Positions 1 through 64,000 of a DNA stretch of 64,000 nt are shown in pieces. The translations under genes were made by a program, and so were the position numbers. Source of the DNA: Candidatus Saccharicenans sp. (GTDB lineage Bacteria > Acidobacteriota > Aminicenantia > Aminicenantales > Saccharicenantaceae); the NCBI GenBank assembly GCA_024653215.1, contig JANLFU010000003.1, positions 62,001 to 126,000 on the forward strand, written 5' to 3'. How positions within the stretch are numbered: position 1 is the first letter of the stretch; every line of letters starts with the position of its first letter. The notes beneath the pieces were generated by a model that ran no database searches, was not told the origin of the DNA, and saw only the letters and a program-made list of their open reading frames with translations.

Positions 1-251
1 GCGGTCAGCATGATGATGGGGATGGAGGATTTTTCGGGCCGGCTTTTCAAGTACCGGCAGATTTCCAGGCCATCAGCACCCGGAAGCATCAGGTCGAGCA
101 GAATCAGGTCCGGCTGCTTATGCTCTATATATTTAAAAAAAGATTCAGGCCGGGAAAATGTCTCCACCCGGAAACCGGCCCGGGTCAGATGGGTCTGGAC
201 CAGTTTCAGGATGTCTTCCTCATCGTCCAGGACAGCTATGGTTCTGGCCAT
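1..251 (-). CDS. PhoB-like response regulator, receiver domain (3' part cut by window edge)
   Basis: The gene runs off the left edge, so only the first 84 residues are visible. They form the front of a CheY-like receiver domain: an acidic pair in LDDEEDI near residue 10 and the phospho-acceptor Asp in ILLDLMLPGADG near residue 55. The ATG at 251 has an AGGA-type ribosome site a few bases upstream. The gene follows phoU on the same strand at the end of a pst operon, so I infer a PhoB/PhoP-type regulator that controls phosphate starvation genes, probably with a C-terminal winged-helix DNA-binding domain outside the window and a PhoR kinase next. The output domain is not visible, so the subfamily is inferred from context. 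Confidence 0.85.
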   Translation of the reverse strand, partial: MARTIAVLDDEEDILKLVQTHLTRAGFRVETFSRPESFFKYIEHKQPDLILLDLMLPGADGLEICRYLKSRPEKSSIPIIMLT

Positions 252-318
252 CTTCGTTCCTGACCATATTTTATATTATTTTGGGAGCTCCATGTCCACA
301 GCTGATTTATACCATCAA

Positions 319-993
319 TCAGTGGTAGATGTCGGTGAGGCGCAGGTGCTTTATGAATTGGCCCTTGATCAGGTAATATGATTCTTCAGCTATGTTTTTA
401 GCCAGGTCGCCGATTTTTTCCAGGTGGCGGCTGACCAGTATGAACAACACTGCCCGGGCCGGGTCTAAGGCTTTATTATTTATTGAATCAAGGCATCGGC
501 TGGTGACCGAAAATTTTAAATCATCCAGGAATATATCCTGGCCGATGGTCTGGCTGGCCATTTCTTCGTTGTTTTCCAGGTAGGCCCGGCTGGCTGAGTT
601 GAGCATGTCTGCAGTCCGGGTTATCATTTCCTCGATTTCCGGCGGCCAGGCCACGGGGAGCGAAGACCGGCTCTCTTCCAGTCGCTGGCTGATGTTCAGG
701 CACTGGTCGGCAATTCGCTCCAGCTCATGGGCCACGTTCATCGAGACCAGCAGCAGGCGCAGGTCGCGGGCCACCGGCTGGTGCAGGGCCATCAGGGTAG
801 CTGCTTTTTTCTGCAGGTCGGTCTCCAGCTGGTCGGATTTCTGTTCCAGCTCGACTATTCCGGCTACCAGCGATAAATCCTGCCTTTTCATAAGCTCTGC
901 GGCTAAATCGAAGGCCTGCCCGACCAGGGCCATCAACCCGGCCACCTTTTCTTTCAGTTCTTTCAGTTCCTGGTCAAAAACTCGTTCACTCAT
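319..993 (-). CDS. phoU: Phosphate transport regulator PhoU
   Basis: The 224-residue product has the usual PhoU length and two tandem helical PhoU repeats (about residues 15-105 and 115-210). Each repeat carries an acidic metal-binding stretch; LERIADQCLNIS and LEKIGDLAKNIAEE match the E/DxxxD signature of each half. PhoU binds the Pst transporter and the PhoR kinase on the cytoplasmic side of the membrane and damps the Pho response when phosphate is plentiful. It lies 12 bp after pstB and before the PhoB-like regulator, the standard end of a pst-pho operon. Confidence 0.95.
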   Translation of the reverse strand: MSERVFDQELKELKEKVAGLMALVGQAFDLAAELMKRQDLSLVAGIVELEQKSDQLETDLQKKAATLMALHQPVARDLRLLLVSMNVAHELERIADQCLNISQRLEESRSSLPVAWPPEIEEMITRTADMLNSASRAYLENNEEMASQTIGQDIFLDDLKFSVTSRCLDSINNKALDPARAVLFILVSRHLEKIGDLAKNIAEESYYLIKGQFIKHLRLTDIYH

Positions 994-1005
994 CCGGTCC
1001 TCCGC

Positions 1006-1791
1006 TCAGCCGAATCGCCCGGTTATGTAGTCTTCGGTCATCTTGTTGGCCGGGTTGGTAAAAATCTTTTCGGTGCGGTCGTACTCCAGGAGCTCGCCCA
1101 GCCAGAGAAACGCGGTGTAATCAGACACACGGGCGGCCTGCTGCATGTTGTGGGTGACGATGACCACGGTATAGTCTTTCTTGAGCTGGTGGATCAACTC
1201 CTCCACTTTGGCCGTGGCTATGGGGTCGATGGCCGAACAGGGCTCGTCAAACAGGATTATTTCCGGCTCCACGGCCAGGGCCCGGGCAATGCACAACCGC
1301 TGCTGCTGGCCGCCGGACAGCTTCAGGGCGTTCTGGTGCAGGCGGTCTTTGACTTCGTCCCAGAGGGCGGCCTGCCGCAGGCTACGTTCGACTATCTGTT
1401 CCAGCTCGGCCCGGCTGCGGTGGTTACCTATTTTCAGCCCGTAGGCGATGTTATCAAAAATGGACTTGGGGAACGGGTTAGGTTTCTGGAAGACCATGCC
1501 CACTTTTTTGCGCAGGGCCACCAGGTCCACATCCCGGTCGTAGATGTTTTCCCCGTCAATCAGCACCCGTCCCTCCACCCGGGCTTCGGGGATAAGGTCG
1601 TTCATCCGGTTCAGGACCCGGACCAGACTGGACTTGCCGCAGCCGGAAGGGCCGATTATGGCCGTAACCCTGTGTTCAGGGATAACCAGGGAGATATTTT
1701 TCAGCACCAGTTTTGGCCCGTAGGAGAGGCTCAGGTTCTCTACCTGGATCTTGGGTTGTCCTTCGGGAATGGCGATGTAGCTGCTTTCCAT
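1006..1791 (-). CDS. pstB: Phosphate ABC transporter ATP-binding protein PstB
   Basis: PstB is the ATPase of the high-affinity phosphate importer and works on the inner face of the membrane as a dimer with PstA and PstC. The protein shows Walker A ([12 protein letters not shown]), the ABC signature [15 protein letters not shown], Walker B ([14 protein letters not shown]) and the switch His in [11 protein letters not shown] chose ATG 1791 (261 residues): a GGAG lies nine bases upstream, whereas the alternative GTG at 1806, five codons earlier, has only a weak site. The start sits just upstream of the pstA stop, so translation is probably coupled. Confidence 0.95.
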
Positions 1792-1793
1792 GG

Positions 1794-2678
1794 TCAGTGT
1801 CTCCACTTCTTTCTGAGTCTGGCCCTCAGCAGGATGGCCCCCAGATTGAACAGAACCACAAAGACAATCAGAACCAGGGCCGTGCCATAAGCCAGAGGTC
1901 GGGCTTTATCGATGGCGTGGTGCTGGGTGGCCATTATGTAGAGATGGTATGGCAGGGCCATGAACTGGTCTTTTAGGGAGCGCGGTAGAAAGGGCAGATA
2001 GAAGGCGGCCCCGGTGAACATGATGGGGGCTGTTTCCCCGGCCGCCCTGGCCAGGCCCAGCACCGCTCCGGTCAGCATTCCGGGTATGGAATAGGGCAGA
2101 ACGTTGGTCCTGATCATCTGCCACTTGGTGGCACCCAGGGCCAGGGCCCCTTCCCGATAGGAATCCGGCACCGACTTCAGGGCTTCTTCGCTGGCGGTAA
2201 TGGTCCAGGGCAGGGTCAGCAGGCCGAGAGTCAGGCCGGCCGATAATACCGAGGTCCCGAACTTGAGCATGTTGACAAACAGAATTACTCCGAAGAGTCC
2301 ATAGACAATCGAGGGCACGCCGGCCAGGTTTCTTATGGACAGCCTGATCAACCTGGTCAGTCGTCCGGCCCGGGCATATTCGTTCAGGTATATGGCCGCG
2401 GCCATACCCAGTGGCACGGCAAAAATTGCGGTGATCAGCGTAACCAGGAAAGTGCCGACGATGGCCGGGAAGATGCCACCTTCGGTCATCCCCCGTTTCG
2501 GGACCTGGCTTATGAATTCCCAGGAAATAGCCTGGTAGCCCTGGTGGCCGATGTCGTAGAAAAAGTAGAGCAGTATGAACAGAACTGAATAAACAGCCAG
2601 TCTGAGAAACAAGAAACCTGTAAACTGGGCCAGCTGGCTTTTCAAATTCTTCCGGCTTTTTTTGACCGAGCTAGTCAC
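1794..2678 (-). CDS. pstA: Phosphate ABC transporter permease PstA
   Basis: This 294-residue polytopic membrane protein is one half of the phosphate channel. It has an N-terminal membrane segment (about residues 25-45), a periplasmic stretch, and a BPD_transp_1 permease core with about five more helices. The EAA loop that contacts PstB is recognisable in [14 protein letters not shown] near residue 180. Its start overlaps the pstC stop in an ATGA arrangement and its end abuts the pstB start, as expected for a stoichiometric complex. Confidence 0.94.
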
Positions 2679-3580
2679 TGCAGTTTCCTCTTCTGTTTTT
2701 CCAGAATTACATCGGCGGTCAGGTTGACAAAGAAGGTCATGATGAATAGAACCAGGCCAATCGCAAACAGCGCGTAATAATGGGTGGTGTAATAGGGCAC
2801 CTCACCCAGCTCGATGGCGATATTGGCGGTCAGCGTCCGCACCGACTGTAAGAAGCCCTGGGGGAAGGCGCGGGCGTTGCCCGTGGCCATCAGGACGGTC
2901 ATGGTTTCGCCGATAGCCCGTCCCATGCCCAGCATCAGGGAGGCAATGATCCCGGAGAGGGCGGCCGGTATCTTGACCCGGACCAGGGTCTGCCAGCGGT
3001 TGGCTCCCAGGGCCAGCGAGGCTTCCACAAAGGAGATGGGCACGGCGTTAAGGGAATCTTCCGATATGCTGATTATGGTGGGCAGGGCCATGATGGCCAG
3101 CAGCAGGCTCCCGTTCAGGGCGGTCAGGCCGTGGCTGAGGTTGAAAATCTTAGCGATCATCGGCCCGACCAGAGTGATGCCTATGAAACCGACCACAACC
3201 GAGGGGATGGCCGCCAGCAATTCGACCACAGGCTTAACTATTTCTCGGACCCGGGGGCTGGCCACGTCAGAGAGATAGGCAGCCACAGCCACGCCGACGG
3301 GGAAGGCTATCAGCAGGGCACCTAAGGTTACCATGATGGTGCTGGCCAGCATGGACAGCAGGCCGTATTCGGGTTTTTCGGGCGAGGTTGGATCCCAGCG
3401 GCTCGAGGTCAGGAATTCCTTAAGGCTGACCTCGCGGAAGGCGGGAATGGCGGTGTAGAGAAGAAGGGCAAAGATTCCCAGGAGAACGATTATGGCCAGC
3501 AAACCGCTGGTCTGAAAGATTTTCTGGATGAGACTTTCCTTCAGGTCTCCGAGGACACCCTTCTTCTTCACCGACATCAT
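2675..3580 (-). CDS. pstC: Phosphate ABC transporter permease PstC
   Basis: The 301-residue product is the second permease of the Pst importer. It has an N-terminal transmembrane helix (about residues 23-45), a periplasmic loop, and the permease core, with the EAA loop in EASLALGANRWQTL near residue 190. GMGRAIGETMTVLMATGN is typical of PstC. Tandem ATG codons mark the start; the first is used here. The gene follows pstS by about 23 bases and overlaps pstA by four. Confidence 0.94.
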   Translation of the reverse strand: MMSVKKKGVLGDLKESLIQKIFQTSGLLAIIVLLGIFALLLYTAIPAFREVSLKEFLTSSRWDPTSPEKPEYGLLSMLASTIMVTLGALLIAFPVGVAVAAYLSDVASPRVREIVKPVVELLAAIPSVVVGFIGITLVGPMIAKIFNLSHGLTALNGSLLLAIMALPTIISISEDSLNAVPISFVEASLALGANRWQTLVRVKIPAALSGIIASLMLGMGRAIGETMTVLMATGNARAFPQGFLQSVRTLTANIAIELGEVPYYTTHYYALFAIGLVLFIMTFFVNLTADVILEKQKRKLQ

Positions 3581-3603
3581 GGTTTGATAATCCTGCCTGA
3601 AAT

Positions 3604-4512
3604 TTATCTCAGGTTCTTCTCGTTCTGTTCCATCAAGTCTTTACCGATTTTGAAAAACCCTTCTTTCTCCACTATGGCCTGGCCTTCCGGGCTCAGCTCA
3701 AAGCGGATGAAATCGGCCACGGCGGCCGAAGGCTTGCCATTGGTGCACTGGTAAAGCGGCCGGGAGATAGCGTATTTCGCTGAGTAGACAGCTTCCTTGT
3801 CCAGAGGTGAGTATTCCGGCGAGTTGTCATCTTTTTTAATTTTCAGGACTTTCAGGCCCTTCCTGACTTCACCCTTTTCGTCGTACAGGTAGCCAACGCC
3901 CACGTAGCCGATTCCGGACAGGTCCTGGGTGACAGCTTCAATGATCTGGGCGTTGCCGTTCATTTCCTTGACGTCAGGAGAATAGTTCTTGTTGTTGAGC
4001 ACGTGCTCCTGAAGGAAGGAATAGGTTCCCGAATTCGATTGCCGGCCGTAGAGGGAAATTTTCTGGTCGGGTCCGCCCAGTACTTTCCAGTTCTTGATTT
4101 CGCCACGGAAAATCGAGCCGACCTGGGCCATGGTCAGGGTCTCTATGGGGTTTTTCTCATTAACGATGATGCTCAGGGCATCCACAGCGATGGCGAAGAT
4201 TCTCGGCCTGACTCCTTTTTCATAGGCCAGGTCCAGCTCCTTCGGCTTCCATTCCCGGGAATGGTTGGCCAGGTCGCAGGTGCCGTTGATGATGGCGGTA
4301 ATACCGGTGCCCGAACCCCCTCCCAGGACAGCGATGGCCGCGCCTGGCTTCTTGGCCATGTATTCTTCGGCCAGGATCTGGACCAGGTTGACCATGGTGT
4401 CAGAACCTTTAATCTGGATCATCTTTTTCTGGGCCGAAGCCGGCGAGGTCAGGCCGAGGGAGGCTACCAGCAACAGGGCCAGGAGGCCAATCAGGGCAGT
4501 AATTTTTTTCAT
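3604..4512 (-). CDS. pstS: Periplasmic phosphate-binding protein PstS
   Basis: PstS binds phosphate in the periplasm and hands it to PstC/PstA. The 302-residue precursor begins with a signal peptide that ends near SPASAQ (about residues 1-27). The phosphate-contacting loops GSDTMVNL (about residue 36) and GGGSGTGI (about residue 65) are typical of the PstS/PBP-like-2 fold, as is GRQSNSGTY in the second lobe. An AAGGAGG ribosome site lies six bases before the ATG. It sits directly downstream of the porin gene, so outer and inner membrane uptake steps are co-expressed. Confidence 0.95.
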   Translation of the reverse strand: MKKITALIGLLALLLVASLGLTSPASAQKKMIQIKGSDTMVNLVQILAEEYMAKKPGAAIAVLGGGSGTGITAIINGTCDLANHSREWKPKELDLAYEKGVRPRIFAIAVDALSIIVNEKNPIETLTMAQVGSIFRGEIKNWKVLGGPDQKISLYGRQSNSGTYSFLQEHVLNNKNYSPDVKEMNGNAQIIEAVTQDLSGIGYVGVGYLYDEKGEVRKGLKVLKIKKDDNSPEYSPLDKEAVYSAKYAISRPLYQCTNGKPSAAVADFIRFELSPEGQAIVEKEGFFKIGKDLMEQNEKNLR

Positions 4513-4536
4513 TTTTTCCTCCTTAAAATAGCTAAC

Positions 4537-5631
4537 TTAAAAGCTCATCAAAAAAGTCAGGTTGAAGATGAGGTCATTCTTTTTTAGCAGGTCTTTATAA
4601 TCGTAAACCCAGATATTGGGCTGTAATTTGAAACTGCTGTGAAGCGGAGCCCAGTCCAGGCCGGCGATGATCAGCGAGATTTCGTCGAGGTCGGTCAGGT
4701 CGCTGGGCTCATAGCGGTCAAAACGGGCAAACAGATTCAGTTTCTCGGGGATAAGGTTATAACGGCCGAAGACTGACAGCCCGGAGCGGTCATAACGCTG
4801 GCCGTCAAGCAGGTTCTTGTCGTTTCGGTAGACGAAATACTCGGCTCCCAGGGTCAGGTTGGGAATGAATTCCACATAGACATCGCCCTTGTAGGTATAG
4901 GCCCGGGCTCCGACATCCTGCTTTTCATAATCTATGTAGCCGACCACCGAGAATCCGGCTACCGGAATCAGCTGGATGAAAGAACTGAGTTTCTTGTGTT
5001 TATCTTTTTCCGGCTTGGAATATCCTTCTCCGCTGGAGAGCATGACCCCGTAGCGAACCTGGCGCAGGAGTTTGCCGGAAAGGCTTATTCCAATGTCGGC
5101 ACTGGTGGCGTCGATGTCTTTTCCGGTTATATCTTTGTAGCCATCCAGCAGGGTCTTGGCCACGCTGCGGTAGCCCCAGCGGTCTTCGGCCAGCTTGAAG
5201 GTGATGGTGTCGGCCATGCCGATCTTGATATCGGCGTCCGGGACCAGGTTGTTAACCTGGAGGTACATGTGCTTGAGGTAAGGACGGAACTTATCATCTG
5301 CCTTGCCTGAGGAGTCAACGGCTTTGACCGTGTCGCCGTCCAGGGTCAGTCGGAAACTGATGTTGTCATTAATCTTGTTGTCATAGCGGAAATATACCCG
5401 GCGAAAATTCATGAAGTTGTTCTTGAAATTTGGGTTGTTGGTGGGCGGAGTGGTTATCGGGCCGTCGTTGGAAAGATAGAAAGTGTAATCGAAGAAAACC
5501 GTTCCAGAGAATTTCTGCTGGGCAGAAGCTGGGGCCAGCCAGGACAGCAGCCCAATTAATACGGCGACCAGCAGAAAGGGCAGTCTTCCGGCCACGGACT
5601 TGGCCTTTTTAAGAGTCTTGTTTTCGCTCAT
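4537..5631 (-). CDS. Phosphate-selective porin (OprO/OprP family)
   Basis: First gene of the Pho operon. From the ATG at 5631 the protein has 364 residues: a basic start, a signal peptide ending near APASAQ (about residue 37), then a barrel-type sequence with alternating aromatic and polar residues and a final Phe (LTFLMSF), the usual C-terminal barrel-insertion signal. I recognise the OprO/OprP-like porin family from segments such as RRVYFRYDNKINDNISFRLTLD, quoted here only to mark the strand pattern near residue 70. An in-frame ATG at 5670 would add 13 residues, but AGGAGG lies five bases before 5631, so 5631 is preferred. Expected role: outer-membrane passage of phosphate to PstS. Substrate selectivity is inferred from the operon. 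Confidence 0.85.
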   Translation of the reverse strand: MSENKTLKKAKSVAGRLPFLLVAVLIGLLSWLAPASAQQKFSGTVFFDYTFYLSNDGPITTPPTNNPNFKNNFMNFRRVYFRYDNKINDNISFRLTLDGDTVKAVDSSGKADDKFRPYLKHMYLQVNNLVPDADIKIGMADTITFKLAEDRWGYRSVAKTLLDGYKDITGKDIDATSADIGISLSGKLLRQVRYGVMLSSGEGYSKPEKDKHKKLSSFIQLIPVAGFSVVGYIDYEKQDVGARAYTYKGDVYVEFIPNLTLGAEYFVYRNDKNLLDGQRYDRSGLSVFGRYNLIPEKLNLFARFDRYEPSDLTDLDEISLIIAGLDWAPLHSSFKLQPNIWVYDYKDLLKKNDLIFNLTFLMSF

Positions 5632-5727
5632 TTTTCCTCCTAATTTTTTCCCGGGTCTCTCAGGCGCCATGAAAGCTCCGGTTACCGAGAGGAAAGCATA
5701 AAAGCAGCCTGTAAAGATAAAGCGAAG

Positions 5728-5749
5728 GATTTGTTAAAATTCGGTTAAG
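5728..5749 (-). promoter_or_regulatory. Pho-box-like direct repeat upstream of the porin-pst operon
   Basis: On the minus strand two TTAAC units lie exactly 11 bp apart (5748-5744 and 5737-5733) within CTTAACCGAAT followed by TTTAACAAATC. An 11-bp direct repeat with a conserved 5-7 bp head and an AT-rich tail is the known layout of PhoB/PhoP boxes, and TTAACA resembles the Bacillus PhoP half-site. A possible -10 (TTTATC, 5721-5716) starts about 10 bp downstream, the usual distance. That PhoB-type binding occurs here is inference. Confidence 0.5.
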
Positions 5750-5837
5750 TTTGCTGACTGCGGGCCAGGCCACCCGGAACTGGAGCCAGTAGGCAGGATC
5801 GGATCTGGCCGTTTCTAGATAATCTTTTCTAGCTCAA

Positions 5838-5866
5838 TTAACACTACCTGCGCTATTTGATATAAT
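5838..5866 (+). promoter_or_regulatory. Sigma-70-type promoter of purF
   Basis: TTAACA (5838-5843), a 17-bp spacer and a perfect TATAAT (5861-5866) lie 28 bases before the purF ATG. The expected transcription start near 5873 leaves a leader of about 22 bases that carries GAGGAAG as ribosome site. Confidence 0.7.
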
Positions 5867-5894
5867 AACCCCTGATAATTGAGGAAGTCTGACC

Positions 5895-7376
5895 ATGTGC
5901 GGTGTCATCGGCATCTGGGCTAACCGGGAAGTCTTTCACGACCTATACCAGGGATTGCTGTCCATTCAACACCGGGGTCAGGATGCCGCCGGCATCATCA
6001 CCTATGACGGCCGCTTCCACGAGAAAAAGGGCAACGGCCTGGTCCTTGACATTTTCGGTCCCCAGGAAGCCGCCCAGCTCAAGGGTAATGTGGGCATCGG
6101 CCATACCCGCTATCCCACCATAGGTGGCGGGGGACATGAGGATGCCCAGCCCTTCATGGTCAACACCCCGTTCGGCATAATCCTGGCCCACAACGGCAAC
6201 GTGGTCAACTACCGTCAGCTGAAAAAAGAATTATTCGAAAAGAACCAGCGGTTGCTGAATTCAGATTGCGATGCCGAGGTCATCCTGAACGTCTTTGCCC
6301 AGGAATTGGAAGAGCAAAGGGTTAAGCAGCTCAGCCCGGAAAATATCTTTAAGGCCGTGGCCGGAGTTTACCGCCGGGTCAAGGGTAGCTATTCGGTGGT
6401 GGCCTACATCGCCGAGCAGGGACTGGTGGCCTTCCGCGACCCCCACGGAATCAAGCCGCTGAGCTTCGGCCGGCGCAAGGATGGCCTGAGGCCTTCCTAT
6501 GCCTTTGCTTCGGAAACGGTCAGCCTCAACCTGATGAACTTTGACGACATCGAGCATATCCAGGCCGGGGAAGCTGTTTTCCTGGACCGTAACCGCCAGC
6601 TTCACCGGCAGAAAATAATCCACAAGAAACACACTCCCTGCCTGTTTGAATGGGTCTATTTTGCCCGCCCCGATTCGGTTATCGACGGCGTGAACGTTTA
6701 TAAGAGCCGGGTGAACCTGGGCCGCCTGCTGGCTGCTGAAATAAAAAAGAAAAACCTGGAAATAGACGTGGTGGTTCCGGTCCCGGATTCGGCCCGGGAT
6801 GCGGCCATTGAGATTGCCCGCCGCCTCAAGTTGAAATACCGGGAAGCACTGGTCAAGAACCGCTACATCGGCCGGACCTTCATCATGCCGGCTGAAATCA
6901 AGAGGCAGAGCTCGGTCAGGCAGAAACTCAATCCCATCTGCTCGGAGATCGCCGGGAAAAAAGTACTGCTGGTTGATGACAGCATCGTCCGGGGCAATAC
7001 TTCCAGGGCGATTGTGGAGATGGTCAGGGAGTGCGGGGCCGAGAAGGTCTATTTTGCTTCCTATTCACCGCCTCTCCGCTATCCCTGCGTCTATGGAATA
7101 GATATGCAGACCAAGACCGAGTTCGTGGCCAGGGATGCCGACGAGGAGCTGGTGGCCAGGCGCATCGGGGCTGACCGGGTTATCTACCAGACACTGAAAA
7201 ACCTGAAAAAGGCCGTCCGCATGGAAAACCCGCAGCTCCGGAGCTTTTGCGCGGCCTGCTTTGACGGCTGTTATCCCACCGGTGATGTCACCCAGGATAT
7301 TCTGAAGGCCATTGAGGAAGAAAGAAAGCTGGTTCAGGAAAGCCAGCTGGAACTCAACATCAAGGCCAGCCGGTAA
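5895..7376 (+). CDS. purF: Amidophosphoribosyltransferase (PurF), iron-sulfur type without propeptide
   Basis: PurF makes 5-phosphoribosylamine from PRPP and glutamine, the first step of purine synthesis. The 493-residue protein starts MCGVIGIW; Cys2 becomes the N-terminal glutaminase nucleophile. Residues 1-235 are the Ntn-hydrolase glutaminase domain, and the rest is the phosphoribosyltransferase domain with PRPP loop VLLVDDSIVRGNTS (357-370). Cys249, Cys398, Cys452 and Cys455 fall in the contexts of the four cluster ligands of the Bacillus subtilis enzyme, so a [4Fe-4S] cluster is likely. The Bacillus enzyme has a propeptide before the catalytic Cys; here a stop codon lies five codons upstream of the ATG, so there is none. 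It has its own promoter and converges on the next gene. Confidence 0.96.
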   Translation: MCGVIGIWANREVFHDLYQGLLSIQHRGQDAAGIITYDGRFHEKKGNGLVLDIFGPQEAAQLKGNVGIGHTRYPTIGGGGHEDAQPFMVNTPFGIILAHNGNVVNYRQLKKELFEKNQRLLNSDCDAEVILNVFAQELEEQRVKQLSPENIFKAVAGVYRRVKGSYSVVAYIAEQGLVAFRDPHGIKPLSFGRRKDGLRPSYAFASETVSLNLMNFDDIEHIQAGEAVFLDRNRQLHRQKIIHKKHTPCLFEWVYFARPDSVIDGVNVYKSRVNLGRLLAAEIKKKNLEIDVVVPVPDSARDAAIEIARRLKLKYREALVKNRYIGRTFIMPAEIKRQSSVRQKLNPICSEIAGKKVLLVDDSIVRGNTSRAIVEMVRECGAEKVYFASYSPPLRYPCVYGIDMQTKTEFVARDADEELVARRIGADRVIYQTLKNLKKAVRMENPQLRSFCAACFDGCYPTGDVTQDILKAIEEERKLVQESQLELNIKASR

Positions 7377-7392
7377 GAAGGGTCGGCCGGCT

Positions 7393-8349
7393 TCAGACCT
7401 GTTCCCTCCAGTAATTGATAAGGTCCAGGATGGATTGTTTCAGGCCAATCTGCGGTTTCCAGCCGGTCAGCCTGGCCAACCTGGAAATATCAGCCAGGAG
7501 GATGGGCGGCTCGGGCAGGGTGTTTTTCTTGTCATCGCTTTCCACAACCAGTTTGGCCCTGGTCATTCCCAGCATCAGTTTCAGGATTTCATTGCCCGAC
7601 CAGGCCTGCCCGGAGCCGAGGTTCAATACCTCGCCCGGTTCGCTTTTTTCAGAGATCAGCCAGAGGGCCCGGACCAGATCCCGGATATCGGTGTAGTCTT
7701 TCTTGTTTTCGAGGTTGCTTACCTTTAGAACCGGCTCCCTTTTCTTTTTTTCTATCTCGGCTATCTGTTTGGCCAGGTAGGAGACCTGGTAATAAACCGG
7801 CTGGCGCGGTCCCAGGGTGTTGAAGATTCGAGCCCGGATGACCTTCAGACCATAGGCTTTGTAGTACTGGAATCCCAGCAGATCTTGGGCAGCCTTGCTC
7901 ACTCCGAACGCGTTCAGGGGGCGGAAGGCCGCCGTTTCTTTTAAGGGCAGCTCGTCGGCATAGGCCAGCCCGTAGACCTCGGCTGACGAGGCAATGAGTA
8001 CGACCGGGTTGATTTGAAGTTCAAGCAATGCCTCCAGCAGGTGAACCGTTCCGAGGGCGTTGGTGGAGAAGGTTTCAGCCGGGGCCCGGAAGGACGTCTC
8101 CACGGCCGATTGCCCGGCCAGGTGAAAAATCCGGTCGGGCCTGACTTCGCTCAGGGCCTTTAGCACCGAGGCCTGGTCCCGGACATCAGCCTCCAGGATT
8201 TTTACGCGGTCGGCGACTTTTTTTAAGGCTGACAGGCAGGCCCGCGGCCTGACCAGACCGAAAAGTTCTAGATTGGGCAGGGCCTGAGTGAGATATTCGG
8301 CCAGATGGCTGCCGATGAAACCGCTGATGCCAGTTACCAGGACTCGCAT
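7393..8349 (-). CDS. GDP-6-deoxy-4-keto-mannose reductase-like SDR with Phe in place of the catalytic Tyr
   Basis: A 318-residue extended short-chain dehydrogenase. The NAD(P)-binding motif is TGISGFIGSHLAEYL at the N-terminus. ASSAEVYG, the NTLGPRQ region and IRDLVRALW align, from memory, with GDP-6-deoxy-4-keto-D-mannose reductases (Rmd), which make GDP-rhamnose for surface polysaccharides. The YxxxK active site reads F-G-V-S-K, with Phe encoded by TTC where the family has Tyr, so normal reductase chemistry is doubtful. The Ser of the triad and the Lys remain. It could be a nucleotide-sugar-binding or altered-function member. It is single-gene, faces purF, and has a good promoter and an AGAGG ribosome site. 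Confidence 0.75.
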   Translation of the reverse strand: MRVLVTGISGFIGSHLAEYLTQALPNLELFGLVRPRACLSALKKVADRVKILEADVRDQASVLKALSEVRPDRIFHLAGQSAVETSFRAPAETFSTNALGTVHLLEALLELQINPVVLIASSAEVYGLAYADELPLKETAAFRPLNAFGVSKAAQDLLGFQYYKAYGLKVIRARIFNTLGPRQPVYYQVSYLAKQIAEIEKKKREPVLKVSNLENKKDYTDIRDLVRALWLISEKSEPGEVLNLGSGQAWSGNEILKLMLGMTRAKLVVESDDKKNTLPEPPILLADISRLARLTGWKPQIGLKQSILDLINYWREQV

Positions 8350-8392
8350 TTTATTTTCCTCTTAGGGCAAATGAGCACTTTTCAAAATATAC

Positions 8393-8421
8393 CTTATAGT
8401 CACTTTTGCCCATTGTGTCAA
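8393..8421 (-). promoter_or_regulatory. Promoter of the Rmd-like gene, inside an inverted repeat
   Basis: TTGACA (8421-8416), 17 bp, TATAAG (8398-8393) on the minus strand. GGGCAAA (8365-8371) and its complement TTTGCCC (8405-8411) flank the -10 region, and CACTTTT is repeated at 8376 and 8401. The placement would suit an operator; no factor can be named. Confidence 0.55.
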
Positions 8422-8490
8422 TAGCAGATTATGCAGCCTTGCGGAGCATTTAAAATATTGGCTCCGGTTGTGCTATAAATCGGGGACACC

Positions 8491-10659
8491 TTAAAACCCC
8501 AGGGCTCCCAGCAGGTCGGAGGTCCGGCTGATGTTGCCCAGGCCGAGGGAGAACCGGAATTGAACCTCAGGCTGGCTGCGGTAATTAAAAACCCGGAGGT
8601 CAAAGCTGAAGTCCAGGCACTGGTAGTGATACACTCCGGCCAGGGCGGCATAGAGAAACTTCCGGTTCTGCAGGTCGAATTCCAGCTGGGTTTTCAGGTC
8701 CAGCCTCTCCGGCCAGCGCCAGCCGGCCTGGAACCCGGCCTGGTGGCTACGGAAGAAACTGTCGGGGCCGAGGGCCTGGTAGTTTTTGGACCAGTTCAGG
8801 CTGAAGAAAAAATTATCTTCGGGCTTACCGAGATTGGCGCTCAACCTGGAGCTCAGGAAATTCTTTTCGTATGGATTGAAATCCGCCGATAGATCCAGGC
8901 TGAACCGCCCGGCCGGGTAGTACCTCAGATAGGCGTTCAGCGGAGAAAAGTGCCGCAGGGGATGTAGCGGGTAGAAGTATCTTATCGGACTGTGTTCCGG
9001 GTCAAAAAAGGCGGTGGTCGATAGCCCGAAGGTCAGGATTTCCCGTGGGGAGCTATCTGTTTTTATCAGAAAATGCTGCACCAGGCCGAATTTAAGGTCG
9101 TTATTCCTGAACAGGCCAAACGGAGATATTATCCGGTCCAGGGTTTCTCCGGCTAAGGGGGTATCGTAGGCATAGTAGATGAAAGGAACAAGCAGATGTT
9201 TCAGAAAGGGCTGGCCCTGCTTGAAATACAGGCGGTAAATGGCCGGACCTTCCAGGTTAAGTCCCAGCCTGGCCTGAGTGGTTAAGATAGGTTGAGCACT
9301 GCGGACCATGGTGCCGGGTTCGTAGCTCTGAAAATAGTAGATAAAATTGCCTCCGGCATTGAGGGTCAGGTTCAACCAGTCGGCTGGCATCAGGGGGAGC
9401 GATAGGGCCGGACGGAAATAGGCCTGGCCCAGCCGGTAACTGTCCCCGACCAGTTCGCTCTTCCAGCTGTAGTTCCAGTTGCTCAGACCGGATTCAAAGG
9501 ACAGGTAGACGGAAGGCAGCAACCGGTACTTCAGCAGGTTGAAACTGGCCTGGGGTAGATAGGCAGTCACAACATTCTGCCCGGTCTGCGGGAAATAGCT
9601 CTCAAACCTGGAGGTCCGCAGGTTGAAGTTGAAATAAGACCAGCTCCGGCTCAGGCCCAGCTGATAAGAGCGGTTGCTGACGGTGGCCGCGGTGAAGTTA
9701 TTCTCAAACTCTCTCAAAAAATTAAAAGAGCTCGAATAGTCGGCCTGTCCGGTCAGTTGAAAACCCAGGGGCAGGGACTGGACATGGTTCAAGCGCAGCA
9801 GGTAGGCCGGACTGGGCCGTTCGCCGCCCTCCTCCCGCCTGAAGAGGAAGAGGTAGCCACTGACTTCACCCCTGGTTCCCCCCGGCAAAAGATAGCGGTA
9901 TTCAAGTCCGGCCCCGGTGCCCTTGCGGCCATAAAAATCGGCGGTAAGGGTGGCATCCATGTTCGGGGCCAGGGCCCAGTAAAAGCTCTGGCTTATGGTC
10001 AGTCCCTTGACCCGGTTAAATCCCACCTTCGGGAAAAGAAAGCCAGTAGCCCGGTCTTTCAGGGGATAACGCAGGTAGGGTACGTAGAGGAGGGGAAGAT
10101 TTTTTACCCTTAGCACGGCCCGCTTCATGCTGATGTATTCTTCCGGATGAAGACTGGCCCGGGAAAAGGAGAAAAGCCAGCGGGGCACGGGCTGGGTGCA
10201 GGTGGTGAACCAGGCCCGGTCCAACCGGAAATGGCCGTCGGTCGATTTGGCTATGGACTCGGCCCCGAAGAAAAGTCCCGGGCGGGAAATGGCCCTGACT
10301 CCCTGTAGTTCTCCCCCGCCCGTTTTCAGGTTATAGGTTAGACGGTCACAGGCCACCACTTCGGACGGGAGCTGGAGGGTCACCTGGCCTTCGGCCACCA
10401 CCTCGTAGGTTTCGCTGTTGACCTGGAGTCTATCGGCCAGCAGAATAAGAGGGCCAAACCGCAGTTCCACCTCGCCCTGGGCCAGCCAGACCGGACCGTT
10501 TTTTTCCTGGTGGCGGGCCAGGAGCCGGATCGAATCTTCTGCAGCTTCCTGGCCCGGCTCGGGCCGGGCGTAAAGGACCGGGGCCAGGATTAGTAAGAGA
10601 ATGACCAGGAAGAAGGCAGGAATTCTGCTCAGAAAGGTTCCGGTATTCCCGTCGGACAT
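8491..10659 (-). CDS. lptD: LPS-assembly protein LptD
   Basis: LptD is the outer-membrane barrel that inserts lipopolysaccharide into the outer leaflet. From ATG 10659 the protein has 722 residues: signal peptide (about 8-30), an LptA/OstA-like beta-jellyroll (about 50-150; ADRLQVNSETYEVVAEG is typical), then a long barrel with alternating aromatic residues to the C-terminal Phe (GALGF). The open frame extends upstream to 11085, but that part overlaps the divergent barrel gene and lies upstream of a well-formed promoter at 10706-10678 that would start transcription near 10671. The start is therefore placed at 10659. Presence of LptD shows a true LPS-bearing outer membrane. Confidence 0.88.
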   Translation of the reverse strand: MSDGNTGTFLSRIPAFFLVILLLILAPVLYARPEPGQEAAEDSIRLLARHQEKNGPVWLAQGEVELRFGPLILLADRLQVNSETYEVVAEGQVTLQLPSEVVACDRLTYNLKTGGGELQGVRAISRPGLFFGAESIAKSTDGHFRLDRAWFTTCTQPVPRWLFSFSRASLHPEEYISMKRAVLRVKNLPLLYVPYLRYPLKDRATGFLFPKVGFNRVKGLTISQSFYWALAPNMDATLTADFYGRKGTGAGLEYRYLLPGGTRGEVSGYLFLFRREEGGERPSPAYLLRLNHVQSLPLGFQLTGQADYSSSFNFLREFENNFTAATVSNRSYQLGLSRSWSYFNFNLRTSRFESYFPQTGQNVVTAYLPQASFNLLKYRLLPSVYLSFESGLSNWNYSWKSELVGDSYRLGQAYFRPALSLPLMPADWLNLTLNAGGNFIYYFQSYEPGTMVRSAQPILTTQARLGLNLEGPAIYRLYFKQGQPFLKHLLVPFIYYAYDTPLAGETLDRIISPFGLFRNNDLKFGLVQHFLIKTDSSPREILTFGLSTTAFFDPEHSPIRYFYPLHPLRHFSPLNAYLRYYPAGRFSLDLSADFNPYEKNFLSSRLSANLGKPEDNFFFSLNWSKNYQALGPDSFFRSHQAGFQAGWRWPERLDLKTQLEFDLQNRKFLYAALAGVYHYQCLDFSFDLRVFNYRSQPEVQFRFSLGLGNISRTSDLLGALGF

Positions 10660-10677
10660 CCAGTACACTCTTAACAT

Positions 10678-10706
10678 AATATATAATTGCCGGCCGGCCC
10701 AGACAA
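10678..10706 (-). promoter_or_regulatory. Promoter of lptD
   Basis: TTGTCT (10706-10701), 17 bp, TATATT (10683-10678) on the minus strand; the predicted start near 10671 gives a leader of only about 12 bases before ATG 10659. The spacer includes a GGCCGGCC palindrome. Confidence 0.5.
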
Positions 10707-10731
10707 GAAGAAAACAACCGGCAGGGCCCGG

Positions 10732-10761
10732 TTGAACTGGCTGTCCAAGTTGTGGTAATAA
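10732..10761 (+). promoter_or_regulatory. Possible promoter of the exopolysaccharide cluster
   Basis: TTGAAC (10732-10737), 18 bp, TAATAA (10756-10761) precede the GTG at 10786. The -10 is not ideal. It would face the lptD promoter from a shared 126-bp divergent region. Confidence 0.35.
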
Positions 10762-10785
10762 TAAACACTCAAAAAGAATACTGCT

Positions 10786-12030
10786 GTGACCAAGTTGAAG
10801 AGGAAAGCTTCTTTTTTGCTGATAATGGGGGTGCTGGGCCTTATCCCGTTCACCCTGTCTTCTCCAGGGCGGGCTGAGACCTGGAAGGCCAGGGAGCTGC
10901 GCCTTAACTGGGAACGGGCGGCCTGGAAGTTCGGACCCATCAGGCTTCAGCCGCTGATCATCATCAGGGATGCCGGTTATGACTCCAACATCTATTACCA
11001 CCCTGAAGCCGTTTCCGATTTCTGGCTGACGGCCGGGCCGGGGGTTGAGGCCTATTTCATGTTGCGCAAACGACTGATAGTTCACCTGTTTGAATCGCCA
11101 CAGTACGTCTATTTTTTTAAGACCGAGAGGGAGAGGACCTGGAATAATTACCTGAACGGCGACATTTCCCTGAGCCTGAATCGTTTCCTGCTGACGGCCG
11201 GGGGAGCCCTAAACCGGGCCCGGGAGCGCTGGAACACCGAAATTGACATCCGGCCCAGGCGGAACGAAAAAAAGGGTTTCGTTTCGCTGCTCTACCAGAG
11301 GTCCTACCGGGTGTCCTTCGAGGTTACGGCTACCAAGATAGATTACGAATATGAGAGCATTGAATACGGCTCGGTCAACATCGGGGAGCGGCTGAGCCAC
11401 CTGGAAACCTTCTGGAACGGCAAGTTTTATTACCGTTTGAACCCCCGGGTCCAGTTTTTCCTGGAAGGGGAATGGGGAAGGTATGATTTCAGGAGCCCGG
11501 CCAGCCCGGGGGATTCCCGGAGCCGGACCTTCTATTCAGGTTTTGAGTTTTCGCCCACGGGCCGTGTAAGGGGGCAGATAAGGATAGGCTATAAGTTCTT
11601 TGACACTCTGGCTGAGGGGATGCCTGACTTTCGGGGGGCGGTAGGAGATACTTCTGTCAGCTGGGTCTTCCTGCGCCCGCTGCTGTTGAGGGCCTCCTAC
11701 CGGCGGGATGTCAACTTTTCCATCTGGTCGCAGAATCCCTTTTACGTGGGTAATTCCTGGTCGGCCGGGAGTTCGCTCTATCTTTTCCGGAAGAGGCTCC
11801 GGCTTGATTACACCCACAGTCAGCTGCGGAATGATTACCCCCTGGGTGAGGTGGCCGGTGCTGAACCGCGACAGGATAAATACACTTTAAATTCGGTGGC
11901 CTTATATATTAGAATAAAAAAGAATGTAGGCCTTGGATTATCCGGAGGTATCTGGTCCAGAGATATAAACGTTCTGAACTGGGATGCCGAGCGGAAATTT
12001 ATCGGTTTGAACCTGACCTATGAATTTTGA
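10786..12030 (+). CDS. Outer-membrane beta-barrel protein, probably for exopolysaccharide secretion
   Basis: The 414-residue product (GTG start) has a signal peptide (about residues 8-31, ending at GRAE) and then strand-like segments rich in Tyr, Phe, Arg and Trp, and ends with an aromatic C-terminus (NLTYEF). This is a barrel of about 380 residues. No catalytic motif is visible. It opens a cluster with Wza, Wzc and ligase homologues, and barrel proteins at this place in synthase- or Wzy-dependent clusters often help export or anchor the polymer. Its family is not certain; it resembles the barrels found in exosortase/EPS loci. Divergent from lptD. Confidence 0.75.
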   Translation: MTKLKRKASFLLIMGVLGLIPFTLSSPGRAETWKARELRLNWERAAWKFGPIRLQPLIIIRDAGYDSNIYYHPEAVSDFWLTAGPGVEAYFMLRKRLIVHLFESPQYVYFFKTERERTWNNYLNGDISLSLNRFLLTAGGALNRARERWNTEIDIRPRRNEKKGFVSLLYQRSYRVSFEVTATKIDYEYESIEYGSVNIGERLSHLETFWNGKFYYRLNPRVQFFLEGEWGRYDFRSPASPGDSRSRTFYSGFEFSPTGRVRGQIRIGYKFFDTLAEGMPDFRGAVGDTSVSWVFLRPLLLRASYRRDVNFSIWSQNPFYVGNSWSAGSSLYLFRKRLRLDYTHSQLRNDYPLGEVAGAEPRQDKYTLNSVALYIRIKKNVGLGLSGGIWSRDINVLNWDAERKFIGLNLTYEF

Positions 12031-12075
12031 TTGAGGATTATTCTCTCGGCACGGGTTACAGAAAAGGTTGAGGAA

Positions 12076-12975
12076 ATGAGAAAAAAAGGATTCTTTTTTT
12101 CAAAGGCGATCCTGGTCCTGTTCCTGGCCAGCTGGCTGTCGCTGACCGGCCTGGGGCAGACCAGGCCGGCCCAGGCTGAAGGACAGGAAACCCAGGCGGC
12201 GCGCGAATACTTCATCCGGGAATATATCATCGGTCCCCGGGACCTGCTGGAAATAAAGGTCTTCGAACTGCCGGAATTCGACCACACCGTCCGCGTCTCG
12301 GAAGACGGTTCCATCACCCTGCCTCTTCTGGGAAACGTCCAGGTGGGCGGCCTGACCAAGGAGAAAGTCGAGCAGAAAATCGCCGACCTTCTGGAAAAGT
12401 ACGTCAAAAGAGCCCAGGTTTCGGTTTTTATCAAGGAGTACCAGAGTTCCAGGGTGGCCATCATCGGGGCCGTGGAAAAACCGGGCATGTATGAGCTGGT
12501 CGGTCGCCAGTCTCTGCTGCAGATGATTTCCCAGGCCGGCGGCTTCAAGGAAAATGCGGCCAACGAGATTTATGTCCTGAGGGAAGGGCAGGATGGCAAC
12601 ACCGCCTCCATCAGCATTGACCTGGAAGACCTCCTGCTCAACGGAAATCAGCGCCTGAACATACCGCTGCAGCCCAACGATGTCATCAACGTCCCGGTGG
12701 ACAGGCTGATTACCATCTATGTCTTCGGCCAGGTGCGCAACCCCGGAGCCCTGCAGGTCAAGATATCCAAGAAAATCACCCTGCTCCAGGCCATTGCCCA
12801 GGCCGGGGGACTCAGTGAAAACGCCTCCAAGCGGGGAGTCATTGTCAAGCGAAAGGACAAGAGTGGTAAGGAGACCAACCTCCGGGTTAACCTGAACGAT
12901 ATCATCAAGGGCAAGCGCAAGGACATCCCTCTCAGGGAGGGAGATGTGGTCATCGTCAAAGAAAGCATATTTTAA
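12076..12975 (+). CDS. Wza-like polysaccharide export protein
   Basis: From ATG 12076 (preceded by GAGG) the protein has 299 residues; a TTG at 12031 would add 15 residues and is less likely. Signal peptide about 1-35 (ending PAQAEG), without a clear lipobox. The Poly_export domain spans about 50-130 (IGPRDLLEIKVFELPEFD is its hallmark), followed by two SLBB domains (about 140-210 and 225-295), each with a GAV/GQV...PG...L...AGG pattern. Members form the outer-membrane and periplasmic channel through which capsule or exopolysaccharide leaves the cell, docked to the Wzc-type protein encoded next. Confidence 0.92.
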   Translation: MRKKGFFFSKAILVLFLASWLSLTGLGQTRPAQAEGQETQAAREYFIREYIIGPRDLLEIKVFELPEFDHTVRVSEDGSITLPLLGNVQVGGLTKEKVEQKIADLLEKYVKRAQVSVFIKEYQSSRVAIIGAVEKPGMYELVGRQSLLQMISQAGGFKENAANEIYVLREGQDGNTASISIDLEDLLLNGNQRLNIPLQPNDVINVPVDRLITIYVFGQVRNPGALQVKISKKITLLQAIAQAGGLSENASKRGVIVKRKDKSGKETNLRVNLNDIIKGKRKDIPLREGDVVIVKESIF

Positions 12976-13000
12976 TACCGGGAACTGGAGAGGGTTTGAG

Positions 13001-15214
13001 ATGAGCAACGAGAATTATGTGGAACCGCAGGCCCTGGAGGCGGGAGAAATCGATCTCCGGAAATACCTGGACATTATCCTCCGTCGACGCTGGACGGTAA
13101 TATCGATTACCCTGATCGCGGCCGCCCTGTCCCTGATCATCTCCTTCGTCACCAGGCCGGTCTACAAGGCCCGGGGCACGGTCATGATTGAGAAAGAGCC
13201 CAACATCCTGAGCTTCGAGGATATCTTCCAGATCGAGACCTTCCGGGATGATTATTTCCAGACCCAGTATAAACTGCTGCAGAGCCGCAGCCTGGCCGAA
13301 AGGACCATCGAGCGGCTCAAGCTCTGGGAAAAGAAAGAGTTTTCCGGCAGCAAGAGCCCGACCGCTGACGACTTGAAGAATCCAGTTTTCCGGCAGAAGA
13401 TGGTGGATAAATTTCTCGGCCGCCTGGAAGTCAAGCCCATCCGAATGACCAGGCTGGTGGAAGTGGCCTTTAAGGCCCACGACCCCACTCTGGCCAGCGA
13501 CTGTGTCAATGCCCTGTTCGACTCCTTCGTTGACATGAATATCGAGGCCAAGTACGAAACCACCGAACAGGCCACGGAATTCCTCAGCGGGCAGATCGAG
13601 GAGCTCAAGAAGGAAATCAGCCAGAAGGAACAGGAGCTTCAGAATTACGGCCAGGAGAAGGATATCGTCATCCTGAGTGATAAAGAAACCACCATGCTGG
13701 ACAAGATCAGCGAGCTGAACAAGGCCCTGACCGAAGCCCAGATCGACCGGGTCAGGAAAGAATCCTATTACAACGGGATAAAGAACGCTTCTCCAGATTT
13801 TATTCCCGAAGCCATGAACAACCCCCTGATCCAGCGGCTGAGGGAGGATTACCTGAAGCTCAGCCGCGAGTACGCCAAGATGCAGGAGAAATTCCAGCCA
13901 GAATACCCGGAAATGCAGCGGCTGAAGGCCGAACTGGATTCGGCCCGGGAACTTCTCAAGAATGAAACCCAGCGCCTGATCAAGGCCGCCTACGCCGATT
14001 ACCAGGCAGCCCTGAAAAAAGAAATATCCCTTAAAGAGCTTTTTGAACAGCAGAAAGAAGAGGCCTTCCGCCTGAATTCCAGTGCCATTCTTTACAATAG
14101 CCTAAAAATCGAGCTGGAGAACAAGAAGAACCTGCTGGAATCATTGCTGAAAAGGCAGAGCGAGACCGGGGTCTCAGCCAGGCTCAAAGGACTGCGGACG
14201 TCCAACATAAGGATAGTGGACCGGGCCGACCTGCCCCTTCGCCCGGACAGCCCCAGGAAATTCCGCAATCTGCTGCTGGCTCTGTTCCTGGGTCTGTTTG
14301 GCGGCCTGGGCCTGGCCCTGGTGATGGAGTACCTGGATAATACCGTCAAATCGGCCGAGGATATCGAGCGTTATTCGGGCCTGCCCACCCTGGGGGTGGT
14401 TCCAGTTTTTGATGAAGACGCCACCCTGAACGGACATTATTACGCATACCGCTCGGGCGAAGAGGAAGAGGAGGGCAGTAAGAAAAAGAAGAAAGAACGG
14501 GATAAGGCTGCAGCTGAAAATGGGGGCGAGCCCCGCAGTATAGAACTGATCAGCCATTTTGCCCCGGATTCGACCTTCGCCGAAAGCTACCGGTCGCTGC
14601 GGACGGCCCTGCTGCTGTCCGGACCGCTGGCCAGCCTGAAGAGCCTGATCATTACCAGCCCCCTGCCCAATGAAGGCAAATCGGTAACCATCTCCAACCT
14701 GGCCGTCAGCCTGGCCCAGATGGAGAAAAAGGTGCTGCTGATGGATGCCGACCTGCGCCGGCCGAAGCAGCACCGGATATTCAACCTGAAGAACCACGAC
14801 GGCCTGAGCAATTACCTGACCATGGGCCTGGAACTGAATAAGCTGATCAAGACCACCCTGGTGCCTTCCCTCTACTTCATCAACTCTGGCCCGGTACCGC
14901 CCAACCCGGCTGAACTTCTTGGTTCGGACCGGATGAAGGCCCTGCTGGACAGGCTGAAAGCGGCCTTTGATTTTATCCTCATCGATACCCCCCCGATCCT
15001 GTCGGTGACCGATGCCCAGGTTCTGGGGAAAATGGTGGACGGGCTGGTCCTGGTGGTTCAGGCTGACCGGACTCCACGGGAAGCCCTGAAACAGACCAGG
15101 GAGGTTATCGACCTGCTGCAGCTGAAGACCTACGGGGTCGTTATCAACGCCCTGAATCTCGATAACCGGGGTTATTACCGCCGGCAATACTACCGTCATT
15201 ATTACCAGAAATAA
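13001..15214 (+). CDS. Wzc-like chain-length determinant fused to a BY-type tyrosine kinase
   Basis: The 737-residue protein starts at ATG 13001. It has an N-terminal Wzz domain with a first membrane helix (about 30-55), long periplasmic coiled coils (about 190-400), a second helix (about 430-450), a charged cytoplasmic linker with an E-run and a K-run (about 480-510), and a CpsD/CapB kinase domain. The kinase shows Walker A (SPLPNEGKSVTISNLA), Walker A' (LLMDADLRRP) and Walker B (FILIDTPPIL). The tail YYRRQYYRHYYQK holds three Tyr pairs, the autophosphorylation cluster. Such proteins set polymer length and control assembly by cycles of tyrosine phosphorylation, reversed by the phosphatase encoded six bases downstream. 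Confidence 0.94.
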   Translation: MSNENYVEPQALEAGEIDLRKYLDIILRRRWTVISITLIAAALSLIISFVTRPVYKARGTVMIEKEPNILSFEDIFQIETFRDDYFQTQYKLLQSRSLAERTIERLKLWEKKEFSGSKSPTADDLKNPVFRQKMVDKFLGRLEVKPIRMTRLVEVAFKAHDPTLASDCVNALFDSFVDMNIEAKYETTEQATEFLSGQIEELKKEISQKEQELQNYGQEKDIVILSDKETTMLDKISELNKALTEAQIDRVRKESYYNGIKNASPDFIPEAMNNPLIQRLREDYLKLSREYAKMQEKFQPEYPEMQRLKAELDSARELLKNETQRLIKAAYADYQAALKKEISLKELFEQQKEEAFRLNSSAILYNSLKIELENKKNLLESLLKRQSETGVSARLKGLRTSNIRIVDRADLPLRPDSPRKFRNLLLALFLGLFGGLGLALVMEYLDNTVKSAEDIERYSGLPTLGVVPVFDEDATLNGHYYAYRSGEEEEEGSKKKKKERDKAAAENGGEPRSIELISHFAPDSTFAESYRSLRTALLLSGPLASLKSLIITSPLPNEGKSVTISNLAVSLAQMEKKVLLMDADLRRPKQHRIFNLKNHDGLSNYLTMGLELNKLIKTTLVPSLYFINSGPVPPNPAELLGSDRMKALLDRLKAAFDFILIDTPPILSVTDAQVLGKMVDGLVLVVQADRTPREALKQTREVIDLLQLKTYGVVINALNLDNRGYYRRQYYRHYYQK

Positions 15215-15219
15215 AGATC

Positions 15220-16080
15220 ATGGAGATCAAGGTCAAGGTCTACTTCAACCGGGATCTCGGGGGTAACAGCCTGATTGACCTGCACACCCATCTTCTGCCC
15301 GACTGGGATGATGGGGCCGAGAACTGGGAGGAAACCGAGAAGATGGTGGAGGTGGCCGCGGCCGACGGTATAGGAGCCATCTGTCTGACCCCCCATATTT
15401 TCCGTTTTTCCCGCTACCAGGACAACCAGGAAGTCCTGGAGGAACGTTTCAACCAGTTTTCTGAAAAGTTCCGGAGCGAGAAGCGGGTCAAGTTTTTCCG
15501 CGGGGCCGAAGTTTTTATCCATCCCGACCTGGTCCGGGAAGTGGAAACTAGGAACCTGAGCATAAATCAGAGCGAGTATGTTTTTGTCGAATTTCCTTCA
15601 GACCAGGTTCCGGCCGGCGCCCGGGACCTTTTTTACCGGATGATGCTGGCCGGTTATACCCCCATCATCAGTCACCCGGAGAGAAACGACCTGCTGGGAC
15701 GGCAGCCGGAAATCCTGTTTGACCTGGTCAGCCGCGGCTGTCTGGCCCAGCTGACGGCCGGCAGCCTGACCGGAAACTTCGGGTCGGAAGTTCAGAAGAG
15801 GGCCGAGCTCTTCCTGAAGCATCACCTGGTACAGTTGATGGCCTCCGATGCCCATGATTCTAAAAACAGGCGGCCGCTTCTAAGCCGCGGGCTGGAAGCC
15901 GCCTCCCGGATAGTCGGCCGGGATACGGCTGAAGCCATGGTCCGGGAAGTTCCAGAGGCTATTCTAAATAACAGGCTGATCCCGGAGCTGGGTCAGCCGG
16001 TCTGCCCTTCCCGGGGTCGGAAAATATTTGGTCTGTTCGGAAGCAGGAAGAAAAAAAAATTGCTTGAAAAGACTGAGTGA
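15220..16080 (+). CDS. PHP-family protein-tyrosine phosphatase (CpsB/CapC type)
   Basis: A 286-residue metal-dependent phosphatase of the PHP fold. Metal ligands are visible in IDLHTHLLPDWDDG (about residue 23), CLTPH (about 60), RGAEVF (about 95), ISHPERN (about 150) and ASDAHDS (about 210). Homologues in Gram-positive and delta-proteobacterial capsule loci dephosphorylate the BY-kinase tyrosine tail, and the gene directly follows that kinase here. The C-terminus (about 250-286) is basic and Lys-rich (SRKKKKLLEK), beyond the usual domain. Cytoplasmic. Confidence 0.93.
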   Translation: MEIKVKVYFNRDLGGNSLIDLHTHLLPDWDDGAENWEETEKMVEVAAADGIGAICLTPHIFRFSRYQDNQEVLEERFNQFSEKFRSEKRVKFFRGAEVFIHPDLVREVETRNLSINQSEYVFVEFPSDQVPAGARDLFYRMMLAGYTPIISHPERNDLLGRQPEILFDLVSRGCLAQLTAGSLTGNFGSEVQKRAELFLKHHLVQLMASDAHDSKNRRPLLSRGLEAASRIVGRDTAEAMVREVPEAILNNRLIPELGQPVCPSRGRKIFGLFGSRKKKKLLEKTE

Positions 16081-16112
16081 AACGACTATATATATTGGAT
16101 AGGGAGGTTAAC

Positions 16113-16646
16113 ATGCTCCGGAATGAGATTTATCGTTCTCCCGTTTTATCTGGGATTGTTCTTCTGGCTTTTATACTCTTACTGCTGCCTGCTGAAACCC
16201 TGGCTGCTCCCACTGGTTCTCTGGTCGGGTTCATTTATGGGGGCGATATGAAGACCCCCGTCCAGAACGCGGTGGTTAAGGTCCGCAACGTTGACGATGG
16301 CCAAGAATATGTCAGCACCCCGACGGATGCCAGTGGCTCATATAAACTTGATAAGCTCAAAGAGGGCAAGTACATACTCGGCATAACCGCTCCCGATGGC
16401 GACTACAATTTCCCCTATGTAATGGTTATCAAGGGCGGAGAAATCGGCAAGCTGTCCCTGGCTCTTAAGTCCGGGGCTGCCTCCGGCCTGGGCCAGGAAA
16501 CGGTTGAACCCACTCAAAAGGAAAAGGTTTCCTTTTTCAAGACACCGATGGGAATAGCCGTTCTGATGGTGGCCACCACCCTGGCCCTGTACGGGACCTT
16601 TAAGCTTCTGGAAGGAAAGGAAGAAGCCTCTCCCTCCAAGAAGTAA
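16113..16646 (+). CDS. Small exported protein with a carboxypeptidase-regulatory-like domain and C-terminal membrane anchor
   Basis: 177 residues from ATG 16113, which has AGGGAGG six bases upstream; a GTG at 16077 overlapping the phosphatase stop is less likely. Signal peptide about 10-36 (ending TLAAP). Residues about 38-125 form a transthyretin/CNA-B-like sandwich (GSLVGFIYGGDMKTPVQNA, SGSYKLDKLKEGKYILGI). A low-complexity linker is followed by a transmembrane helix (about 148-168) and a short charged tail KEEASPSKK. The layout suggests a surface-exposed or periplasmic domain tethered to the inner membrane. Its place between the phosphatase and the ligase suggests a part in polymer assembly or attachment; the function is unknown. 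Confidence 0.75.
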   Translation: MLRNEIYRSPVLSGIVLLAFILLLLPAETLAAPTGSLVGFIYGGDMKTPVQNAVVKVRNVDDGQEYVSTPTDASGSYKLDKLKEGKYILGITAPDGDYNFPYVMVIKGGEIGKLSLALKSGAASGLGQETVEPTQKEKVSFFKTPMGIAVLMVATTLALYGTFKLLEGKEEASPSKK

Positions 16647-16742
16647 CCGGGCCCTGACCGTAAGAAACAAGCGACCATCCTTACAAAAATTAATCTACCC
16701 TTATAGTTCCGGCTGACTTATAATAACCTTCAGAAAATCAGA

Positions 16743-18161
16743 ATGGATAGTTTTATATTCGTTTTGCTCTGCATTCTGCTGTGGCTCCTGCCCCTTCCCT
16801 TCGGCGGCAATATCGAGTGGGCGGTCTTTGGCCTGGAAGTGGCTGTCTGGCTCCTGTTCCTGGCTTATTTAGTTTCTCTCCTGAAGCGGAAACCAGCCGT
16901 GGTGCCGGCGGGTGACCGAAACCGTTTTAGGCCCGTATATTTTTTTATATGTCTGTTTTTTCTGCTGGCCCTGGCCCAGCTCTGGCCCTGGCCGGAGCCC
17001 GTGGTCAGAACACTTTCCCCGGTGGCCTGGTCCTGGCGCCAGTCTCTGGCCCAGACCGGTCTGTTTGAACCGGCTGAATTCCGGGCCCAGGCCTTTTCCC
17101 TTTCTCCCTGGGCCAGTGCCTACGAGCTGGTCAGGTATCTGTCCTACGCCGCTTTTATTTTCCTTCTCTCCAGGACCCTGACCAGCCGGACCAGGATCAA
17201 GGCCCTGACTTTAACCCTGGTCAGTGCCGGGGTTTTCCAGTCTCTCTACGGCCTGTCGGAGTTTTTCGGGGGAACCAACCGCATTTTTACCTGGGTCAAC
17301 CGCTATTATTCCGGAAGTGCCTTCGGCACCTTTGTTAACCGCGACCATTATTCGGCTTTTCTGGAGATGCTCTTCCCGCTGAGCCTGGGCTATTTCCTGG
17401 TTCGGGCGGAGTTTTTTAGCTTGAAGCCAGGCCTCAGCTGGAGGCAGAAAATGGCCAGGTTCGGACAGGAGCAGGTCCAGAAATCGCTGCTATTCGTAAT
17501 ACCGCCTCTTATCATCGGCCTCGGCTTGTTTTTTTCCCGCTGTCGTTCGGGCATCATAATCTTCATAGTTACCTTTTTCCTGACCCTGCTGCTCCTGTCC
17601 GTGGCCGGTATCTCCGGCCGGCATAAAACCGAAAAGAGGCTGGTCAGGGCGGTGGTGCTGCTGGTGCTTCTGGGTGTGGTTCTCATCGGCATCGGACCGG
17701 TTCTGGAAAGATTTACCCAGGGCGGTTTTTTTGACCGAAACCGGCTTCTGTTTTATCGCCATACCCTGGACCTCATTTCCGACTATCCGCTTACGGGCTG
17801 CGGGCTGGGGACCTACGTCCAGGCCATAAATCGTTACCTGGCGAGGGACTTCAATGTTATCCTCAGCCACGCTCACAACGATTACCTGGAAATGCTGGCC
17901 GAAGCCGGTCTGGTCGGTGGACTGGCCCTGATTCTGGCCGCTATCCTGGGTTTCGCGCTGGCCCTGCGCGGCTGGCTTAAAAGCCGTGACCCGCTGGCCA
18001 AGGGAGTGGGGCTAGGGGCGTTGATGGGTGTGTTTGCCATTCTTTTCCATAGTCTGACTGATTTCAGCCTGAGAATGCCCGGCAATGCTCTCGTCTGGTT
18101 AAGCCTGTTCGTGCTGGCAGTTAAAGCGCCGGTCATTCTGGATAAAAGGGAGGAGACATGA
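16743..18161 (+). CDS. O-antigen ligase/polymerase family membrane protein (Wzy/WaaL-like)
   Basis: The 472-residue protein is hydrophobic with about 12 membrane segments. A large loop (about residues 180-220; FVNRDHYSAFLEM) and the HAHNDYLEMLAEAG motif near residue 378 are the signature of the Wzy_C/O-antigen ligase family, where the His and following residues lie in the periplasmic catalytic loop. Such enzymes either polymerise repeat units or join polymer to a carrier. Without glycosyltransferases or a flippase in view, polymerase and ligase cannot be told apart. A TATAAT at 16719 could give a second start of transcription, though its -35 is poor. Confidence 0.9.
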   Translation: MDSFIFVLLCILLWLLPLPFGGNIEWAVFGLEVAVWLLFLAYLVSLLKRKPAVVPAGDRNRFRPVYFFICLFFLLALAQLWPWPEPVVRTLSPVAWSWRQSLAQTGLFEPAEFRAQAFSLSPWASAYELVRYLSYAAFIFLLSRTLTSRTRIKALTLTLVSAGVFQSLYGLSEFFGGTNRIFTWVNRYYSGSAFGTFVNRDHYSAFLEMLFPLSLGYFLVRAEFFSLKPGLSWRQKMARFGQEQVQKSLLFVIPPLIIGLGLFFSRCRSGIIIFIVTFFLTLLLLSVAGISGRHKTEKRLVRAVVLLVLLGVVLIGIGPVLERFTQGGFFDRNRLLFYRHTLDLISDYPLTGCGLGTYVQAINRYLARDFNVILSHAHNDYLEMLAEAGLVGGLALILAAILGFALALRGWLKSRDPLAKGVGLGALMGVFAILFHSLTDFSLRMPGNALVWLSLFVLAVKAPVILDKREET

Positions 18162-18847
18162 CCGCTGGAGCCAGTCCGCAGCCAGCCGGGAACAAGATGC
18201 TGATCATCCTGGCCCTGGCCGGTGGCCTTCTGGCCCTGGTGGCTTCTATCTTCTTTTATTCTGGTTACCGAAATTACTTTCTTTATCAGGCAGACCGGAA
18301 GAACATCAGGAGCCTGGAGAGCAATTTCCCCAGCCTGGAAGTTCGCCTGGAAAAAGCCGTCAGGTATTATCCCCTTCCGGCTTTCTATGCCGAACTCGGG
18401 CGACTGCGCCTGCAGCGAGCCATGGCTGAGATTGAGTTCGGTCAGGCTGACCGGGGCGAGCCGTTTCTGGATGGGGCCAGGGACGCCCTGCAACGGGCTG
18501 TGGCCGGCAACCCGGTTGACCACTCATTTCTCTGGGAACTCAGCAAGGTTTATTTTCTTTATAATTATCCTCTGCTGACCTATGCCGAAAAGGGTCGGCT
18601 GCTCTGCCGGGAGGCCCTAAGCCGTCATCCTTATAATGAATTTCTTTTCCTGAATATTGCCCTGGTTTTCATGGAACAGTGGCCTCTTCTCGAGGGGATG
18701 GAAAAGGACTGGCTGCGACAGAATCTTAGCAGAATAACGGCCGCCGACCCTGGATTCCTGGATAAATTGAAAAGAAGATGGCAGCAGAATTATAAAGAAA
18801 CGCAGAGCCTGGAATCCAGGCTGGCCGAGCTGGGCCGGCTGGACTGA
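18158..18847 (+). CDS. Membrane-anchored helical (TPR-like) protein paired with the ligase
   Basis: 229 residues, overlapping the ligase stop by four bases (ATGA). One N-terminal membrane helix (about 14-36) is followed by a fully helical region with TPR-like spacing (AVRYYPLPAFYAELGRLRL, LCREALSRHPYNEFLFLNIA). No catalytic residues are seen. In several loci O-antigen ligases are fused to or followed by TPR regions, so I infer a partner that positions the ligase or a protein acceptor in the periplasm. Not a family I can name. Confidence 0.7.
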   Translation: MTAGASPQPAGNKMLIILALAGGLLALVASIFFYSGYRNYFLYQADRKNIRSLESNFPSLEVRLEKAVRYYPLPAFYAELGRLRLQRAMAEIEFGQADRGEPFLDGARDALQRAVAGNPVDHSFLWELSKVYFLYNYPLLTYAEKGRLLCREALSRHPYNEFLFLNIALVFMEQWPLLEGMEKDWLRQNLSRITAADPGFLDKLKRRWQQNYKETQSLESRLAELGRLD

Positions 18848-18900
18848 AAGGGCTCTCTCCGGCTGCTGCTTACACCTCAAGGTCGGGGAAGGAGGTTTTG

Positions 18901-20073
18901 ATGATAAGTAACAGGCTTGGTACCTACTGGCGCGGGGGTCTTCTTCTCTTTCTCGCCACTCTGATATTGGCCTCTTCGTGTGTTCAGCTCCTGGCCGAAG
19001 ACCTCCAGGGTGAGGAGGCCCGATACCGGCGTTTTTCCCGGGGAATAAACCTGTCCTCCTGGTTCTGGCTTAACGCCGGACCCCTTAAACCTCTGGAAAA
19101 GAAATATTCCGAGCGCGACCTGGCTTTGATCCGGAAGCTGGGGCTGACCTATGTCAGGGTTCCGGTCGACATGGCCAATATTTATGACAGGGACAGGGAA
19201 GACAGGTTGAAGGCCGAGGCGCTCGAGCTGCTGATAACCGGGATTAAAAAGATAATCGATAGCGGGCTGGCCGTTAATTTTGACCTGCACAGCATTTCCC
19301 AGGAAACCGGCGGTTCTGATTATTCCGGCCCGCTGGGCAAGGATGCTGCCTTTACCGAGGAGTTTTTCGTTTTCTGGGAGAAACTGGCCGAAAAGCTGGC
19401 TGCCTTCGACCCGGACTGGCTGATAGTGGAGCCGATGAATGAGCCGGTTTTCCTGGGGGAAGAATACCGCTGGCCACCCCTCCAGAAACAGCTCATCGCC
19501 CGCATCCGGGCCAGGCTTCCCCGCCATACCATCCTGGCCACCGGGGCTTTCTGGTCCAACCTGTCCACCCTCCTGGCCCTGGAGCCTCTGGATGACAGGA
19601 ACCTCTGGTACTGCTTTCATTTCTATGAGCCGCATATTTTCACCCACCAGGGGGCACACTGGAGCTCGGAACTGGTCAAGAAGCTGAGGCGCGTACCCTA
19701 CCCTTCCTCTCCAGAAGCAGTACGGAAAGCGGTGTCTCTGGTCGGCCCGGAGAACCTGAAGAAGGCCCTGCTGGATTATGGTGAGGAAAGGTGGGATGCA
19801 GCCAAAATCGAGGGCAGAATAAAGCAGGCGGCCGACTGGGCCTCGCGGCACGGGGTCAGGTTAATCTGCAACGAGTTCGGAGCTTACCGGACTTACTGTT
19901 TGCCACCTTACCGGATAGCCTGGACGCGTGACGTCAGGACGGCCCTGGAGAAGTACGGTATCAGCTGGGCCATGTGGGAATTTGAGGGGGGATTTGGCCT
20001 CATTTTCAGGAAAGGTGACAAAGCTGTTCCGGACAGAGCCTTAGCCAGAGCTCTTGGTCTTGATATGGATTAA
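18901..20073 (+). CDS. Glycoside hydrolase family 5 (cellulase-like), exported
   Basis: 390 residues from ATG 18901, with GGAGG five bases upstream. The N-terminal hydrophobic segment ends in LASSC (about residue 27), a fair lipobox, so it may be a lipoprotein. The GH5 TIM barrel shows the acid/base Glu in EPMNEP (about residue 180) and the nucleophile Glu in ICNEFGAY (about residue 325); FDLHS and CFHFYEPH are further conserved strand ends. GH5 enzymes cut beta-1,4-type glycans. At the end of an export cluster it probably trims or releases the cell's own polymer, though scavenging is possible. Confidence 0.88.
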   Translation: MISNRLGTYWRGGLLLFLATLILASSCVQLLAEDLQGEEARYRRFSRGINLSSWFWLNAGPLKPLEKKYSERDLALIRKLGLTYVRVPVDMANIYDRDREDRLKAEALELLITGIKKIIDSGLAVNFDLHSISQETGGSDYSGPLGKDAAFTEEFFVFWEKLAEKLAAFDPDWLIVEPMNEPVFLGEEYRWPPLQKQLIARIRARLPRHTILATGAFWSNLSTLLALEPLDDRNLWYCFHFYEPHIFTHQGAHWSSELVKKLRRVPYPSSPEAVRKAVSLVGPENLKKALLDYGEERWDAAKIEGRIKQAADWASRHGVRLICNEFGAYRTYCLPPYRIAWTRDVRTALEKYGISWAMWEFEGGFGLIFRKGDKAVPDRALARALGLDMD

Positions 20074-20080
20074 GTCAGTC

Positions 20081-20518
20081 TCAGCCGGGCAGGCCGTTCT
20101 TGAAACTGGACTGGATTCTGGCGAACTGGTCCTTAATTTTATCGGGCAACCTGGAACTCCGGATGCGGTGGTTGAGCTTGAACCGGGAAATCTCCCTCAG
20201 ATAATATTCGACCTGGTCAGTTTTTTTGAGATTGTAGGCCGATAGAGTCAGGTAAACAAAGGCTTCACCCAGCAAATCCGGTTCATCCAGCAGGCCAAAA
20301 GCCGCTATTTTCAGGTTCTCGAAGGCCTCTTCGAAATCGTTCCGGTTGAAAGCGGCCAGCCCGTCGTCAAATAGCCTGAGGTAAAAAGGGTCAACCTGCG
20401 GCGAGCTACTGGTGGCCTGCTGGCCCGCCATTGTGTTCCCGACCAGAATGGAGGCGAATAAGGACATCAACAGTATCTGGAGAAGCCTCCGCCGGCTCAA
20501 TTCCAAAGCGCGGGTCAT
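20081..20518 (-). CDS. Small secreted helical protein (TPR-like), unrecognised
   Basis: 145 residues with a signal peptide (about 8-32; ending NTMAGQ) and a short helical repeat region (LFDDGLAAFNRNDFEEAFENL, then AFVYLTLSAYNLKKTDQVEYYL, described here by their TPR-like spacing). No catalytic motif. It faces the GH5 gene tail to tail and has its own promoter and a GAGGGAG ribosome site. Probably periplasmic; role unknown. Confidence 0.7.
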   Translation of the reverse strand: MTRALELSRRRLLQILLMSLFASILVGNTMAGQQATSSSPQVDPFYLRLFDDGLAAFNRNDFEEAFENLKIAAFGLLDEPDLLGEAFVYLTLSAYNLKKTDQVEYYLREISRFKLNHRIRSSRLPDKIKDQFARIQSSFKNGLPG

Positions 20519-20544
20519 TTTAAGGTCTCCCTCTTTTAATCTGA

Positions 20545-20573
20545 ATTGTAATCCATCCAGGACCAGAAAGCAA
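20545..20573 (-). promoter_or_regulatory. Promoter of the small secreted protein gene
   Basis: TTGCTT (20573-20568), 17 bp, TACAAT (20550-20545) on the minus strand; predicted start near 20538, leaving about 20 bases of leader with a ribosome site. Confidence 0.5.
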
Positions 20574-20637
20574 GTTTGCAGGCCGCGGTGGTGTTTTAAG
20601 TCTACACGATATAATATATAATCAAACCAGGAACAAG

Positions 20638-20892
20638 GTGAGAATACCCAGAGAAGCCGACTTCAAGAAGCTGGCCGAGATTTCTTCCCTGGTGATGATC
20701 CTTCCCTCCTCAATTGCCGTCGGGCTGGCCATCGGCTACCTGCTCGACCGCTGGCTTAAAACCGCTCCCTGGATGCTGTTAACCTGGTTGCTGCTGGGAG
20801 TGGCTTCTGGCCTGTTGAATCTTTTCCGGGGAGTCAGGAGGTATCTTATGGAGAATAAGGAACCTTCTGAAAAACCTCCGGAAAGCAATTGA
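20638..20892 (+). CDS. atpZ: AtpZ-like ATP synthase accessory protein
   Basis: 84 residues from a GTG start with AGGA upstream. Two membrane helices (about 15-35 and 40-60) and a GYLLDRWLKTAPWMLL segment place it in the AtpZ/AtpI-like putative F0F1-ATPase subunit family. These small proteins help assembly or ion supply of the ATP synthase. It heads the atp gene group. Two overlapping TATAAT boxes (20610-20622) lie just upstream but without a good -35. Confidence 0.8.
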   Translation: MRIPREADFKKLAEISSLVMILPSSIAVGLAIGYLLDRWLKTAPWMLLTWLLLGVASGLLNLFRGVRRYLMENKEPSEKPPESN

Positions 20893-20929
20893 ATCTCCCG
20901 GACCGCCCGGTTAAAATTGGAACTGGAAC

Positions 20930-21322
20930 ATGATGAAAAACGATTGGCTGGAGCCTTCGGTCAAGCGAGTCCCCCGGGTCACGGTGTTCCTGGGCCTGGC
21001 CGCGGGAATTTTGACAGCAGTTCTAATCGAGCCGGTTTCCGGGGTGCTGGTTCTGGCCGGGGCTGTTCTGGCGGCTCTGGGTTTTATCTCTCTTAAGTCT
21101 TTTGTAGACAGATACTTACAGGCAGGACCGGCCCGGCTCTGGCGGCGGGCCATTATCTTCTACGGCCTCAGGCTGCTGTTGATTTGCCTTATCTTTTTAA
21201 CTATAATCTTTTTCTTCAAGGCCCGGGTCCTGGCTCTGGCAGCTGGCTTCTCCCTGATTCTGGTGGCTATTCTGGCCGAAGCGGTCAGGTACCTGGCCGG
21301 TATAAAGCAATGGAAGGCTTAG
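20930..21322 (+). CDS. atpI: ATP synthase subunit I-like membrane protein
   Basis: 130 residues with four predicted membrane helices (about 18-35, 37-55, 73-95, 98-118), the pattern of the ATP synthase I family that assists c-ring assembly. Sequence conservation is low, as is usual for this family, so the call leans on position between atpZ and atpB. Tandem ATG codons mark the start. The 3' end overlaps the atpB start by 13 bases. Confidence 0.75.
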   Translation: MMKNDWLEPSVKRVPRVTVFLGLAAGILTAVLIEPVSGVLVLAGAVLAALGFISLKSFVDRYLQAGPARLWRRAIIFYGLRLLLICLIFLTIIFFFKARVLALAAGFSLILVAILAEAVRYLAGIKQWKA

Positions 21323-22056
21323 AGCACAGCTTACCGATAGTTGATTTTTTTAACCTGATTCTGGGGCGGCCGCTAGCTGCCCTGCTGGCCATCTTCGGCC
21401 TCCGGGTTAAAGACCCGGCCCACCTCCTGCCAGATTACCTGGTTATGACCCTGATAGTGGCCATACTCCTGTCCATCCTGCTGGGCCTGGCCGGCCGCCG
21501 GGTGAGTCTCATCCCGGGCAAGACCCAGGTCGTGCTGGAAAGCCTGATAGATTTCTTCGAGGGGATGATTGTTGACACCATCGGCGAGCAGGGGAAGAAA
21601 TATCTTCCCCTGGTAACCACGGTTGGCCTGTTCATCATGACCTCCAACCTCCTCGGGCTGATTCCGGGGTTTATGTCTCCCACCAGCAAGCTGAACGTGA
21701 CCCTCGGCTGTGCCCTGGTGGTCTGGCTTTATTATCACTGGCAGGGGATCAGGACCCAGGGAGTTTTTGGCTACCTGAAACACTTTACCGGTTCCAACCC
21801 CTTCCTGGCACCGCTGCTGCTGCCCATAGAGATCATCAGCCATTTTTCCCGCCCGGTCTCTCTGTCGATGCGTCTTTTCGGCAACATCTTTTCCGAAGAA
21901 CTACTGATCCTGATCATCGCTTCCATCATTCCCTATCTTCTGCCTTTGCCCTTCATGGCCATCGCCATTTTCACCGCAGTGATTCAGGCCTACGTTTTTG
22001 TCCTGTTGACCTGCATTTACATAGCCGGGGCAGTAGCCCACGAGGAAGAACATTAA
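21310..22056 (+). CDS. atpB: F0F1 ATP synthase subunit a
   Basis: 248 residues from ATG 21310, overlapping atpI. Subunit a forms the ion half-channels beside the c-ring. The essential Arg is in SLSMRLFGNIFSEELL (about residue 185), and the last helices (about 195-240) with QAYVFVLLTCIYI match the family. The open frame extends 42 codons upstream inside atpI, but the start at MEGLEHSLP gives the normal length. The remaining subunits (b, delta, alpha, gamma, beta, epsilon) are absent from the window, so the operon is split. Confidence 0.95.
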   Translation: MEGLEHSLPIVDFFNLILGRPLAALLAIFGLRVKDPAHLLPDYLVMTLIVAILLSILLGLAGRRVSLIPGKTQVVLESLIDFFEGMIVDTIGEQGKKYLPLVTTVGLFIMTSNLLGLIPGFMSPTSKLNVTLGCALVVWLYYHWQGIRTQGVFGYLKHFTGSNPFLAPLLLPIEIISHFSRPVSLSMRLFGNIFSEELLILIIASIIPYLLPLPFMAIAIFTAVIQAYVFVLLTCIYIAGAVAHEEEH

Positions 22057-22073
22057 TGAAAAGGAGATTAAAG

Positions 22074-22412
22074 ATGTCAAAGAAAGGTAAGTTCGTCGGT
22101 CTGTTGATTTTTCTTCTGGTCCTGACGCTGACTCCGTTGAGTGCTCAGACTGTGGACCCGGCCCGGGCCGACCTGTTCAAGCTGTCCATCATTGTCGGTG
22201 CCGGCGTGATCACGCTGGCGGTCATAGCCGGGGCTTATGGCCAGGCCAAGGCCATCTCTTCCGCCTGCGAGGGCATCTCCCGCAACCCGGCTGCCGGGCA
22301 GCACATCCGGGGCATTCTGATTTTTGGCCTGGTTCTGATTGAGACCCTGGTCATCTATGCCCTGCTCATCACCATCATCATCCTGATGGTCAAGTGGGGG
22401 GCCTATTCATAA
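22074..22412 (+). CDS. atpE: F0F1 ATP synthase subunit c with N-terminal leader and Na+-type residues
   Basis: 112 residues from ATG 22074, chosen because AGGAG lies eight bases upstream; an ATG at 22056 overlapping the atpB stop is weaker. A signal-peptide-like leader (about 1-26; ending LSAQT) precedes the two c-ring helices, which is longer than the common 75-90 residues. Helix 1 contains YGQAKA, helix 2 contains LIETLVIYALL with the ion-binding Glu. Gln in helix 1, Glu, the following Thr hydroxyl and Tyr five residues after the Glu fit a Na+ site of the Ilyobacter type better than a plain H+ site, though Thr67 of that site is Leu here. Confidence 0.93.
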   Translation: MSKKGKFVGLLIFLLVLTLTPLSAQTVDPARADLFKLSIIVGAGVITLAVIAGAYGQAKAISSACEGISRNPAAGQHIRGILIFGLVLIETLVIYALLITIIILMVKWGAYS

Positions 22413-22434
22413 GCTCGGGTCTCAAGCCGGATAG

Positions 22435-23349
22435 ATGGCTCTGAACTTTTTTAAGATATTGCTGGCTTCCTTCAAGCGGTTTAACGACGACCGTTGCTGG
22501 AACGCCTCCATAGTTATTTCCTATTTCTCTCTGCTGTGCGTGGTCCCGCTGGTGGCCCTGTTCTATTACCTCGGAGTGAAGGTCCTGGGAAGTTCGGAGC
22601 TGGTGGTGCGCAGCCTGAATATTTTCACCGAAGAGTTTTTTGCCAAGATGGACCCGGCCTTTTTTAAGAGGCTGCAGGCTTTGGGCGACAACCTGTCCAA
22701 CCTGGGCTGGTTTGGCCTGTTCGGTTCTCTGGTGGCCGCCTCCTTCCTTTTTTCCAACCTGATTGCCACCCTCAACCAGATTTTCCGGGCCAGGTACCAC
22801 AAGTCCTTTTTCTATAACCGGTTGATCGAATACGTGGTGATGATGATTATCGGCATCATCCTGCTGTTTTCCCTGTCCATAACCGCCCTCTGGACCGGCC
22901 TGCAGAAATTCCTGAGGGAAAGCGAGGTAATCTCTGAATTTATCAACCCCAGGCTTATAACAGTTGTCAACAATTTCTTCTTCCAGTATCTTCTGCCCTA
23001 CGGGCTGACCTTGCTGTTTCTTTTCACCCTTTATAAGTTCATCCCGGAAACCCGGGTCCATACCCGCAGCGCCCTGCTGGCCGCGGCCATCGCCGCCTTT
23101 TTCTGGGAAGTCTTTAAGAGAGGCTTTGCTTTTTATGTCATCCATTTTTCGGCCGTCGGCATCGTGCTGTCGAAACTACTGGCCGGCACCCTGACCTCGG
23201 TAATATTCTTCCTCCTCTGGATTTCAGCCTCTCTGGTGATAATGCTCTGGGGCGCGGAGCTGGCCGCGGTGCTGAATGAGTACCTGGATTCTCTTCGAAC
23301 CGGCCAGGAGAAACAGGAGAAAGAGGGAACGCAACCTGTTCAGGCCTGA
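22435..23349 (+). CDS. YihY/BrkB family membrane protein
   Basis: 304 residues with six predicted membrane helices and the family core [18 protein letters not shown] near residue 240. The family was once called ribonuclease BN in error; its true role, perhaps transport or envelope function, is unsettled. The gene follows atpE by 22 bases and may be co-transcribed with it. Its last ten bases overlap the convergent trxA gene. Confidence 0.9.
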
Positions 23350-23675
23350 GCCAGGTGCCGTGACAGGAAGTTAACCAGCTGGTTCTTGGGCAGGGCTCCG
23401 ACCACCGAGTCGACCGGCTGGCCTCCCTTGAAAAGAATCAGGGTGGGAATGCTCATGATCTGATAGCGGGCTGAAACCCCGGGATTTTCGTCAACGTTGA
23501 CCTTGACCACCTTCAGCCGTCCACGGTAAGTCTCGGCGATCTGTTCTATCACCGGGGCCACCATCAGGCAGGGGCCGCACCAGGGGGCCCAGAAGTCGAC
23601 CAGGACTGGCAGGCTGGACTTGATAACTTCCTGCTCGAAGGTGGCGTCGGTGGCCTGAATCAAGTTACTGCTCAT
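23340..23675 (-). CDS. trxA: Thioredoxin
   Basis: 111 residues, the standard thioredoxin length, with active site WCGPC in [14 protein letters not shown] (about residue 30) and the cis-Pro loop MSIPTLILF (about 75). No signal peptide, so a cytoplasmic disulfide reductase. It starts four bases inside the end of the glycogen-synthase-like gene and ends the long co-directional run that begins at thrS. Confidence 0.96.
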
Positions 23676-25141
23676 TTATTTCCTCCGCTATTTAAGTTCA
23701 AAGCCTTACGATAAAGGAGTTTGTATTTCCTGACCAGGTTAGACCAGGAATTGTCGGCCCGGAGACAGTTGGCCCTCACCCGCGGCCAGAGTTCGGGGCT
23801 GACATAGGTCCGAAGAGCCTGCTGGATGGCCTGAAGCATGGCTTCTTCTGAATAGTCTTCAAAAATAAAACCGGTTCCGGTCCCGTCGGCGGGAGAAAAG
23901 GGCTGAACCGTTTCCCGCAGGCCGCCAGTGGCCCGGGCCACCGGCACCGTCCCGTAGCGCAGGCCGTGCATCACGGTCAACCCGCCCGGCTCTTCCAGAG
24001 AGGGCATCAGAAGCAGGTCAGCCCCGGCCAGCACCTGGTGGTAAAGGGAGGCGCTGAATTCAGGCCTGTAGGCCAGGCGTCCTCTGTGGACAGTCTGCAA
24101 TTCAGCCAGCGCGGTTTCGTATTTCTCTTCTCCCTGCCCGGCCACCACCAGCTGGCAGCCGGAAGACAGCAGGGAAGAAACGGTCTTCAGCACCAGGTCG
24201 ATCCCTTTTAACCTGGTCAGATAACCGACCACGGCCACCAGGGGCAGTGAGTCCCCGCCGGTCAGCTGGAGGTCTTTCTGTAGCTGCTTCTTGCAGACGG
24301 CTTTTCCGGACGGGTCTTCCTGGCTGAAGTTAGCCGGGAGATGGGGGTCGGTAGCCGGATTCCATTCCTCGTCGTCGATACCGTTGCGCAGGCTGTAGAG
24401 AGGCTTGGATTTCCGGGAAAAGAAGGAACAGATGTCGGGACGATGGGCCAGAACCTCGTCCCGGTAAGTCCGGCTGACGGTATTGACCACGTCGGCAAAC
24501 AGGATTCCGGCCTTGAGGAAGCTGAATTTTCCCTTGAAGGCCAGCTGGTGCGAATTAAGGTAGTTCCAGTCGAGCCCGGTCAGTCTCAACGATTCGGCCG
24601 GGAATTCACCCTGGTAGGAAAAATTGTGAATGGTCAGGACACAGGCGGCCTCTCTGAGCGATGCTTTTTTTTGAAAAACGGATTTCAAGAGCATCGGCAC
24701 CAGGCTGGCCGGCCAGTTGTGACAGTGGATGAGGTTGAACTTGAGACGGGTTCCGGCCAGGAATTCGCAAACGGCCCGGTTGAAAAAAATGAAGCGCTCG
24801 GCGTTATCGGGATAATCACCCTGGGGCGAGCCGTAGATGTAATCCCGGTGGAAGTATTTGGGCTGGTCGACCAGGTAGAGGACATACCGACCCTGTTCAG
24901 CCCGGCAAACAGTGGCCGGTAACTTTTTCTCTCCCACCGGCACCTGGAGGTCCTCCACTATGACCTTCTTGCTGAGGGACTCTATTTCGGGCCGGCGGTA
25001 ATGGGGCAGAAAAATGCTGACCTCCAGGCCGGAGCGGGCCAGGAACCTGGCCAGGCCGGCTACCGCCTCGGCCAGCTCGCCCGAGCGGGCATAGGGGGCC
25101 AGCTCCGGGGTCACCATGGCTATTCTGAGCTTATCCACCAT
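23672..25141 (-). CDS. glgA: Glycogen/starch synthase-like glycosyltransferase (GT5)
   Basis: 489 residues from ATG 25141; a TTG ten codons upstream is also possible and neither has a clear ribosome site. GT5 fold: N-terminal domain with [18 protein letters not shown]-terminal domain with [13 protein letters not shown] (about 305) and [19 protein letters not shown] (about 390), where the second Glu of the E-X7-E pattern and the TGGL loop bind sugar nucleotide. The KTGGL motif of classic GlgA, which contacts ADP-glucose, reads RSGEL here. It is therefore GlgA-related, but donor or acceptor may differ. No other glycogen genes are near; trxA follows. Confidence 0.8.
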
Positions 25142-25237
25142 AAGAAAAAATGATAGCTGGCCGGCCGGCAAAAATCAATCCGCCGGGGCGGGGGAAGACC
25201 GGATGCGGACAGGGGTTTGAGCTGGCCTGAACGGGTG

Positions 25238-26095
25238 TTATTCGGCCCAGCCCAGTTTTTCTTTAACCAGTTGATAATAACTGCGCCAGGGAGAGGTTAC
25301 CAGCCGGAGAAACAGGTTTGACTTCTTGACTCTAATCGCGGCCTTTCGGGGTATGGTTTCCCCGCGCTGGCCGTCGATGGTCAGATATACTTTTTCCTCC
25401 GGCGTCAGCAGCTTGATTTTTATTTCGGAAGTGGAAGGAACGAGCAGGGGCCGGAACGACAGGGTATGGGGGCAGATGGGTGTCAGAATGATGGACTCAA
25501 TCCCGGGATGAACGATAGGTCCGCCGGCCGAAAGCGAGTAGGCGGTGGACCCGGTCGGGCTGGAGAGAATCAGGCCGTCGCCCTTCAGGCGGGTGACCTC
25601 CTGGCCGTTGATGAAGATCAGGAGTTCGATCATCCTGGCCAGGGCGGACTTGTTCAGCACCACGTCGTTGAGGCAGATGTCCTGCCGGTCTCCATAAGAT
25701 ATTTCCAGCAGGCTGCGCTGGCTGATAAAACCATTTTTGTTCTGGATAAAAGCTTCCAGGACGGGCAGGGCCTCGGCCACCGGTATTTCTGTCAGGAAGC
25801 CCAGCCGGCCCAGATTGATGCCGATGACCGGAATCCCGGCCCGGGCAGCCTGGGGGGCAATGCTGAGCAGGGTGCCGTCTCCGCCCAGGACGATCAGGGC
25901 CTGGCAGCTCTCGGACAGCCGGTCGCGCTCCTCCCCGCCCTTCAACCCGATTTTTTCGGCGGCGATTTTTTCCAGCAGTGGTTCAATTTTATGGGCTTTA
26001 AGAAAGGCAATTATTTCTCTGAGAACCCGGTCAACGCCGGGGGCATGGGGTTTGATCACCAGGCCAACTCGCTTAATTTTTTGTCTGGTCGCCAT
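25238..26095 (-). CDS. nadK: NAD kinase
   Basis: 285 residues from ATG 26095, with AGGAG about ten bases upstream; a TTG three codons earlier is closer to that site than usual. Makes NADP from NAD using ATP or polyphosphate. Signature GGDGTLL (about residue 70), CLNDVVLNKS (about 145) and SPTGSTAYSLSAGGPIVHP (about 180) are all present. Overlaps the tlyA 3' end by 23 bases. Confidence 0.96.
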   Translation of the reverse strand: MATRQKIKRVGLVIKPHAPGVDRVLREIIAFLKAHKIEPLLEKIAAEKIGLKGGEERDRLSESCQALIVLGGDGTLLSIAPQAARAGIPVIGINLGRLGFLTEIPVAEALPVLEAFIQNKNGFISQRSLLEISYGDRQDICLNDVVLNKSALARMIELLIFINGQEVTRLKGDGLILSSPTGSTAYSLSAGGPIVHPGIESIILTPICPHTLSFRPLLVPSTSEIKIKLLTPEEKVYLTIDGQRGETIPRKAAIRVKKSNLFLRLVTSPWRSYYQLVKEKLGWAE

Positions 26096-26873
26096 CGGGC
26101 ACAATCTCCTGAATTTTTTTCCTCAGTTCCTCCGGGTTCAGCCCGCCGGGCCCCGGGCTCAGCCAGGCCAGGAATTCCCGGTTGCCTTTCTGTCCCAGGG
26201 TGTCGCAGCGGAGCAGGTCATGGACCGCATAGCCCATCTGCCCGGCCGCGGCCAGGACTTTCTCCAGGACCTCGCGGTGAACCCGGCTGTCCCTGATTAT
26301 ACCCTTTTTGCCGACCTGATTTCGACCGGCTTCAAACTGCGGTTTGACCAGGACCAGGACCTGGCCCGAGCTCATGATTTTTCTCACGGCCGGGAGGATC
26401 TTTAGGACCGAGATGAATGAAACATCGATGACGGTCAGTTCGGGTATCTCGGACAGGTCTTCAGGCTGAAGATACCGGGCGTTTTTTTCCAGGGTTACGA
26501 CCCGGGGGTCCTGTCTGAGCTTCCAGTCCAGCTGGTTAATATTAACGTCCACGGCGTAGACCTTTCTGGCTCCGGCCTGCAGCAGGCAATCGGTAAAACC
26601 ACCGGTGGAAGAGCCGATATCAAGGGCCACCTTCCCCGCCACGGATATCTTGAAGCTGCGCAGTCCCTGTTCCAGCTTGGCTCCGGCCCGGCTGACGAAG
26701 GGAAAAGGTTCCTGGAGCGACAGCTCGGAATCTGGAGAGACCTGCTGCCCGGGTTTTAGGGCCGGCTGGTTATTCACCAGTACCCGGCCGGCCAGAATCA
26801 GGGCCTGGGCTTTTTCCCGGCTGGCCGCCAGGCCTTTCCGGGTAAGGAGAAGGTCCAGGCGAATTTTTTTCAT
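26073..26873 (-). CDS. tlyA: TlyA-family rRNA 2'-O-methyltransferase
   Basis: 266 residues. An N-terminal S4 RNA-binding domain (about 1-60; RLDLLLTRKGLAASREKAQ) is followed by an FtsJ-like methyltransferase domain with the S-adenosylmethionine loop DIGSSTGGFTDCLLQ (about 82) and the catalytic Lys in VKPQFEAG (about 183). TlyA methylates ribose in 16S and, in some species, 23S rRNA; the old name hemolysin is misleading. Sits between dxs and nadK, a common bacterial arrangement. Confidence 0.94.
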   Translation of the reverse strand: MKKIRLDLLLTRKGLAASREKAQALILAGRVLVNNQPALKPGQQVSPDSELSLQEPFPFVSRAGAKLEQGLRSFKISVAGKVALDIGSSTGGFTDCLLQAGARKVYAVDVNINQLDWKLRQDPRVVTLEKNARYLQPEDLSEIPELTVIDVSFISVLKILPAVRKIMSSGQVLVLVKPQFEAGRNQVGKKGIIRDSRVHREVLEKVLAAAGQMGYAVHDLLRCDTLGQKGNREFLAWLSPGPGGLNPEELRKKIQEIVPDGDQTKN

Positions 26874-26883
26874 CCCGGTTTAG

Positions 26884-28773
26884 CTAAAGGAGTTTTTGTT
26901 TTCGGTAGAAGTCCCTGATGGAAGCGGTCAGACCGTCGGCATCGAGTCCCAGGACCTTGCGGATTTCTTCCGGCTTGCCCAGGGGATAGAGGTCGGCCGG
27001 AAGGCCAAAGGCTTTAAAGGCCGGGCCGTAGACCTGATAGCGGTCGAGCATTTCCCGCAGGGCGCTGCCGAACCCGCCTTCCACCACCCCTTCTTCCAGG
27101 CTGATGATGACCCGGGCCTTTCGGGCCAGTTCGGGCAGGAGGATTTCGTCCAGCGGCCGGGCGAACCTGGCGTTGACCACCGCCAGCGAAATTCCTTCTT
27201 TTTCCAGCCGGCGGGCCACTTCCAGCCCGGTGGCCACCATGTTGCCGTAGGCTACCAGCAGGTCCTGGCCGGTTTTCAAGACCTCGGCCTGGCCGGCCGG
27301 GATGAACCGGAATTCTTTTTCCAGGGGGACACCGAGACCAGCTCCCTTGGGAAAACGGATGGCCACCGGGTGCCCGTACCGGAAAGCCGAGTATACCATG
27401 TGTCGGAGCTCGTTCTCGTCGCGGGGGGCCATCAGGATCATGTTCGGCAAATGCCGCAGGTAGGCAATGTCATTGGTACCCTGGTGGGTGGGGCCGTCCT
27501 CTCCGACTATGCCGGCCCGGTCCAGGGCAAAGACCACCGGCAGGTCCATCAGGCAGACCTCGTGAAAAATCTGGTCGTAAGCCCGCTGGAGGAAAGTGGA
27601 GTAGATGGCCACCAGGGGTTTTAATCCTGAAATGGCCAGCCCGGCGGCGAAATTGACGGCATGCTGTTCGGCAATGCCCACGTCAAAAAAACGGTCGGGG
27701 TTCTCTTCGGCAAACTTATTCAGGCCGGTGCCGTCGGTCATGGCCGCGGTGATGGCGATAATCCTGGGATCGCTCCGGCCGAGTTCAGCCACCGCTTCGC
27801 CAAATACCCGGGAATAACTGGGAAGCTCTTCATGCTTTAAGGACTCTCCGGTGGCAATGACAAAGGGGGAAGCGCTGTGAAACTTTTCCGGGTTGAGCTG
27901 GGCCGGGCGATAGCCCTTGCCCTTCTGGGTGACGCAGTGGATTAGAATCGGGCCCGGGTAGTTCCGGGCGTGGTCCAGGGCTTCGATCAGGCTGTGGAGA
28001 CTGTGTCCGTGAATGGGACCGATGTACCTTATGCCCAGCTCTTCAAAGAAGACACCAGGGAAAAAGGTCTTCTTGATCAGGTCTTCCAGGGCCCGGGCCG
28101 CCCGGATAAGGGGCCAGCCGAGCTTGGGAATGGAGCGCAGAACGGACTTGGTCTGCTCTTTTATCCTGAGATAGGGCTGCCCGGAAACCAGGTAGGAGAG
28201 ATACCGGGAAAGGGCCCCGACATTGGGAGAGATGCTCATTTCGTTATAATTTAGGACAATGATCAGCCTTTCCCTCAGGTGGCCGATCTGGTTGAGGGCT
28301 TCGTAGGCCACTCCGCCGGTCAGGCTGCCGTCGCCCACCACGGCGATAACGTTATGGTTTTCCCCCTTCCGGTCGCGGGCTACGGCCAGGCCGAGGGCCG
28401 CCGACAGGGCAGTTGAGGCATGCCCGGTATTGTAAACGTCGTGGGGACTTTCTTCGAGACAGGGGTAGCCAAGGAGCCCGCCAAACTGGCGCAGACGGGT
28501 AAACTCTTTCTGGCGACCGGTCAGCAGCTTGTGGGTATAACACTGGTGGCCGACATCCCAGACGATCTTGTCCCGAGGCGAGTCAAAAACATAATGCAGG
28601 GCCAGGGTCAGCTCCACCACTCCCAGGTTGGAAGCCAGGTGTCCGCCGGTCCGGGAAACCGTTTCGATGATTCTGGCCCTGATTTCCGTGGCCAGCTCGG
28701 CCAGTTCCGGAATGGACAGCTTCTTGAGGTCCTGGGGGCTTTTGATTCCTGGCAGAATTTTTTCCGGGCTCAT
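26884..28773 (-). CDS. dxs: 1-deoxy-D-xylulose-5-phosphate synthase
   Basis: 629 residues, normal length. Condenses pyruvate and glyceraldehyde-3-phosphate in the first step of the MEP isoprenoid pathway. Thiamine-diphosphate motif GDGSLTGGVAYEALN begins near residue 148; the transketolase pyrimidine domain shows DRAGIVGEDGPTHQG (about 430); the N-terminus has the DVGHQCYTHK loop. The start overlaps the ispA stop by four bases, linking synthesis of precursor and C15/C20 chain. Confidence 0.97.
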   Translation of the reverse strand: MSPEKILPGIKSPQDLKKLSIPELAELATEIRARIIETVSRTGGHLASNLGVVELTLALHYVFDSPRDKIVWDVGHQCYTHKLLTGRQKEFTRLRQFGGLLGYPCLEESPHDVYNTGHASTALSAALGLAVARDRKGENHNVIAVVGDGSLTGGVAYEALNQIGHLRERLIIVLNYNEMSISPNVGALSRYLSYLVSGQPYLRIKEQTKSVLRSIPKLGWPLIRAARALEDLIKKTFFPGVFFEELGIRYIGPIHGHSLHSLIEALDHARNYPGPILIHCVTQKGKGYRPAQLNPEKFHSASPFVIATGESLKHEELPSYSRVFGEAVAELGRSDPRIIAITAAMTDGTGLNKFAEENPDRFFDVGIAEQHAVNFAAGLAISGLKPLVAIYSTFLQRAYDQIFHEVCLMDLPVVFALDRAGIVGEDGPTHQGTNDIAYLRHLPNMILMAPRDENELRHMVYSAFRYGHPVAIRFPKGAGLGVPLEKEFRFIPAGQAEVLKTGQDLLVAYGNMVATGLEVARRLEKEGISLAVVNARFARPLDEILLPELARKARVIISLEEGVVEGGFGSALREMLDRYQVYGPAFKAFGLPADLYPLGKPEEIRKVLGLDADGLTASIRDFYRKQKLL

Positions 28774-29639
28774 GTTGAATTCTCCCGGCCTGGTTGCAGG
28801 TGTCTGATAAAAAAACTCAGAATATCTGAATTTATATGGCTTTCTTCAAGGGCTTGCTGGGCCCTCTCCAGCCAGGTTTCCAGGAGTTCCAGGGAGGTTG
28901 ACCTGCCCAGAATCCTGGCCAGGTTGGGGCGGATAGCTTTTCCGGTCGCCTGGTCCTGGCCAAGGTCCTGTAGGTCATCTCGAAGCTGGAAGGCCAGTCC
29001 CAGGTATAAACCGAATTTCTCCAGGCCCTGGATGGCAGCTTCCGGGGCCCCGGCCAGCCTGGCTCCGGAAACGGCTGAGACCCTGATCAGCCCGGCTGTT
29101 TTTCTGGCGGCCATCTCCTGGTAAGCCGCCGGGTCAAGGTTGTCGGGATTGGAATTTATATCCAGCCATTGCCCGGCGATCATGCCCCGGGGACCGGCAG
29201 CCATGGCCATCTCGGCCGCGACGCGGGCCTTTAGTCCCTGGTCATTGGCCGGGGCCGGAGCCGCGGCCATTATCTCAAAGGCCAGGGTCAGCAGGCCGTC
29301 GCCGGCCAGCAGGGCCAGGGCCTCGCCGAATTTTTTATGACAGGAGGGCCGACCGCGCCTGAAGTCATCATCATCCATGGACGGCAGGTCGTCATGAATC
29401 AAAGAATAGTTGTGGATTAATTCCACGGCACAGGCATAGGGCAGGAGCAGCTCTTCGGTGGCTCCGAAATGTTCTCCGCTGGCCAGAAGCAGTAGAGGGC
29501 GGAATCGTTTCCCGCCGCCCAGAACGGCATAGCGCATGGCCTCAAAGACCGGGGAGTCTTCCCCCGATAGATAGTAATCCAGGGCCTTTTCCAGCCGTTT
29601 GCGTTTGCGGTCGAGGTAAGATTCCAGATCGATATTCAT
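28770..29639 (-). CDS. ispA: Polyprenyl (farnesyl/geranylgeranyl) diphosphate synthase
   Basis: 289 residues. The first Asp-rich motif is in DDLPSMDDDDFRRG (about residue 83) and the second in FQLRDDLQD (about 220), both needed for Mg2+-diphosphate binding. Alanine and small residues just before the first motif suggest a short C15-C20 product, but chain length cannot be fixed by eye. Part of the xseA-xseB-ispA-dxs group seen in many bacteria. Confidence 0.94.
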   Translation of the reverse strand: MNIDLESYLDRKRKRLEKALDYYLSGEDSPVFEAMRYAVLGGGKRFRPLLLLASGEHFGATEELLLPYACAVELIHNYSLIHDDLPSMDDDDFRRGRPSCHKKFGEALALLAGDGLLTLAFEIMAAAPAPANDQGLKARVAAEMAMAAGPRGMIAGQWLDINSNPDNLDPAAYQEMAARKTAGLIRVSAVSGARLAGAPEAAIQGLEKFGLYLGLAFQLRDDLQDLGQDQATGKAIRPNLARILGRSTSLELLETWLERAQQALEESHINSDILSFFIRHLQPGRENST

Positions 29640-29665
29640 CTTCTAGCCGGCTCTTTCCGTCTTGG

Positions 29666-29962
29666 TTAGCTTTCTTCTTCGTCTTCGTCCTTTTCCTGGT
29701 CCTCTTCCAGGGCAGAAGCGTTCAGGTCTTCCGGTATGAAATCGCGGGCCTGCAGCTCGCCCTTTTCGTCCTTGAGCAGGATTTCGATTTTCTTTTCGGC
29801 CTTGTCCAGCTCGGACCGGAGAAACCTGGTCAGCTTGATGCCCTTTTCAAACAGGGCCAGGGATTCATTCAGGGCCAGGCCTCCCTTTTCCAGCTTGGCC
29901 ACGATCTGTTCCAGTTCGGCCAGGGCCTTTTCAAAATTCATCTCTTTTCCCTTGGTGTTCAT
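29666..29962 (-). CDS. xseB: Exodeoxyribonuclease VII small subunit
   Basis: 98 residues: the family core FEKALAELEQIVAKLEKGGLAL-type helix (about 9-60), then a Glu/Asp-rich tail (EEDQEKDEDEEES) longer than in most homologues. ATG 29962 has AGGAG five bases upstream and overlaps the xseA stop by four bases. Forms the stem of exonuclease VII with XseA, degrading single-stranded DNA. Confidence 0.93.
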   Translation of the reverse strand: MNTKGKEMNFEKALAELEQIVAKLEKGGLALNESLALFEKGIKLTRFLRSELDKAEKKIEILLKDEKGELQARDFIPEDLNASALEEDQEKDEDEEES

Positions 29963-31332
29963 TGGCTCTCCTTGATGAATTTTGATTCAATCTTAACCTT
30001 GGGGTCAACCCGGTTGACCCGGCAATCCAGCTCGCCCCGGTAGAAGGAAACGATGACCTCCTCGCCGGGCTCGACTTCGCTGGCCTTCTGCACCGGCAGC
30101 AGCCCTCCGGCTTTCCAGCAGATGGCATAACCTTTCTTGATGACGTTGAGCGGAGACAGGTTGTCGAGGGAGGAGGCCAGACGCTTCCAGACCCCGTCCA
30201 GCTCGCTCAACCTGATTTGCAGCAGGTGGCGCATGGTCTGCCCGAGCTGCTGGCTGCGATTCTTATAGTCAGAAAGAAGTTGTTTTCTGGTCTGGATGGC
30301 CTTCCAGGCCCGGTTCTCGAGTTCGTCCAGGCTCTGGCCGAGGTCCATCAGGTGGTACTCGAAATTGCGGATGATGCGTTCTTCGGCCAGCAGGTTGACC
30401 CGGCTGCGCAACCTCTCCAGGTGATATTTTTCCAGCTGGCAGAGGCGGTTGAGCAGGTTATCGATTTTCTCCCGGAACTCTTCTTCCTTGGAAACCACCA
30501 TTTCGGCCGCGGCCGAGGGGGTGGAAGCCCTGATGTCGGCCACGAAGTCAGCGATGGTGAAGTCTATCTCGTGACCCACGGCCGAAATGACCGGCTTGGT
30601 CTTCATACAGTTGAAGATGGCCCTGGCCACCACTTCTTCATTAAAGGCCCAGAGGTCTTCGATCGAGCCGCCACCCCGGCCGACTATGACCACATCGATG
30701 TCGTCCCGGCGGCTGAAATAGTCCAGTCCCTGGGCAATATTCTGGGCCGCCCCTTCACCCTGGACCAGGGAAGGATAAATTATGATGTGCAGGCGGTTGA
30801 AGCGGCGCTCGATAATCCTGAGGATATCGCGAATCGCCGCCCCGGTGGGCGAGGTCACGATTCCGATTTTCTTCGGTAGCAGGGGAAGCTTTTTCTTGTA
30901 CTTGGGGTCGAACAGGCCTTCGGCCTGCAGCCTGGCCTTCAGCTGTTCAAAGGCCAGTTGCAGTGCTCCCTTCCCCCTGGGTTCCAGCTTTTCCACCACC
31001 AGCTGGTAATCGCCGCTCTTTTCATAGACGGTTATCCGCCCGCCGCAGATTACTTTCATTCCATCCTTGAGCTCGAAGCGGGGAGACAGGTTGTTTTTCT
31101 TCAATTCTGACTGGATGCGGCTGGCGTCGCTGCGGAACATGACCGCCCGGAGCTGGGCATTCTCATCCTTGAGGGTAAAGTAAAAATGGCCGGAAGCCGG
31201 CTGCCTGAGGTTGGAAATTTCTCCTTCCACCCAGACAAAGGGGAAGGCCGATTCCAGCTCCAGCCGGACCAGACGGGTCAGCTCGCTGACGGTGTAGACG
31301 CGGTCCCTGACAATCAGGCTCTCAGTCTTCAC
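29959..31332 (-). CDS. xseA: Exodeoxyribonuclease VII large subunit
   Basis: 457 residues. N-terminal OB fold (about 10-105; VWVEGEISNLRQPASGH), catalytic domain with GIVTSPTGAAIRDIL (about 148) and GRGGGSIEDLWAFN (about 203), then the long coiled-coil part (about 280-400) that binds XseB. Cuts single-stranded DNA from both ends without metal dependence. Overlaps ymdB by 11 bases and xseB by four. Confidence 0.96.
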   Translation of the reverse strand: MKTESLIVRDRVYTVSELTRLVRLELESAFPFVWVEGEISNLRQPASGHFYFTLKDENAQLRAVMFRSDASRIQSELKKNNLSPRFELKDGMKVICGGRITVYEKSGDYQLVVEKLEPRGKGALQLAFEQLKARLQAEGLFDPKYKKKLPLLPKKIGIVTSPTGAAIRDILRIIERRFNRLHIIIYPSLVQGEGAAQNIAQGLDYFSRRDDIDVVIVGRGGGSIEDLWAFNEEVVARAIFNCMKTKPVISAVGHEIDFTIADFVADIRASTPSAAAEMVVSKEEEFREKIDNLLNRLCQLEKYHLERLRSRVNLLAEERIIRNFEYHLMDLGQSLDELENRAWKAIQTRKQLLSDYKNRSQQLGQTMRHLLQIRLSELDGVWKRLASSLDNLSPLNVIKKGYAICWKAGGLLPVQKASEVEPGEEVIVSFYRGELDCRVNRVDPKVKIESKFIKESQ

Positions 31333-32125
31333 TCTGGACCTCGGTTAAAAGCTCGCGCTTTATGTTTAAGGCCCTGCCGCTGGCCGGGTCAATATCAATG
31401 TAAACGGCGCTCAGCATCAGGCCGTCGGTGGCCGGCTCGAAGCGCTGCGGCCTGGAGGTCAGGAACCTCTGCAGGGCCTGTTCCGGTTTCATCCCGATCA
31501 CGGAGTTCAATCCGCCAGCCATGCCCACGTCGGTGATGTAGGCGGTCCCGCCGGGCAGCAGCCTTTCGTCGGCGGTGGGAGTATGGGTGTGGGTGCCGAT
31601 GACGGCCGACACCCGGCCGTTCAGGTACCAGCCCAGGGCCTGTTTTTCCGAGGTGGCCTCGGCGTGAAAGTCTATTATAACTATCGGAGTAATCGGGATT
31701 ATTTCCCCCAGCAGGCGGTCGGCGGCCAGGAATGGGCAGTCAATCGGTTCCATGAAGACCCGGCCCTGGAGGTTGACCACGGCCGCCCTGACTCCTTTTT
31801 CGCTCTGGTAGATATAGTAACCGTGCCCGGGATTGGCCGCCGGATAGTTGGCCGGGCGCAGCAACCGGGGTTCCTTTTCCATGTAGTTCAGGACTTCCTT
31901 CTTATCCCAGATGTGGTTACCGGAGGTCAGGACGTCCACCTGGAAAAAGAGTTCCTTGCCGGTTTCCTCGGTCAGGCCATTGCCGCCGGAGGCGTTTTCA
32001 CCGTTGGCCACCACCAGGTCAGGCTGGTACTTTTTCCGCAGTTCCGGCAGGAACCGGGCCAGGGCCCGCCGTCCCGGACGTCCGATGAGGTCTCCTATGA
32101 ACAGGACTCCGAATTTATCTGGCAT
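31322..32125 (-). CDS. ymdB: YmdB-family metallophosphoesterase
   Basis: 267 residues. Metal-binding motifs: [11 protein letters not shown] (residue 11 on), [11 protein letters not shown] (about 40), [10 protein letters not shown] (about 71), [10 protein letters not shown] (about 151) and [11 protein letters not shown] (about 178). The Bacillus homologue hydrolyses 2',3'-cyclic nucleotides and is linked to RNase Y. Here it overlaps the rny stop by 11 bases, which fits a role in processing products of RNA decay. Confidence 0.94.
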
Positions 32126-33677
32126 ACTCCACCGCTCTCATCTCTCTTATGACCATGACCTTGATCTGGCCCGGGTAATCGAGTTCATCCTTGATTTTCT
32201 GGGCAATATCCCTGGCAATGACCATGGCCCGGTCGTCTGAAACTTTCTGGGCATCGACGATGATCCTGATCTCCCGGCCGGCCTGCAGGGCAAAGGCCTT
32301 GGCCACGCCCTCGAAAGAAGTGGCGATCTGTTCCAGTTTCTCCAGGCGCTGGATGTAGGTCTCCAGGAGTTCACGCCTGGCGCCCGGTCGGGCAGCGGAC
32401 AGGGTGTCGGCGGCCTGGACCAGCACCGCTTCGACCGACGGGAAGTCAATATCCCGGTGGTGGGAGGCAATGGCCTGGATGACCGCCTCGGATTCACCGT
32501 ACTTCTTGGTCAGTTCCACCGAGAGTTCGGTGTGGGTACCCTCGTAGTCTTTATCTACGGCCTTGCCTATGTCATGGAGCAACCCGGCCCGCAGGGCCAC
32601 GTTGACATCGGCTCCCAGCTCCCGGGCCATCAGGGCGGCCAGCATGGCCACCTCCTTGGCGTGCTGCAGGACATTCTGCCCGTAGCTGGTGCGGTATTTC
32701 AGCTTGCCCAGGTACTTGATCAGCTCCGGATGCATGTTCTGGATACCGAGCTCGTACAGGGTATTTTCGCCTTCCTGCTTGATTTTTTCTTCCAGCTCGG
32801 CCTTGACCTGCTCCACGATATCCTCGATCCTGGCCGGGTGAATGCGGCCGTCGGCCACCAGTTTTTCAATGGCCATCCTGGCCAGTTCTCGCCTCAGGGG
32901 GTCGAAGCTGGAGAGGATTACCGCCTCCGGGGTGTCGTCGACGATGATGTCAACTCCGGTGGCCATTTCCAGGGCCCGGATGTTGCGGCCCTCGCGCCCG
33001 ATGATCCGGCCTTTCATGTCGTCCGAGGGCAGGTCCACCACCGAAACCGTGGTCTCCACCACGTGCTCGGCGGCCGAGCGCTGGATGGCATTGGAAATTA
33101 TCTCCCGGGCCAGGGCCCGGCTCTTCTCCCGGGTCTCTTCTTCCACCCGCCGGATGGCCTGGACAGCCTGAAGCTTGGCCTCGTCTTCTATCTTCCTGAT
33201 GAGGGTATTCCGGGCTTCTTCCTGGGTCAGGCCGGCAATGCGTTCCAGTTCTTCGGTCTGTTTCTGGAGGTTTTCAGTGATTTTCTGCTCCAGGGCCTCC
33301 AGTTCTTTCTCTTTTCCATACAGACGGCGCTCTTTGGCTGACAGGTCCCTCTCTTTCCTTTCCAGGTTCTGGTAGCGCCGTTCCAGGGCCTCTTCCTTGT
33401 TGAGCAGCCTCCGCTCCAGCTCGCTCAGTTTCCGCCTTTTTTCCCTGGTCTGGGCTTCGAACTCGGCCTGCCGGGCGGCATCCTTTTCACGGGCCTCGGC
33501 CTCAGCCTGTTTTTTTATTTTCTCGGCTTCCTCGACGGCCCGGGCCAGTATCTCTTTAGCCTGGGCTTCGGCCTGCAGCAGTCCTTTCAGCCCCCGGCTC
33601 CGCTTGAGCAGCAGGAAAATAAGGAACAGAAGAATTAAAGATAAAACGGGGATTCCCGCGATCAGTACGGCCTTCAT
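32115..33677 (-). CDS. rny: Ribonuclease Y
   Basis: 520 residues from ATG 33677, chosen because GAGGAGG lies seven bases upstream; a TTG two codons before is not needed. One N-terminal membrane helix (about 4-25), a long charged coiled coil (about 28-190), a KH domain (about 210-270; [15 protein letters not shown]) and an HD domain (HDIGKAVD near 368). Endonuclease that starts mRNA decay at the membrane. Directly after zapA and before ymdB. Confidence 0.97.
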
Positions 33678-33694
33678 GGTCAAACCTCCTCACC

Positions 33695-33866
33695 GGACCA
33701 CAGGGCCAAAGGAGTAAGGGTGAGGTCAGGCCATCACTCTGGAAGGGTAAAGCGCTTCCGCCCCTTGAGGCCGTGGCAGAAGCCACAGGTTTTTCTCTCT
33801 GAAAACATCCCGCAATTAGACTCGAGGTCTAATCTATCGAAAGAAATAGATAAAAAGTCTCCTGCA
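33695..33866 (-). ncRNA. Candidate structured RNA (6S RNA or rny leader) between zapA and rny
   Basis: This 190-base gap is long for a run in which other genes touch or overlap. On the minus strand it has a 7-bp stem ATTAGAC/GTCTAAT (33829-33811), a strong hairpin around GTGGC-TTCT-GCCAC (33785-33772), GGAAG/CTTCC, and CCTCACC (33725-33719) complementary to GGTGAGG (33694-33688), which overlaps the rny ribosome site. In many proteobacteria the 6S RNA gene lies right after zapA, and from memory the zapA-6S-rny order also occurs in some other groups. The 6S identity is inference from position; I could not align it to the 6S consensus. Confidence 0.35.
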
Positions 33867-34196
33867 TTAAGGGGTAAGTTTTTCCAGAGTTTCATAATCA
33901 TTTTCATGTTGCTTAACCTGATCCTCAATCCTGGCCAGTTCCGTCTCCAGACGGCCCAGAGCCTCTCTCAGTTGATCGATGCGGCTTTCCGAAACGAACA
34001 GCTCGTCAGCGATGTTCAGGGCGGTCAGGACGGCGACCTTGGCCACGTCCGACGACCGCGATTTCAGGGCCACATCCCGCATCTTCTGATCAACGAAAGA
34101 AGTCAACTGGCCGATGTATCTCTCGTCTTCTTCTCCTTTGACGCAGATCCTGTATTTATTTCCAAAAATTTCAATCTCGATTATTTTCTCTTTCAT
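33867..34196 (-). CDS. zapA: Cell division protein ZapA
   Basis: 109 residues: an N-terminal beta-rich head (about 1-55; EIFGNKYRICVKGEEDERYI) and a C-terminal coiled coil (about 60-105). ZapA bundles FtsZ filaments at the division ring. It overlaps the preceding coiled-coil gene by four bases, and the pheT-zapB-zapA order supports the call. Confidence 0.9.
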   Translation of the reverse strand: MKEKIIEIEIFGNKYRICVKGEEDERYIGQLTSFVDQKMRDVALKSRSSDVAKVAVLTALNIADELFVSESRIDQLREALGRLETELARIEDQVKQHENDYETLEKLTP

Positions 34197-34453
34197 ACAC
34201 CCAGCTTTTCCATCTGAGTGATCAGGGCTTCAATCCGGCTTCGGACCTCTTCTTTTTCTTCCTGCAGTCGCTTCAGTTCTTCTTCCAGGCTGCCCGCTTT
34301 CCTGAGCCTTTCCTCGAGCTCCTTCTTGTCGGCCTTCAGGTGCTTGAGCTCTTCTTTAAGGCGGGCATTTTCCTGGGAAAGCCGGGAAAAATGCTCAACA
34401 ATCTGAGTTATCTTGCCCTCAAGTATTTTAATCCGCTCCAGCTCGGATGTCAA
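34193..34453 (-). CDS. ZapB-like short coiled-coil protein
   Basis: 86 residues, almost entirely a heptad coiled coil rich in Leu, Glu, Lys and Arg (ILEGKITQIVEHFSRLSQEN onward). Size and position just before zapA match ZapB-type partners that link ZapA to the division apparatus. Coiled coils carry little family signal, so the call rests on context. Starts ten bases after pheT. Confidence 0.7.
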   Translation of the reverse strand: MTSELERIKILEGKITQIVEHFSRLSQENARLKEELKHLKADKKELEERLRKAGSLEEELKRLQEEKEEVRSRIEALITQMEKLGV

Positions 34454-34463
34454 TTTAGCCTCC

Positions 34464-36506
34464 TTATCTCAACCGTATCTTAAGGGTGGACTTAAGCTGA
34501 GAGGTTATTTCCTGCATGGCCCGGTCCACCTCTTCGGTCTGAAGGGTGCGGGCTGAATGCCGGAAATAAAACCTGACTGAAAAACTGACCATCCCCGGCG
34601 GCAGGGATTTTCCCTGGAACCGGTCGTAGATCTGGAAATTTTCCAGGTACGGTATGTTCAATTTTTGCAGTTGCTGTTGAATCTGCTGGTAGTTGAGGCT
34701 ATCCTCCACCAGGAAGGACAGGTCGCGGCTGGTCCCCGGGTACCTGGGAACCGGCTGGAAACTGAAGGCCCTGGGTTGCTTGCGCAGGAGTTCGTTCAGA
34801 TCGATTTCGGCGCAGTACACCGGACGCTCCAGGTCGTAGCTCCTGGCCAGGTTGCTGTTCAGCAGACCCAGCAGGCCGACCGGCTCGTTCTTTACCTGGA
34901 TCCTCAGGGCCTGCCCGGGTTCAAAGAACGGGTGTTCAACCGGCTCAAAGGACAGCTGGTCGTAACCGAGGTAGTAACAAATGTCTTCCACCGCTCCCTT
35001 CAGAACATAGAAGTCGGTTTCCTTTTCATTTTCTTTCCAGGTTCGGCCAGACCTCAGGCCGGTGGTCAGGATTCCCAGGTTCAGGTTTTCGCGGTGGGTT
35101 TCTTCCTGTTCCCAGTAGTAGATATTGCCCACCTCGAAAATATGCACCCCTTCAGCTTCCCGGTTGAAGTTCCAGACGGCATTTTCAACCAGACCGGGAA
35201 GAAGTGAAGTCCTCAGGGCAGACAATTTGGCCGAGATTGGGTTCTGCAGCCTTATCGGCTGGCAGCCGGTCTGCCAGGACTGTTCCTTTTCCGGGTCGGT
35301 GAAGCTGAAATTGATGACCTCGTCAAACCCATGATGAAAGAGGACCTCTTTCAACCGCCAGACCCGGTCTCTTCTCCGGTCGGCCGGCAATTCAAATGAT
35401 TTGACCGGGGTTACGGCGCTGGGGATGCGGTCATAGCCATAGAACCGGGCCACCTCTTCCACCAGGTCGGCTTCCCTTTCCAGGTCAACCCGGAAGCTGG
35501 GGATCTCGGCCGTCCAGACCTGTGGACCCTGTTCTTTGAGTTTCAGCCCGAGGCCGGTGAGTGTTTTCACCACGAATTCCGGCTCGATTTCCAGGCCCAG
35601 AAGTTCGTTGATTCTCCTAAGCCTAAGGGTAATCGATCTGGGCTTGCGGGGGGCGGGGTAGACGTCGAGCAGACCCCTGGAAACCCGGCCGCCAAATTCG
35701 CACAGCAGGGAAGCGGCCATGACCGCTGCCACCGGGGCGGCGTTGGGGTCAGCCCCGCGTTCGAAGCGGTAGGAAGCATCGGTGCTCAGCCCCAGCTTCT
35801 TGGCGGTCAATCGTATGGAAACGGGGTTGAAATTGGCGCTTTCTATGAAGACATCGGTGGTGGACTCGGTTATACCCGACTCCTCGCCTCCGATCACTCC
35901 GGCTATGGCTACCGGGGTGGTTTCGTCAGCTATGACCAGCATATCGGGTTCGAGTTCCACCCTCTGGCCTTCGAGAGTCCGGATGGTCTCTCCCTTTCTG
36001 GCCTTTCGGATTTTGATCTTGCTACCCTTTAATTTGGCCAGGTCAAAGGTGTGAATGGGTTGCCCGAGAGAAAAACAGACGTAGTTGCTGACATCCACCA
36101 CGTTGTTGATCGGTCGGAGGCCAACGGCTTCCAGCCTTTTCTTCAACCAGTCGGGCGATGGTCCAACCCTGACTCCCTTCACCACCAGGCCGCAGTACCG
36201 GGGGCAGAGCTGGGGGTCCAGGATGTTAATGTCCACCAGGCTTGAGGTCGACTGGGGCAGTTCCTTGAGGGGCCAGTTCCTGGTCTTCAGGCTGAGGTCC
36301 AGCAGGGTGGCTATCTCCCGGGCCACTCCCAGGTGGCCCAGGGTGTCGGGGCGGTTGGCATAGGTTTCTATTTCAAAGACGGTATCTTCACCCGCTGCGG
36401 TTACTGACTCCACCATCAGCCCGATCTGGTTCAGGCAGCCGGCCAGCTCCTCGGGCGGCAGGTTGAGGTTCACGAATTCTTTTAGCCAGGCGTATGATAT
36501 TTTCAT
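34464..36506 (-). CDS. pheT: Phenylalanyl-tRNA synthetase beta subunit lacking the B2 tRNA-binding domain
   Basis: 680 residues, against about 790-800 for common bacterial PheT. It begins MKISYAWLKEFVNL and passes directly from GLMVESVTAAG (about residue 38) to VFEIETYANRPDTLGHLGVARE, so the EMAP/Trbp-like OB domain that normally lies between (about 110 residues) is missing. The B3/B4 editing domain (about 120-320), B5 (about 330-400), the catalytic-like core, and the C-terminal ferredoxin-like anticodon domain (about 590-680; RYPGTSRDLSFLVED) are present. Overlaps pheS by four bases. The reading frame is intact, so it is a natural short form. Confidence 0.95.
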   Translation of the reverse strand: MKISYAWLKEFVNLNLPPEELAGCLNQIGLMVESVTAAGEDTVFEIETYANRPDTLGHLGVAREIATLLDLSLKTRNWPLKELPQSTSSLVDINILDPQLCPRYCGLVVKGVRVGPSPDWLKKRLEAVGLRPINNVVDVSNYVCFSLGQPIHTFDLAKLKGSKIKIRKARKGETIRTLEGQRVELEPDMLVIADETTPVAIAGVIGGEESGITESTTDVFIESANFNPVSIRLTAKKLGLSTDASYRFERGADPNAAPVAAVMAASLLCEFGGRVSRGLLDVYPAPRKPRSITLRLRRINELLGLEIEPEFVVKTLTGLGLKLKEQGPQVWTAEIPSFRVDLEREADLVEEVARFYGYDRIPSAVTPVKSFELPADRRRDRVWRLKEVLFHHGFDEVINFSFTDPEKEQSWQTGCQPIRLQNPISAKLSALRTSLLPGLVENAVWNFNREAEGVHIFEVGNIYYWEQEETHRENLNLGILTTGLRSGRTWKENEKETDFYVLKGAVEDICYYLGYDQLSFEPVEHPFFEPGQALRIQVKNEPVGLLGLLNSNLARSYDLERPVYCAEIDLNELLRKQPRAFSFQPVPRYPGTSRDLSFLVEDSLNYQQIQQQLQKLNIPYLENFQIYDRFQGKSLPPGMVSFSVRFYFRHSARTLQTEEVDRAMQEITSQLKSTLKIRLR

Positions 36507-37537
36507 CTTCGGTTAAACTGCCTTAAAAATCTTAAATCGTTCTCGTAAAAATGCCTGATTTCGGGAATCTGGAAGGCGAACATGGCCGTCCGGTCTATTC
36601 CCAGTCCGAAGGCCCAGCCGGAATAAACTTCCGGGTCGATGTTGACATTCTTAAAAACCTGGGGGTCAACCATGCCGGCCCCGAGGATTTCTTTCCAGCC
36701 GCTGCCGCCGCAGACCCGGCAGGCGGCATCCTGTCCACCGCAGACAATGCATTCTATATCCACTTCGGCCGATGGTTCGGTGAACGGGAAGAAGCTCGGC
36801 CGGAAGCGCAGTTTTATTTTTTCTCCGAACAGGGCCTTGATGAAGTATTCCAGGGTACCCTTCAGGTGGGCGAAGGTTATGCCCCGGTCCACGACCAGCC
36901 CTTCCACCTGGTAGAACATGGGAAGATGGGTCGGGTCGGGGGTTTCCCTCCGGAAAACCTTCCCCGGGATGATGATCCTGATGGGCGGTTTCTTTTTTTC
37001 CATCACCCTGATCTGCACCGGCGAGGTGTGGGTCCTGAGCAGGAGCTTATCGTTGATGTAGAGCGTGTCCCAGGCGTCCCGGGCCGGGTGATGGGGCGGG
37101 AAGTTCAGGGCTTCAAAGTTGTAATAATCGGTTTCTATCTCCGGGCCTTCTTCCACCGAGAAGCCCATGGAAATAAAAATCCTCTCTATTTCCCTCTGGA
37201 ACAGGGTGATGGGATGAGGGGCTCCCCAGTAGAGCTGCCGGCCCGGAAGGGTCAGGTCCTCGAGCTGTTTCACCCTGGCCGGAGCCTGGAGTTTTTGCTC
37301 CAGTTCGCCCAGGCGGTTCTGGATTTCTGATTTAAGCTCGTTGAGCTGGCGCCCGGCGCTCTTTTTTTCTTCCGGTCCCAGGGTTTTGAATTCCTCGAAT
37401 AGCAGGGTCAGGTGACCTTTCTTTCTGCCCAGGAAGGCCTGGCGGAGTTCTTCCACCTCCCGGGCCTCCTTGACCCTGGCAACCTGGTCGGCAAAGAGCC
37501 GGCGATAATGGTCGATTTTTTCCAGCAGGCTGCTCAT
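36503..37537 (-). CDS. pheS: Phenylalanyl-tRNA synthetase alpha subunit
   Basis: 344 residues: N-terminal coiled coil that holds tRNA (about 1-90) and the class II catalytic core with motif 2 (FRRETPDPTHLPMFYQVEG, about 215) and motif 3 (GWAFGLGIDRTAMF, about 310). A four-Cys cluster ECIVCGGQDAACRVCGGSGW near 265 is a Zn-ribbon-like insertion seen in many PheS. Attaches Phe to tRNA-Phe as an alpha2beta2 enzyme with PheT. Confidence 0.97.
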   Translation of the reverse strand: MSSLLEKIDHYRRLFADQVARVKEAREVEELRQAFLGRKKGHLTLLFEEFKTLGPEEKKSAGRQLNELKSEIQNRLGELEQKLQAPARVKQLEDLTLPGRQLYWGAPHPITLFQREIERIFISMGFSVEEGPEIETDYYNFEALNFPPHHPARDAWDTLYINDKLLLRTHTSPVQIRVMEKKKPPIRIIIPGKVFRRETPDPTHLPMFYQVEGLVVDRGITFAHLKGTLEYFIKALFGEKIKLRFRPSFFPFTEPSAEVDIECIVCGGQDAACRVCGGSGWKEILGAGMVDPQVFKNVNIDPEVYSGWAFGLGIDRTAMFAFQIPEIRHFYENDLRFLRQFNRR

Positions 37538-37545
37538 GGCCCCGC

Positions 37546-37902
37546 TCAGACCTGGGCTTGTTTGGCCTTATCCACCAGAAAAGCGAAAGTCTGGGGAGCG
37601 GAAACGGCGATCTCTGCCAGTATCTTCCGGTCGAGGTCGATGTTCAGGGCCTTGAGTCCCTTGATGAACCGGCTGTAGGACAGGCCGTTGGCCTCGGCCG
37701 CGGCCTTGATCCTTATTATCCACAGCTGGCGGAAATCCCTTTTCTTGGCCCGGCGGTCGCGGTAGGCGTACTGCAGGCCCTTTTCCACGGTTTCCTTGGC
37801 CGTGCGGTAATTGCTTTTCTTGGTTCCCCAGTAACCCTTGGCTAATTTTAATATCTTTTTTCTTCTGGCTCTTTTCTTAGCGCTTCTTTTCACTCTTGGC
37901 AT
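37546..37902 (-). CDS. rplT: 50S ribosomal protein L20
   Basis: 118 residues, normal length, with the basic N-terminus [19 protein letters not shown] and the [17 protein letters not shown] core. Binds 23S rRNA early in large-subunit assembly and, in some bacteria, represses the rpmI-rplT mRNA. Follows rpmI by 53 bases and precedes pheS by eight. Confidence 0.98.
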
Positions 37903-37955
37903 CGGCGCTTCTCCTTTCTAGAAAATGGTGTCCACAGTCAGCCTGGAGCCTCTGC

Positions 37956-38156
37956 CTAGAAATCATAGGGCAGCATTTTCTTGACAGTTTTGCGGTCAGC
38001 CGGGCTGAGCTCGGACGGCTTGCCCAGCTGCCGGATTCTCTTGGCAGCTTTCTTAGTCAGAATGTGGCTCTTGTTGGCTTTTTTGTGCAGCACTTTCTTG
38101 CTGGCTGTTATCTTGAACCTCTTTCTGGCTGCTTTGTTGGTTTTTAGTTTTGGCAT
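37956..38156 (-). CDS. rpmI: 50S ribosomal protein L35
   Basis: 66 residues, MPKLKTNKAARKRFKITASK at the start, standard L35. ATG 38156 has AGGAGG six bases upstream, but that site and the first half of the gene lie inside the 3' end of infC in another frame (104-base overlap). Translation is therefore probably coupled to that of infC. Confidence 0.97.
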   Translation of the reverse strand: MPKLKTNKAARKRFKITASKKVLHKKANKSHILTKKAAKRIRQLGKPSELSPADRKTVKKMLPYDF

Positions 38157-38712
38157 CTTTACCTCCTGTTTTGATGGGCACTATCAACGCCGTGCTGGCC
38201 CAATCGTGCATCTTGACTTCGCCGTCCTGGCGGGCGATGTCGGAGACATCGGCCAGGATCCTGTCCATGATCTGCTGGGCCATCTCGGGATGGGCTCTCT
38301 CTCTGCCTCTTATCATTATGGTTATCTTAACCTTGTTGCCTTCCTCGATGAACCGCCGGACATGCTTCATCTTGAAATTATAATCGTGGATGCTGATCTT
38401 CGGCCTGAACTTGATCTCCTTGATCTGAACCTGTTTCTGGTGCTTCTTGGCCTCGTGCTCTTTCTTGTGAAGCTCATACAGGAACTTGCCGTAATCCATG
38501 ATCCGGCAAACCGGCGGGCTGGCCTGGGGGGCGATCTCCACCAGGTCCAGTCCCTTGTCCCTGGCCAGGGCCAGGGCCTGGGGAACAGTCATTATTCCCA
38601 GCTGGTTCTTGTCCTCATCAATCACCCTGATTTCCGGAGCTCTGATCATCTCATTGATCCGGTGCGGTCTTTCCTTGGCTTTGGCCGGACGGTAAGGTTC
38701 TCGATGATAAAT
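38053..38712 (-). CDS. infC: Translation initiation factor IF-3, AUU start, extended C-terminus
   Basis: No ATG, GTG or TTG gives a full N-terminus: the first ATG (38649) would begin at MIRAPEI and miss the INExIRAPE region. Reading upstream in frame gives ATT at 38712, six bases after AAAGGAGG, and a normal IF-3 start ending HRINEMIRAPEIRVIDE. AUU is the start codon of E. coli infC and lets IF-3 regulate itself. The protein has 219 residues: N domain (about 20-85), linker, C domain (about 95-180, ending ALIVPIK), then about 40 extra polar, Gln- and Lys-rich residues that run through the first half of rpmI. Confidence 0.93.
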   Translation of the reverse strand: MYHREPYRPAKAKERPHRINEMIRAPEIRVIDEDKNQLGIMTVPQALALARDKGLDLVEIAPQASPPVCRIMDYGKFLYELHKKEHEAKKHQKQVQIKEIKFRPKISIHDYNFKMKHVRRFIEEGNKVKITIMIRGRERAHPEMAQQIMDRILADVSDIARQDGEVKMHDWASTALIVPIKTGGKDAKTKNQQSSQKEVQDNSQQESAAQKSQQEPHSD

Positions 38713-38724
38713 AGTTAACCTCCT

Positions 38725-40647
38725 TTATATGTTTATTTCTAAGGATTTGTTATTTACCAGGTCTTTAAGCCGGGTCATCAGGTCGGCGACCGCAATCTGC
38801 CCGCGGTCGCCCTGCCCGTGAATTCTCAGCGACAGGTTGCCGTTGCTCACTTCTTTATCCCCGACGATGGCCATCAGAGGAATCTTCTGCAGCTCGGCCT
38901 GCCGGATCTTCTTGTTAACTTTTTCCCTGGAGTCGTCAACCTGGACCCGGAAGCCTTCAGCCCGGAAGGTTTCCTGGAGTTCCCGGGCGTATGCTTCGTG
39001 CCGGTCGGCTATGGGCAGGATGACCAGCTGGACCGGGGCCAGCCAGAGCGGGAAGCTGCCCTTGTAATGCTCTATCAGCACCCCGAAGAACCTCTCCATC
39101 GAACCCAGAAGCGCCCGGTGAATCAGGAACGGTCGGTGGAAATTGCCATCCTCGCCGACGTAACTAAGTTCAAAGCGCTCGGCCAGGTTGAAATCGAGCT
39201 GAACAGTGGTGCACTGCCAGAGGCGGCCGATGGCATCCTTGATCTTGATGTCGATTTTTGGCCCGTAAAAAACGCCTTCTCCCTCGTCAATCTGGTAGGG
39301 CAGGCCGGCATGCTTCAGAGCTTCTTCCAGGGCCTTTTCTGCCTTGTCCCAGTCTTCCAGGCGCCCGACGTACTTGTCTGGTCTGGTGGCCAGGTAGATC
39401 CCATAGTCTTTAAAGCCAAAGGCACTCAGCAGTTTTATGGCCAGCCGGATGACCTTCTTGATTTCGTCCTCCAGCTGGTCGCCACGGCAGAAAATATGGG
39501 CATCATCCTGGGTAAAACCTCTTACCCGGCACAGCCCGTGCAGGACACCGCTTCTTTCGTAGCGGTAGACGGTGCCCAGCTCGGCCCAGCGCAATGGCAG
39601 TTCCCGGTAGGAGCGCTGCCTTGATTTATAGGCGATGATGTGGAAGGGACAGTTCATCGGCTTGAGCTGGTACTTGAAGCCTTCAAACTCCAGCGGCGGA
39701 AACATGGCCTCGTAGAACTCGGTGTGGCCGCTTCTCTTCCACAGGTCGAGCTTGGCTATATGGGGAGAATAAATGAAATCATACCCGTCCTTCAGGTGCT
39801 CGTCTTTCCAGAAGGCTTCGATGAGGTGACGGATAATGGCCCCTTTTGGATGCCAGATGACCAGCCCCCCGCCCAGGTCTTCGCTGGTTCCGTAGAGGTC
39901 CAGTTCCTGGCCCAGGTGCCGGTGGTCGCGCTTTTTCGCTTCTTCCAGGAAATTAAGGTAATCCTCAAGCTCTTTCTGGCTGAAAAAGGCGGTGCCGTAG
40001 ACCCTCTGCATCTGGGGTCCGCGCTCGTCGCCTTTCCAGTAAGCACCGGAGACCGACAGCAACTTGAAATACCGGATATGGCCGGTTGAGGGCAGGTGGG
40101 GTCCCAGGCAAAAGTCTATGAAATCTCCCTGCTGGTAGCAGGAAACCTGGTCGCCGCCTTTTTCCTGGATCAGCTCAACTTTAAGGGTCTGGCCCCGGTC
40201 GCGGAAGATTTTTATGGCCTCTTCCTTGCTGAGCACCAGGCGTCTTACCGGCTGGTCGAGTTCCACAATCTCACGCATCCTCTTTTCTATGGCTTCCAGG
40301 TCCTCAGGGGTAAACGGGGTATCACGGAGAAAGTCGTAGTAAAAGCCGTTTTCGATGGCCGGTCCTACTCCCACCTGGATTCCGGGGAAGAGATCGGTTA
40401 CGGCATGGGCCAGCAGGTGGGCGGCACTGTGCCTGAGAACTTCCAGGGCCTCTGGGTCGGAAGAATAAACCAGGGAAATTTCCCTCTCCCGGTCAGCCGG
40501 GTAGCTCAGGTCCAGCAGCTGGCCGTCCGAACGGAATAGTAGCGGTTTCTCGCCCACCGGCAGCTCGGACAGCAGTTCGGAGAGAGGAGTGCCTCTTTTT
40601 ATAAAAAAAATAGACTCCTCAACCTTGATTCTGATCAGATCTTCCAT
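38725..40647 (-). CDS. thrS: Threonyl-tRNA synthetase
   Basis: 640 residues. TGS domain (1-60), editing domain with HSAAHLLAHA (about 73) and the CLGPHLPSTG zinc/editing region (about 180), class II core with PMNCPFH and the motif 2 Arg (about 335-365), and anticodon domain (about 540-640). Its stop codon TAA overlaps the Shine-Dalgarno of infC, so read-through of ribosomes to infC is likely. Order thrS-infC-rpmI-rplT-pheS-pheT is the classic bacterial one. Confidence 0.97.
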   Translation of the reverse strand: MEDLIRIKVEESIFFIKRGTPLSELLSELPVGEKPLLFRSDGQLLDLSYPADREREISLVYSSDPEALEVLRHSAAHLLAHAVTDLFPGIQVGVGPAIENGFYYDFLRDTPFTPEDLEAIEKRMREIVELDQPVRRLVLSKEEAIKIFRDRGQTLKVELIQEKGGDQVSCYQQGDFIDFCLGPHLPSTGHIRYFKLLSVSGAYWKGDERGPQMQRVYGTAFFSQKELEDYLNFLEEAKKRDHRHLGQELDLYGTSEDLGGGLVIWHPKGAIIRHLIEAFWKDEHLKDGYDFIYSPHIAKLDLWKRSGHTEFYEAMFPPLEFEGFKYQLKPMNCPFHIIAYKSRQRSYRELPLRWAELGTVYRYERSGVLHGLCRVRGFTQDDAHIFCRGDQLEDEIKKVIRLAIKLLSAFGFKDYGIYLATRPDKYVGRLEDWDKAEKALEEALKHAGLPYQIDEGEGVFYGPKIDIKIKDAIGRLWQCTTVQLDFNLAERFELSYVGEDGNFHRPFLIHRALLGSMERFFGVLIEHYKGSFPLWLAPVQLVILPIADRHEAYARELQETFRAEGFRVQVDDSREKVNKKIRQAELQKIPLMAIVGDKEVSNGNLSLRIHGQGDRGQIAVADLMTRLKDLVNNKSLEINI

Positions 40648-40733
40648 CGGTTAAGTTCAACTTTTCTTACTTTACTTCTATCCTATCATAAACAGGCTAA
40701 CTTTTATCCGCAGGAGATAAAAATTAGAAAAGG

Positions 40734-40808
40734 TGGTAGGCGCGGAGGGGATTGAACCCACGACCTCTTCCGCGTCAAGGAAGCGCTCTCCCACTGAGCT
40801 ACGCGCCT
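40734..40808 (-). tRNA. tRNA-Val (anticodon GAC), CCA encoded
   Basis: On the minus strand a 7-bp acceptor AGGCGCG/CGCGCCT closes the cloverleaf, with D stem GCTC/GAGC, anticodon stem CTTCC/GGAAG around loop TTGACGC (anticodon GAC, Val), and T loop TTCAATC. The T stem GTGGG/CCCTC has one T-T mismatch. Discriminator A and CCA are encoded. It may be co-transcribed with thrS, which starts 87 bases downstream; no terminator hairpin is visible between them. Confidence 0.93.
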
Positions 40809-40833
40809 GTCCAACGCTTTTATAAGCCCATAT

Positions 40834-40863
40834 ATATTAATTAAATCAGCCCTTAACTGTCAA
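40834..40863 (-). promoter_or_regulatory. Promoter of tRNA-Val (and possibly the thrS operon)
   Basis: A consensus TTGACA (40863-40858) and TAATAT (40839-40834) with an 18-bp spacer on the minus strand; predicted start about 20 bases before the tRNA. The -10 lies in an AT-rich TTAATTAATATATAT tract. Confidence 0.65.
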
Positions 40864-41002
40864 GCCAGCCCTTTTTTCAGGCCAGGAGGTAGCTTCCGGG
40901 TCAAGGGAGACTTCCCGGAAACCGGGCGGCATCCCTGGAGAGGACTGTTCTCCAACTGCTGGTCCCGGGTTGCCCTGCTGTGGCATTTGCCCGAAAGATG
41001 GC

Positions 41003-41008
41003 TATAAT
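41003..41008 (+). promoter_or_regulatory. -10 box of a probably leaderless transcript
   Basis: A perfect TATAAT ends seven bases before the ATG at 41015, so transcription should start at or next to the A of the start codon. No convincing -35 was found at 16-18 bp, and no ribosome site precedes the ATG. Confidence 0.4.
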
Positions 41009-41014
41009 AGAAAT

Positions 41015-41485
41015 ATGATTGGCCTGATGTCGGATTCTCATGACCATCTGCCGGCCATCCGCCGGGCGGTGGACCTCTTCAACCGGGTGGGCTGTTCCCT
41101 GGTGATCCATGCCGGCGACGTGGTGGCCCCCTTTGCCGCCAGGGAGCTCCGGAACCTCCGCTGCCCGGTTAAGGCTGTTTTTGGCAACTGTGACGGCGAG
41201 AAAGAAGGGCTGGCCACGGTATTCCAGGAATTCGGCCAGATAATAGCCGGTCCCCTGGTCTTCAGCCATGACCACCTCCGTTTCTATGTTTCTCATTATC
41301 CCCTGGAACAACCTCCGGCTGAGGCTGACGTCGTGGTCTTCGGACATACCCATCGGGCCCAGGTAAACCGGGACGGAAACCTGGTCGTGGTCAATCCCGG
41401 GGAAGTCTGCGGCTGGGTCAAGGGAGTGAGCACCGTGGCCATCCTGGATCCGGCCACCCTGGTGGTGGATATAATCCCTCTGTAA
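41015..41485 (+). CDS. YfcE/MJ0936-type phosphodiesterase
   Basis: 156 residues from ATG 41015. Calcineurin-like motifs of the small phosphodiesterase family: GLMSDSHDH (residues 3-11), HAGDVV (about 33), FGNCDGEKEG (about 60), YVSHYPLEQ (about 93) and VFGHTHRAQ (about 110). The open frame extends 15 codons upstream into a Cys-rich stretch that has no family match and contains the -10 box, so it is excluded. Members hydrolyse bis-p-nitrophenyl phosphate in vitro; the natural substrate is unknown. Confidence 0.9.
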   Translation: MIGLMSDSHDHLPAIRRAVDLFNRVGCSLVIHAGDVVAPFAARELRNLRCPVKAVFGNCDGEKEGLATVFQEFGQIIAGPLVFSHDHLRFYVSHYPLEQPPAEADVVVFGHTHRAQVNRDGNLVVVNPGEVCGWVKGVSTVAILDPATLVVDIIPL

Positions 41486-41499
41486 GGCAGAGGATACTG

Positions 41500-41637
41500 A
41501 TGAAGGGCATAAGTAACAGGCAGAAGCCGGCCTGGCTGCCGGCCCGGAAATCGGGTAAGAAGAGTTCGACTCTCCCCGGTTATAACCGTCCGGGCTGGAA
41601 AAAGAAACGGCCGGAGGGTAACAAGACGGGGGCCTGA
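41500..41637 (+). CDS. Possible small, very basic protein (45 residues)
   Basis: ATG 41500 to TGA 41637 encodes 45 residues with many Lys, Arg, Gly and Pro and almost no acidic residues (MKGISNRQKPAWLPARKSG at the start). It follows the phosphodiesterase by 14 bases on the same strand; AGAGGA lies upstream. Composition suits RNA or ribosome contact, but short GC-rich frames can look basic by chance. No family recognised. Confidence 0.3.
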   Translation: MKGISNRQKPAWLPARKSGKKSSTLPGYNRPGWKKKRPEGNKTGA

Positions 41638-41651
41638 AGAGCCGACCGGCA

Positions 41652-41682
41652 TTAGACTTTAACCCCCTTTTTTTGCTATACT
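41652..41682 (+). promoter_or_regulatory. Possible promoter of the carbamoyl-phosphate operon
   Basis: TTAGAC (41652-41657) and TATACT (41677-41682) lie 19 bp apart, a long spacer, about 65 bases before the next ATG. The leader carries AAAGGAG as ribosome site. Confidence 0.35.
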
Positions 41683-41746
41683 TATCTATTAATTTTGCCC
41701 GAGGGCGGGCCGAGTTGAAATTTTATCCTAAAAGGAGTTTTTCAGA

Positions 41747-43051
41747 ATGAAAAAAGTCATTATCATGGGAGCTGCCGGAAGAGATTTCCACAACTTCAAC
41801 GTCTTCTTCAGGGATAACAAGGATTACAGGGTGGTGGCTTTTACCGCTACCCAGATTCCCGACATTGAGGGTCGCAAGTACCCCGCGGCCCTGGCCGGGA
41901 AGCTCTATCCCAAGGGAATACCCATCTATTCCGAAGCCGAGCTGACCGACCTCATCAAGACCTATAAGGTGGACGAGGTTCATTTTGCTTACAGCGATGT
42001 TTCCCATGAATACGTGATGAATAAAGCCTCCCAGGTGCTGGCGGCCGGGGCCAACTTCGTGCTGCTCGGACCGAATGATACCATGATCAAGAGCCGCAAG
42101 CCCGTGGTTTCGGTCTGCGCCGTCAGGACCGGTTCCGGCAAGAGCCAGACCACCAGGAAGGTGGCCCTGACCCTGAAGGCCAAGGGACGCCGGGTGGTGG
42201 TCATCCGTCACCCCATGCCCTACGGCGACCTGGTGAAGCAGGCCGTCCAGCGCTTCGCCACCTACGAGGACCTGGACCGGCATGAGTGCACCATCGAAGA
42301 AAGAGAAGAGTACGAACCCCACATTGACAACGGCATAGTGGTCTATGCCGGGGTCGATTACGGGGCCATCCTGAAACAGGCCGAAAAAGAGGCTGACGTA
42401 ATTCTCTGGGACGGCGGCAATAACGATTTCTCCTTCTACCGGTCCGACCTGGAAATCGTGGTGGTCGACCCGCACCGGGCCGGTCACGAGCTGAGCTACC
42501 ATCCGGGCGAAACCAATTTCCGCCGGGCCGATGTTTATGTGGTCAACAAGATTGACACGGCCGACCCGGAGAAAGTCCAGCTGGTGCTGAATAACATCAA
42601 GAGAATCAATCCCGGGGCCAGGATTATCAGGGCCAACTCTCCAATCTACGTTGAGGACGGTTCCCGGATTACCGGCAAACGAGTACTGGTCATTGAGGAC
42701 GGCCCCACCCTGACCCATGGCGGCATGCGCTACGGGGCCGGAATCGTGGCCGCCCAGAAGTACCAGGCTTCTGAGATAATCGACCCCAGGCCCTTTGCCG
42801 TGGGCAGCATCAAGAAGACCTTTGAGAAATACAATCACCTGGACAAGGTTCTGCCGGCCATGGGTTATGGAGAAAAGCAGACCAGGGAACTGGCCGCCAC
42901 CATCAACCGGATTGACTGTGACCTGGTGGTCAGCGCCACCCCGATCGACCTGAACCGGGTGATCAAGGTCAACAAGCCCATGCTCCGGGTTCGCTACGAG
43001 CTGGAGGAGATCGGTACCCCGAACCTGAAGACCGTGCTCAAGGATTTTTAA
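41747..43051 (+). CDS. Cyclic 2,3-diphosphoglycerate synthetase homologue
   Basis: 434 residues. An N-terminal Rossmann-like part (MKKVIIMGAAGRDFHNFNV) is followed by a P-loop segment SVCAVRTGSGKSQTTRKVA (about residue 122) and VDYGAILKQAEKEADVILWDGGNND (about 205), given here only to mark the Walker-B-like region. The archaeal enzyme from Methanothermus makes cyclic 2,3-diphosphoglycerate with ATP. Bacterial homologues often sit beside carbamate kinase and carbamoyltransferases, as here, and may use another acyl phosphate or nucleotide; the reaction in bacteria is not established as far as I know. AAGGAG lies eight bases before the ATG. Confidence 0.85.
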   Translation: MKKVIIMGAAGRDFHNFNVFFRDNKDYRVVAFTATQIPDIEGRKYPAALAGKLYPKGIPIYSEAELTDLIKTYKVDEVHFAYSDVSHEYVMNKASQVLAAGANFVLLGPNDTMIKSRKPVVSVCAVRTGSGKSQTTRKVALTLKAKGRRVVVIRHPMPYGDLVKQAVQRFATYEDLDRHECTIEEREEYEPHIDNGIVVYAGVDYGAILKQAEKEADVILWDGGNNDFSFYRSDLEIVVVDPHRAGHELSYHPGETNFRRADVYVVNKIDTADPEKVQLVLNNIKRINPGARIIRANSPIYVEDGSRITGKRVLVIEDGPTLTHGGMRYGAGIVAAQKYQASEIIDPRPFAVGSIKKTFEKYNHLDKVLPAMGYGEKQTRELAATINRIDCDLVVSATPIDLNRVIKVNKPMLRVRYELEEIGTPNLKTVLKDF

Positions 43052-43084
43052 TACGGGACGGGGCGAGGAAAGAGGCCAGAAAGC

Positions 43085-44071
43085 ATGAAGACCAGGATTG
43101 CCCTTATAGCTTTCGGGGGGAATGCCATTCTGCCCGAAAACCAGAGAGGACTGCAGGAAGAGCAGATGCGCAATTCCCAGAAAGCGGCCGAGCTCATGGT
43201 CCAGATCATCAAGAAAGGTTACGAGCTGATCGTGGTCCACGGCAACGGCCCCCAGGTCGGCAACCTGCTGATCCAGATGGAAGAGGCTTCCAATAAAATA
43301 CCCCCCTTCTCCCTGGATGTCTGCGATGCCATGACCGAGGGCAGCATGGGTTTCATGCTGGAAAAGGCCATCGTCAACGAGTTGCGGAAAAATTCCATAG
43401 ACAAGGATGTGGCCACCGTCATCACCCAGGTGGTGGTGGATAAAGATGACCCGGCCTTCCAGAAGCCAACCAAGCCGGTTGGTCCCTTCTATCCCAGGTT
43501 CCGGGCCCAGCAACTGGCCCGGCAGAAAAAGTGGACCATGGTCGAGGATGCCGGCCGCGGTTACCGCAAGGTGGTGGCCTCGCCCAAGCCGATCGATGTG
43601 GTGCCCAAGTGGATTATCAGGGACCTGGTTATGTCGGGACGGGTGGTTATTGCCGCCGGCGGCGGCGGTATCCCCGTTATTCTGAACAGCCGCGGTCTTT
43701 ACGAGGGCGTGGAAGCCGTCATCGACAAGGATTATGCGGCCAGCCTGCTGGCCAGGGAAGTCGGGGCTGACCTGTTCATCATCCTGACCGGCATACCCCG
43801 CGTCTATTATAATTTCGGGAAGCCCGACCAGAAACCCTTGCCGGTGATTACCGTTGAGGAAGCCAGGAAGTATCTGGAAGAGGGCCAGTTCCCGCCCGGC
43901 TCCATGGGGCCGAAAATCAGGGCAGCCATTGAATATATTGAAGCCGGTGGCCATGAGGTTCTTATAACCTGTGCCAGCCATCTCAAGGCTGCTCTGCTCA
44001 ACCGCTCCGGGACGAGAATCGTCGCCGGGGAAAAACCAAGAACTTCCGTGGAAATTGGAGGACAGATATGA
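43085..44071 (+). CDS. arcC: Carbamate kinase
   Basis: 328 residues. Amino-acid-kinase fold with FGGNAILPENQRG at the N-terminus, VVHGNGPQVGNLL (about 50), DPAFQKPTKPVGPFY (the PxKxxGPF loop, about 120), IAAGGGGIPVIL (about 195) and GSMGPKIRAAIEYI (about 275). Converts carbamoyl phosphate and ADP to ATP, CO2 and ammonia. Overlaps the downstream carbamoyltransferase by four bases, which points to catabolic use of citrulline or a related carbamoyl compound, yielding ATP. Confidence 0.96.
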   Translation: MKTRIALIAFGGNAILPENQRGLQEEQMRNSQKAAELMVQIIKKGYELIVVHGNGPQVGNLLIQMEEASNKIPPFSLDVCDAMTEGSMGFMLEKAIVNELRKNSIDKDVATVITQVVVDKDDPAFQKPTKPVGPFYPRFRAQQLARQKKWTMVEDAGRGYRKVVASPKPIDVVPKWIIRDLVMSGRVVIAAGGGGIPVILNSRGLYEGVEAVIDKDYAASLLAREVGADLFIILTGIPRVYYNFGKPDQKPLPVITVEEARKYLEEGQFPPGSMGPKIRAAIEYIEAGGHEVLITCASHLKAALLNRSGTRIVAGEKPRTSVEIGGQI

Positions 44072-44988
44072 AAAAAGATTTCATCACCATTCATGACCTG
44101 AGCACCTATGAATTCCAGGAAATGATGGACCTGACCGAGAAGATGAAGAAGAATCCCGGTAAGTACCGCAAGGTCTTAAAGGATAAGATTCTGGCTATGA
44201 TTTTCCAGAAACCTTCGCTGCGGACCAGGATGACCTTTGAGGTCGGCATGCTGCAGCTGGGTGGCGAGGCCGTTTACCTGGCCCCCTCGGATATCCAGAT
44301 GGGCTCCAGGGAAGGCGTCCGGGACATCGGCAAGAACCTTGAGCGCTGGGTGGACGGCATCATGATCCGGACTTTCGGCCATCACATCATCCTGGAACTG
44401 GCCGAAAGCACCAGGCTGCCGGTCATCAACGCCCTGACCGACCTGCTCCATCCCTGCCAGGCCATGGCTGACTTTTTCACCCTCAGGGAAAAGAAGGGCC
44501 ACCTGGCCGGCCTGAAGCTGGCCTACGTCGGCGATGGCAACAACGTCTGCCACAGCCTGATGCTGGCCGCAGCCAAGGCCGGGACGAGAATGGCCGTGGC
44601 CACTCCGCCGGGATATGAACCAAAGCCGGAAATTGTAGCCTGGGCCAAGGAAGACGGCCGGGATACCGGTTTTGAGCTGACCATCACCAACGACCCGGTC
44701 GAGGCTGTCCGGGAAGCCGATGCCATCTACACCGATGTCTGGGCTTCCATGGGCCAGGAAGCGGAGAAAGAGGCCAGGAAGAGGATTTTCATGCCCTACC
44801 AGGTTAACCGGGAACTATTCTCCAAGGCCAGGCCGGATACTTATTTCATGCACTGCCTGCCGGCTCACCGGGGCGAAGAGGTGACGGACGAGGTAATAGA
44901 TTCGCCCAACTCCATAGTTTACGACCAGGCCGAGAACCGGCTGCACGTGCAGAAAGTTATAATGATGCTATTAATGGGGAAAAAATAG
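44068..44988 (+). CDS. argF: Ornithine carbamoyltransferase
   Basis: 306 residues. Carbamoyl-phosphate site KPSLRTRMTFE (about residue 48), HPCQAMAD (about 130), ornithine-binding DVWASMGQE (about 225) and HCLPAHRGEEVTDEV (about 265) identify an ornithine rather than aspartate enzyme. Pairing with arcC argues for the catabolic direction (citrulline plus phosphate to ornithine plus carbamoyl phosphate), although no arginine deiminase is in the window. Anabolic use cannot be excluded. Confidence 0.93.
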   Translation: MKKDFITIHDLSTYEFQEMMDLTEKMKKNPGKYRKVLKDKILAMIFQKPSLRTRMTFEVGMLQLGGEAVYLAPSDIQMGSREGVRDIGKNLERWVDGIMIRTFGHHIILELAESTRLPVINALTDLLHPCQAMADFFTLREKKGHLAGLKLAYVGDGNNVCHSLMLAAAKAGTRMAVATPPGYEPKPEIVAWAKEDGRDTGFELTITNDPVEAVREADAIYTDVWASMGQEAEKEARKRIFMPYQVNRELFSKARPDTYFMHCLPAHRGEEVTDEVIDSPNSIVYDQAENRLHVQKVIMMLLMGKK

Positions 44989-44991
44989 GCA

Positions 44992-47088
44992 ATGGAAAAA
45001 GAAACACAAAAGCTTACAGCCATAACCGCCGAAGACATGGCTGTAGTTGAGCAGGAATTACTTCGGACCAACCGTCCGCTGTCGACGGCCGAGCTGGCCG
45101 AGAAGCTGGCCTTTGCCAAAACGGCCAGCCAGAGGAACCAGCCGGTCAAAGTCTACGACCCCTACGCCCGCTATGAAGTGGGTGATTTCATCTACAAGGA
45201 ATATGATGAGAACCTTCAGGTCGGCAGCAAGCAAACCGAGCATTTTCAGGGCGGGGTGGTGCTCAGAATCATAAATAAGGTCAGCTTTCCCGGCTACCAG
45301 TGCGAAATGCTGGAAGTTGATTACGACGGGGGCGGGCCTTTCCGCAAGTACATCGACTACATGAAGAAGACCAAGACCCAGGTTCTTCTGCCCTCCAACC
45401 TGGAGAACAGGGGCCTGGAACCGGCCATCCTGGGCCAGGAGCAGGACCCGCGGCTGACCGAACTGCCGCTCACCGAAAAGGACCTCAAAACTCTGGAAAG
45501 AAACCTGCGCAAGGTACTGGCTGCCTCTGACAGCTTTTTCGGCTGGAATGATTTCTGGCAGCATAATTCCAAGAAACCCGAGATAACCGAGGATAAGGTC
45601 AGGGAAATTTCAGCCGCCCTGGCCGGGTCCATCAGTTCCGAGTCGACCCAGGACCTGGTCCGGAAGCATTTTGGACTGGAACCTTCCTCCGACCTGTTCG
45701 AGCTCTATTGCCTGGCCCTGAATCACCTGCTGGAGAAAAAGTACCGTCGGGAGTTCACCTGCCTGTCAACCAGCAACTGGGGTAAGTGGCATCTTAAAAG
45801 CGTGCTCAACAACCTGCCCTCCGGCCTGCCCATCTCGGCCGAGCCGGTGGTCGTACCCGACCTGGGCGAGGTGGAAGGTCTGCAGCATACCAGGGTGGAC
45901 AATTTCCCCTTCAAGGTGTACCTGACCTGGCGGGAAATCCTGTCCGGGGCCATCCGGGTGCCCCGCAGCCTGAGCCGGGAATTCGACTCGCGCGAATACC
46001 AGCTGGTCGATGACGAGGACGGGAAGGTCTACACCGTCTATTATTTCCCCGAGGGAAATTACCTGCTGGGACTGTCTGAATTCTTCCGGGCCAACAACAT
46101 ACCGCAGGGCACCAGCCTGACCCTGGACAAGAAGGGGCCGGACCGGTTGACCTTCTGGGTAAAGAAATCCAAGAAAAAAACCTCCACCTTCTTCCTGGAG
46201 TATGACCGGGAAAGCGGGCGGTTTAGCCTGGGCGGCCAGGAAGTCTTCACCCTGGCCATGCCCAACAAGAGCATTTTCCTGGAAAAAGAGGTGGTAACCA
46301 GGTTGCTCGAGATGTCTGAAGAAATCCAGGACCTCGACCTCAGGCAGCTCCTGGTGAAAATCCTGACCTCGCCCGAGCTCACCGGGAATACCCGTTCAGT
46401 TCATTTTCTCAGGGTTTATCACATGGTGGACCTGCTGAAGCCGACCACGGCTGAAGACGTGGAATACGTCCTCAGTGCCGCTCCCGAGTTTGTGGCCTCG
46501 GAAAAGAAAGAAGGCATGTATTTCTACCAGGAGGTCAAGGCTCCGGTGGAAGTCACGGCCGAAGAAGAGGCCCGGGCCGAGGCCTCGTTGCTGTCTTCAC
46601 TGGCCGAGCAGCTGGCCACGGGTGAGGCGGAAGAAGCCGGAAAGGAAGCCGAAGAGGTGCCCGTCCAGGTGGAAGCTCCGGAAGAAGCCGGTCCGGTTGA
46701 GGTGGTCATGCCCCCGGCCGGGGCCCAGCCCGAAGTCCAGGTTCACCTTGAACCGCTGAAGAAAGAGAAGGAAAAAGAAAAAGAGAAACCGCTCAAGAAG
46801 AAGAAACCCAAGGCCGAGGAAAAGGGAGCCAAGCCCAAGAAGAGCGAGCGGCGGGTGATCGAAGAAAAGATAATGGAAGAAGAGTCGGAAATCGAAGCCC
46901 TGGAAGCCATCAAGGCCCAGGAAGAAGAACTGGAAGAAGCGGCTGAGGGTGGCGAGGAAACCATCCCGGTGGAAATCGAGGTGGCCAAGGAAGAGCCCAA
47001 GTTCGGCTTCTTTGCCGAGATGCTGAAGTCGGCCCTGGGCAAGAAGCAGCCGGGGCAGGCCGAGGAAGAGGACAAGGAAAAGAAATAA
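44992..47088 (+). CDS. Unrecognised 698-residue multidomain protein, predicted nucleic-acid binding
   Basis: Starts three bases after argF, so very likely in its operon. I know no family for it. Visible parts: a short helix-turn-helix-like start (about 12-45; RPLSTAELAEKLAFAK); a beta-rich module (about 55-130) with YEVGDFIYKEYDE; a helical segment (about 155-255); a beta-rich region (about 305-395) in which LLGLSEFFRANNIPQGTSL resembles the end of B3/EcoRII-type DNA-binding barrels; a winged-helix-like part (about 430-515; TAEDVEYVLSAAPEFVAS); and a low-complexity tail (about 520-698) of acidic and K/E runs ending in an amphipathic FGFFAEMLKSALGKK. No signal peptide or membrane helix. Codon use matches its neighbours. 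A regulatory or RNA/DNA-binding role is inference. Confidence 0.8.
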   Translation: MEKETQKLTAITAEDMAVVEQELLRTNRPLSTAELAEKLAFAKTASQRNQPVKVYDPYARYEVGDFIYKEYDENLQVGSKQTEHFQGGVVLRIINKVSFPGYQCEMLEVDYDGGGPFRKYIDYMKKTKTQVLLPSNLENRGLEPAILGQEQDPRLTELPLTEKDLKTLERNLRKVLAASDSFFGWNDFWQHNSKKPEITEDKVREISAALAGSISSESTQDLVRKHFGLEPSSDLFELYCLALNHLLEKKYRREFTCLSTSNWGKWHLKSVLNNLPSGLPISAEPVVVPDLGEVEGLQHTRVDNFPFKVYLTWREILSGAIRVPRSLSREFDSREYQLVDDEDGKVYTVYYFPEGNYLLGLSEFFRANNIPQGTSLTLDKKGPDRLTFWVKKSKKKTSTFFLEYDRESGRFSLGGQEVFTLAMPNKSIFLEKEVVTRLLEMSEEIQDLDLRQLLVKILTSPELTGNTRSVHFLRVYHMVDLLKPTTAEDVEYVLSAAPEFVASEKKEGMYFYQEVKAPVEVTAEEEARAEASLLSSLAEQLATGEAEEAGKEAEEVPVQVEAPEEAGPVEVVMPPAGAQPEVQVHLEPLKKEKEKEKEKPLKKKKPKAEEKGAKPKKSERRVIEEKIMEEESEIEALEAIKAQEEELEEAAEGGEETIPVEIEVAKEEPKFGFFAEMLKSALGKKQPGQAEEEDKEKK

Positions 47089-47100
47089 TCATCAGGAAAC

Positions 47101-47117
47101 CCTACTAATTTAGTAGG
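47101..47117. repeat. 17-bp perfect palindrome between convergent genes
   Basis: CCTACTAA-T-TTAGTAGG, eight-base arms around a single T, 13 bases after the stop of the 698-residue protein. It could form a hairpin, but there is no T-run on either side, so it is not a standard terminator. It may act as a bidirectional end or a protein-binding site. Confidence 0.5.
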
Positions 47118-47161
47118 AATTAAGCCTGTCGCCGCGGCCGTCCGGTTCTTGCCGGAGAAGC

Positions 47162-48256
47162 TCAGAGAATTAGCCGGCGGTTGCCGACCCGGCGGGTCAG
47201 GCCCAGCTCATCCAGAAATTCAAGAAGGGGGATGGCATACTTCCGGGTCAGCCCGGTCAGTTTCTTGAAGTCCCCGACACTCAGTTCCTTCTGCCCCCTT
47301 GTTTTCATCAGGGCCAGCTGCTGCTTCAGGTTCTCCAGCCAGTCGGCATGGAGCAGGAAGCCTTCCTGGCTCTTGACTATCTTTTTCTGCCTCAGCAACA
47401 TATCCAGCAGAACGGTCAAACGGCTGGGATGGAGATTGAATTTTTTGACCAGCTGGTCAAAGGAAGAAGAGGAAAACTTTTCCTGGAGCAACAGGTTTTC
47501 AATATCCCGGAGGATGGCCGTTTCTTCCCCCGAGAGCCGGGTTTGAAAACTGCTCAGAGCCACCAGTTCGCCCTCCAGGACTACCTTCCCGTCCCTGGCC
47601 AGGCGGTTGAGGGCCAGCAGCAGAATCGGCCGGGGCAGTCCAAAGCGCTCTTTAATTTTTTTAAGCGGGACGCCGTTCTCGGCCGGTCTTTTCTGATGGT
47701 AGCTTTCCACGTAACCGGCGATTTTTCCCAAAAGAAAATTAAAACTTCTCTGGCTCAGCAGAAAAAGAGGCGAAAACTCCAGGATGTAAACCTGTCCTTC
47801 CTTTTCCAGGTTCATGGCCAGGCGGCGAAGTTCAGCTGGAGTCAGCCGGCAGAAAGCGACCAGGTCTTCCTGTCTCAGCCCACGGACTCCGGCTTCGTCG
47901 GTCAGGGCCAGAAGCATCTCTTCCTCTGAACCGGCCAGCCTGTCCAGCCAGGCCGCCAGTTTTTCATCTTTGGCTTTCTTGAGTCTACCGGCCTCCGGGC
48001 AGATAACCTTAAGGTTGATGGGCTCTGAAGAACCGGTCGGTTGAAACTGTAGTCGGTCGTTCCAGGCCGGGGGCTCGGGTAATCTGGAAGTGACCAGGAG
48101 GTAGGGTTGTACGGTCCGGCTGGAACCTGTGGACATAACCCTGGCCGAGGCCGGGTATTTCCGCCCGGGAAGAACCAGCCGGCCACTCAGTTCCTGGCCG
48201 GGCTGGAGGGTCGCTCCTTCGGCCACAGCATAAAAACTGGTCTGTTCTAACTGCAT
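47162..48256 (-). CDS. SelB-like protein without GTPase domain (SelB C-terminal part)
   Basis: 364 residues. The first 95 or so match the end of SelB domain III in layout (the LPEPPAWNDRLQFQPTGS strand region, where full SelB has LPGDRFVLR and TIGGG). The rest matches the four winged helices of domain IV that bind the SECIS hairpin (LLALTDEAGVRGLRQEDLVA; then LGKIAGYVESYHQKRP; KKFNLHPSRLTVLLDMLL; SVGDFKKLTGLTRKYAIPLL). SelB is about 600-640 residues with an EF-Tu-like GTPase at the front; here that part is absent, and the upstream sequence is rnr. The frame is intact and ends with the usual VGNRRLIL-type tail. It is either a decayed selB or a protein reused for RNA binding. Confidence 0.8.
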   Translation of the reverse strand: MQLEQTSFYAVAEGATLQPGQELSGRLVLPGRKYPASARVMSTGSSRTVQPYLLVTSRLPEPPAWNDRLQFQPTGSSEPINLKVICPEAGRLKKAKDEKLAAWLDRLAGSEEEMLLALTDEAGVRGLRQEDLVAFCRLTPAELRRLAMNLEKEGQVYILEFSPLFLLSQRSFNFLLGKIAGYVESYHQKRPAENGVPLKKIKERFGLPRPILLLALNRLARDGKVVLEGELVALSSFQTRLSGEETAILRDIENLLLQEKFSSSSFDQLVKKFNLHPSRLTVLLDMLLRQKKIVKSQEGFLLHADWLENLKQQLALMKTRGQKELSVGDFKKLTGLTRKYAIPLLEFLDELGLTRRVGNRRLIL

Positions 48257-48285
48257 CTTGCTTTTCCGGGTTATCAGCTTATATC

Positions 48286-50343
48286 TTAACGGCCGGCCAG
48301 GGCAAATTCTACCTTTTTTAAGAGCGGGTTGCAGCTGGCCAGGACCACCCTGATCCTGTCTCCCAGCGAAAAAGTGGTGCCCGTGTAGCGGCCGCGAAGC
48401 ACTTTTTCATTTTTCCGTAGAAAGAAGTCATCTCCCAGGGCCGAGTAAGGGACCAGCCCGTCGATAAAATAGTCATCGAGCTCGACCACCAGGCCGGCCC
48501 GGTTGATGTCGGTTATTATGCCGGAGAATTCCTGGCCGAGCTTGTTCTTAAGCAACCGGAGTATTCTCCATTCTATGAGCGAGCGCTCCGCCTCGTCGGC
48601 TATTCTTTCCCGCTGGGTGCAGTGCAGGGCCAGGCTGGCCAGGGGCAGCGGTCTCGGTTTTCGGCCGGCCAGGGCCCTTTTCAGTATCCGGTGAGTCACC
48701 AGGTCCGGGTAACGCCTGATGGGCGAGGTGAAATGGGTGTAGGCTGACTGGGCCAGCCCGAAATGACCGCAGTTTTCTTCCGAGTACACGGCCAGTCTCA
48801 GAGACCGCAGGACCTGGATGGTGATGAATTTTTCCTCGGGCCGGCCCTTGAAAGCCTCGATGATTTTTTGCAGGTCGGCCGACCTGATCTGGCTGGAGCG
48901 GGGCAGGTCAAGCCCGAAGTGAACCAGCAGGTTGCGCAGCTTTTCCAGGTCGGAGCGGACGGGAGCCGGGTGGATGCGGTAGAGGCAGGGATGGCCCTGC
49001 TCGGTCAGGTAGTTGGCCACGGCCACGTTGGCCATCAGCATGAATTCTTCCACCAGGCAGTGGGCCTCGTTTCGCTCCGAGGGGACCACCGCCGTCAACA
49101 ATCCTTCCTGGTAAACCAGCTCTGGCTCCAGCAGGTCGAAATCCAGGCTGCCCTGCTTGAGACGCCTGGCCTTCAGGATTCTGGCCAGCTCTCTCATTTC
49201 CATCAGGTCGGCCAGGATATGCTGGTAGCGGCCCTGTTCCTGCAGGTCGCCCTGGAAAATTCTATAAACCGTGGTGTAGGTCAGGCGCTCAACCGTCTGG
49301 ATGACCGAGGGATAAAAATCGGCCTTGATCACCTGGCCGTTGCGGTCTATTTCCATGACAGCCGAGACCGTGAGCCTGGGCACCCTGGGCCGCAGGCTGC
49401 ACAGGCCATTGGACAGCTTCTCCGGGAGCATGGGCAGGGTCAGGTCGGGAAAATAGACGCTGGTGCCGCGCAGGTAAGCCTCGCGGTCAAGGGCCGAACC
49501 CGGTTTAACATAATGGGAAACGTCGGCGATATGGACTCCCAGCAGGTAGTTTCCCCCGGCCAGTTTTCTGATGCTGACCGCGTCATCGAAGTCCTGGGCT
49601 TTTTCCCCGTCTATGGTCACCGTGGTCCAGTTGCGAAGGTCAACCCTGTCCTCAAAGTCCCGGGGTCCGGGTTGCTCGGGCAGCTCGGCCGCCTCGGCCA
49701 GGGCCGGCTCTGAAAATTCTTTGGGCAGGTTGTGCTGGTTGATGACCACCTGCAGGTCCACTCCGGGCTCGTCCTGGTAACCGAGCACCCGCTGCAGCTC
49801 CAGGGAAGTCCGGTTAATTTCCACAATCTGCCCGGGCCTGGGTTTTTTCCGGCCCTTGATTTTGATGGGCACCGGTTCTTCAAACAGGGTGTCCATCGGG
49901 AGCACGAATGGTTGATAGTTTATTTCCAGGAAGAGTCCATAAAGCGAGCTCCGGCCCTTCTTGATTATTCTCAGGATGCGGCCTTCCGGTTTTCCGGCCA
50001 GTCCCTTTTCCCTGACCACCACTTCCACCAGGTCTCCGGTCACCGCCCCGGCGGTTTGGTGGGGCGGGATGAAGATGTCCCGGGTGCCCTGTTCCGGGTC
50101 TTCCGGAGTAACAAAGCCAAAACCCCGAGGGTTCAGGGAAAAAATTCCCCTGAAGGTGGTGGCCGGATGAATCTGGCCAACCCGATCGCCCATTATTTTC
50201 AACAACCCCTTCTTTTCCAGGTGCTTCAGGGTCGCCGGCAGTTTTCTCCTTTCCTGCTTGTTCAGTTTAAGGGTCCCGATCAGGCGGTTAAAGCTGACGG
50301 GCTTTTTATTCTTTTTAATAAAGTCGATTATTCTGTTTTCCAT
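48286..50343 (-). CDS. rnr: Ribonuclease R
   Basis: 685 residues: N-terminal winged helix (1-65), cold-shock domain (about 70-140; LNPRGFGFVTPED), the RNB nuclease domain (about 235-560) with catalytic Asp residues in TVTIDGEKAQDFDDAVSI and HIADVSHYV, and a C-terminal S1 domain (about 600-680). Degrades structured RNA from the 3' end. AAGGA lies eight bases before the ATG. Neighbour of the SelB-like gene, 29 bases away. Confidence 0.96.
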   Translation of the reverse strand: MENRIIDFIKKNKKPVSFNRLIGTLKLNKQERRKLPATLKHLEKKGLLKIMGDRVGQIHPATTFRGIFSLNPRGFGFVTPEDPEQGTRDIFIPPHQTAGAVTGDLVEVVVREKGLAGKPEGRILRIIKKGRSSLYGLFLEINYQPFVLPMDTLFEEPVPIKIKGRKKPRPGQIVEINRTSLELQRVLGYQDEPGVDLQVVINQHNLPKEFSEPALAEAAELPEQPGPRDFEDRVDLRNWTTVTIDGEKAQDFDDAVSIRKLAGGNYLLGVHIADVSHYVKPGSALDREAYLRGTSVYFPDLTLPMLPEKLSNGLCSLRPRVPRLTVSAVMEIDRNGQVIKADFYPSVIQTVERLTYTTVYRIFQGDLQEQGRYQHILADLMEMRELARILKARRLKQGSLDFDLLEPELVYQEGLLTAVVPSERNEAHCLVEEFMLMANVAVANYLTEQGHPCLYRIHPAPVRSDLEKLRNLLVHFGLDLPRSSQIRSADLQKIIEAFKGRPEEKFITIQVLRSLRLAVYSEENCGHFGLAQSAYTHFTSPIRRYPDLVTHRILKRALAGRKPRPLPLASLALHCTQRERIADEAERSLIEWRILRLLKNKLGQEFSGIITDINRAGLVVELDDYFIDGLVPYSALGDDFFLRKNEKVLRGRYTGTTFSLGDRIRVVLASCNPLLKKVEFALAGR

Positions 50344-50372
50344 AAAGTAGTCCTTCTTTCTTGATTTTTTCT

Positions 50373-51014
50373 CTAATAGTAAAAGAGTGCCAGGCGGGGC
50401 AACCTTAACTTCTGGCGCCAGTCCCTGGCCACTCTGGTTTGCCCTATCTCTTCCAGCTGGCTATCGGTTCGACCGGGATAATCCTGGCGGGCAGAGGCCA
50501 GGCTCTGTTGCTTTTCTGGCTCCGGGGTTAAATTCCAGAGCGCCCGGTCGAGTTCCTCATCCAGGGCTTCAAGCCGGGCTTCCTCGGGTGGTGTAGCCTG
50601 CAGGGCGGCCCGGGCTTCTTCCAGGATCCGGCGGACCTCGGACAGCTCGGCGGGCAGCGTCTCCAGGCAGGAGAGAACTTCCCGGAGAACCCGGGTAGCC
50701 TTTCCGGCCGTGTCGGGAGCCTGAGGAGCCTGCTGTCCCACCAGCCTTTCCTGGTGCTGAGCGTAGGCCTTGAGAATTTCCTTTTCGCACTGGCTCAAAG
50801 AATAGATATTCTTTTTTCTCCGTCCGGCCAGGCGGCGGGCGAAGGTTCGGTCGATACCCTCGATGATCACCTCCAGCGGCAGGCCGAGTTTTTCCCACTC
50901 GGAAATCAGCTCCAGGTCGCGGGGCGGAATAAAAAAGATGGCCGGCTGGTGCTTCAGGAAGGCCCTGGCAATTTGTTGGTAGTAGTCCTGTCGCCTGGAC
51001 CAGTCTTCACTCAT
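50373..51014 (-). CDS. Unrecognised helical protein with a conserved-looking N-terminal domain
   Basis: 213 residues, no signal peptide. Residues about 20-85 (FIPPRDLELISEWEKLGLPL, then IIEGIDRTFARRLAGRRKKN) look like a compact helical domain of the kind found in DnaD-like or primosomal proteins, but I cannot name a family. Residues 95-200 are Glu-, Ala- and Leu-rich helix. It overlaps the coaX start by four bases, so is co-translated with it. Cytoplasmic; role unknown. Confidence 0.75.
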   Translation of the reverse strand: MSEDWSRRQDYYQQIARAFLKHQPAIFFIPPRDLELISEWEKLGLPLEVIIEGIDRTFARRLAGRRKKNIYSLSQCEKEILKAYAQHQERLVGQQAPQAPDTAGKATRVLREVLSCLETLPAELSEVRRILEEARAALQATPPEEARLEALDEELDRALWNLTPEPEKQQSLASARQDYPGRTDSQLEEIGQTRVARDWRQKLRLPRLALFYY

Positions 51015-51796
51015 CTCTCCACCTTGTTGGCGGTCCGGTTCTTTTCATAAATCAGCCGCAGACCCTGAAGTACCAGGTCCGGCTCGCAGTGGGCGATTTC
51101 GGGAATCTCGGCCGCTACCAGGCCGGCCAGGCCACCGGTGGCCACCACTGTCGGCCGGGTGCCCAGCTCGTTTGAGATCTGGTCGATTATGTTCCTGACC
51201 AGTCCAACGTAACCATAAAACAGGCCGGACTGCATGCTGCTGACCGTCGTCCGGCCGATGGCCGATTTCGGCTTTCGGACCTCGATCCGGGGCAGCCTGG
51301 CCGTCCTCAGGTACAGGGCCTCGGCTGAGATCTCTATCCCCGGGGCTATGGCGCCGCCCAGGTATTCTCCCCTGGCCGAGATGACATCAAAGGTGGTGGC
51401 GGTGCCGAAATCCACCACCAGGCAGGGGCCGCCGTATTTTTCAAAAGCGGCACAGGCCACCACGATCCGGTCAGAACCCACCTCGGCCGGGTTTTCATAA
51501 AGAATCGGAACCCCGGTCTTGACTCCCGGCCCGACCACCAGCGGTTTGACCCGGAAGTATTTTTCGCAGGCGGACTGAATAACCGGGGTAAGTGGCGGAA
51601 CCACCGAAGAGATGATGGCCCCCCTGATCTTCTGGACCGCAAATTTTCCGTGCTCGAGCAGGTTTCTCAGCATGATCCCGTATTCGTCGGCTGTTTTTTC
51701 CCGGTCGCTCTTTATTTTCCAGTCGGCCAGAAGCTTCTTGCCCTGGAAAAGACCCACCCCGGTGGTGGTATTACCGATGTCGAACACTATCAACAT
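51011..51796 (-). CDS. coaX: Type III pantothenate kinase
   Basis: 261 residues of the ASKHA fold. Phosphate motif VFDIGNTTTGVG (residue 4 on), the GPGVKTGVPI loop (about 95), VVDFGTATTFDVI (about 128) and GIEISAEALYLRTARLPRIE (about 153). Starts CoA synthesis; this type is not feedback-inhibited by CoA and needs a monovalent cation. Grouped with birA as often seen. Confidence 0.95.
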   Translation of the reverse strand: MLIVFDIGNTTTGVGLFQGKKLLADWKIKSDREKTADEYGIMLRNLLEHGKFAVQKIRGAIISSVVPPLTPVIQSACEKYFRVKPLVVGPGVKTGVPILYENPAEVGSDRIVVACAAFEKYGGPCLVVDFGTATTFDVISARGEYLGGAIAPGIEISAEALYLRTARLPRIEVRKPKSAIGRTTVSSMQSGLFYGYVGLVRNIIDQISNELGTRPTVVATGGLAGLVAAEIPEIAHCEPDLVLQGLRLIYEKNRTANKVER

Positions 51797-51816
51797 TTTT
51801 TTCTCCTTGGTCCGGG

Positions 51817-52581
51817 TTATGATAAGACCCTGATTATTTCTGAGGCATAGAAAATTCTGGTCTCAGAATCAACCTTGAGCTTGAGGCCACCCTTCTCATC
51901 CAGGCCCAGGAACTGTCCGGCCAGTTCGCCTTCCCCCGTGCGCAGCATAAGCTTCTGCCCGGGTTGGAAGGATAATCTTTCCAGGTAGCTTGCTAAGAGG
52001 AAGTCTTTCTGCCCTTTTTCAACAGCATTATACCAGACTTTTAGCCTGGAACCAAGCTGGCCCAGGAGTTCCATGGCTTTCCAGTTTTTTCCGGTAAGGA
52101 TAAACAGGGAGGTGGCCTGTCCGGAAAGTTCCCGGGGAAAATCAGCCTGGCGGTGGTTGAGGTTGATACCGATTCCGGCCACGGTCCAGGAATTTTTACC
52201 GGCGGAGCTACTGCCCTCGCAGAGAATTCCACCCAGCTTCTGCCCGCGAACGACCAGGTCGTTGGGCCATTTCAGGCTGACCCGGACTCCGGACAACCCT
52301 TGGATGGCCTCAGACGCGGCCAGGCCGACCGCAGCCGGCAGAAGGTTCAGGCTTCGGGGTGATGGTCGCAGAATGAAGGACACATACAGGCCCCGGCCCC
52401 GGGCCGAGTGCCAGCTACGGCCCTTGGTCCCCCTTCCGGCCAGTTGCTCCTCGGCCATGACGGCGGTTCCCTCCGGAAAATTCAGTCCGGCCAGACGCCG
52501 GGCAATGTCCATGGTGGAAAAGGCCAGGGAAAATATGAACAGGGGCTGGCCGGGGAAAAAGTTATTTAAATGAACTGACAT
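51817..52581 (-). CDS. birA: Biotin--[acetyl-CoA-carboxylase] ligase, short form
   Basis: 254 residues: catalytic domain with EEQLAGRGTKGRSWHSARG (about residue 43, the GRGxxG biotinyl-AMP loop) and VSLKWPNDLVVRGQKLGGIL (about 100), plus the small C-terminal domain (about 205-250). There is no N-terminal helix-turn-helix, so unlike E. coli BirA it should not repress the biotin genes. The exact start is not fixed by a strong ribosome site. Confidence 0.92.
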   Translation of the reverse strand: MSVHLNNFFPGQPLFIFSLAFSTMDIARRLAGLNFPEGTAVMAEEQLAGRGTKGRSWHSARGRGLYVSFILRPSPRSLNLLPAAVGLAASEAIQGLSGVRVSLKWPNDLVVRGQKLGGILCEGSSSAGKNSWTVAGIGINLNHRQADFPRELSGQATSLFILTGKNWKAMELLGQLGSRLKVWYNAVEKGQKDFLLASYLERLSFQPGQKLMLRTGEGELAGQFLGLDEKGGLKLKVDSETRIFYASEIIRVLS

Positions 52582-52607
52582 CTTATCTATGCGGTGAGGC
52601 TTCGGGC

Positions 52608-55232
52608 TTAATGAAGCTCCCGCCGGCTTTTTTCCAGTGCGGTCCGTTTCAGACGCAGTTCCTCCAGCCTTTTCCGGTGCTCTTCGACCACCGCGGCCGG
52701 GGCCTTGGCCACGAAGTCCGGGTTGTTGAGACGGACTTCCAGCCGGTCAATATCGTCCTGGATTTTGCTTAATTCTTTTTCCAGCCTTTCTTTTTCCTGC
52801 TCCAGGTCGATGGCCCTGGCCACCAGCAGGCCGATTTCAGTCGTCCCGGCCAGGCCTTTGAGCAGCTTCTTATCCTGGGGCAGGACTTCGACGTACTCAA
52901 TGTTCTCCACCCCGGCCAGGAGCCTGATGGCTGCCTGGTAAGGTTCGGCTACCGACCGGCTGTGCTCCCCGCCGGCCAGCCAGAGGTTGACTTTGTCTTT
53001 GACCGGAACCCGGTTTTCGGCCCGGATGGTGCGGACCTCGGAGATGACCTCCTGCAGGAATTTCATGGTGGCCTCGGCCTCGTCATCCAGCCAGGTGGCC
53101 GGGAATTCCGGCCACTCGGCCTCCAGCAGCGAGCGTCCGCTGCCCGGCAGGTGGTGCCAGATTTCTTCGGTGATGTAGGGCATGAAGGGATGCAGCAGGC
53201 GCAGTATTTTTTCCAGGGTATCTTCCATCACCGCCCGGGTGTTCCGATTGCCTTCCCGCAGCTCGGGTTTTATGAATTCCAGGTACCAGTCGCAGAACTC
53301 GTGCCAGATGAAGTGGTAGATGGTCTCCGAGGCTTCATAGAACTTGTATTCCCGGAGCGAGTCGTTAAGCTGCCGGCCTGCCCGGGCCAGCCGGCTCCTG
53401 ATCCAGCGGTTGGGCAGGCTGAGCTTATCCGGGTCTGGGGTCAGGGCTTCCTCGTCCAGGTTCATTAGGACAAAGCGCGAGGCGTTCCAGATCTTGTTGG
53501 CGAAGGCCCGGTAACCGGCCATGCGGTCTTCGGACAGGGCGATGTCCATTCCCGGAACGGCCAGTGAAGACAGGGTGAAGCGCAGGGCATCGGTTCCGTA
53601 TTTTTCAATCATTTCCAGGGGGTCGATGATGTTGCCCTCGGACTTGCTCATCTTGCGTCTTTTCATGTCCCGGACCAGGCCGTTGATGAAGACTTCCCGG
53701 AAGGGGATGTCCTTCATGAATTTCAGGCCCATCATGATCATCCGGGCCACCCAGAAAAAGATGATGTCAAAACCGGTGGCCATCAGATCGGTGGGATAGA
53801 AGACTTTCAGGTCTTCGGTCTGCTCCGGCCAGCCCAGGGTGGCGAAGGGCCAGAGGGCCGAGGAGAACCAGGTGTCCAGGACATCTTCGTCCTGCCTGAC
53901 CGGGCCGCCGCATTTTTCGCAGGCCGCCGGTTCCTCCATTTCCACCATCAGGTGCTGGCAGTTCTGGCAGTAGTAGGCCGGGATGCGGTGCCCCCACCAC
54001 AGCTGCCGGGAGATGCACCAGTCGTGTATCTTGTACATCCACTCGAAGTAGGTCCTGGTCCAGTTTTCCGGGATGAAGACGATTTTCTTTTCTTCAACCA
54101 CCCTGATGGCTTCCCGGGCCAGGGGCTCAATTTTCACGAACCACTGCCAGGACAGGTGGGGCTCAATCACCGTCTTGCAGCGGTAGCAATGGCCGACGGC
54201 ATGGGTGTAATCCTCGGTCCTGACCAGCAGGCCCAGTTCTTTGAGCTTCTCCACCACCTTCTGGCGGCAGGCAAAGCGGTCCAGGCCCTGGAAATCTTTT
54301 CCGGCCGCCTCGGTCATCCGGCCACTGCCGTCTATGACTATCACCTGTTCCAGGCCGTGCTTCTTGCCCAGCTCGAAGTCGACCGGGTCGTGGGCCGGAG
54401 TAACCTTGACCGCTCCGGTCCCGAAGTCTTTTTCCACCCGCTCGTCGGTGATGACCGGAATCAGCCGGTTCTGGAGCGGCAGCAGGACCTTTTTACCGTG
54501 GTACTTCAGGTACCGTTCGTCTTCTGGATGAACGGCCACGGCCGTGTCGCCCAGCATGGTTTCCGGTCGGGTGGTGGCCACCACTATCCCGTCGTCGCTT
54601 CCCGGGATCGGGTACTTGATGTACCAGAGCTTGCCCTGGAGTTCCCGGTGTTCAATTTCTATGTCGGACAGAACAGTCTGGCAGCGCGGGCAGCGGTTGA
54701 CCAGGTAATAATCACGATAAATAAGGCCTTCCCGGTACAGGGAGACAAAAACGTACTTGACCGCCCGGGAAAAACCTTCATCCATGGTGAAACGTTCCCG
54801 GGACCAGTCCAGGGAGCAGCCCAGTCGCTTGAGCTGGTCGATGATGACCCCGCCGTACTTCTTCTTCCACTCCCAGGCCACCTTCAGGAATTCCTCGCGG
54901 CCGATCTTATCCCGACTGAGACCTTTCTCGGCCAGGCTCTGTTCAATCACGTTGTGCACGGCGATCGAGGCGTGGTCGGTGCCGGGAAGCCACATGGTGT
55001 TGTAACCCTGCATTCGCTTCCAGCGGACGATGATGTCGGGCAGGGTGAAGCACAGGGCGTGGCCCATGTGAAGGACCCCGGTGACGTTGGGCGGGGGCAG
55101 AACCATCGAGAATTTAGGCCGGGGGGAGTGAACGTCAGCCACGAATAACTTTTCATCCAGCCAGAACCTGGACCAGCGGTCTTCCACCGGCTTGGGGTCG
55201 TAAGCTTTCTCCAGCAGTTTCTTCTGTCTCAT
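52608..55232 (-). CDS. valS: Valyl-tRNA synthetase
   Basis: 874 residues, class Ia. HIGH-type motif in PPPNVTGVLHMGHAL (about residue 47), editing domain (about 190-340), KMSKS motif in RRKMSKSEGNIIDP (about 530), anticodon domain (about 600-760) and a C-terminal coiled-coil arm (about 808-874) that grips the tRNA. Cys pairs in NRCPRCQ (about 180) and YCQNCQH...CEKCGG (about 420-440) look like zinc knuckles. Confidence 0.97.
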   Translation of the reverse strand: MRQKKLLEKAYDPKPVEDRWSRFWLDEKLFVADVHSPRPKFSMVLPPPNVTGVLHMGHALCFTLPDIIVRWKRMQGYNTMWLPGTDHASIAVHNVIEQSLAEKGLSRDKIGREEFLKVAWEWKKKYGGVIIDQLKRLGCSLDWSRERFTMDEGFSRAVKYVFVSLYREGLIYRDYYLVNRCPRCQTVLSDIEIEHRELQGKLWYIKYPIPGSDDGIVVATTRPETMLGDTAVAVHPEDERYLKYHGKKVLLPLQNRLIPVITDERVEKDFGTGAVKVTPAHDPVDFELGKKHGLEQVIVIDGSGRMTEAAGKDFQGLDRFACRQKVVEKLKELGLLVRTEDYTHAVGHCYRCKTVIEPHLSWQWFVKIEPLAREAIRVVEEKKIVFIPENWTRTYFEWMYKIHDWCISRQLWWGHRIPAYYCQNCQHLMVEMEEPAACEKCGGPVRQDEDVLDTWFSSALWPFATLGWPEQTEDLKVFYPTDLMATGFDIIFFWVARMIMMGLKFMKDIPFREVFINGLVRDMKRRKMSKSEGNIIDPLEMIEKYGTDALRFTLSSLAVPGMDIALSEDRMAGYRAFANKIWNASRFVLMNLDEEALTPDPDKLSLPNRWIRSRLARAGRQLNDSLREYKFYEASETIYHFIWHEFCDWYLEFIKPELREGNRNTRAVMEDTLEKILRLLHPFMPYITEEIWHHLPGSGRSLLEAEWPEFPATWLDDEAEATMKFLQEVISEVRTIRAENRVPVKDKVNLWLAGGEHSRSVAEPYQAAIRLLAGVENIEYVEVLPQDKKLLKGLAGTTEIGLLVARAIDLEQEKERLEKELSKIQDDIDRLEVRLNNPDFVAKAPAAVVEEHRKRLEELRLKRTALEKSRRELH

Positions 55233-55256
55233 TTCTCTGTTAACCTTTTATTGAAT

Positions 55257-55856
55257 TCAGCGGCCGCTTTCCTGGCCGCCCCCGGGTTCCCTTGATTTGG
55301 TCTCGGCCCGGTTGGTCGCCTGCAGGCTGGCCCTCAGCCTTTTTTCCAGCTCTCGCTCGGCCTCCAGGACTTCCTGCTGAACCAGGTGGCGCAATTCCCT
55401 GAGAAGGGCCGGGCTGACCTGGCTGCCGGCGTCTGGCTTTTCTTTGACCGGGCTGTCCGGCAGTTCTTCCGGCAGGGTATCGGGAACCCGCCTTTTCTCC
55501 ACGGCCTCCCGGACGGCCTCGGCCAGGCTCTCTGAATAAAATGGCTTCAGGAAGACCTTGTCCGGCTTGAGCCATTCCCGGCAGTCGCGCGGCAGGGGCT
55601 CAAAGGTGCCGGCCAGAAGAAAGACCGGAACCCGGTTGCCGGCTGCCAGCCTGGCCTGTAGCGGCAGCAGGCTATCGGTCGCTTCCAGCAGCGAAGACCC
55701 GATAATCAGGGCCTCCGGATTAACTGTTTCCAGAAGCTGGTTCAGCTCATCCAGGTTACCGGCCAGGTGCAGCCTGAATGTCTCCTCAGAAAAGATGGAC
55801 TGGCAGAGCCGGCGGATGGCCGGGCTGCTGTCGGCGACTATCAGGTTGTAGGCCAC
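55257..55856 (-). CDS. Pseudo-receiver domain protein with coiled-coil tail
   Basis: 199 residues, GTG start with GAGG six bases upstream. Residues 1-120 follow the receiver fold (NLIVADSSPAIRRLCQSIF at the start, the conserved Lys in KVFLKPFYSES near 108). The position of the phospho-acceptor Asp reads ALIIGSSLLE, with no Asp, and the acidic pair is reduced to one Asp, so phosphorylation is unlikely. Residues 120-199 are charged and helical. It may bind partners without phosphorylation. Own promoter; upstream of valS. Confidence 0.8.
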   Translation of the reverse strand: MAYNLIVADSSPAIRRLCQSIFSEETFRLHLAGNLDELNQLLETVNPEALIIGSSLLEATDSLLPLQARLAAGNRVPVFLLAGTFEPLPRDCREWLKPDKVFLKPFYSESLAEAVREAVEKRRVPDTLPEELPDSPVKEKPDAGSQVSPALLRELRHLVQQEVLEAERELEKRLRASLQATNRAETKSREPGGGQESGR

Positions 55857-55904
55857 CTTGAACCTCGATTCTCAGGCTGTAAACCTTCTGAAAACAGATA
55901 ATTT

Positions 55905-55933
55905 AATCTACATTTTTAGGCTTTTTCTGTCAA
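55905..55933 (-). promoter_or_regulatory. Promoter of the pseudo-receiver (and valS) unit
   Basis: TTGACA (55933-55928), 17 bp, TAGATT (55910-55905) on the minus strand, about 50 bases before the GTG start. Confidence 0.6.
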
Positions 55934-55943
55934 TCAGGGCGGA

Positions 55944-58900
55944 TTAATATTCGACCAGAACCGAGCCCGGGCCGAACAGCTCTTCCATTTTCTCGATGAA
56001 TTCCTCTGAAGGCCTGACGCTCTGGGCTTCGGCCGATTGCACCAGGCAGCAGGTGGAGCTGTTTTCCAGTTGAAGGTAGAGCGGGCAATCGCCGGTGAAA
56101 GAATCCAGGATGCTCTTCATCCGGAGGATGCAGTCCTCATCGAGAGAATCAAGCTGGACCCTGATGACGGTCTTCCGGGCCAGCTTTTCCAGGGCTTCGG
56201 TCAGGGGCATTATTTGAGAGGCCAGAATTTTTCTGGCTTCAAAATTGTCGGTGGCCATCCGGCCCTTCAACCAGATGAGCTGCCCTTCCTTAAGGTAGGG
56301 ATTGAACTTGTTGTAAGCCTCGGGAAAGACCGTTACGTCCACCTGCCCGCTCAGGTCTTCCAGGACAAAGGAAGCCATCCGTTCTTCTTTCCTGGTCTTG
56401 AGCAGTTTGACCGAGATGATTATTCCGCACAGCCTGACCTCCCGGTCGAAATCCTCTTCCGGGTCCAGGGCTTCGACCGAGTGACTGACCAGGTTGGCCA
56501 GCCTCTTCCGGTAGCGGGCCAGGGGATGGCTGGAGAGGTAGGTTCCCAGCACTTCTTTTTCATAGGTCAGGAGCGTTTCTTCGTTCCACTCGTTCAGGGC
56601 CAGGATCTCGGGCGGGAAGTCGGGACGGCGGACGCACTCGTCGCCAAAAAGGGAAATCGACTTTTCCTCGCGGGCTTTTTGTCTCTGGTGCCCGTATTCA
56701 ATCAGGACGTCAATCAACTGGAAAAGCTGGGACCTCTTCCAGCCCAGGGAATCCAGGGCCCCGGCCTTGACCAGGCTTTCCAGGGCCTTGCGGTTTAGGA
56801 TACGGGAGTCGTAATCATCGAAAAGGTCAAACAGGTTCTTAAAACCGCCCTTTTTCTCCCTGAGGGAGATCAGTTCCTGGATGGTGTTCTCGCCCACGTT
56901 CTTGATGGCCGCGAGGCCGATCCGGATCTGCTGGCCTTCGACCGAAAAGTGGTAAAAGCTGCGGTTGATGTCCGGGGGCAGGACGGGGATGCCCAGCTCG
57001 CGGCATTCATTGATGTACTTGACCATCTGGGAGGTGTCGCCCTTTTCGGCTTCCGAGGTCAGCAGGGCGGCCAGGAAGTGAACGGGATAATGGGCCTTGA
57101 GGTAAGCGGTCTGGTAGGCCAGGTAAGCGTAGGCGGCACTGTGGGACTTGTTGAAGCCGTACTCGGCGAACTGGACGATCTGGTCAAATATCTTTTCCGC
57201 CCTGGACTGGTGGATGCCGTTCTTCTTGCAGCCCTGGATGAATTTTTCCCGCTGGGCCTTCATCATTTCTTTTATTTTTTTGCCCATGGCCTTGCGCAGC
57301 AGGTCGGCCTCAGCCATGGTAAAACCGGCCAGGACGGTGGCCAGGCGCATCACCTGTTCCTGGTAGACGATGATGCCGCGGGTCTCTTTAAGGATTGGCT
57401 CCAGCTGGGGGACCTCGTAAGACACCTTTTCCGGGTGGTGCTTGCGCTGGACGAACTCGGCGGTCATGCCGCTTTTAAGCGGGCCGGGACGGTAGAGGGC
57501 GTTCAGGGCGATCAGGTCGCGGAATTCTTCCGGCTTGAAGTTTCGCAGCAGGTCCTTCATCCCGTAGCTTTCGAACTGGAAGACCCCGTTAGTCCGGCCC
57601 TGCTTGAAGACCTCGAAGGTAGCCGGATCATCCAGGGGTATCTTATCCAGGTCCGGTCTCTGGCCGGTGTCCTTTTCTATGAGGTCCAGGGCGTCGGTGA
57701 TGACCGTCAGGTTGCGCAGGCCCAGGATGTCCATCTTGAGCAGGCCGATGGCCTCGATGTCGCCCATGGGGAACTGGGTGGTGATTTCACCCTTGTTTGA
57801 CTGGTAGAGCGGGATGAATTCCACCAGTGGCCGGGGAGTGATGACGATGCCGGCGGCATGAATGGAAGGGTGCCGGACCTGCCCCTCGAGCTGGCGGGCT
57901 ATGTCCAGCAGACGGGCGATCCTTTCGTTCTTCTGGTATAAGTCCTTGAGTTCAGGCACGCTCTTGAGCGCCCCTTCTATGCTGGCGTCCGGTCCCTGGG
58001 CCGGGATGAGCTTGGCCACCCGGTCCACTTCGTTCAGGGGGATTTCCATCACCCGGCCGGCATCCCTGATGGCCTGGCGGGCGGCCATTGTTCCGAAGGT
58101 GATGATCTGGCAGACGTTTTCCTGCCCGTATTTCTCGGTTACGTAATCAATTACTTCCTGGCGGCGGCGGCCGCAGAAGTCGATGTCGATGTCGGGCAGG
58201 CTGATTCTCTCGGGGTTGAGGAAGCGCTCGAACAGCAGGTCGTACTCTATGGGGTCAATCTGGGTGATGCCCAGGCAGTAGGCGATGAGGCTGCCGGCGG
58301 CCGAACCGCGCCCCGGCCCGACCGGTATGCCCTTCTTCCGGGCAGCGCTGATCAGGTCCCAGACCACCAGGAAGTAGCCCTCAAACCCCATCTGCTCGAT
58401 GAGCTTGATTTCCCGGTCCAGGCGGAGCTGGTATTCTTCCAGCGTATGCGGGTTGACTCCCCGGCTGATCTTCTCCTCGATACCGGGCAGCCGTTGCTCG
58501 AAACCCCGGCGCACCACCTCTTCAAAGTAATCGCGCAGGTTCTGCTGGCCGGGGGCCTGGAAGTTGGGCAGGAAGTGCCCGGTCAGCGGAAACTCAAAAT
58601 TACAGCGGGCGGCCAGGTGTCGGGTGTTGCTCAGGGCCTCGGGGTAATCCCGGAACAGCTCCCGCATCTCTTCCGTCGATTTGAGGTAAAACTGGTCGCT
58701 GGAAAAATGCATCCGGTCGGTGTCGGAGAGTTTTTTCCCGGTCTGGATGCACAGCAGGACATCCTGGATCTGGGCGTCTTCCTTTCTTAGGAAATGAACG
58801 TCGTTGGTGGCCACCAGGGGCAGGCCCAGTTTTTTGGCAAGGGCCACAATTCCGGGAATTATTTTCTTCTGCTCGGGCAAACCGTGGTCCTGGAGTTCCA

Positions 58901-59426
58901 GGAAGAAATTTTCTTCGCCGAAGATTTCCAGGTATTCCCGGGCGGCCTGCTCGGCCCTCTCTTCCATCTCCTTGACCAGGTAATCGTTGACCTCGCCCTT
59001 CAGGCAACTGGACAGGGCGATCAGGCCGGCCGAGCATTCTCTCAGGATTTCTTTATCTATGCGTGGCCGATAGTAGAAGCCTTCAAGGTAGGCCGAGGTC
59101 AGCAGCCGGCACAGATTGCGGTAGCCCTTTTCATCTTTCACCAGGAGAAGCAGGTGGTAGTTATTGGTTTCATCCCCGTTGCCCGGCTTCTTGTCAAACC
59201 TGGACCGGGGAGCCACGTAGACCTCGCAGCCGACGATGGGCTTGAGACCCTGTTTCTTGGCGGCCTTGAAAAACTCAACCGCTCCAAAAAGGTTACCGTG
59301 GTCGGTCAGGGCCACGGCCGGCATGTTGTATTTTGAGACCGTCTCCACCAGGTCGGAGAGGCGCAAACAGCCATCGAGAATGCTGTACTCGCTGTGAACG
59401 TGGAGGTGAATGAAAGCATTATCCAT
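55944..59426 (-). CDS. dnaE: DNA polymerase III alpha subunit
   Basis: 1160 residues, DnaE1 type. PHP domain at the front (IHLHVHSEYSILDGCLRLSD), then the catalytic core with GPGRGSAAGSLIAYCLGI (about 355) and the catalytic Asp pair in LPDIDIDFCGRRRQ (about 415), helix-hairpin-helix (about 830-870), and OB fold (about 990-1060; VRLCGIIISVKLLKTRKEER). The PHP metal ligands look intact, so proofreading by PHP is possible. Replicative polymerase. Follows guaA by 33 bases. Confidence 0.97.
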   Translation of the reverse strand: MDNAFIHLHVHSEYSILDGCLRLSDLVETVSKYNMPAVALTDHGNLFGAVEFFKAAKKQGLKPIVGCEVYVAPRSRFDKKPGNGDETNNYHLLLLVKDEKGYRNLCRLLTSAYLEGFYYRPRIDKEILRECSAGLIALSSCLKGEVNDYLVKEMEERAEQAAREYLEIFGEENFFLELQDHGLPEQKKIIPGIVALAKKLGLPLVATNDVHFLRKEDAQIQDVLLCIQTGKKLSDTDRMHFSSDQFYLKSTEEMRELFRDYPEALSNTRHLAARCNFEFPLTGHFLPNFQAPGQQNLRDYFEEVVRRGFEQRLPGIEEKISRGVNPHTLEEYQLRLDREIKLIEQMGFEGYFLVVWDLISAARKKGIPVGPGRGSAAGSLIAYCLGITQIDPIEYDLLFERFLNPERISLPDIDIDFCGRRRQEVIDYVTEKYGQENVCQIITFGTMAARQAIRDAGRVMEIPLNEVDRVAKLIPAQGPDASIEGALKSVPELKDLYQKNERIARLLDIARQLEGQVRHPSIHAAGIVITPRPLVEFIPLYQSNKGEITTQFPMGDIEAIGLLKMDILGLRNLTVITDALDLIEKDTGQRPDLDKIPLDDPATFEVFKQGRTNGVFQFESYGMKDLLRNFKPEEFRDLIALNALYRPGPLKSGMTAEFVQRKHHPEKVSYEVPQLEPILKETRGIIVYQEQVMRLATVLAGFTMAEADLLRKAMGKKIKEMMKAQREKFIQGCKKNGIHQSRAEKIFDQIVQFAEYGFNKSHSAAYAYLAYQTAYLKAHYPVHFLAALLTSEAEKGDTSQMVKYINECRELGIPVLPPDINRSFYHFSVEGQQIRIGLAAIKNVGENTIQELISLREKKGGFKNLFDLFDDYDSRILNRKALESLVKAGALDSLGWKRSQLFQLIDVLIEYGHQRQKAREEKSISLFGDECVRRPDFPPEILALNEWNEETLLTYEKEVLGTYLSSHPLARYRKRLANLVSHSVEALDPEEDFDREVRLCGIIISVKLLKTRKEERMASFVLEDLSGQVDVTVFPEAYNKFNPYLKEGQLIWLKGRMATDNFEARKILASQIMPLTEALEKLARKTVIRVQLDSLDEDCILRMKSILDSFTGDCPLYLQLENSSTCCLVQSAEAQSVRPSEEFIEKMEELFGPGSVLVEY

Positions 59427-59459
59427 GATAACAACCCTTCCCGAGCAACCGGAAGCAGG

Positions 59460-60992
59460 CTATTCCCATTCGATGGTTCCGGGCGGTTTTGAGGTGATAT
59501 CGTAAACCACCCGGTTAACTCCGTCAACCTCGTTAACGATTCTGGTAGAGATTCTTTTGAGCAGCTGGGGCGAGGCCTGGTACCAGTTGGCGGTCATGCC
59601 GTCAGTGCTCTGGACCAGGCGGATGGCCACCACCTGCTGGTAGGTCCTCTGGTCGCCCATCACCCCGACCGAGCGCACCGGAAGAAGAACGGCAAAAGCC
59701 TGCCATAACTTATTGTAAATTTTAGCTTTGCGGACTTCTTCGAGCAGGATGGCGTCGGCTTCCCTGACGATCCGCAGGTTTTCCCGGCTGACTTCTCCGA
59801 CGATGCGCACGGCCAGCCCGGGGCCCGGGAAAGGATGCTGCTGGATGAACTCGCGGCTTACGCCGAGTTCCAAGGCCAGGGCCCGCACCTCGTCTTTGAA
59901 CAGTTCGCGCAGGGGTTCAACCAGCTTGAAGTTAAATTTCTCCGGCAGCCCGCCGACGTTGTGATGAGATTTAATCGTGTGGGAGGGCCCTTTAACCGAA
60001 GTGCTTTCGATGACGTCTGGATAGATGGTGCCCTGGGCTAAGAATTTTACCTGGCCGAGTTTACGGGCTTGCTCTTCGAATATTTCTATAAAAACCTGCC
60101 CGATTATCTTGCGTTTCTTCTCCGGTGAAGTGACTCCCTTCAATTTTTCCAGAAAGATATCCTCGGCCTGAACACCGACCACCTGAAGGGAGAATTTTTT
60201 CCTGAAGACATCGAGGAGAGTCTCATACTCACCTTTCCGCAGCAGACCATTATTGACGAACACGCAGTGGAGCTGTCGGCTGACCGCTTTCTGGATGATT
60301 AGGGAAGCTACCAGGGAGTCTATGCCGCCGCTCAATCCGCAGATGACCTTCTCCTTACCGACCAGCTGTCTGATTTCTCTGGCCTTGTCCTGGATGAAGG
60401 AGCTCATGTTCCAGTCGGCCTTAAGGCCGGCCAGCCGGAAGAGAAAGCTGGCCAGGACCTTCTTGCCTTCCTGGGTGTGGGCCACTTCCGGGTGGAATTG
60501 AACGCCATAAATCTGGCGTTCCCTGTTTTCGATTGCCGCGGCTTTGGAGTTGGCCGTCCTGGCGGTCACGGTAAACCCGACCGGAATGGCTTCCAGCCGG
60601 TCGCCGTGGCTCATCCAGACCTGGGTTTTTTCTTTTAGGCCATGGAGGAGACCTGATCTATCAATAATGTGCAGGGCGGCAAATCCATATTCACGTTCGG
60701 GCGCCTTCTGCACCTGTCCGCCCAGGTGATGGGCAATGAGCTGAAGCCCATAGCAGATGCCGAGGATCGGAATTCCGAGGTTAAAGATTTCCGGGTCGGG
60801 ATGGGGGGAATCCGGTTCGTAAACGCTCTGCGGGCCTCCGGAGAAGATTATGGCCCCGGGTTTCAGGGCTTTAATCTTTCTCAGCGGGATGTTGAAGGGA
60901 TGAATTTCCGAATACACCCCGAGCTCGCGCACCTTCCGGGCGATGAGCTGGGTATACTGCGACCCGAAATCAAGGATGAGGGCTTTATTCAT
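59460..60992 (-). CDS. guaA: GMP synthase (glutamine-hydrolysing)
   Basis: 510 residues. Class I glutaminase with nucleophile Cys in [15 protein letters not shown] (about residue 79) and HPEV (about 168), ATP-pyrophosphatase domain with [13 protein letters not shown] (about 222), and the dimer domain ending [13 protein letters not shown]. Converts XMP to GMP. The promoter places the transcription start at the ATG, so the mRNA seems leaderless; no ribosome site precedes it. Confidence 0.97.
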
Positions 60993-60998
60993 AGACAG

Positions 60999-61027
60999 AT
61001 TTTAGCAGACGGCTGTTGGCGTTTCAA
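60999..61027 (-). promoter_or_regulatory. Promoter of guaA giving a leaderless transcript
   Basis: TTGAAA (61027-61022), 17 bp, TAAAAT (61004-60999) on the minus strand. The -10 ends seven bases before the guaA ATG at 60992, so the predicted start of transcription coincides with the start codon. Confidence 0.65.
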
Positions 61028-61190
61028 CGCCGGGAAACTGGATTAAGAACTATAACTTGTAAACTTCGCCGATTCGAGCATCCGGGCACGGAGAATGCAT
61101 TTATATCTATAATGGTACCGCGAATAATACCCATCATTCAGAATCATGAGGGCGGACTGTTATTATTGAGGAAGACGGCTTCAGGCGGTT

Positions 61191-61550
61191 TCAGGTCTCT
61201 ATTTCCAGCTTTTCTAAGTAAAGGTCGCGGCCGCTTATGAGTTCAACTTCTCTGGAGCCGCAGAAGGGACAGGCATAGGAAAAATCGGGGGAGGAAATGT
61301 CCCCGGTCTTAATTTCTTTTCCGCAGCCGTGACATTTAAATTTTACTCTGGTTACTTTTATTTCCAATCTGGCTTTGTCGGCAATGGTGCCTTTTTTATA
61401 ACTGTGGAAGGCTGTTCGAAACAGCTCCGGCACCACCCCGGAAAGCTCCCCGATCAGAACCCGGACCTTAGTGACTCTTTTAGCGCCGACCTGACGGGAC
61501 TGCTCCTCGATTATGGTGAATAAATCGGCCACAATGGACAGCTCATGCAT
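61191..61550 (-). CDS. hypA: Hydrogenase nickel incorporation protein HypA
   Basis: 119 residues. MHELSI at the N-terminus gives the nickel-binding His2; the zinc site is formed by CHGCG (about residue 73) and CPFCGS (about 95). Delivers nickel to the [NiFe] hydrogenase large subunit together with HypB. Overlaps hypB by eight bases. Last gene of the hydrogenase group in this direction. Confidence 0.95.
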   Translation of the reverse strand: MHELSIVADLFTIIEEQSRQVGAKRVTKVRVLIGELSGVVPELFRTAFHSYKKGTIADKARLEIKVTRVKFKCHGCGKEIKTGDISSPDFSYACPFCGSREVELISGRDLYLEKLEIET

Positions 61551-62220
61551 TTTTTGTTCGCAGCTCCTGAAGTTTCTTTTCCAGATACTGACACAGGGGC
61601 TCGATTCCTTCGCCGGTTATAGCCGAGGTGCGGAAAACTTCAAGCTTCGGGTTAATTTCCAGGGCTTCGGCCGTTACCCGGTCGGCATCAAACGGAAGGT
61701 AAGGCAGGAGGTCAGCCTTGGTGATGACAAAAACCTGGGAGGTGATAAAAGCTTCCGGGTATTTCCTGGGCTTATCATCTCCTTCCGGCACGGACAGCAG
61801 GACAAACCGCAGGCTTTCCCCCAGGTCAAAACTGGCCGGACAGACCAGGTTGCCCACGTTCTCGATGAAAAGAAAGTTCAGGTCGGCCGGGATTTGGTCA
61901 AAAATCCGGGCCAACATCTTGGCTTCGAGATGGCAGGCCCCATGGGTGGTTATCTGCCAGGCCGGCAGCCCGATTTTCCTTATCCTCTCCGCGTCCCTTT
62001 CTGTTTCTATGTCACCTTCGATTACGCCCACTCTGTACCGGTCTTTGAGCTTCAGCCCGATTTTTTCCAGCAGGGTAGTCTTGCCGGAGCCAGGCGAGCT
62101 CAGCAGGTTGGCGGCCAGGATACCCTTATCTTCCAGCTTTTTGCGGATAGAGGAGGCGATTTTCTTGTTGGAGCCGAGGATGTCCTCAAGCACCAGGACT
62201 TCTTTTTTGCTCTTTTCCAT
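61543..62220 (-). CDS. hypB: Hydrogenase maturation GTPase HypB
   Basis: 225 residues. G1 motif SSPGSGKTTLLEK (about residue 41), VIEGDIETERDAERI (about 65), THGACHLEAKML (about 92, the metal-binding C-H pair), and the base-specificity motif ITKADLL (about 163). No N-terminal His-rich or CxxCGC nickel-storage tail, so a simple metal-inserting form. Overlaps the protease gene by 35 bases. Confidence 0.95.
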   Translation of the reverse strand: MEKSKKEVLVLEDILGSNKKIASSIRKKLEDKGILAANLLSSPGSGKTTLLEKIGLKLKDRYRVGVIEGDIETERDAERIRKIGLPAWQITTHGACHLEAKMLARIFDQIPADLNFLFIENVGNLVCPASFDLGESLRFVLLSVPEGDDKPRKYPEAFITSQVFVITKADLLPYLPFDADRVTAEALEINPKLEVFRTSAITGEGIEPLCQYLEKKLQELRTKNA

Positions 62221-62737
62221 GTTTGGTTCTCTTTGAGTTAAGTCTTCGTGGTTTATTCATTATAGCAGAGGAGCGCGGCCCTCTGGCGGCCCGCCTCAAC
62301 TTTTCCACCAGGAAATCTAAGGCAGCTTCCAGGTTTCTTTTGGCCGCCGGGCTCAGTCCTCCTCCCACCTCGAACTCGTAGCCCCGGATGGCCAGGGTCA
62401 TGATATCTGGGGTTTTTCTATATAGCTCCCGGCAGAGATAAGCCACCGCTTCGGGCGACAGAGAATGGCTGGTAAAGCTGAAGTCCTTGACAGGTTTTAT
62501 CTTCTTGAATAAGAAAGGCTGCGATCCAGTCTTAAGGGCGTCGACGATGATAACCTTTTCATGTTCAGAGAAAAGCAGGGAATCTTCCACCTGGAGCTGG
62601 TAGTCAGCTTCCAGGCTCAGTCCGGGCAGACCCAGTTTTTCAAGCTCGCTGATAAAAGCCGGGCCCAGGCCGTCGTCCCGCCTCCCTGGATTGCCTATTC
62701 CGTAAACCAGGATTTTCTTTTTTACCGCGCTTTTCGT
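62186..62737 (-). CDS. [NiFe]-hydrogenase maturation protease with no standard start codon
   Basis: The frame encodes KKILVYGIGNPGRRDDGLGP near the front, the classic HycI/HoxW/FrxA opening with the nickel-sensing Asp, then VIIVDALK (about residue 65) and FTSHSLSPE (about 90). It cleaves the C-terminal peptide of the large subunit encoded just upstream. Between the nearest in-frame stop and KKILV there is no ATG, GTG or TTG. Candidates are ACG 62737, eight bases after GAGG, or ATA 62743, overlapping the hydrogenase stop as ATAA. The start given is the ACG and is tentative. A GTG at 62590 would remove the essential N-terminus. The C-terminal 30 residues are basic and overlap hypB. Confidence 0.8.
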   Translation of the reverse strand, partial: TKSAVKKKILVYGIGNPGRRDDGLGPAFISELEKLGLPGLSLEADYQLQVEDSLLFSEHEKVIIVDALKTGSQPFLFKKIKPVKDFSFTSHSLSPEAVAYLCRELYRKTPDIMTLAIRGYEFEVGGGLSPAAKRNLEAALDFLVEKLRRAARGPRSSAIMNKPRRLNSKRTKHGKEQKRSPGA

Positions 62738-62739
62738 GG

Positions 62740-64000
62740 TTATTTCCTCTTGCGGTCGACGAGGTGGCCTTCAGAATCGTATAGCTCGACTTCGAGCGGC
62801 ATCTGGCCCAGGGCGTGGGTGGCGCAGCTCAGGCAGGGGTCGTAGGCCCGGATGGCCACTTCCACCCGGTTGAGCATGCCCTCGGTTATCTCCGGCTTTT
62901 CTGAGATGTACTCCTCGGCTACCAGCCGGACCGCTTCGTTGTAAGCCTGGTTATTATTCGTGGTGGAAACTATCAGGTTGGCCATGGTCACCTGGTCATC
63001 GTCATTGATCCGGTAATGGTGGAACAACGTGCCGCGGGGGGCTTCGACCAGGCCGACGCCCTCGTGTTTCTTCTTGCCTTTCTTGACCAGGTTGTCTCCG
63101 GTAATGTCCTTGTCGTTCAGCAATTCTTTTATAACTTCTGCGGCGTGCAGGGCTTCGATCAACCTGGCCCAGTGGCTGTGCAGGGTCATGTTGTTGGGCT
63201 TTCCGCCCGTGTAGGCCTTGTATTCTTCAAATTCTTTCTGGGCCCGGGGGCTGGGAATGAAATCGCAGGTGTTAAGCCTGGCGATGGGGCCGACCCGGTA
63301 CCAGCCCTTTTCTTTGCCCAGCTTCTTCAGGTAGGGGAATTTCATGTAACTGTAATTTCGGACTTCTTCCCCGATGTAGTCCAGGTAATCCCGGTAGTCG
63401 ACATCGTTCAGGATTTTCCGGCCCTCGGCATCCACCGCCCGCAGCACCCCGTGGTAGAAATCCAGGGCCCCGTCCTTTCTGACCAGGCTCAGGTGGTTGG
63501 AGGGGAAGTGGGCAAAGCTGTCCAGGACAGCCCTGTTCTCCGCGTGCAGTTTCTTGAAGAGCTGGATGGCTTCCTGGGCCCAGTCGATCATGGTGTCGAT
63601 GTTGAAGGGGGCGGGCGACTTGAGGAAGAAATCTCTTTCTTCCGGGCTCAGGCTCTTGTTAACCCCGCCCGGTATGGCCCCGGTGCCGTGGATCTTTTTG
63701 CCGGCCGTGGCCTTGATTATCTCCTGCCCGAACTTCCGCATCAGGACGCCCTTAACCGCTATTTCCTTGTGGGTCTTAGCCACCCCGATGATGTTCCTCA
63801 CGGCCGGGTCGGCGTCAAAGCCGAACAGCAGGTCAGGCGAGGCCAGGTGGAAGAAATGCAGGGCATGGGACTGGAGCATCTGCCCGTAGTGCATCAGGCG
63901 GCGCAGCTTGTCCGCGGTCGGGGGCAGCTTTTCGGGTGGAACGCCGACGATTATGTCCATGGCCTTGGCCCCGGCCAGGTGATGGCTGACCGGGCAGATG
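62740..64000 (-). CDS. [NiFe] hydrogenase large (catalytic) subunit, group 3 type, N-terminus outside the window
   Basis: 420 residues visible, entering from the right edge. ICPVSHHLAGAKA at the cut end is the second half of the N-terminal RxCGxCPxxH nickel motif; the C-terminal motif DPCLSCATH (about 25 residues from the end) gives the other two Cys ligands. The peptide after that His (ALGQMPLEV onward) is removed by the maturation protease encoded next. The overall sequence suits cytoplasmic group 3 enzymes (Mvh, Hox or HydA types). Cys rather than selenocysteine is encoded at the active site. Electron-transfer subunits should lie beyond the window. Confidence 0.93.
   Translation of the reverse strand, partial: ICPVSHHLAGAKAMDIIVGVPPEKLPPTADKLRRLMHYGQMLQSHALHFFHLASPDLLFGFDADPAVRNIIGVAKTHKEIAVKGVLMRKFGQEIIKATAGKKIHGTGAIPGGVNKSLSPEERDFFLKSPAPFNIDTMIDWAQEAIQLFKKLHAENRAVLDSFAHFPSNHLSLVRKDGALDFYHGVLRAVDAEGRKILNDVDYRDYLDYIGEEVRNYSYMKFPYLKKLGKEKGWYRVGPIARLNTCDFIPSPRAQKEFEEYKAYTGGKPNNMTLHSHWARLIEALHAAEVIKELLNDKDITGDNLVKKGKKKHEGVGLVEAPRGTLFHHYRINDDDQVTMANLIVSTTNNNQAYNEAVRLVAEEYISEKPEITEGMLNRVEVAIRAYDPCLSCATHALGQMPLEVELYDSEGHLVDRKRK

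Follow-up and report, generated by a model that had tools for sequence, protein, structure and literature searches.

What does a large protein do that is encoded directly behind a set of carbamoyl-phosphate genes in the Aminicenantes, a widespread and mostly uncultured group of bacteria? The question is raised by the 64,000-nucleotide stretch of Candidatus Saccharicenans sp. DNA that was analysed here as a whole (the window), which comes from a genome of 2.6 Mb that is 91.8% complete. The first-pass annotation of this DNA had singled out an open reading frame of 698 codons (its product is termed P698 here) and proposed that it ties the energy state of the cell to a nucleic-acid-binding factor. 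Taken as a whole that interpretation is partly supported: P698 is a real and unusual core gene whose B3 barrel had been read correctly from the raw sequence, and the link to energy state found no support. The locus comprises the following features, cDPGS being the abbreviation for the first gene of the operon.

41653–41685, + strand: promoter-like element of 33 bp before cDPGS and the operon (TAGACT, 18 nt, TATACT), from the genus alignment
41747–43051, + strand: cDPGS, operon gene 1, a cDPG-synthetase-like P-loop protein, from the ORF, Pfam and a match to 9sxb
43085–44071, + strand: arcC, carbamate kinase (NCBIfam TIGR00746, 380.3 bits against a cut-off of 358.25)
44068–44988, + strand: argF, ornithine carbamoyltransferase (NCBIfam TIGR00658, 404 bits against a cut-off of 280.85)
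44992–47088, + strand: P698, the 698-residue core protein, from the ORF, its relatives and purifying selection
47162–48256, − strand: SelB-like neighbour of 364 residues, convergent with and downstream of P698 (Pfam SelB-wing_2 and SelB-wing_3, without a GTPase)

The gap of three bases between the end of argF (44988) and the start of P698 (44992) is as first described, and both the carbamate kinase and the ornithine carbamoyltransferase pass their NCBIfam cut-offs; the cDPG-synthetase homologue named beside them is borne out by a weak likeness (E 5.4e-4 to 9sxb, over residues 209–320). The architecture of P698 had also been noted as unlike any familiar one, and indeed the whole protein gave nothing above the curated cut-offs of Pfam, NCBIfam, PHROGs or PADLOC. 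Against PDB chains, sequence and profile searches with the whole protein and with four segments returned chance-level matches only, nothing at or below 1e-3 was obtained against viral structures, and none of the titles listed from the open-access literature concerns the gene. P698 is a class-wide core gene without a name in any library searched.

That the reading frame is a real gene follows from its relatives, since 134 of the 142 genomes examined from the class Aminicenantia (a name we take to be that of GTDB) carry a matching one. The eight genomes without a match are 63–87% complete, and all 64 class genomes with a completeness of 90% or more and a contamination of 5% or less possess it. 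A single match was obtained in each of the 40 close relatives searched; five of the 142 class genomes give two or three, which overlap little or not at all on the query and appear to be fragments of a single copy. When a profile of P698 was run over a phylum sample of 396 genomes, 49 matched, i.e., 47 of the class and two of f16, an outgroup family in another class, which these two genomes represent in the collection, both with the gene; 347 were without a match. Two peptide patterns, narrow enough that distant relatives in other phyla could escape them, yielded 75 loci in a species-genome collection, all of them labelled Aminicenantes or Acidobacteria save one labelled Clostridiales and three that bear no phylum name. 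The closest named relatives, both at 97% identity over P698, belong to Candidatus Saccharicenans subterraneus (L126) and to a Candidatus Aminicenantes bacterium MAG (L127). The plasmids searched gave no match, and among 370 stretches of viral contigs that fit a pattern no relative was confirmed.

The descent of the gene fits vertical inheritance, because a tree of 47 P698 cores mostly matches the taxonomic families: f8, f9, f11 and f16 are each split off by a fully supported branch, the f16 pair forming a single one, and f6 is not one clade. Purifying selection is strong, with dN/dS against six close members of the genus at 0.04–0.08 for the core and 0.09–0.16 for the tail; of two more distant relatives one gave 0.074 for the core at a dS of 1.9, i.e., near saturation, and the other was not computable. 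P698 nonetheless evolves faster than its neighbour cDPGS (27–67% against 60–88% identity in the class regions, by best tblastn segments). Two relatives deserve a separate mention, as their reading frames stop early at 507 residues: L187, on the Aminicenantes MAG chromosome CP070825.1, and L091, on a contig of near-identical length in genome G322, where stops lie inside the P698 match. The early ends may reflect either a sequencing error or a shortened protein.

How closely is P698 bound to the genes in front of it? Two sets of loci bear on this point, 75 named loci and 38 class plus two outgroup regions, which overlap in genomes and are not summed. In the named loci the nearest upstream reference gene is argF in 72 cases and arcC in three, with 4–113 bases between the matches of P698 and the preceding gene, and cDPGS precedes P698 on the same strand in 64 of the 67 that have enough sequence (eight of the 75 are too short upstream for cDPGS); cDPGS is inverted in L180 and L183 and absent there in L184. 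In the second set the nearest upstream gene is argF in 25 class regions, arcC in nine and cDPGS in four, and a same-strand cDPGS was found in 35 of 36, two regions that start inside arcC being left out and the one miss (L089) being again an inversion. The short gaps make co-transcription likely, so that P698 is probably transcribed together with cDPGS, arcC and argF. In four of the 38 class regions the site contains neither arcC nor argF, and P698 still stands behind cDPGS; within the class, then, it keeps this place even where those two genes are missing from it.

Outside the class the picture is different. The cassette (41747–44988, + strand, in the window) is spread through the phylum, cDPGS itself having turned up in 111 of the 199 genomes of a phylum sample. 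Six of twelve regions from other classes have cDPGS-arcC-argF and none of them has P698, two of the six being those of f16. The cassette is also seen at ten loci outside the class, to which each f16 genome contributes one, and all ten end inside argF; for the other eight genomes, absence of P698 means that they were not among the matches of a search for it. In f16 gene and cassette lie on separate contigs, and P698 is found on the opposite strand between two genes that we take, from their ORFs, to be rph and rdgB. The gene is therefore not always with the cassette, nor the cassette always with the gene, and the association fails in both directions. Most economically, P698 would have been added to a pre-existing cassette in the common ancestor of Aminicenantia. 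The conserved linkage that had been looked for is thus near-universal within Aminicenantia and does not extend to the cassette elsewhere in the phylum or to f16.

These data bear on the idea of a regulator or scaffold that senses the state of the carbamoyl-phosphate cassette and possibly represses its own operon. It would explain the same-strand cDPGS in 64/67 and 35/36 loci at gaps of 4–113 bases, and the promoter-like element might serve as its site, being present in every one of the 17 aligned sequences of the genus, that of the window among them, with 0–1 mismatches at fixed positions and with a T tract and TTTAA after the −35 box (L130 and L141 were left out, as their contigs begin too near). 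The window contains no second copy of the element with three or fewer mismatches, and its TAGACTTTAA half occurs in the genome at chance frequency (6 matches against 5 for the control). Outside the genus the best match to the full element has eight mismatches. Since it fits an ordinary sigma-70 promoter and its full form is confined to the genus, autoregulation is not claimed and the element was dropped as an autoregulatory site. No ligand-binding domain was found in P698 with Pfam or NCBIfam. The cassette without P698 in other classes, the separation of the two in f16 and the absence of arcC and argF from 4/38 regions leave the proposed link to energy state unsupported; a cassette regulator is accordingly held to be unlikely, and P698 probably acts as a DNA-binding protein with a housekeeping role, not as a sensor of energy state.

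The case for DNA binding starts from the fold. An AlphaFold2 model of the core (residues 1–535, with 50 class sequences as input) reached a pLDDT of 90.4 and a pTM of 0.76, and the protein is divided as follows.

45028–45135, + strand: residues 13–48, first half of winged-helix-like unit 1 (helices 13–25 and 32–43), from DSSP of the AlphaFold2 models, a putatively split winged helix
45145–45456, + strand: residues 52–155, small beta barrel inserted in unit 1, from DSSP, SH3-like at best
45475–45564, + strand: residues 162–191, putative second half of unit 1 (helix 162–178 and a hairpin), from DSSP
45589–45795, + strand: residues 200–268, winged-helix-like unit 2 (three helices, a hairpin, W-G-K-W), from DSSP
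45910–46188, + strand: residues 307–399, predicted B3 pseudobarrel, from Pfam B3 at 308–391, Foldseek and invariant R314 and G319
46339–46527, + strand: residues 450–512, putative winged-helix-like unit 3, from DSSP
46528–47001, + strand: residues 513–670, E/K-rich linker, from the alignment of 40 relatives and composition
47002–47043, + strand: residues 671–684, motif FG-[ILF]-F-A-E-K-L-K-x-A-L, from the alignment, putatively the C-terminal helix

The assignment of residues 307–399 to a predicted B3 fold is well supported, by a sequence match as well as by the predicted structure, and it agrees with the B3/EcoRII-type barrel of the first reading. The first 15 Foldseek matches of the core in the PDB are all B3-fold proteins, the aligned query range being absent from the listing; they include the plant regulators 1yel, 5yzy (a B3-DNA complex), 4i1k and 6j9b, auxin response factors, and the restriction enzymes BfiI (2c1l) and LlaJI.R1 (6c5d). 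A probability of 1.00 was reached by 1yel, 5yzy, 4i1k, 6j9b and 6c5d (TM 0.55–0.59 by target length; 0.53–0.60 for single-domain B3 chains at this probability), and all matches at 1.00 among the 50 listed are B3 proteins, with modest E-values of which the best is 5.5e-3 and none is at or below 1e-3. Pfam B3 (PF02362) matches P698 at E 0.0012 in the whole protein and at 4.1e-5 in the isolated domain, where positions 3–97 of the 101 of the model are aligned and the score of 23.9 bits lies below the cut-off of 30.1. The same model is found in 10 of 40 whole members at E 0.1 and in 11 of 26 isolated domains, that of P698 at 4.1e-5 being the best, and the other 15 of the 26 remain without a match at E 1; B3 chains were not retrieved when PDB sequences were searched with a profile of the domain. 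In its own genome P698 is the sole Pfam B3 match (E 1.3e-4), and of 14 control genomes one has any. R314 and G319 are invariant in 40 aligned rows and the arm LTWREILSGA is conserved; in the f16 pair the KKSKKK strand and much of the arm sequence diverge.

The predicted fold is that of the plant B3 domain (PF02362; VAL1, FUS3, VRN1 and ARF1), several of whose structures are matched at probability 1.00. In contrast to the plant regulators, however, P698 is a bacterial core gene in which the barrel is embedded among winged-helix-like units, and its B3 domain scores below the Pfam cut-off and has no profile match to PDB B3 chains. Known B3 domains bind DNA, contacting the duplex with their N- and C-arms. 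For those of R.CglI and R.NgoAVII, binding to cognate DNA is described in PMC4267653, and like BfiI and LlaJI.R1 these enzymes place a B3-type barrel in a bacterial protein. Could P698 then derive from a B3 enzyme of restriction or of modification sensing, as a variant or a relic retained for defence? The bacterial B3-fold matches do come from restriction enzymes; P698, however, has no nuclease domain detectable by Pfam or NCBIfam and no PADLOC match, and unlike those enzymes it shows no methylase or helicase domain either. Its distribution, that of a core gene at a fixed place, differs from the patchy spread of B3 restriction enzymes, and with no plasmid match and no confirmed viral relative a defence origin of this kind is extremely improbable. 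The charge of the domains is near neutral or acidic (18 K/R against 16 D/E in the B3 domain, 9 against 16 in unit 3), which is unlike that of a general DNA coat.

Around the barrel the models suggest three winged-helix-like units, one of them apparently split by the small barrel, the calls having been made from the order of helices and strands in DSSP strings of the AlphaFold2 models. A helical start, the two beta-rich modules and the winged-helix-like segment of the first-pass annotation are recognizable in these predictions. G264 and W266 are invariant in unit 2 and H477 in unit 3, and residues 52–135 form the best conserved folded segment (0.63); for the small barrel Foldseek gave a weak match to the SH3 design 8jvz (E 0.52, the query range being absent from the listing). 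The N-terminal half alone found no confident match, weak ones being to SelB, Pelota and the SH3 design, and the winged-helix matches of the models, to SelB 1lva and 2v9v, are weak as well (E 0.17–0.44).

The likeness to SelB, whose C-terminal domains share by our reading the repeated winged-helix topology, opens another view, in which P698 would bind RNA as a factor of translation or transcription, with SelB-like winged helices and with a B3-like barrel that is structural or protein-binding. Core and N-terminal half both match SelB 1lva and 2v9v and the RNA-bound Egalitarian weakly, and the convergent neighbour, which carries SelB-wing_2 and SelB-wing_3 and looks like an orphan C-terminal half of SelB, adjoins an ORF that we take to be RNase R. 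No ORF of the 91.8% complete genome exceeds the SelB cut-off of TIGR00475, the best being two of EF-Tu size. The matches in question, however, have E-values of 0.10–0.44 and low TM scores, and every match at probability 1.00 in the list of 50 is to a B3 protein, a fold that binds DNA in the two cases described in PMC4267653. P698 itself does not match the SelB-wing models, either as a whole at E 1 or in its isolated segments at E 10 (filters drop weak matches), and unlike SelB it has no GTPase and possesses a B3 barrel and a tethered tip; the SelB-like neighbour, near P698 in most regions of the order, is not beside it in the f8, f9 and f11 regions. An RNA-binding role is thus a minority possibility.

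Behind the core comes the part of P698 that combines the freest and the most constrained segments. The linker between unit 3 and the tip measures 39–240 residues in 40 diverse relatives. The K/E-rich tail with a final amphipathic helix that had first been noticed holds for the window, where residues 516–668 contain 23 K/R and 45 D/E among 153 and a conserved, helix-like tip follows; it does not hold as a rule for length or for charge, as the clearly acidic tail of the window contrasts with two f8 rows computed to be basic and an f16 row near neutral. The tip, residues 671–684, has a mean majority-residue share of 0.69 against 0.45–0.63 in the folded segments (40 rows), with L678 present in 40/40 and the residue after F674 being A or G in 40/40, and it is kept in both f16 proteins (FGLFAEKLQAAL), whose genes stand apart from the operon. 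Such a combination, a short and conserved helix-like segment at the end of a tether whose length is free, resembles a docking motif.

The same arrangement might tether the chromosome to the membrane, as in the model of Noc: a putative DNA-binding core, a linker of free length and a terminal amphipathic stretch, which would here bind the membrane, are all present. A lipid-binding index (0.944 muH + 0.33 z) is high in three of six tips (0.92–1.32), owing to charge; it is 0.26–0.54 in the other three, and the hydrophobic moment is 0.22–0.37 in all six. Lipid binding is less likely on account of these low moments and of an index that is high in only three tips, and the fixed A/G and L678 suit a protein groove better than lipid, so that the membrane tether is weakened and appears very unlikely.

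The reading that is preferred, with a probability of about 0.5, is that P698 binds chromosomal DNA as a B3/winged-helix factor and docks a partner via its C-terminal helix. In this mechanism a vertically inherited housekeeping factor of Aminicenantia would reside on the chromosome, where the conserved arm LTWREILSGA (R314, E315, G319) would let the B3 pseudobarrel grip duplex DNA; further contacts, or the carrying of proteins, may fall to the winged-helix units. The long tail, presumably disordered, would act as a tether without fixed length, and the conserved helix (FGxFAEKLKxAL) would dock onto one partner protein and so bring it to DNA, with no obligatory part for P698 in carbamoyl-phosphate metabolism. 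More tentatively, the class may have adopted a B3-fold protein into its core DNA machinery, as a multi-winged-helix factor that recruits one essential partner through the tethered helix; candidates for such a partner are, for instance, RNA polymerase or a replication or chromosome-segregation protein. If P698 binds DNA, it would be a non-defence bacterial B3 protein and might bear on the origin of the plant B3 regulators; if the role in core machinery is true, it would be, to our knowledge, a housekeeping use of B3 beyond plants and restriction enzymes.

A partial parallel is offered by the delta subunit of RNA polymerase, which consists of a HARE winged helix and a charged disordered tail. 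In P698, too, a long charged tail comes after a putative winged helix; unlike delta, P698 is far larger, ends its tail with a conserved tip and has no HARE-HTH match (PF05066 gave none at E 10 with segments 8–200, 196–282 and 428–516, filters dropping weak matches). The strong conservation of the tip makes it a direct bait for the partner of P698. Within its own genome the tip finds only itself at E 10 or better, a weak test, as the first pass gave one candidate. A crude count of identities to one 9-mer gave a low score (3–4 of 9) to 20 of the 97 distinct proteins that were left after removal of 9 of 170 rows, which were short or had unknown residues, and then of identical rows; some low scores reflect cuts at contig ends or a wrongly picked place, and others are real variants, e.g., ILASKLDEIV. 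The 40-row alignment, which can favour such a motif, was used in place of this count. In the linker, residues 611–650 (46822–46941, + strand; ERRVIEEKI...EALEAIK) are fairly conserved as well (0.55) and may form a second helix or docking element.
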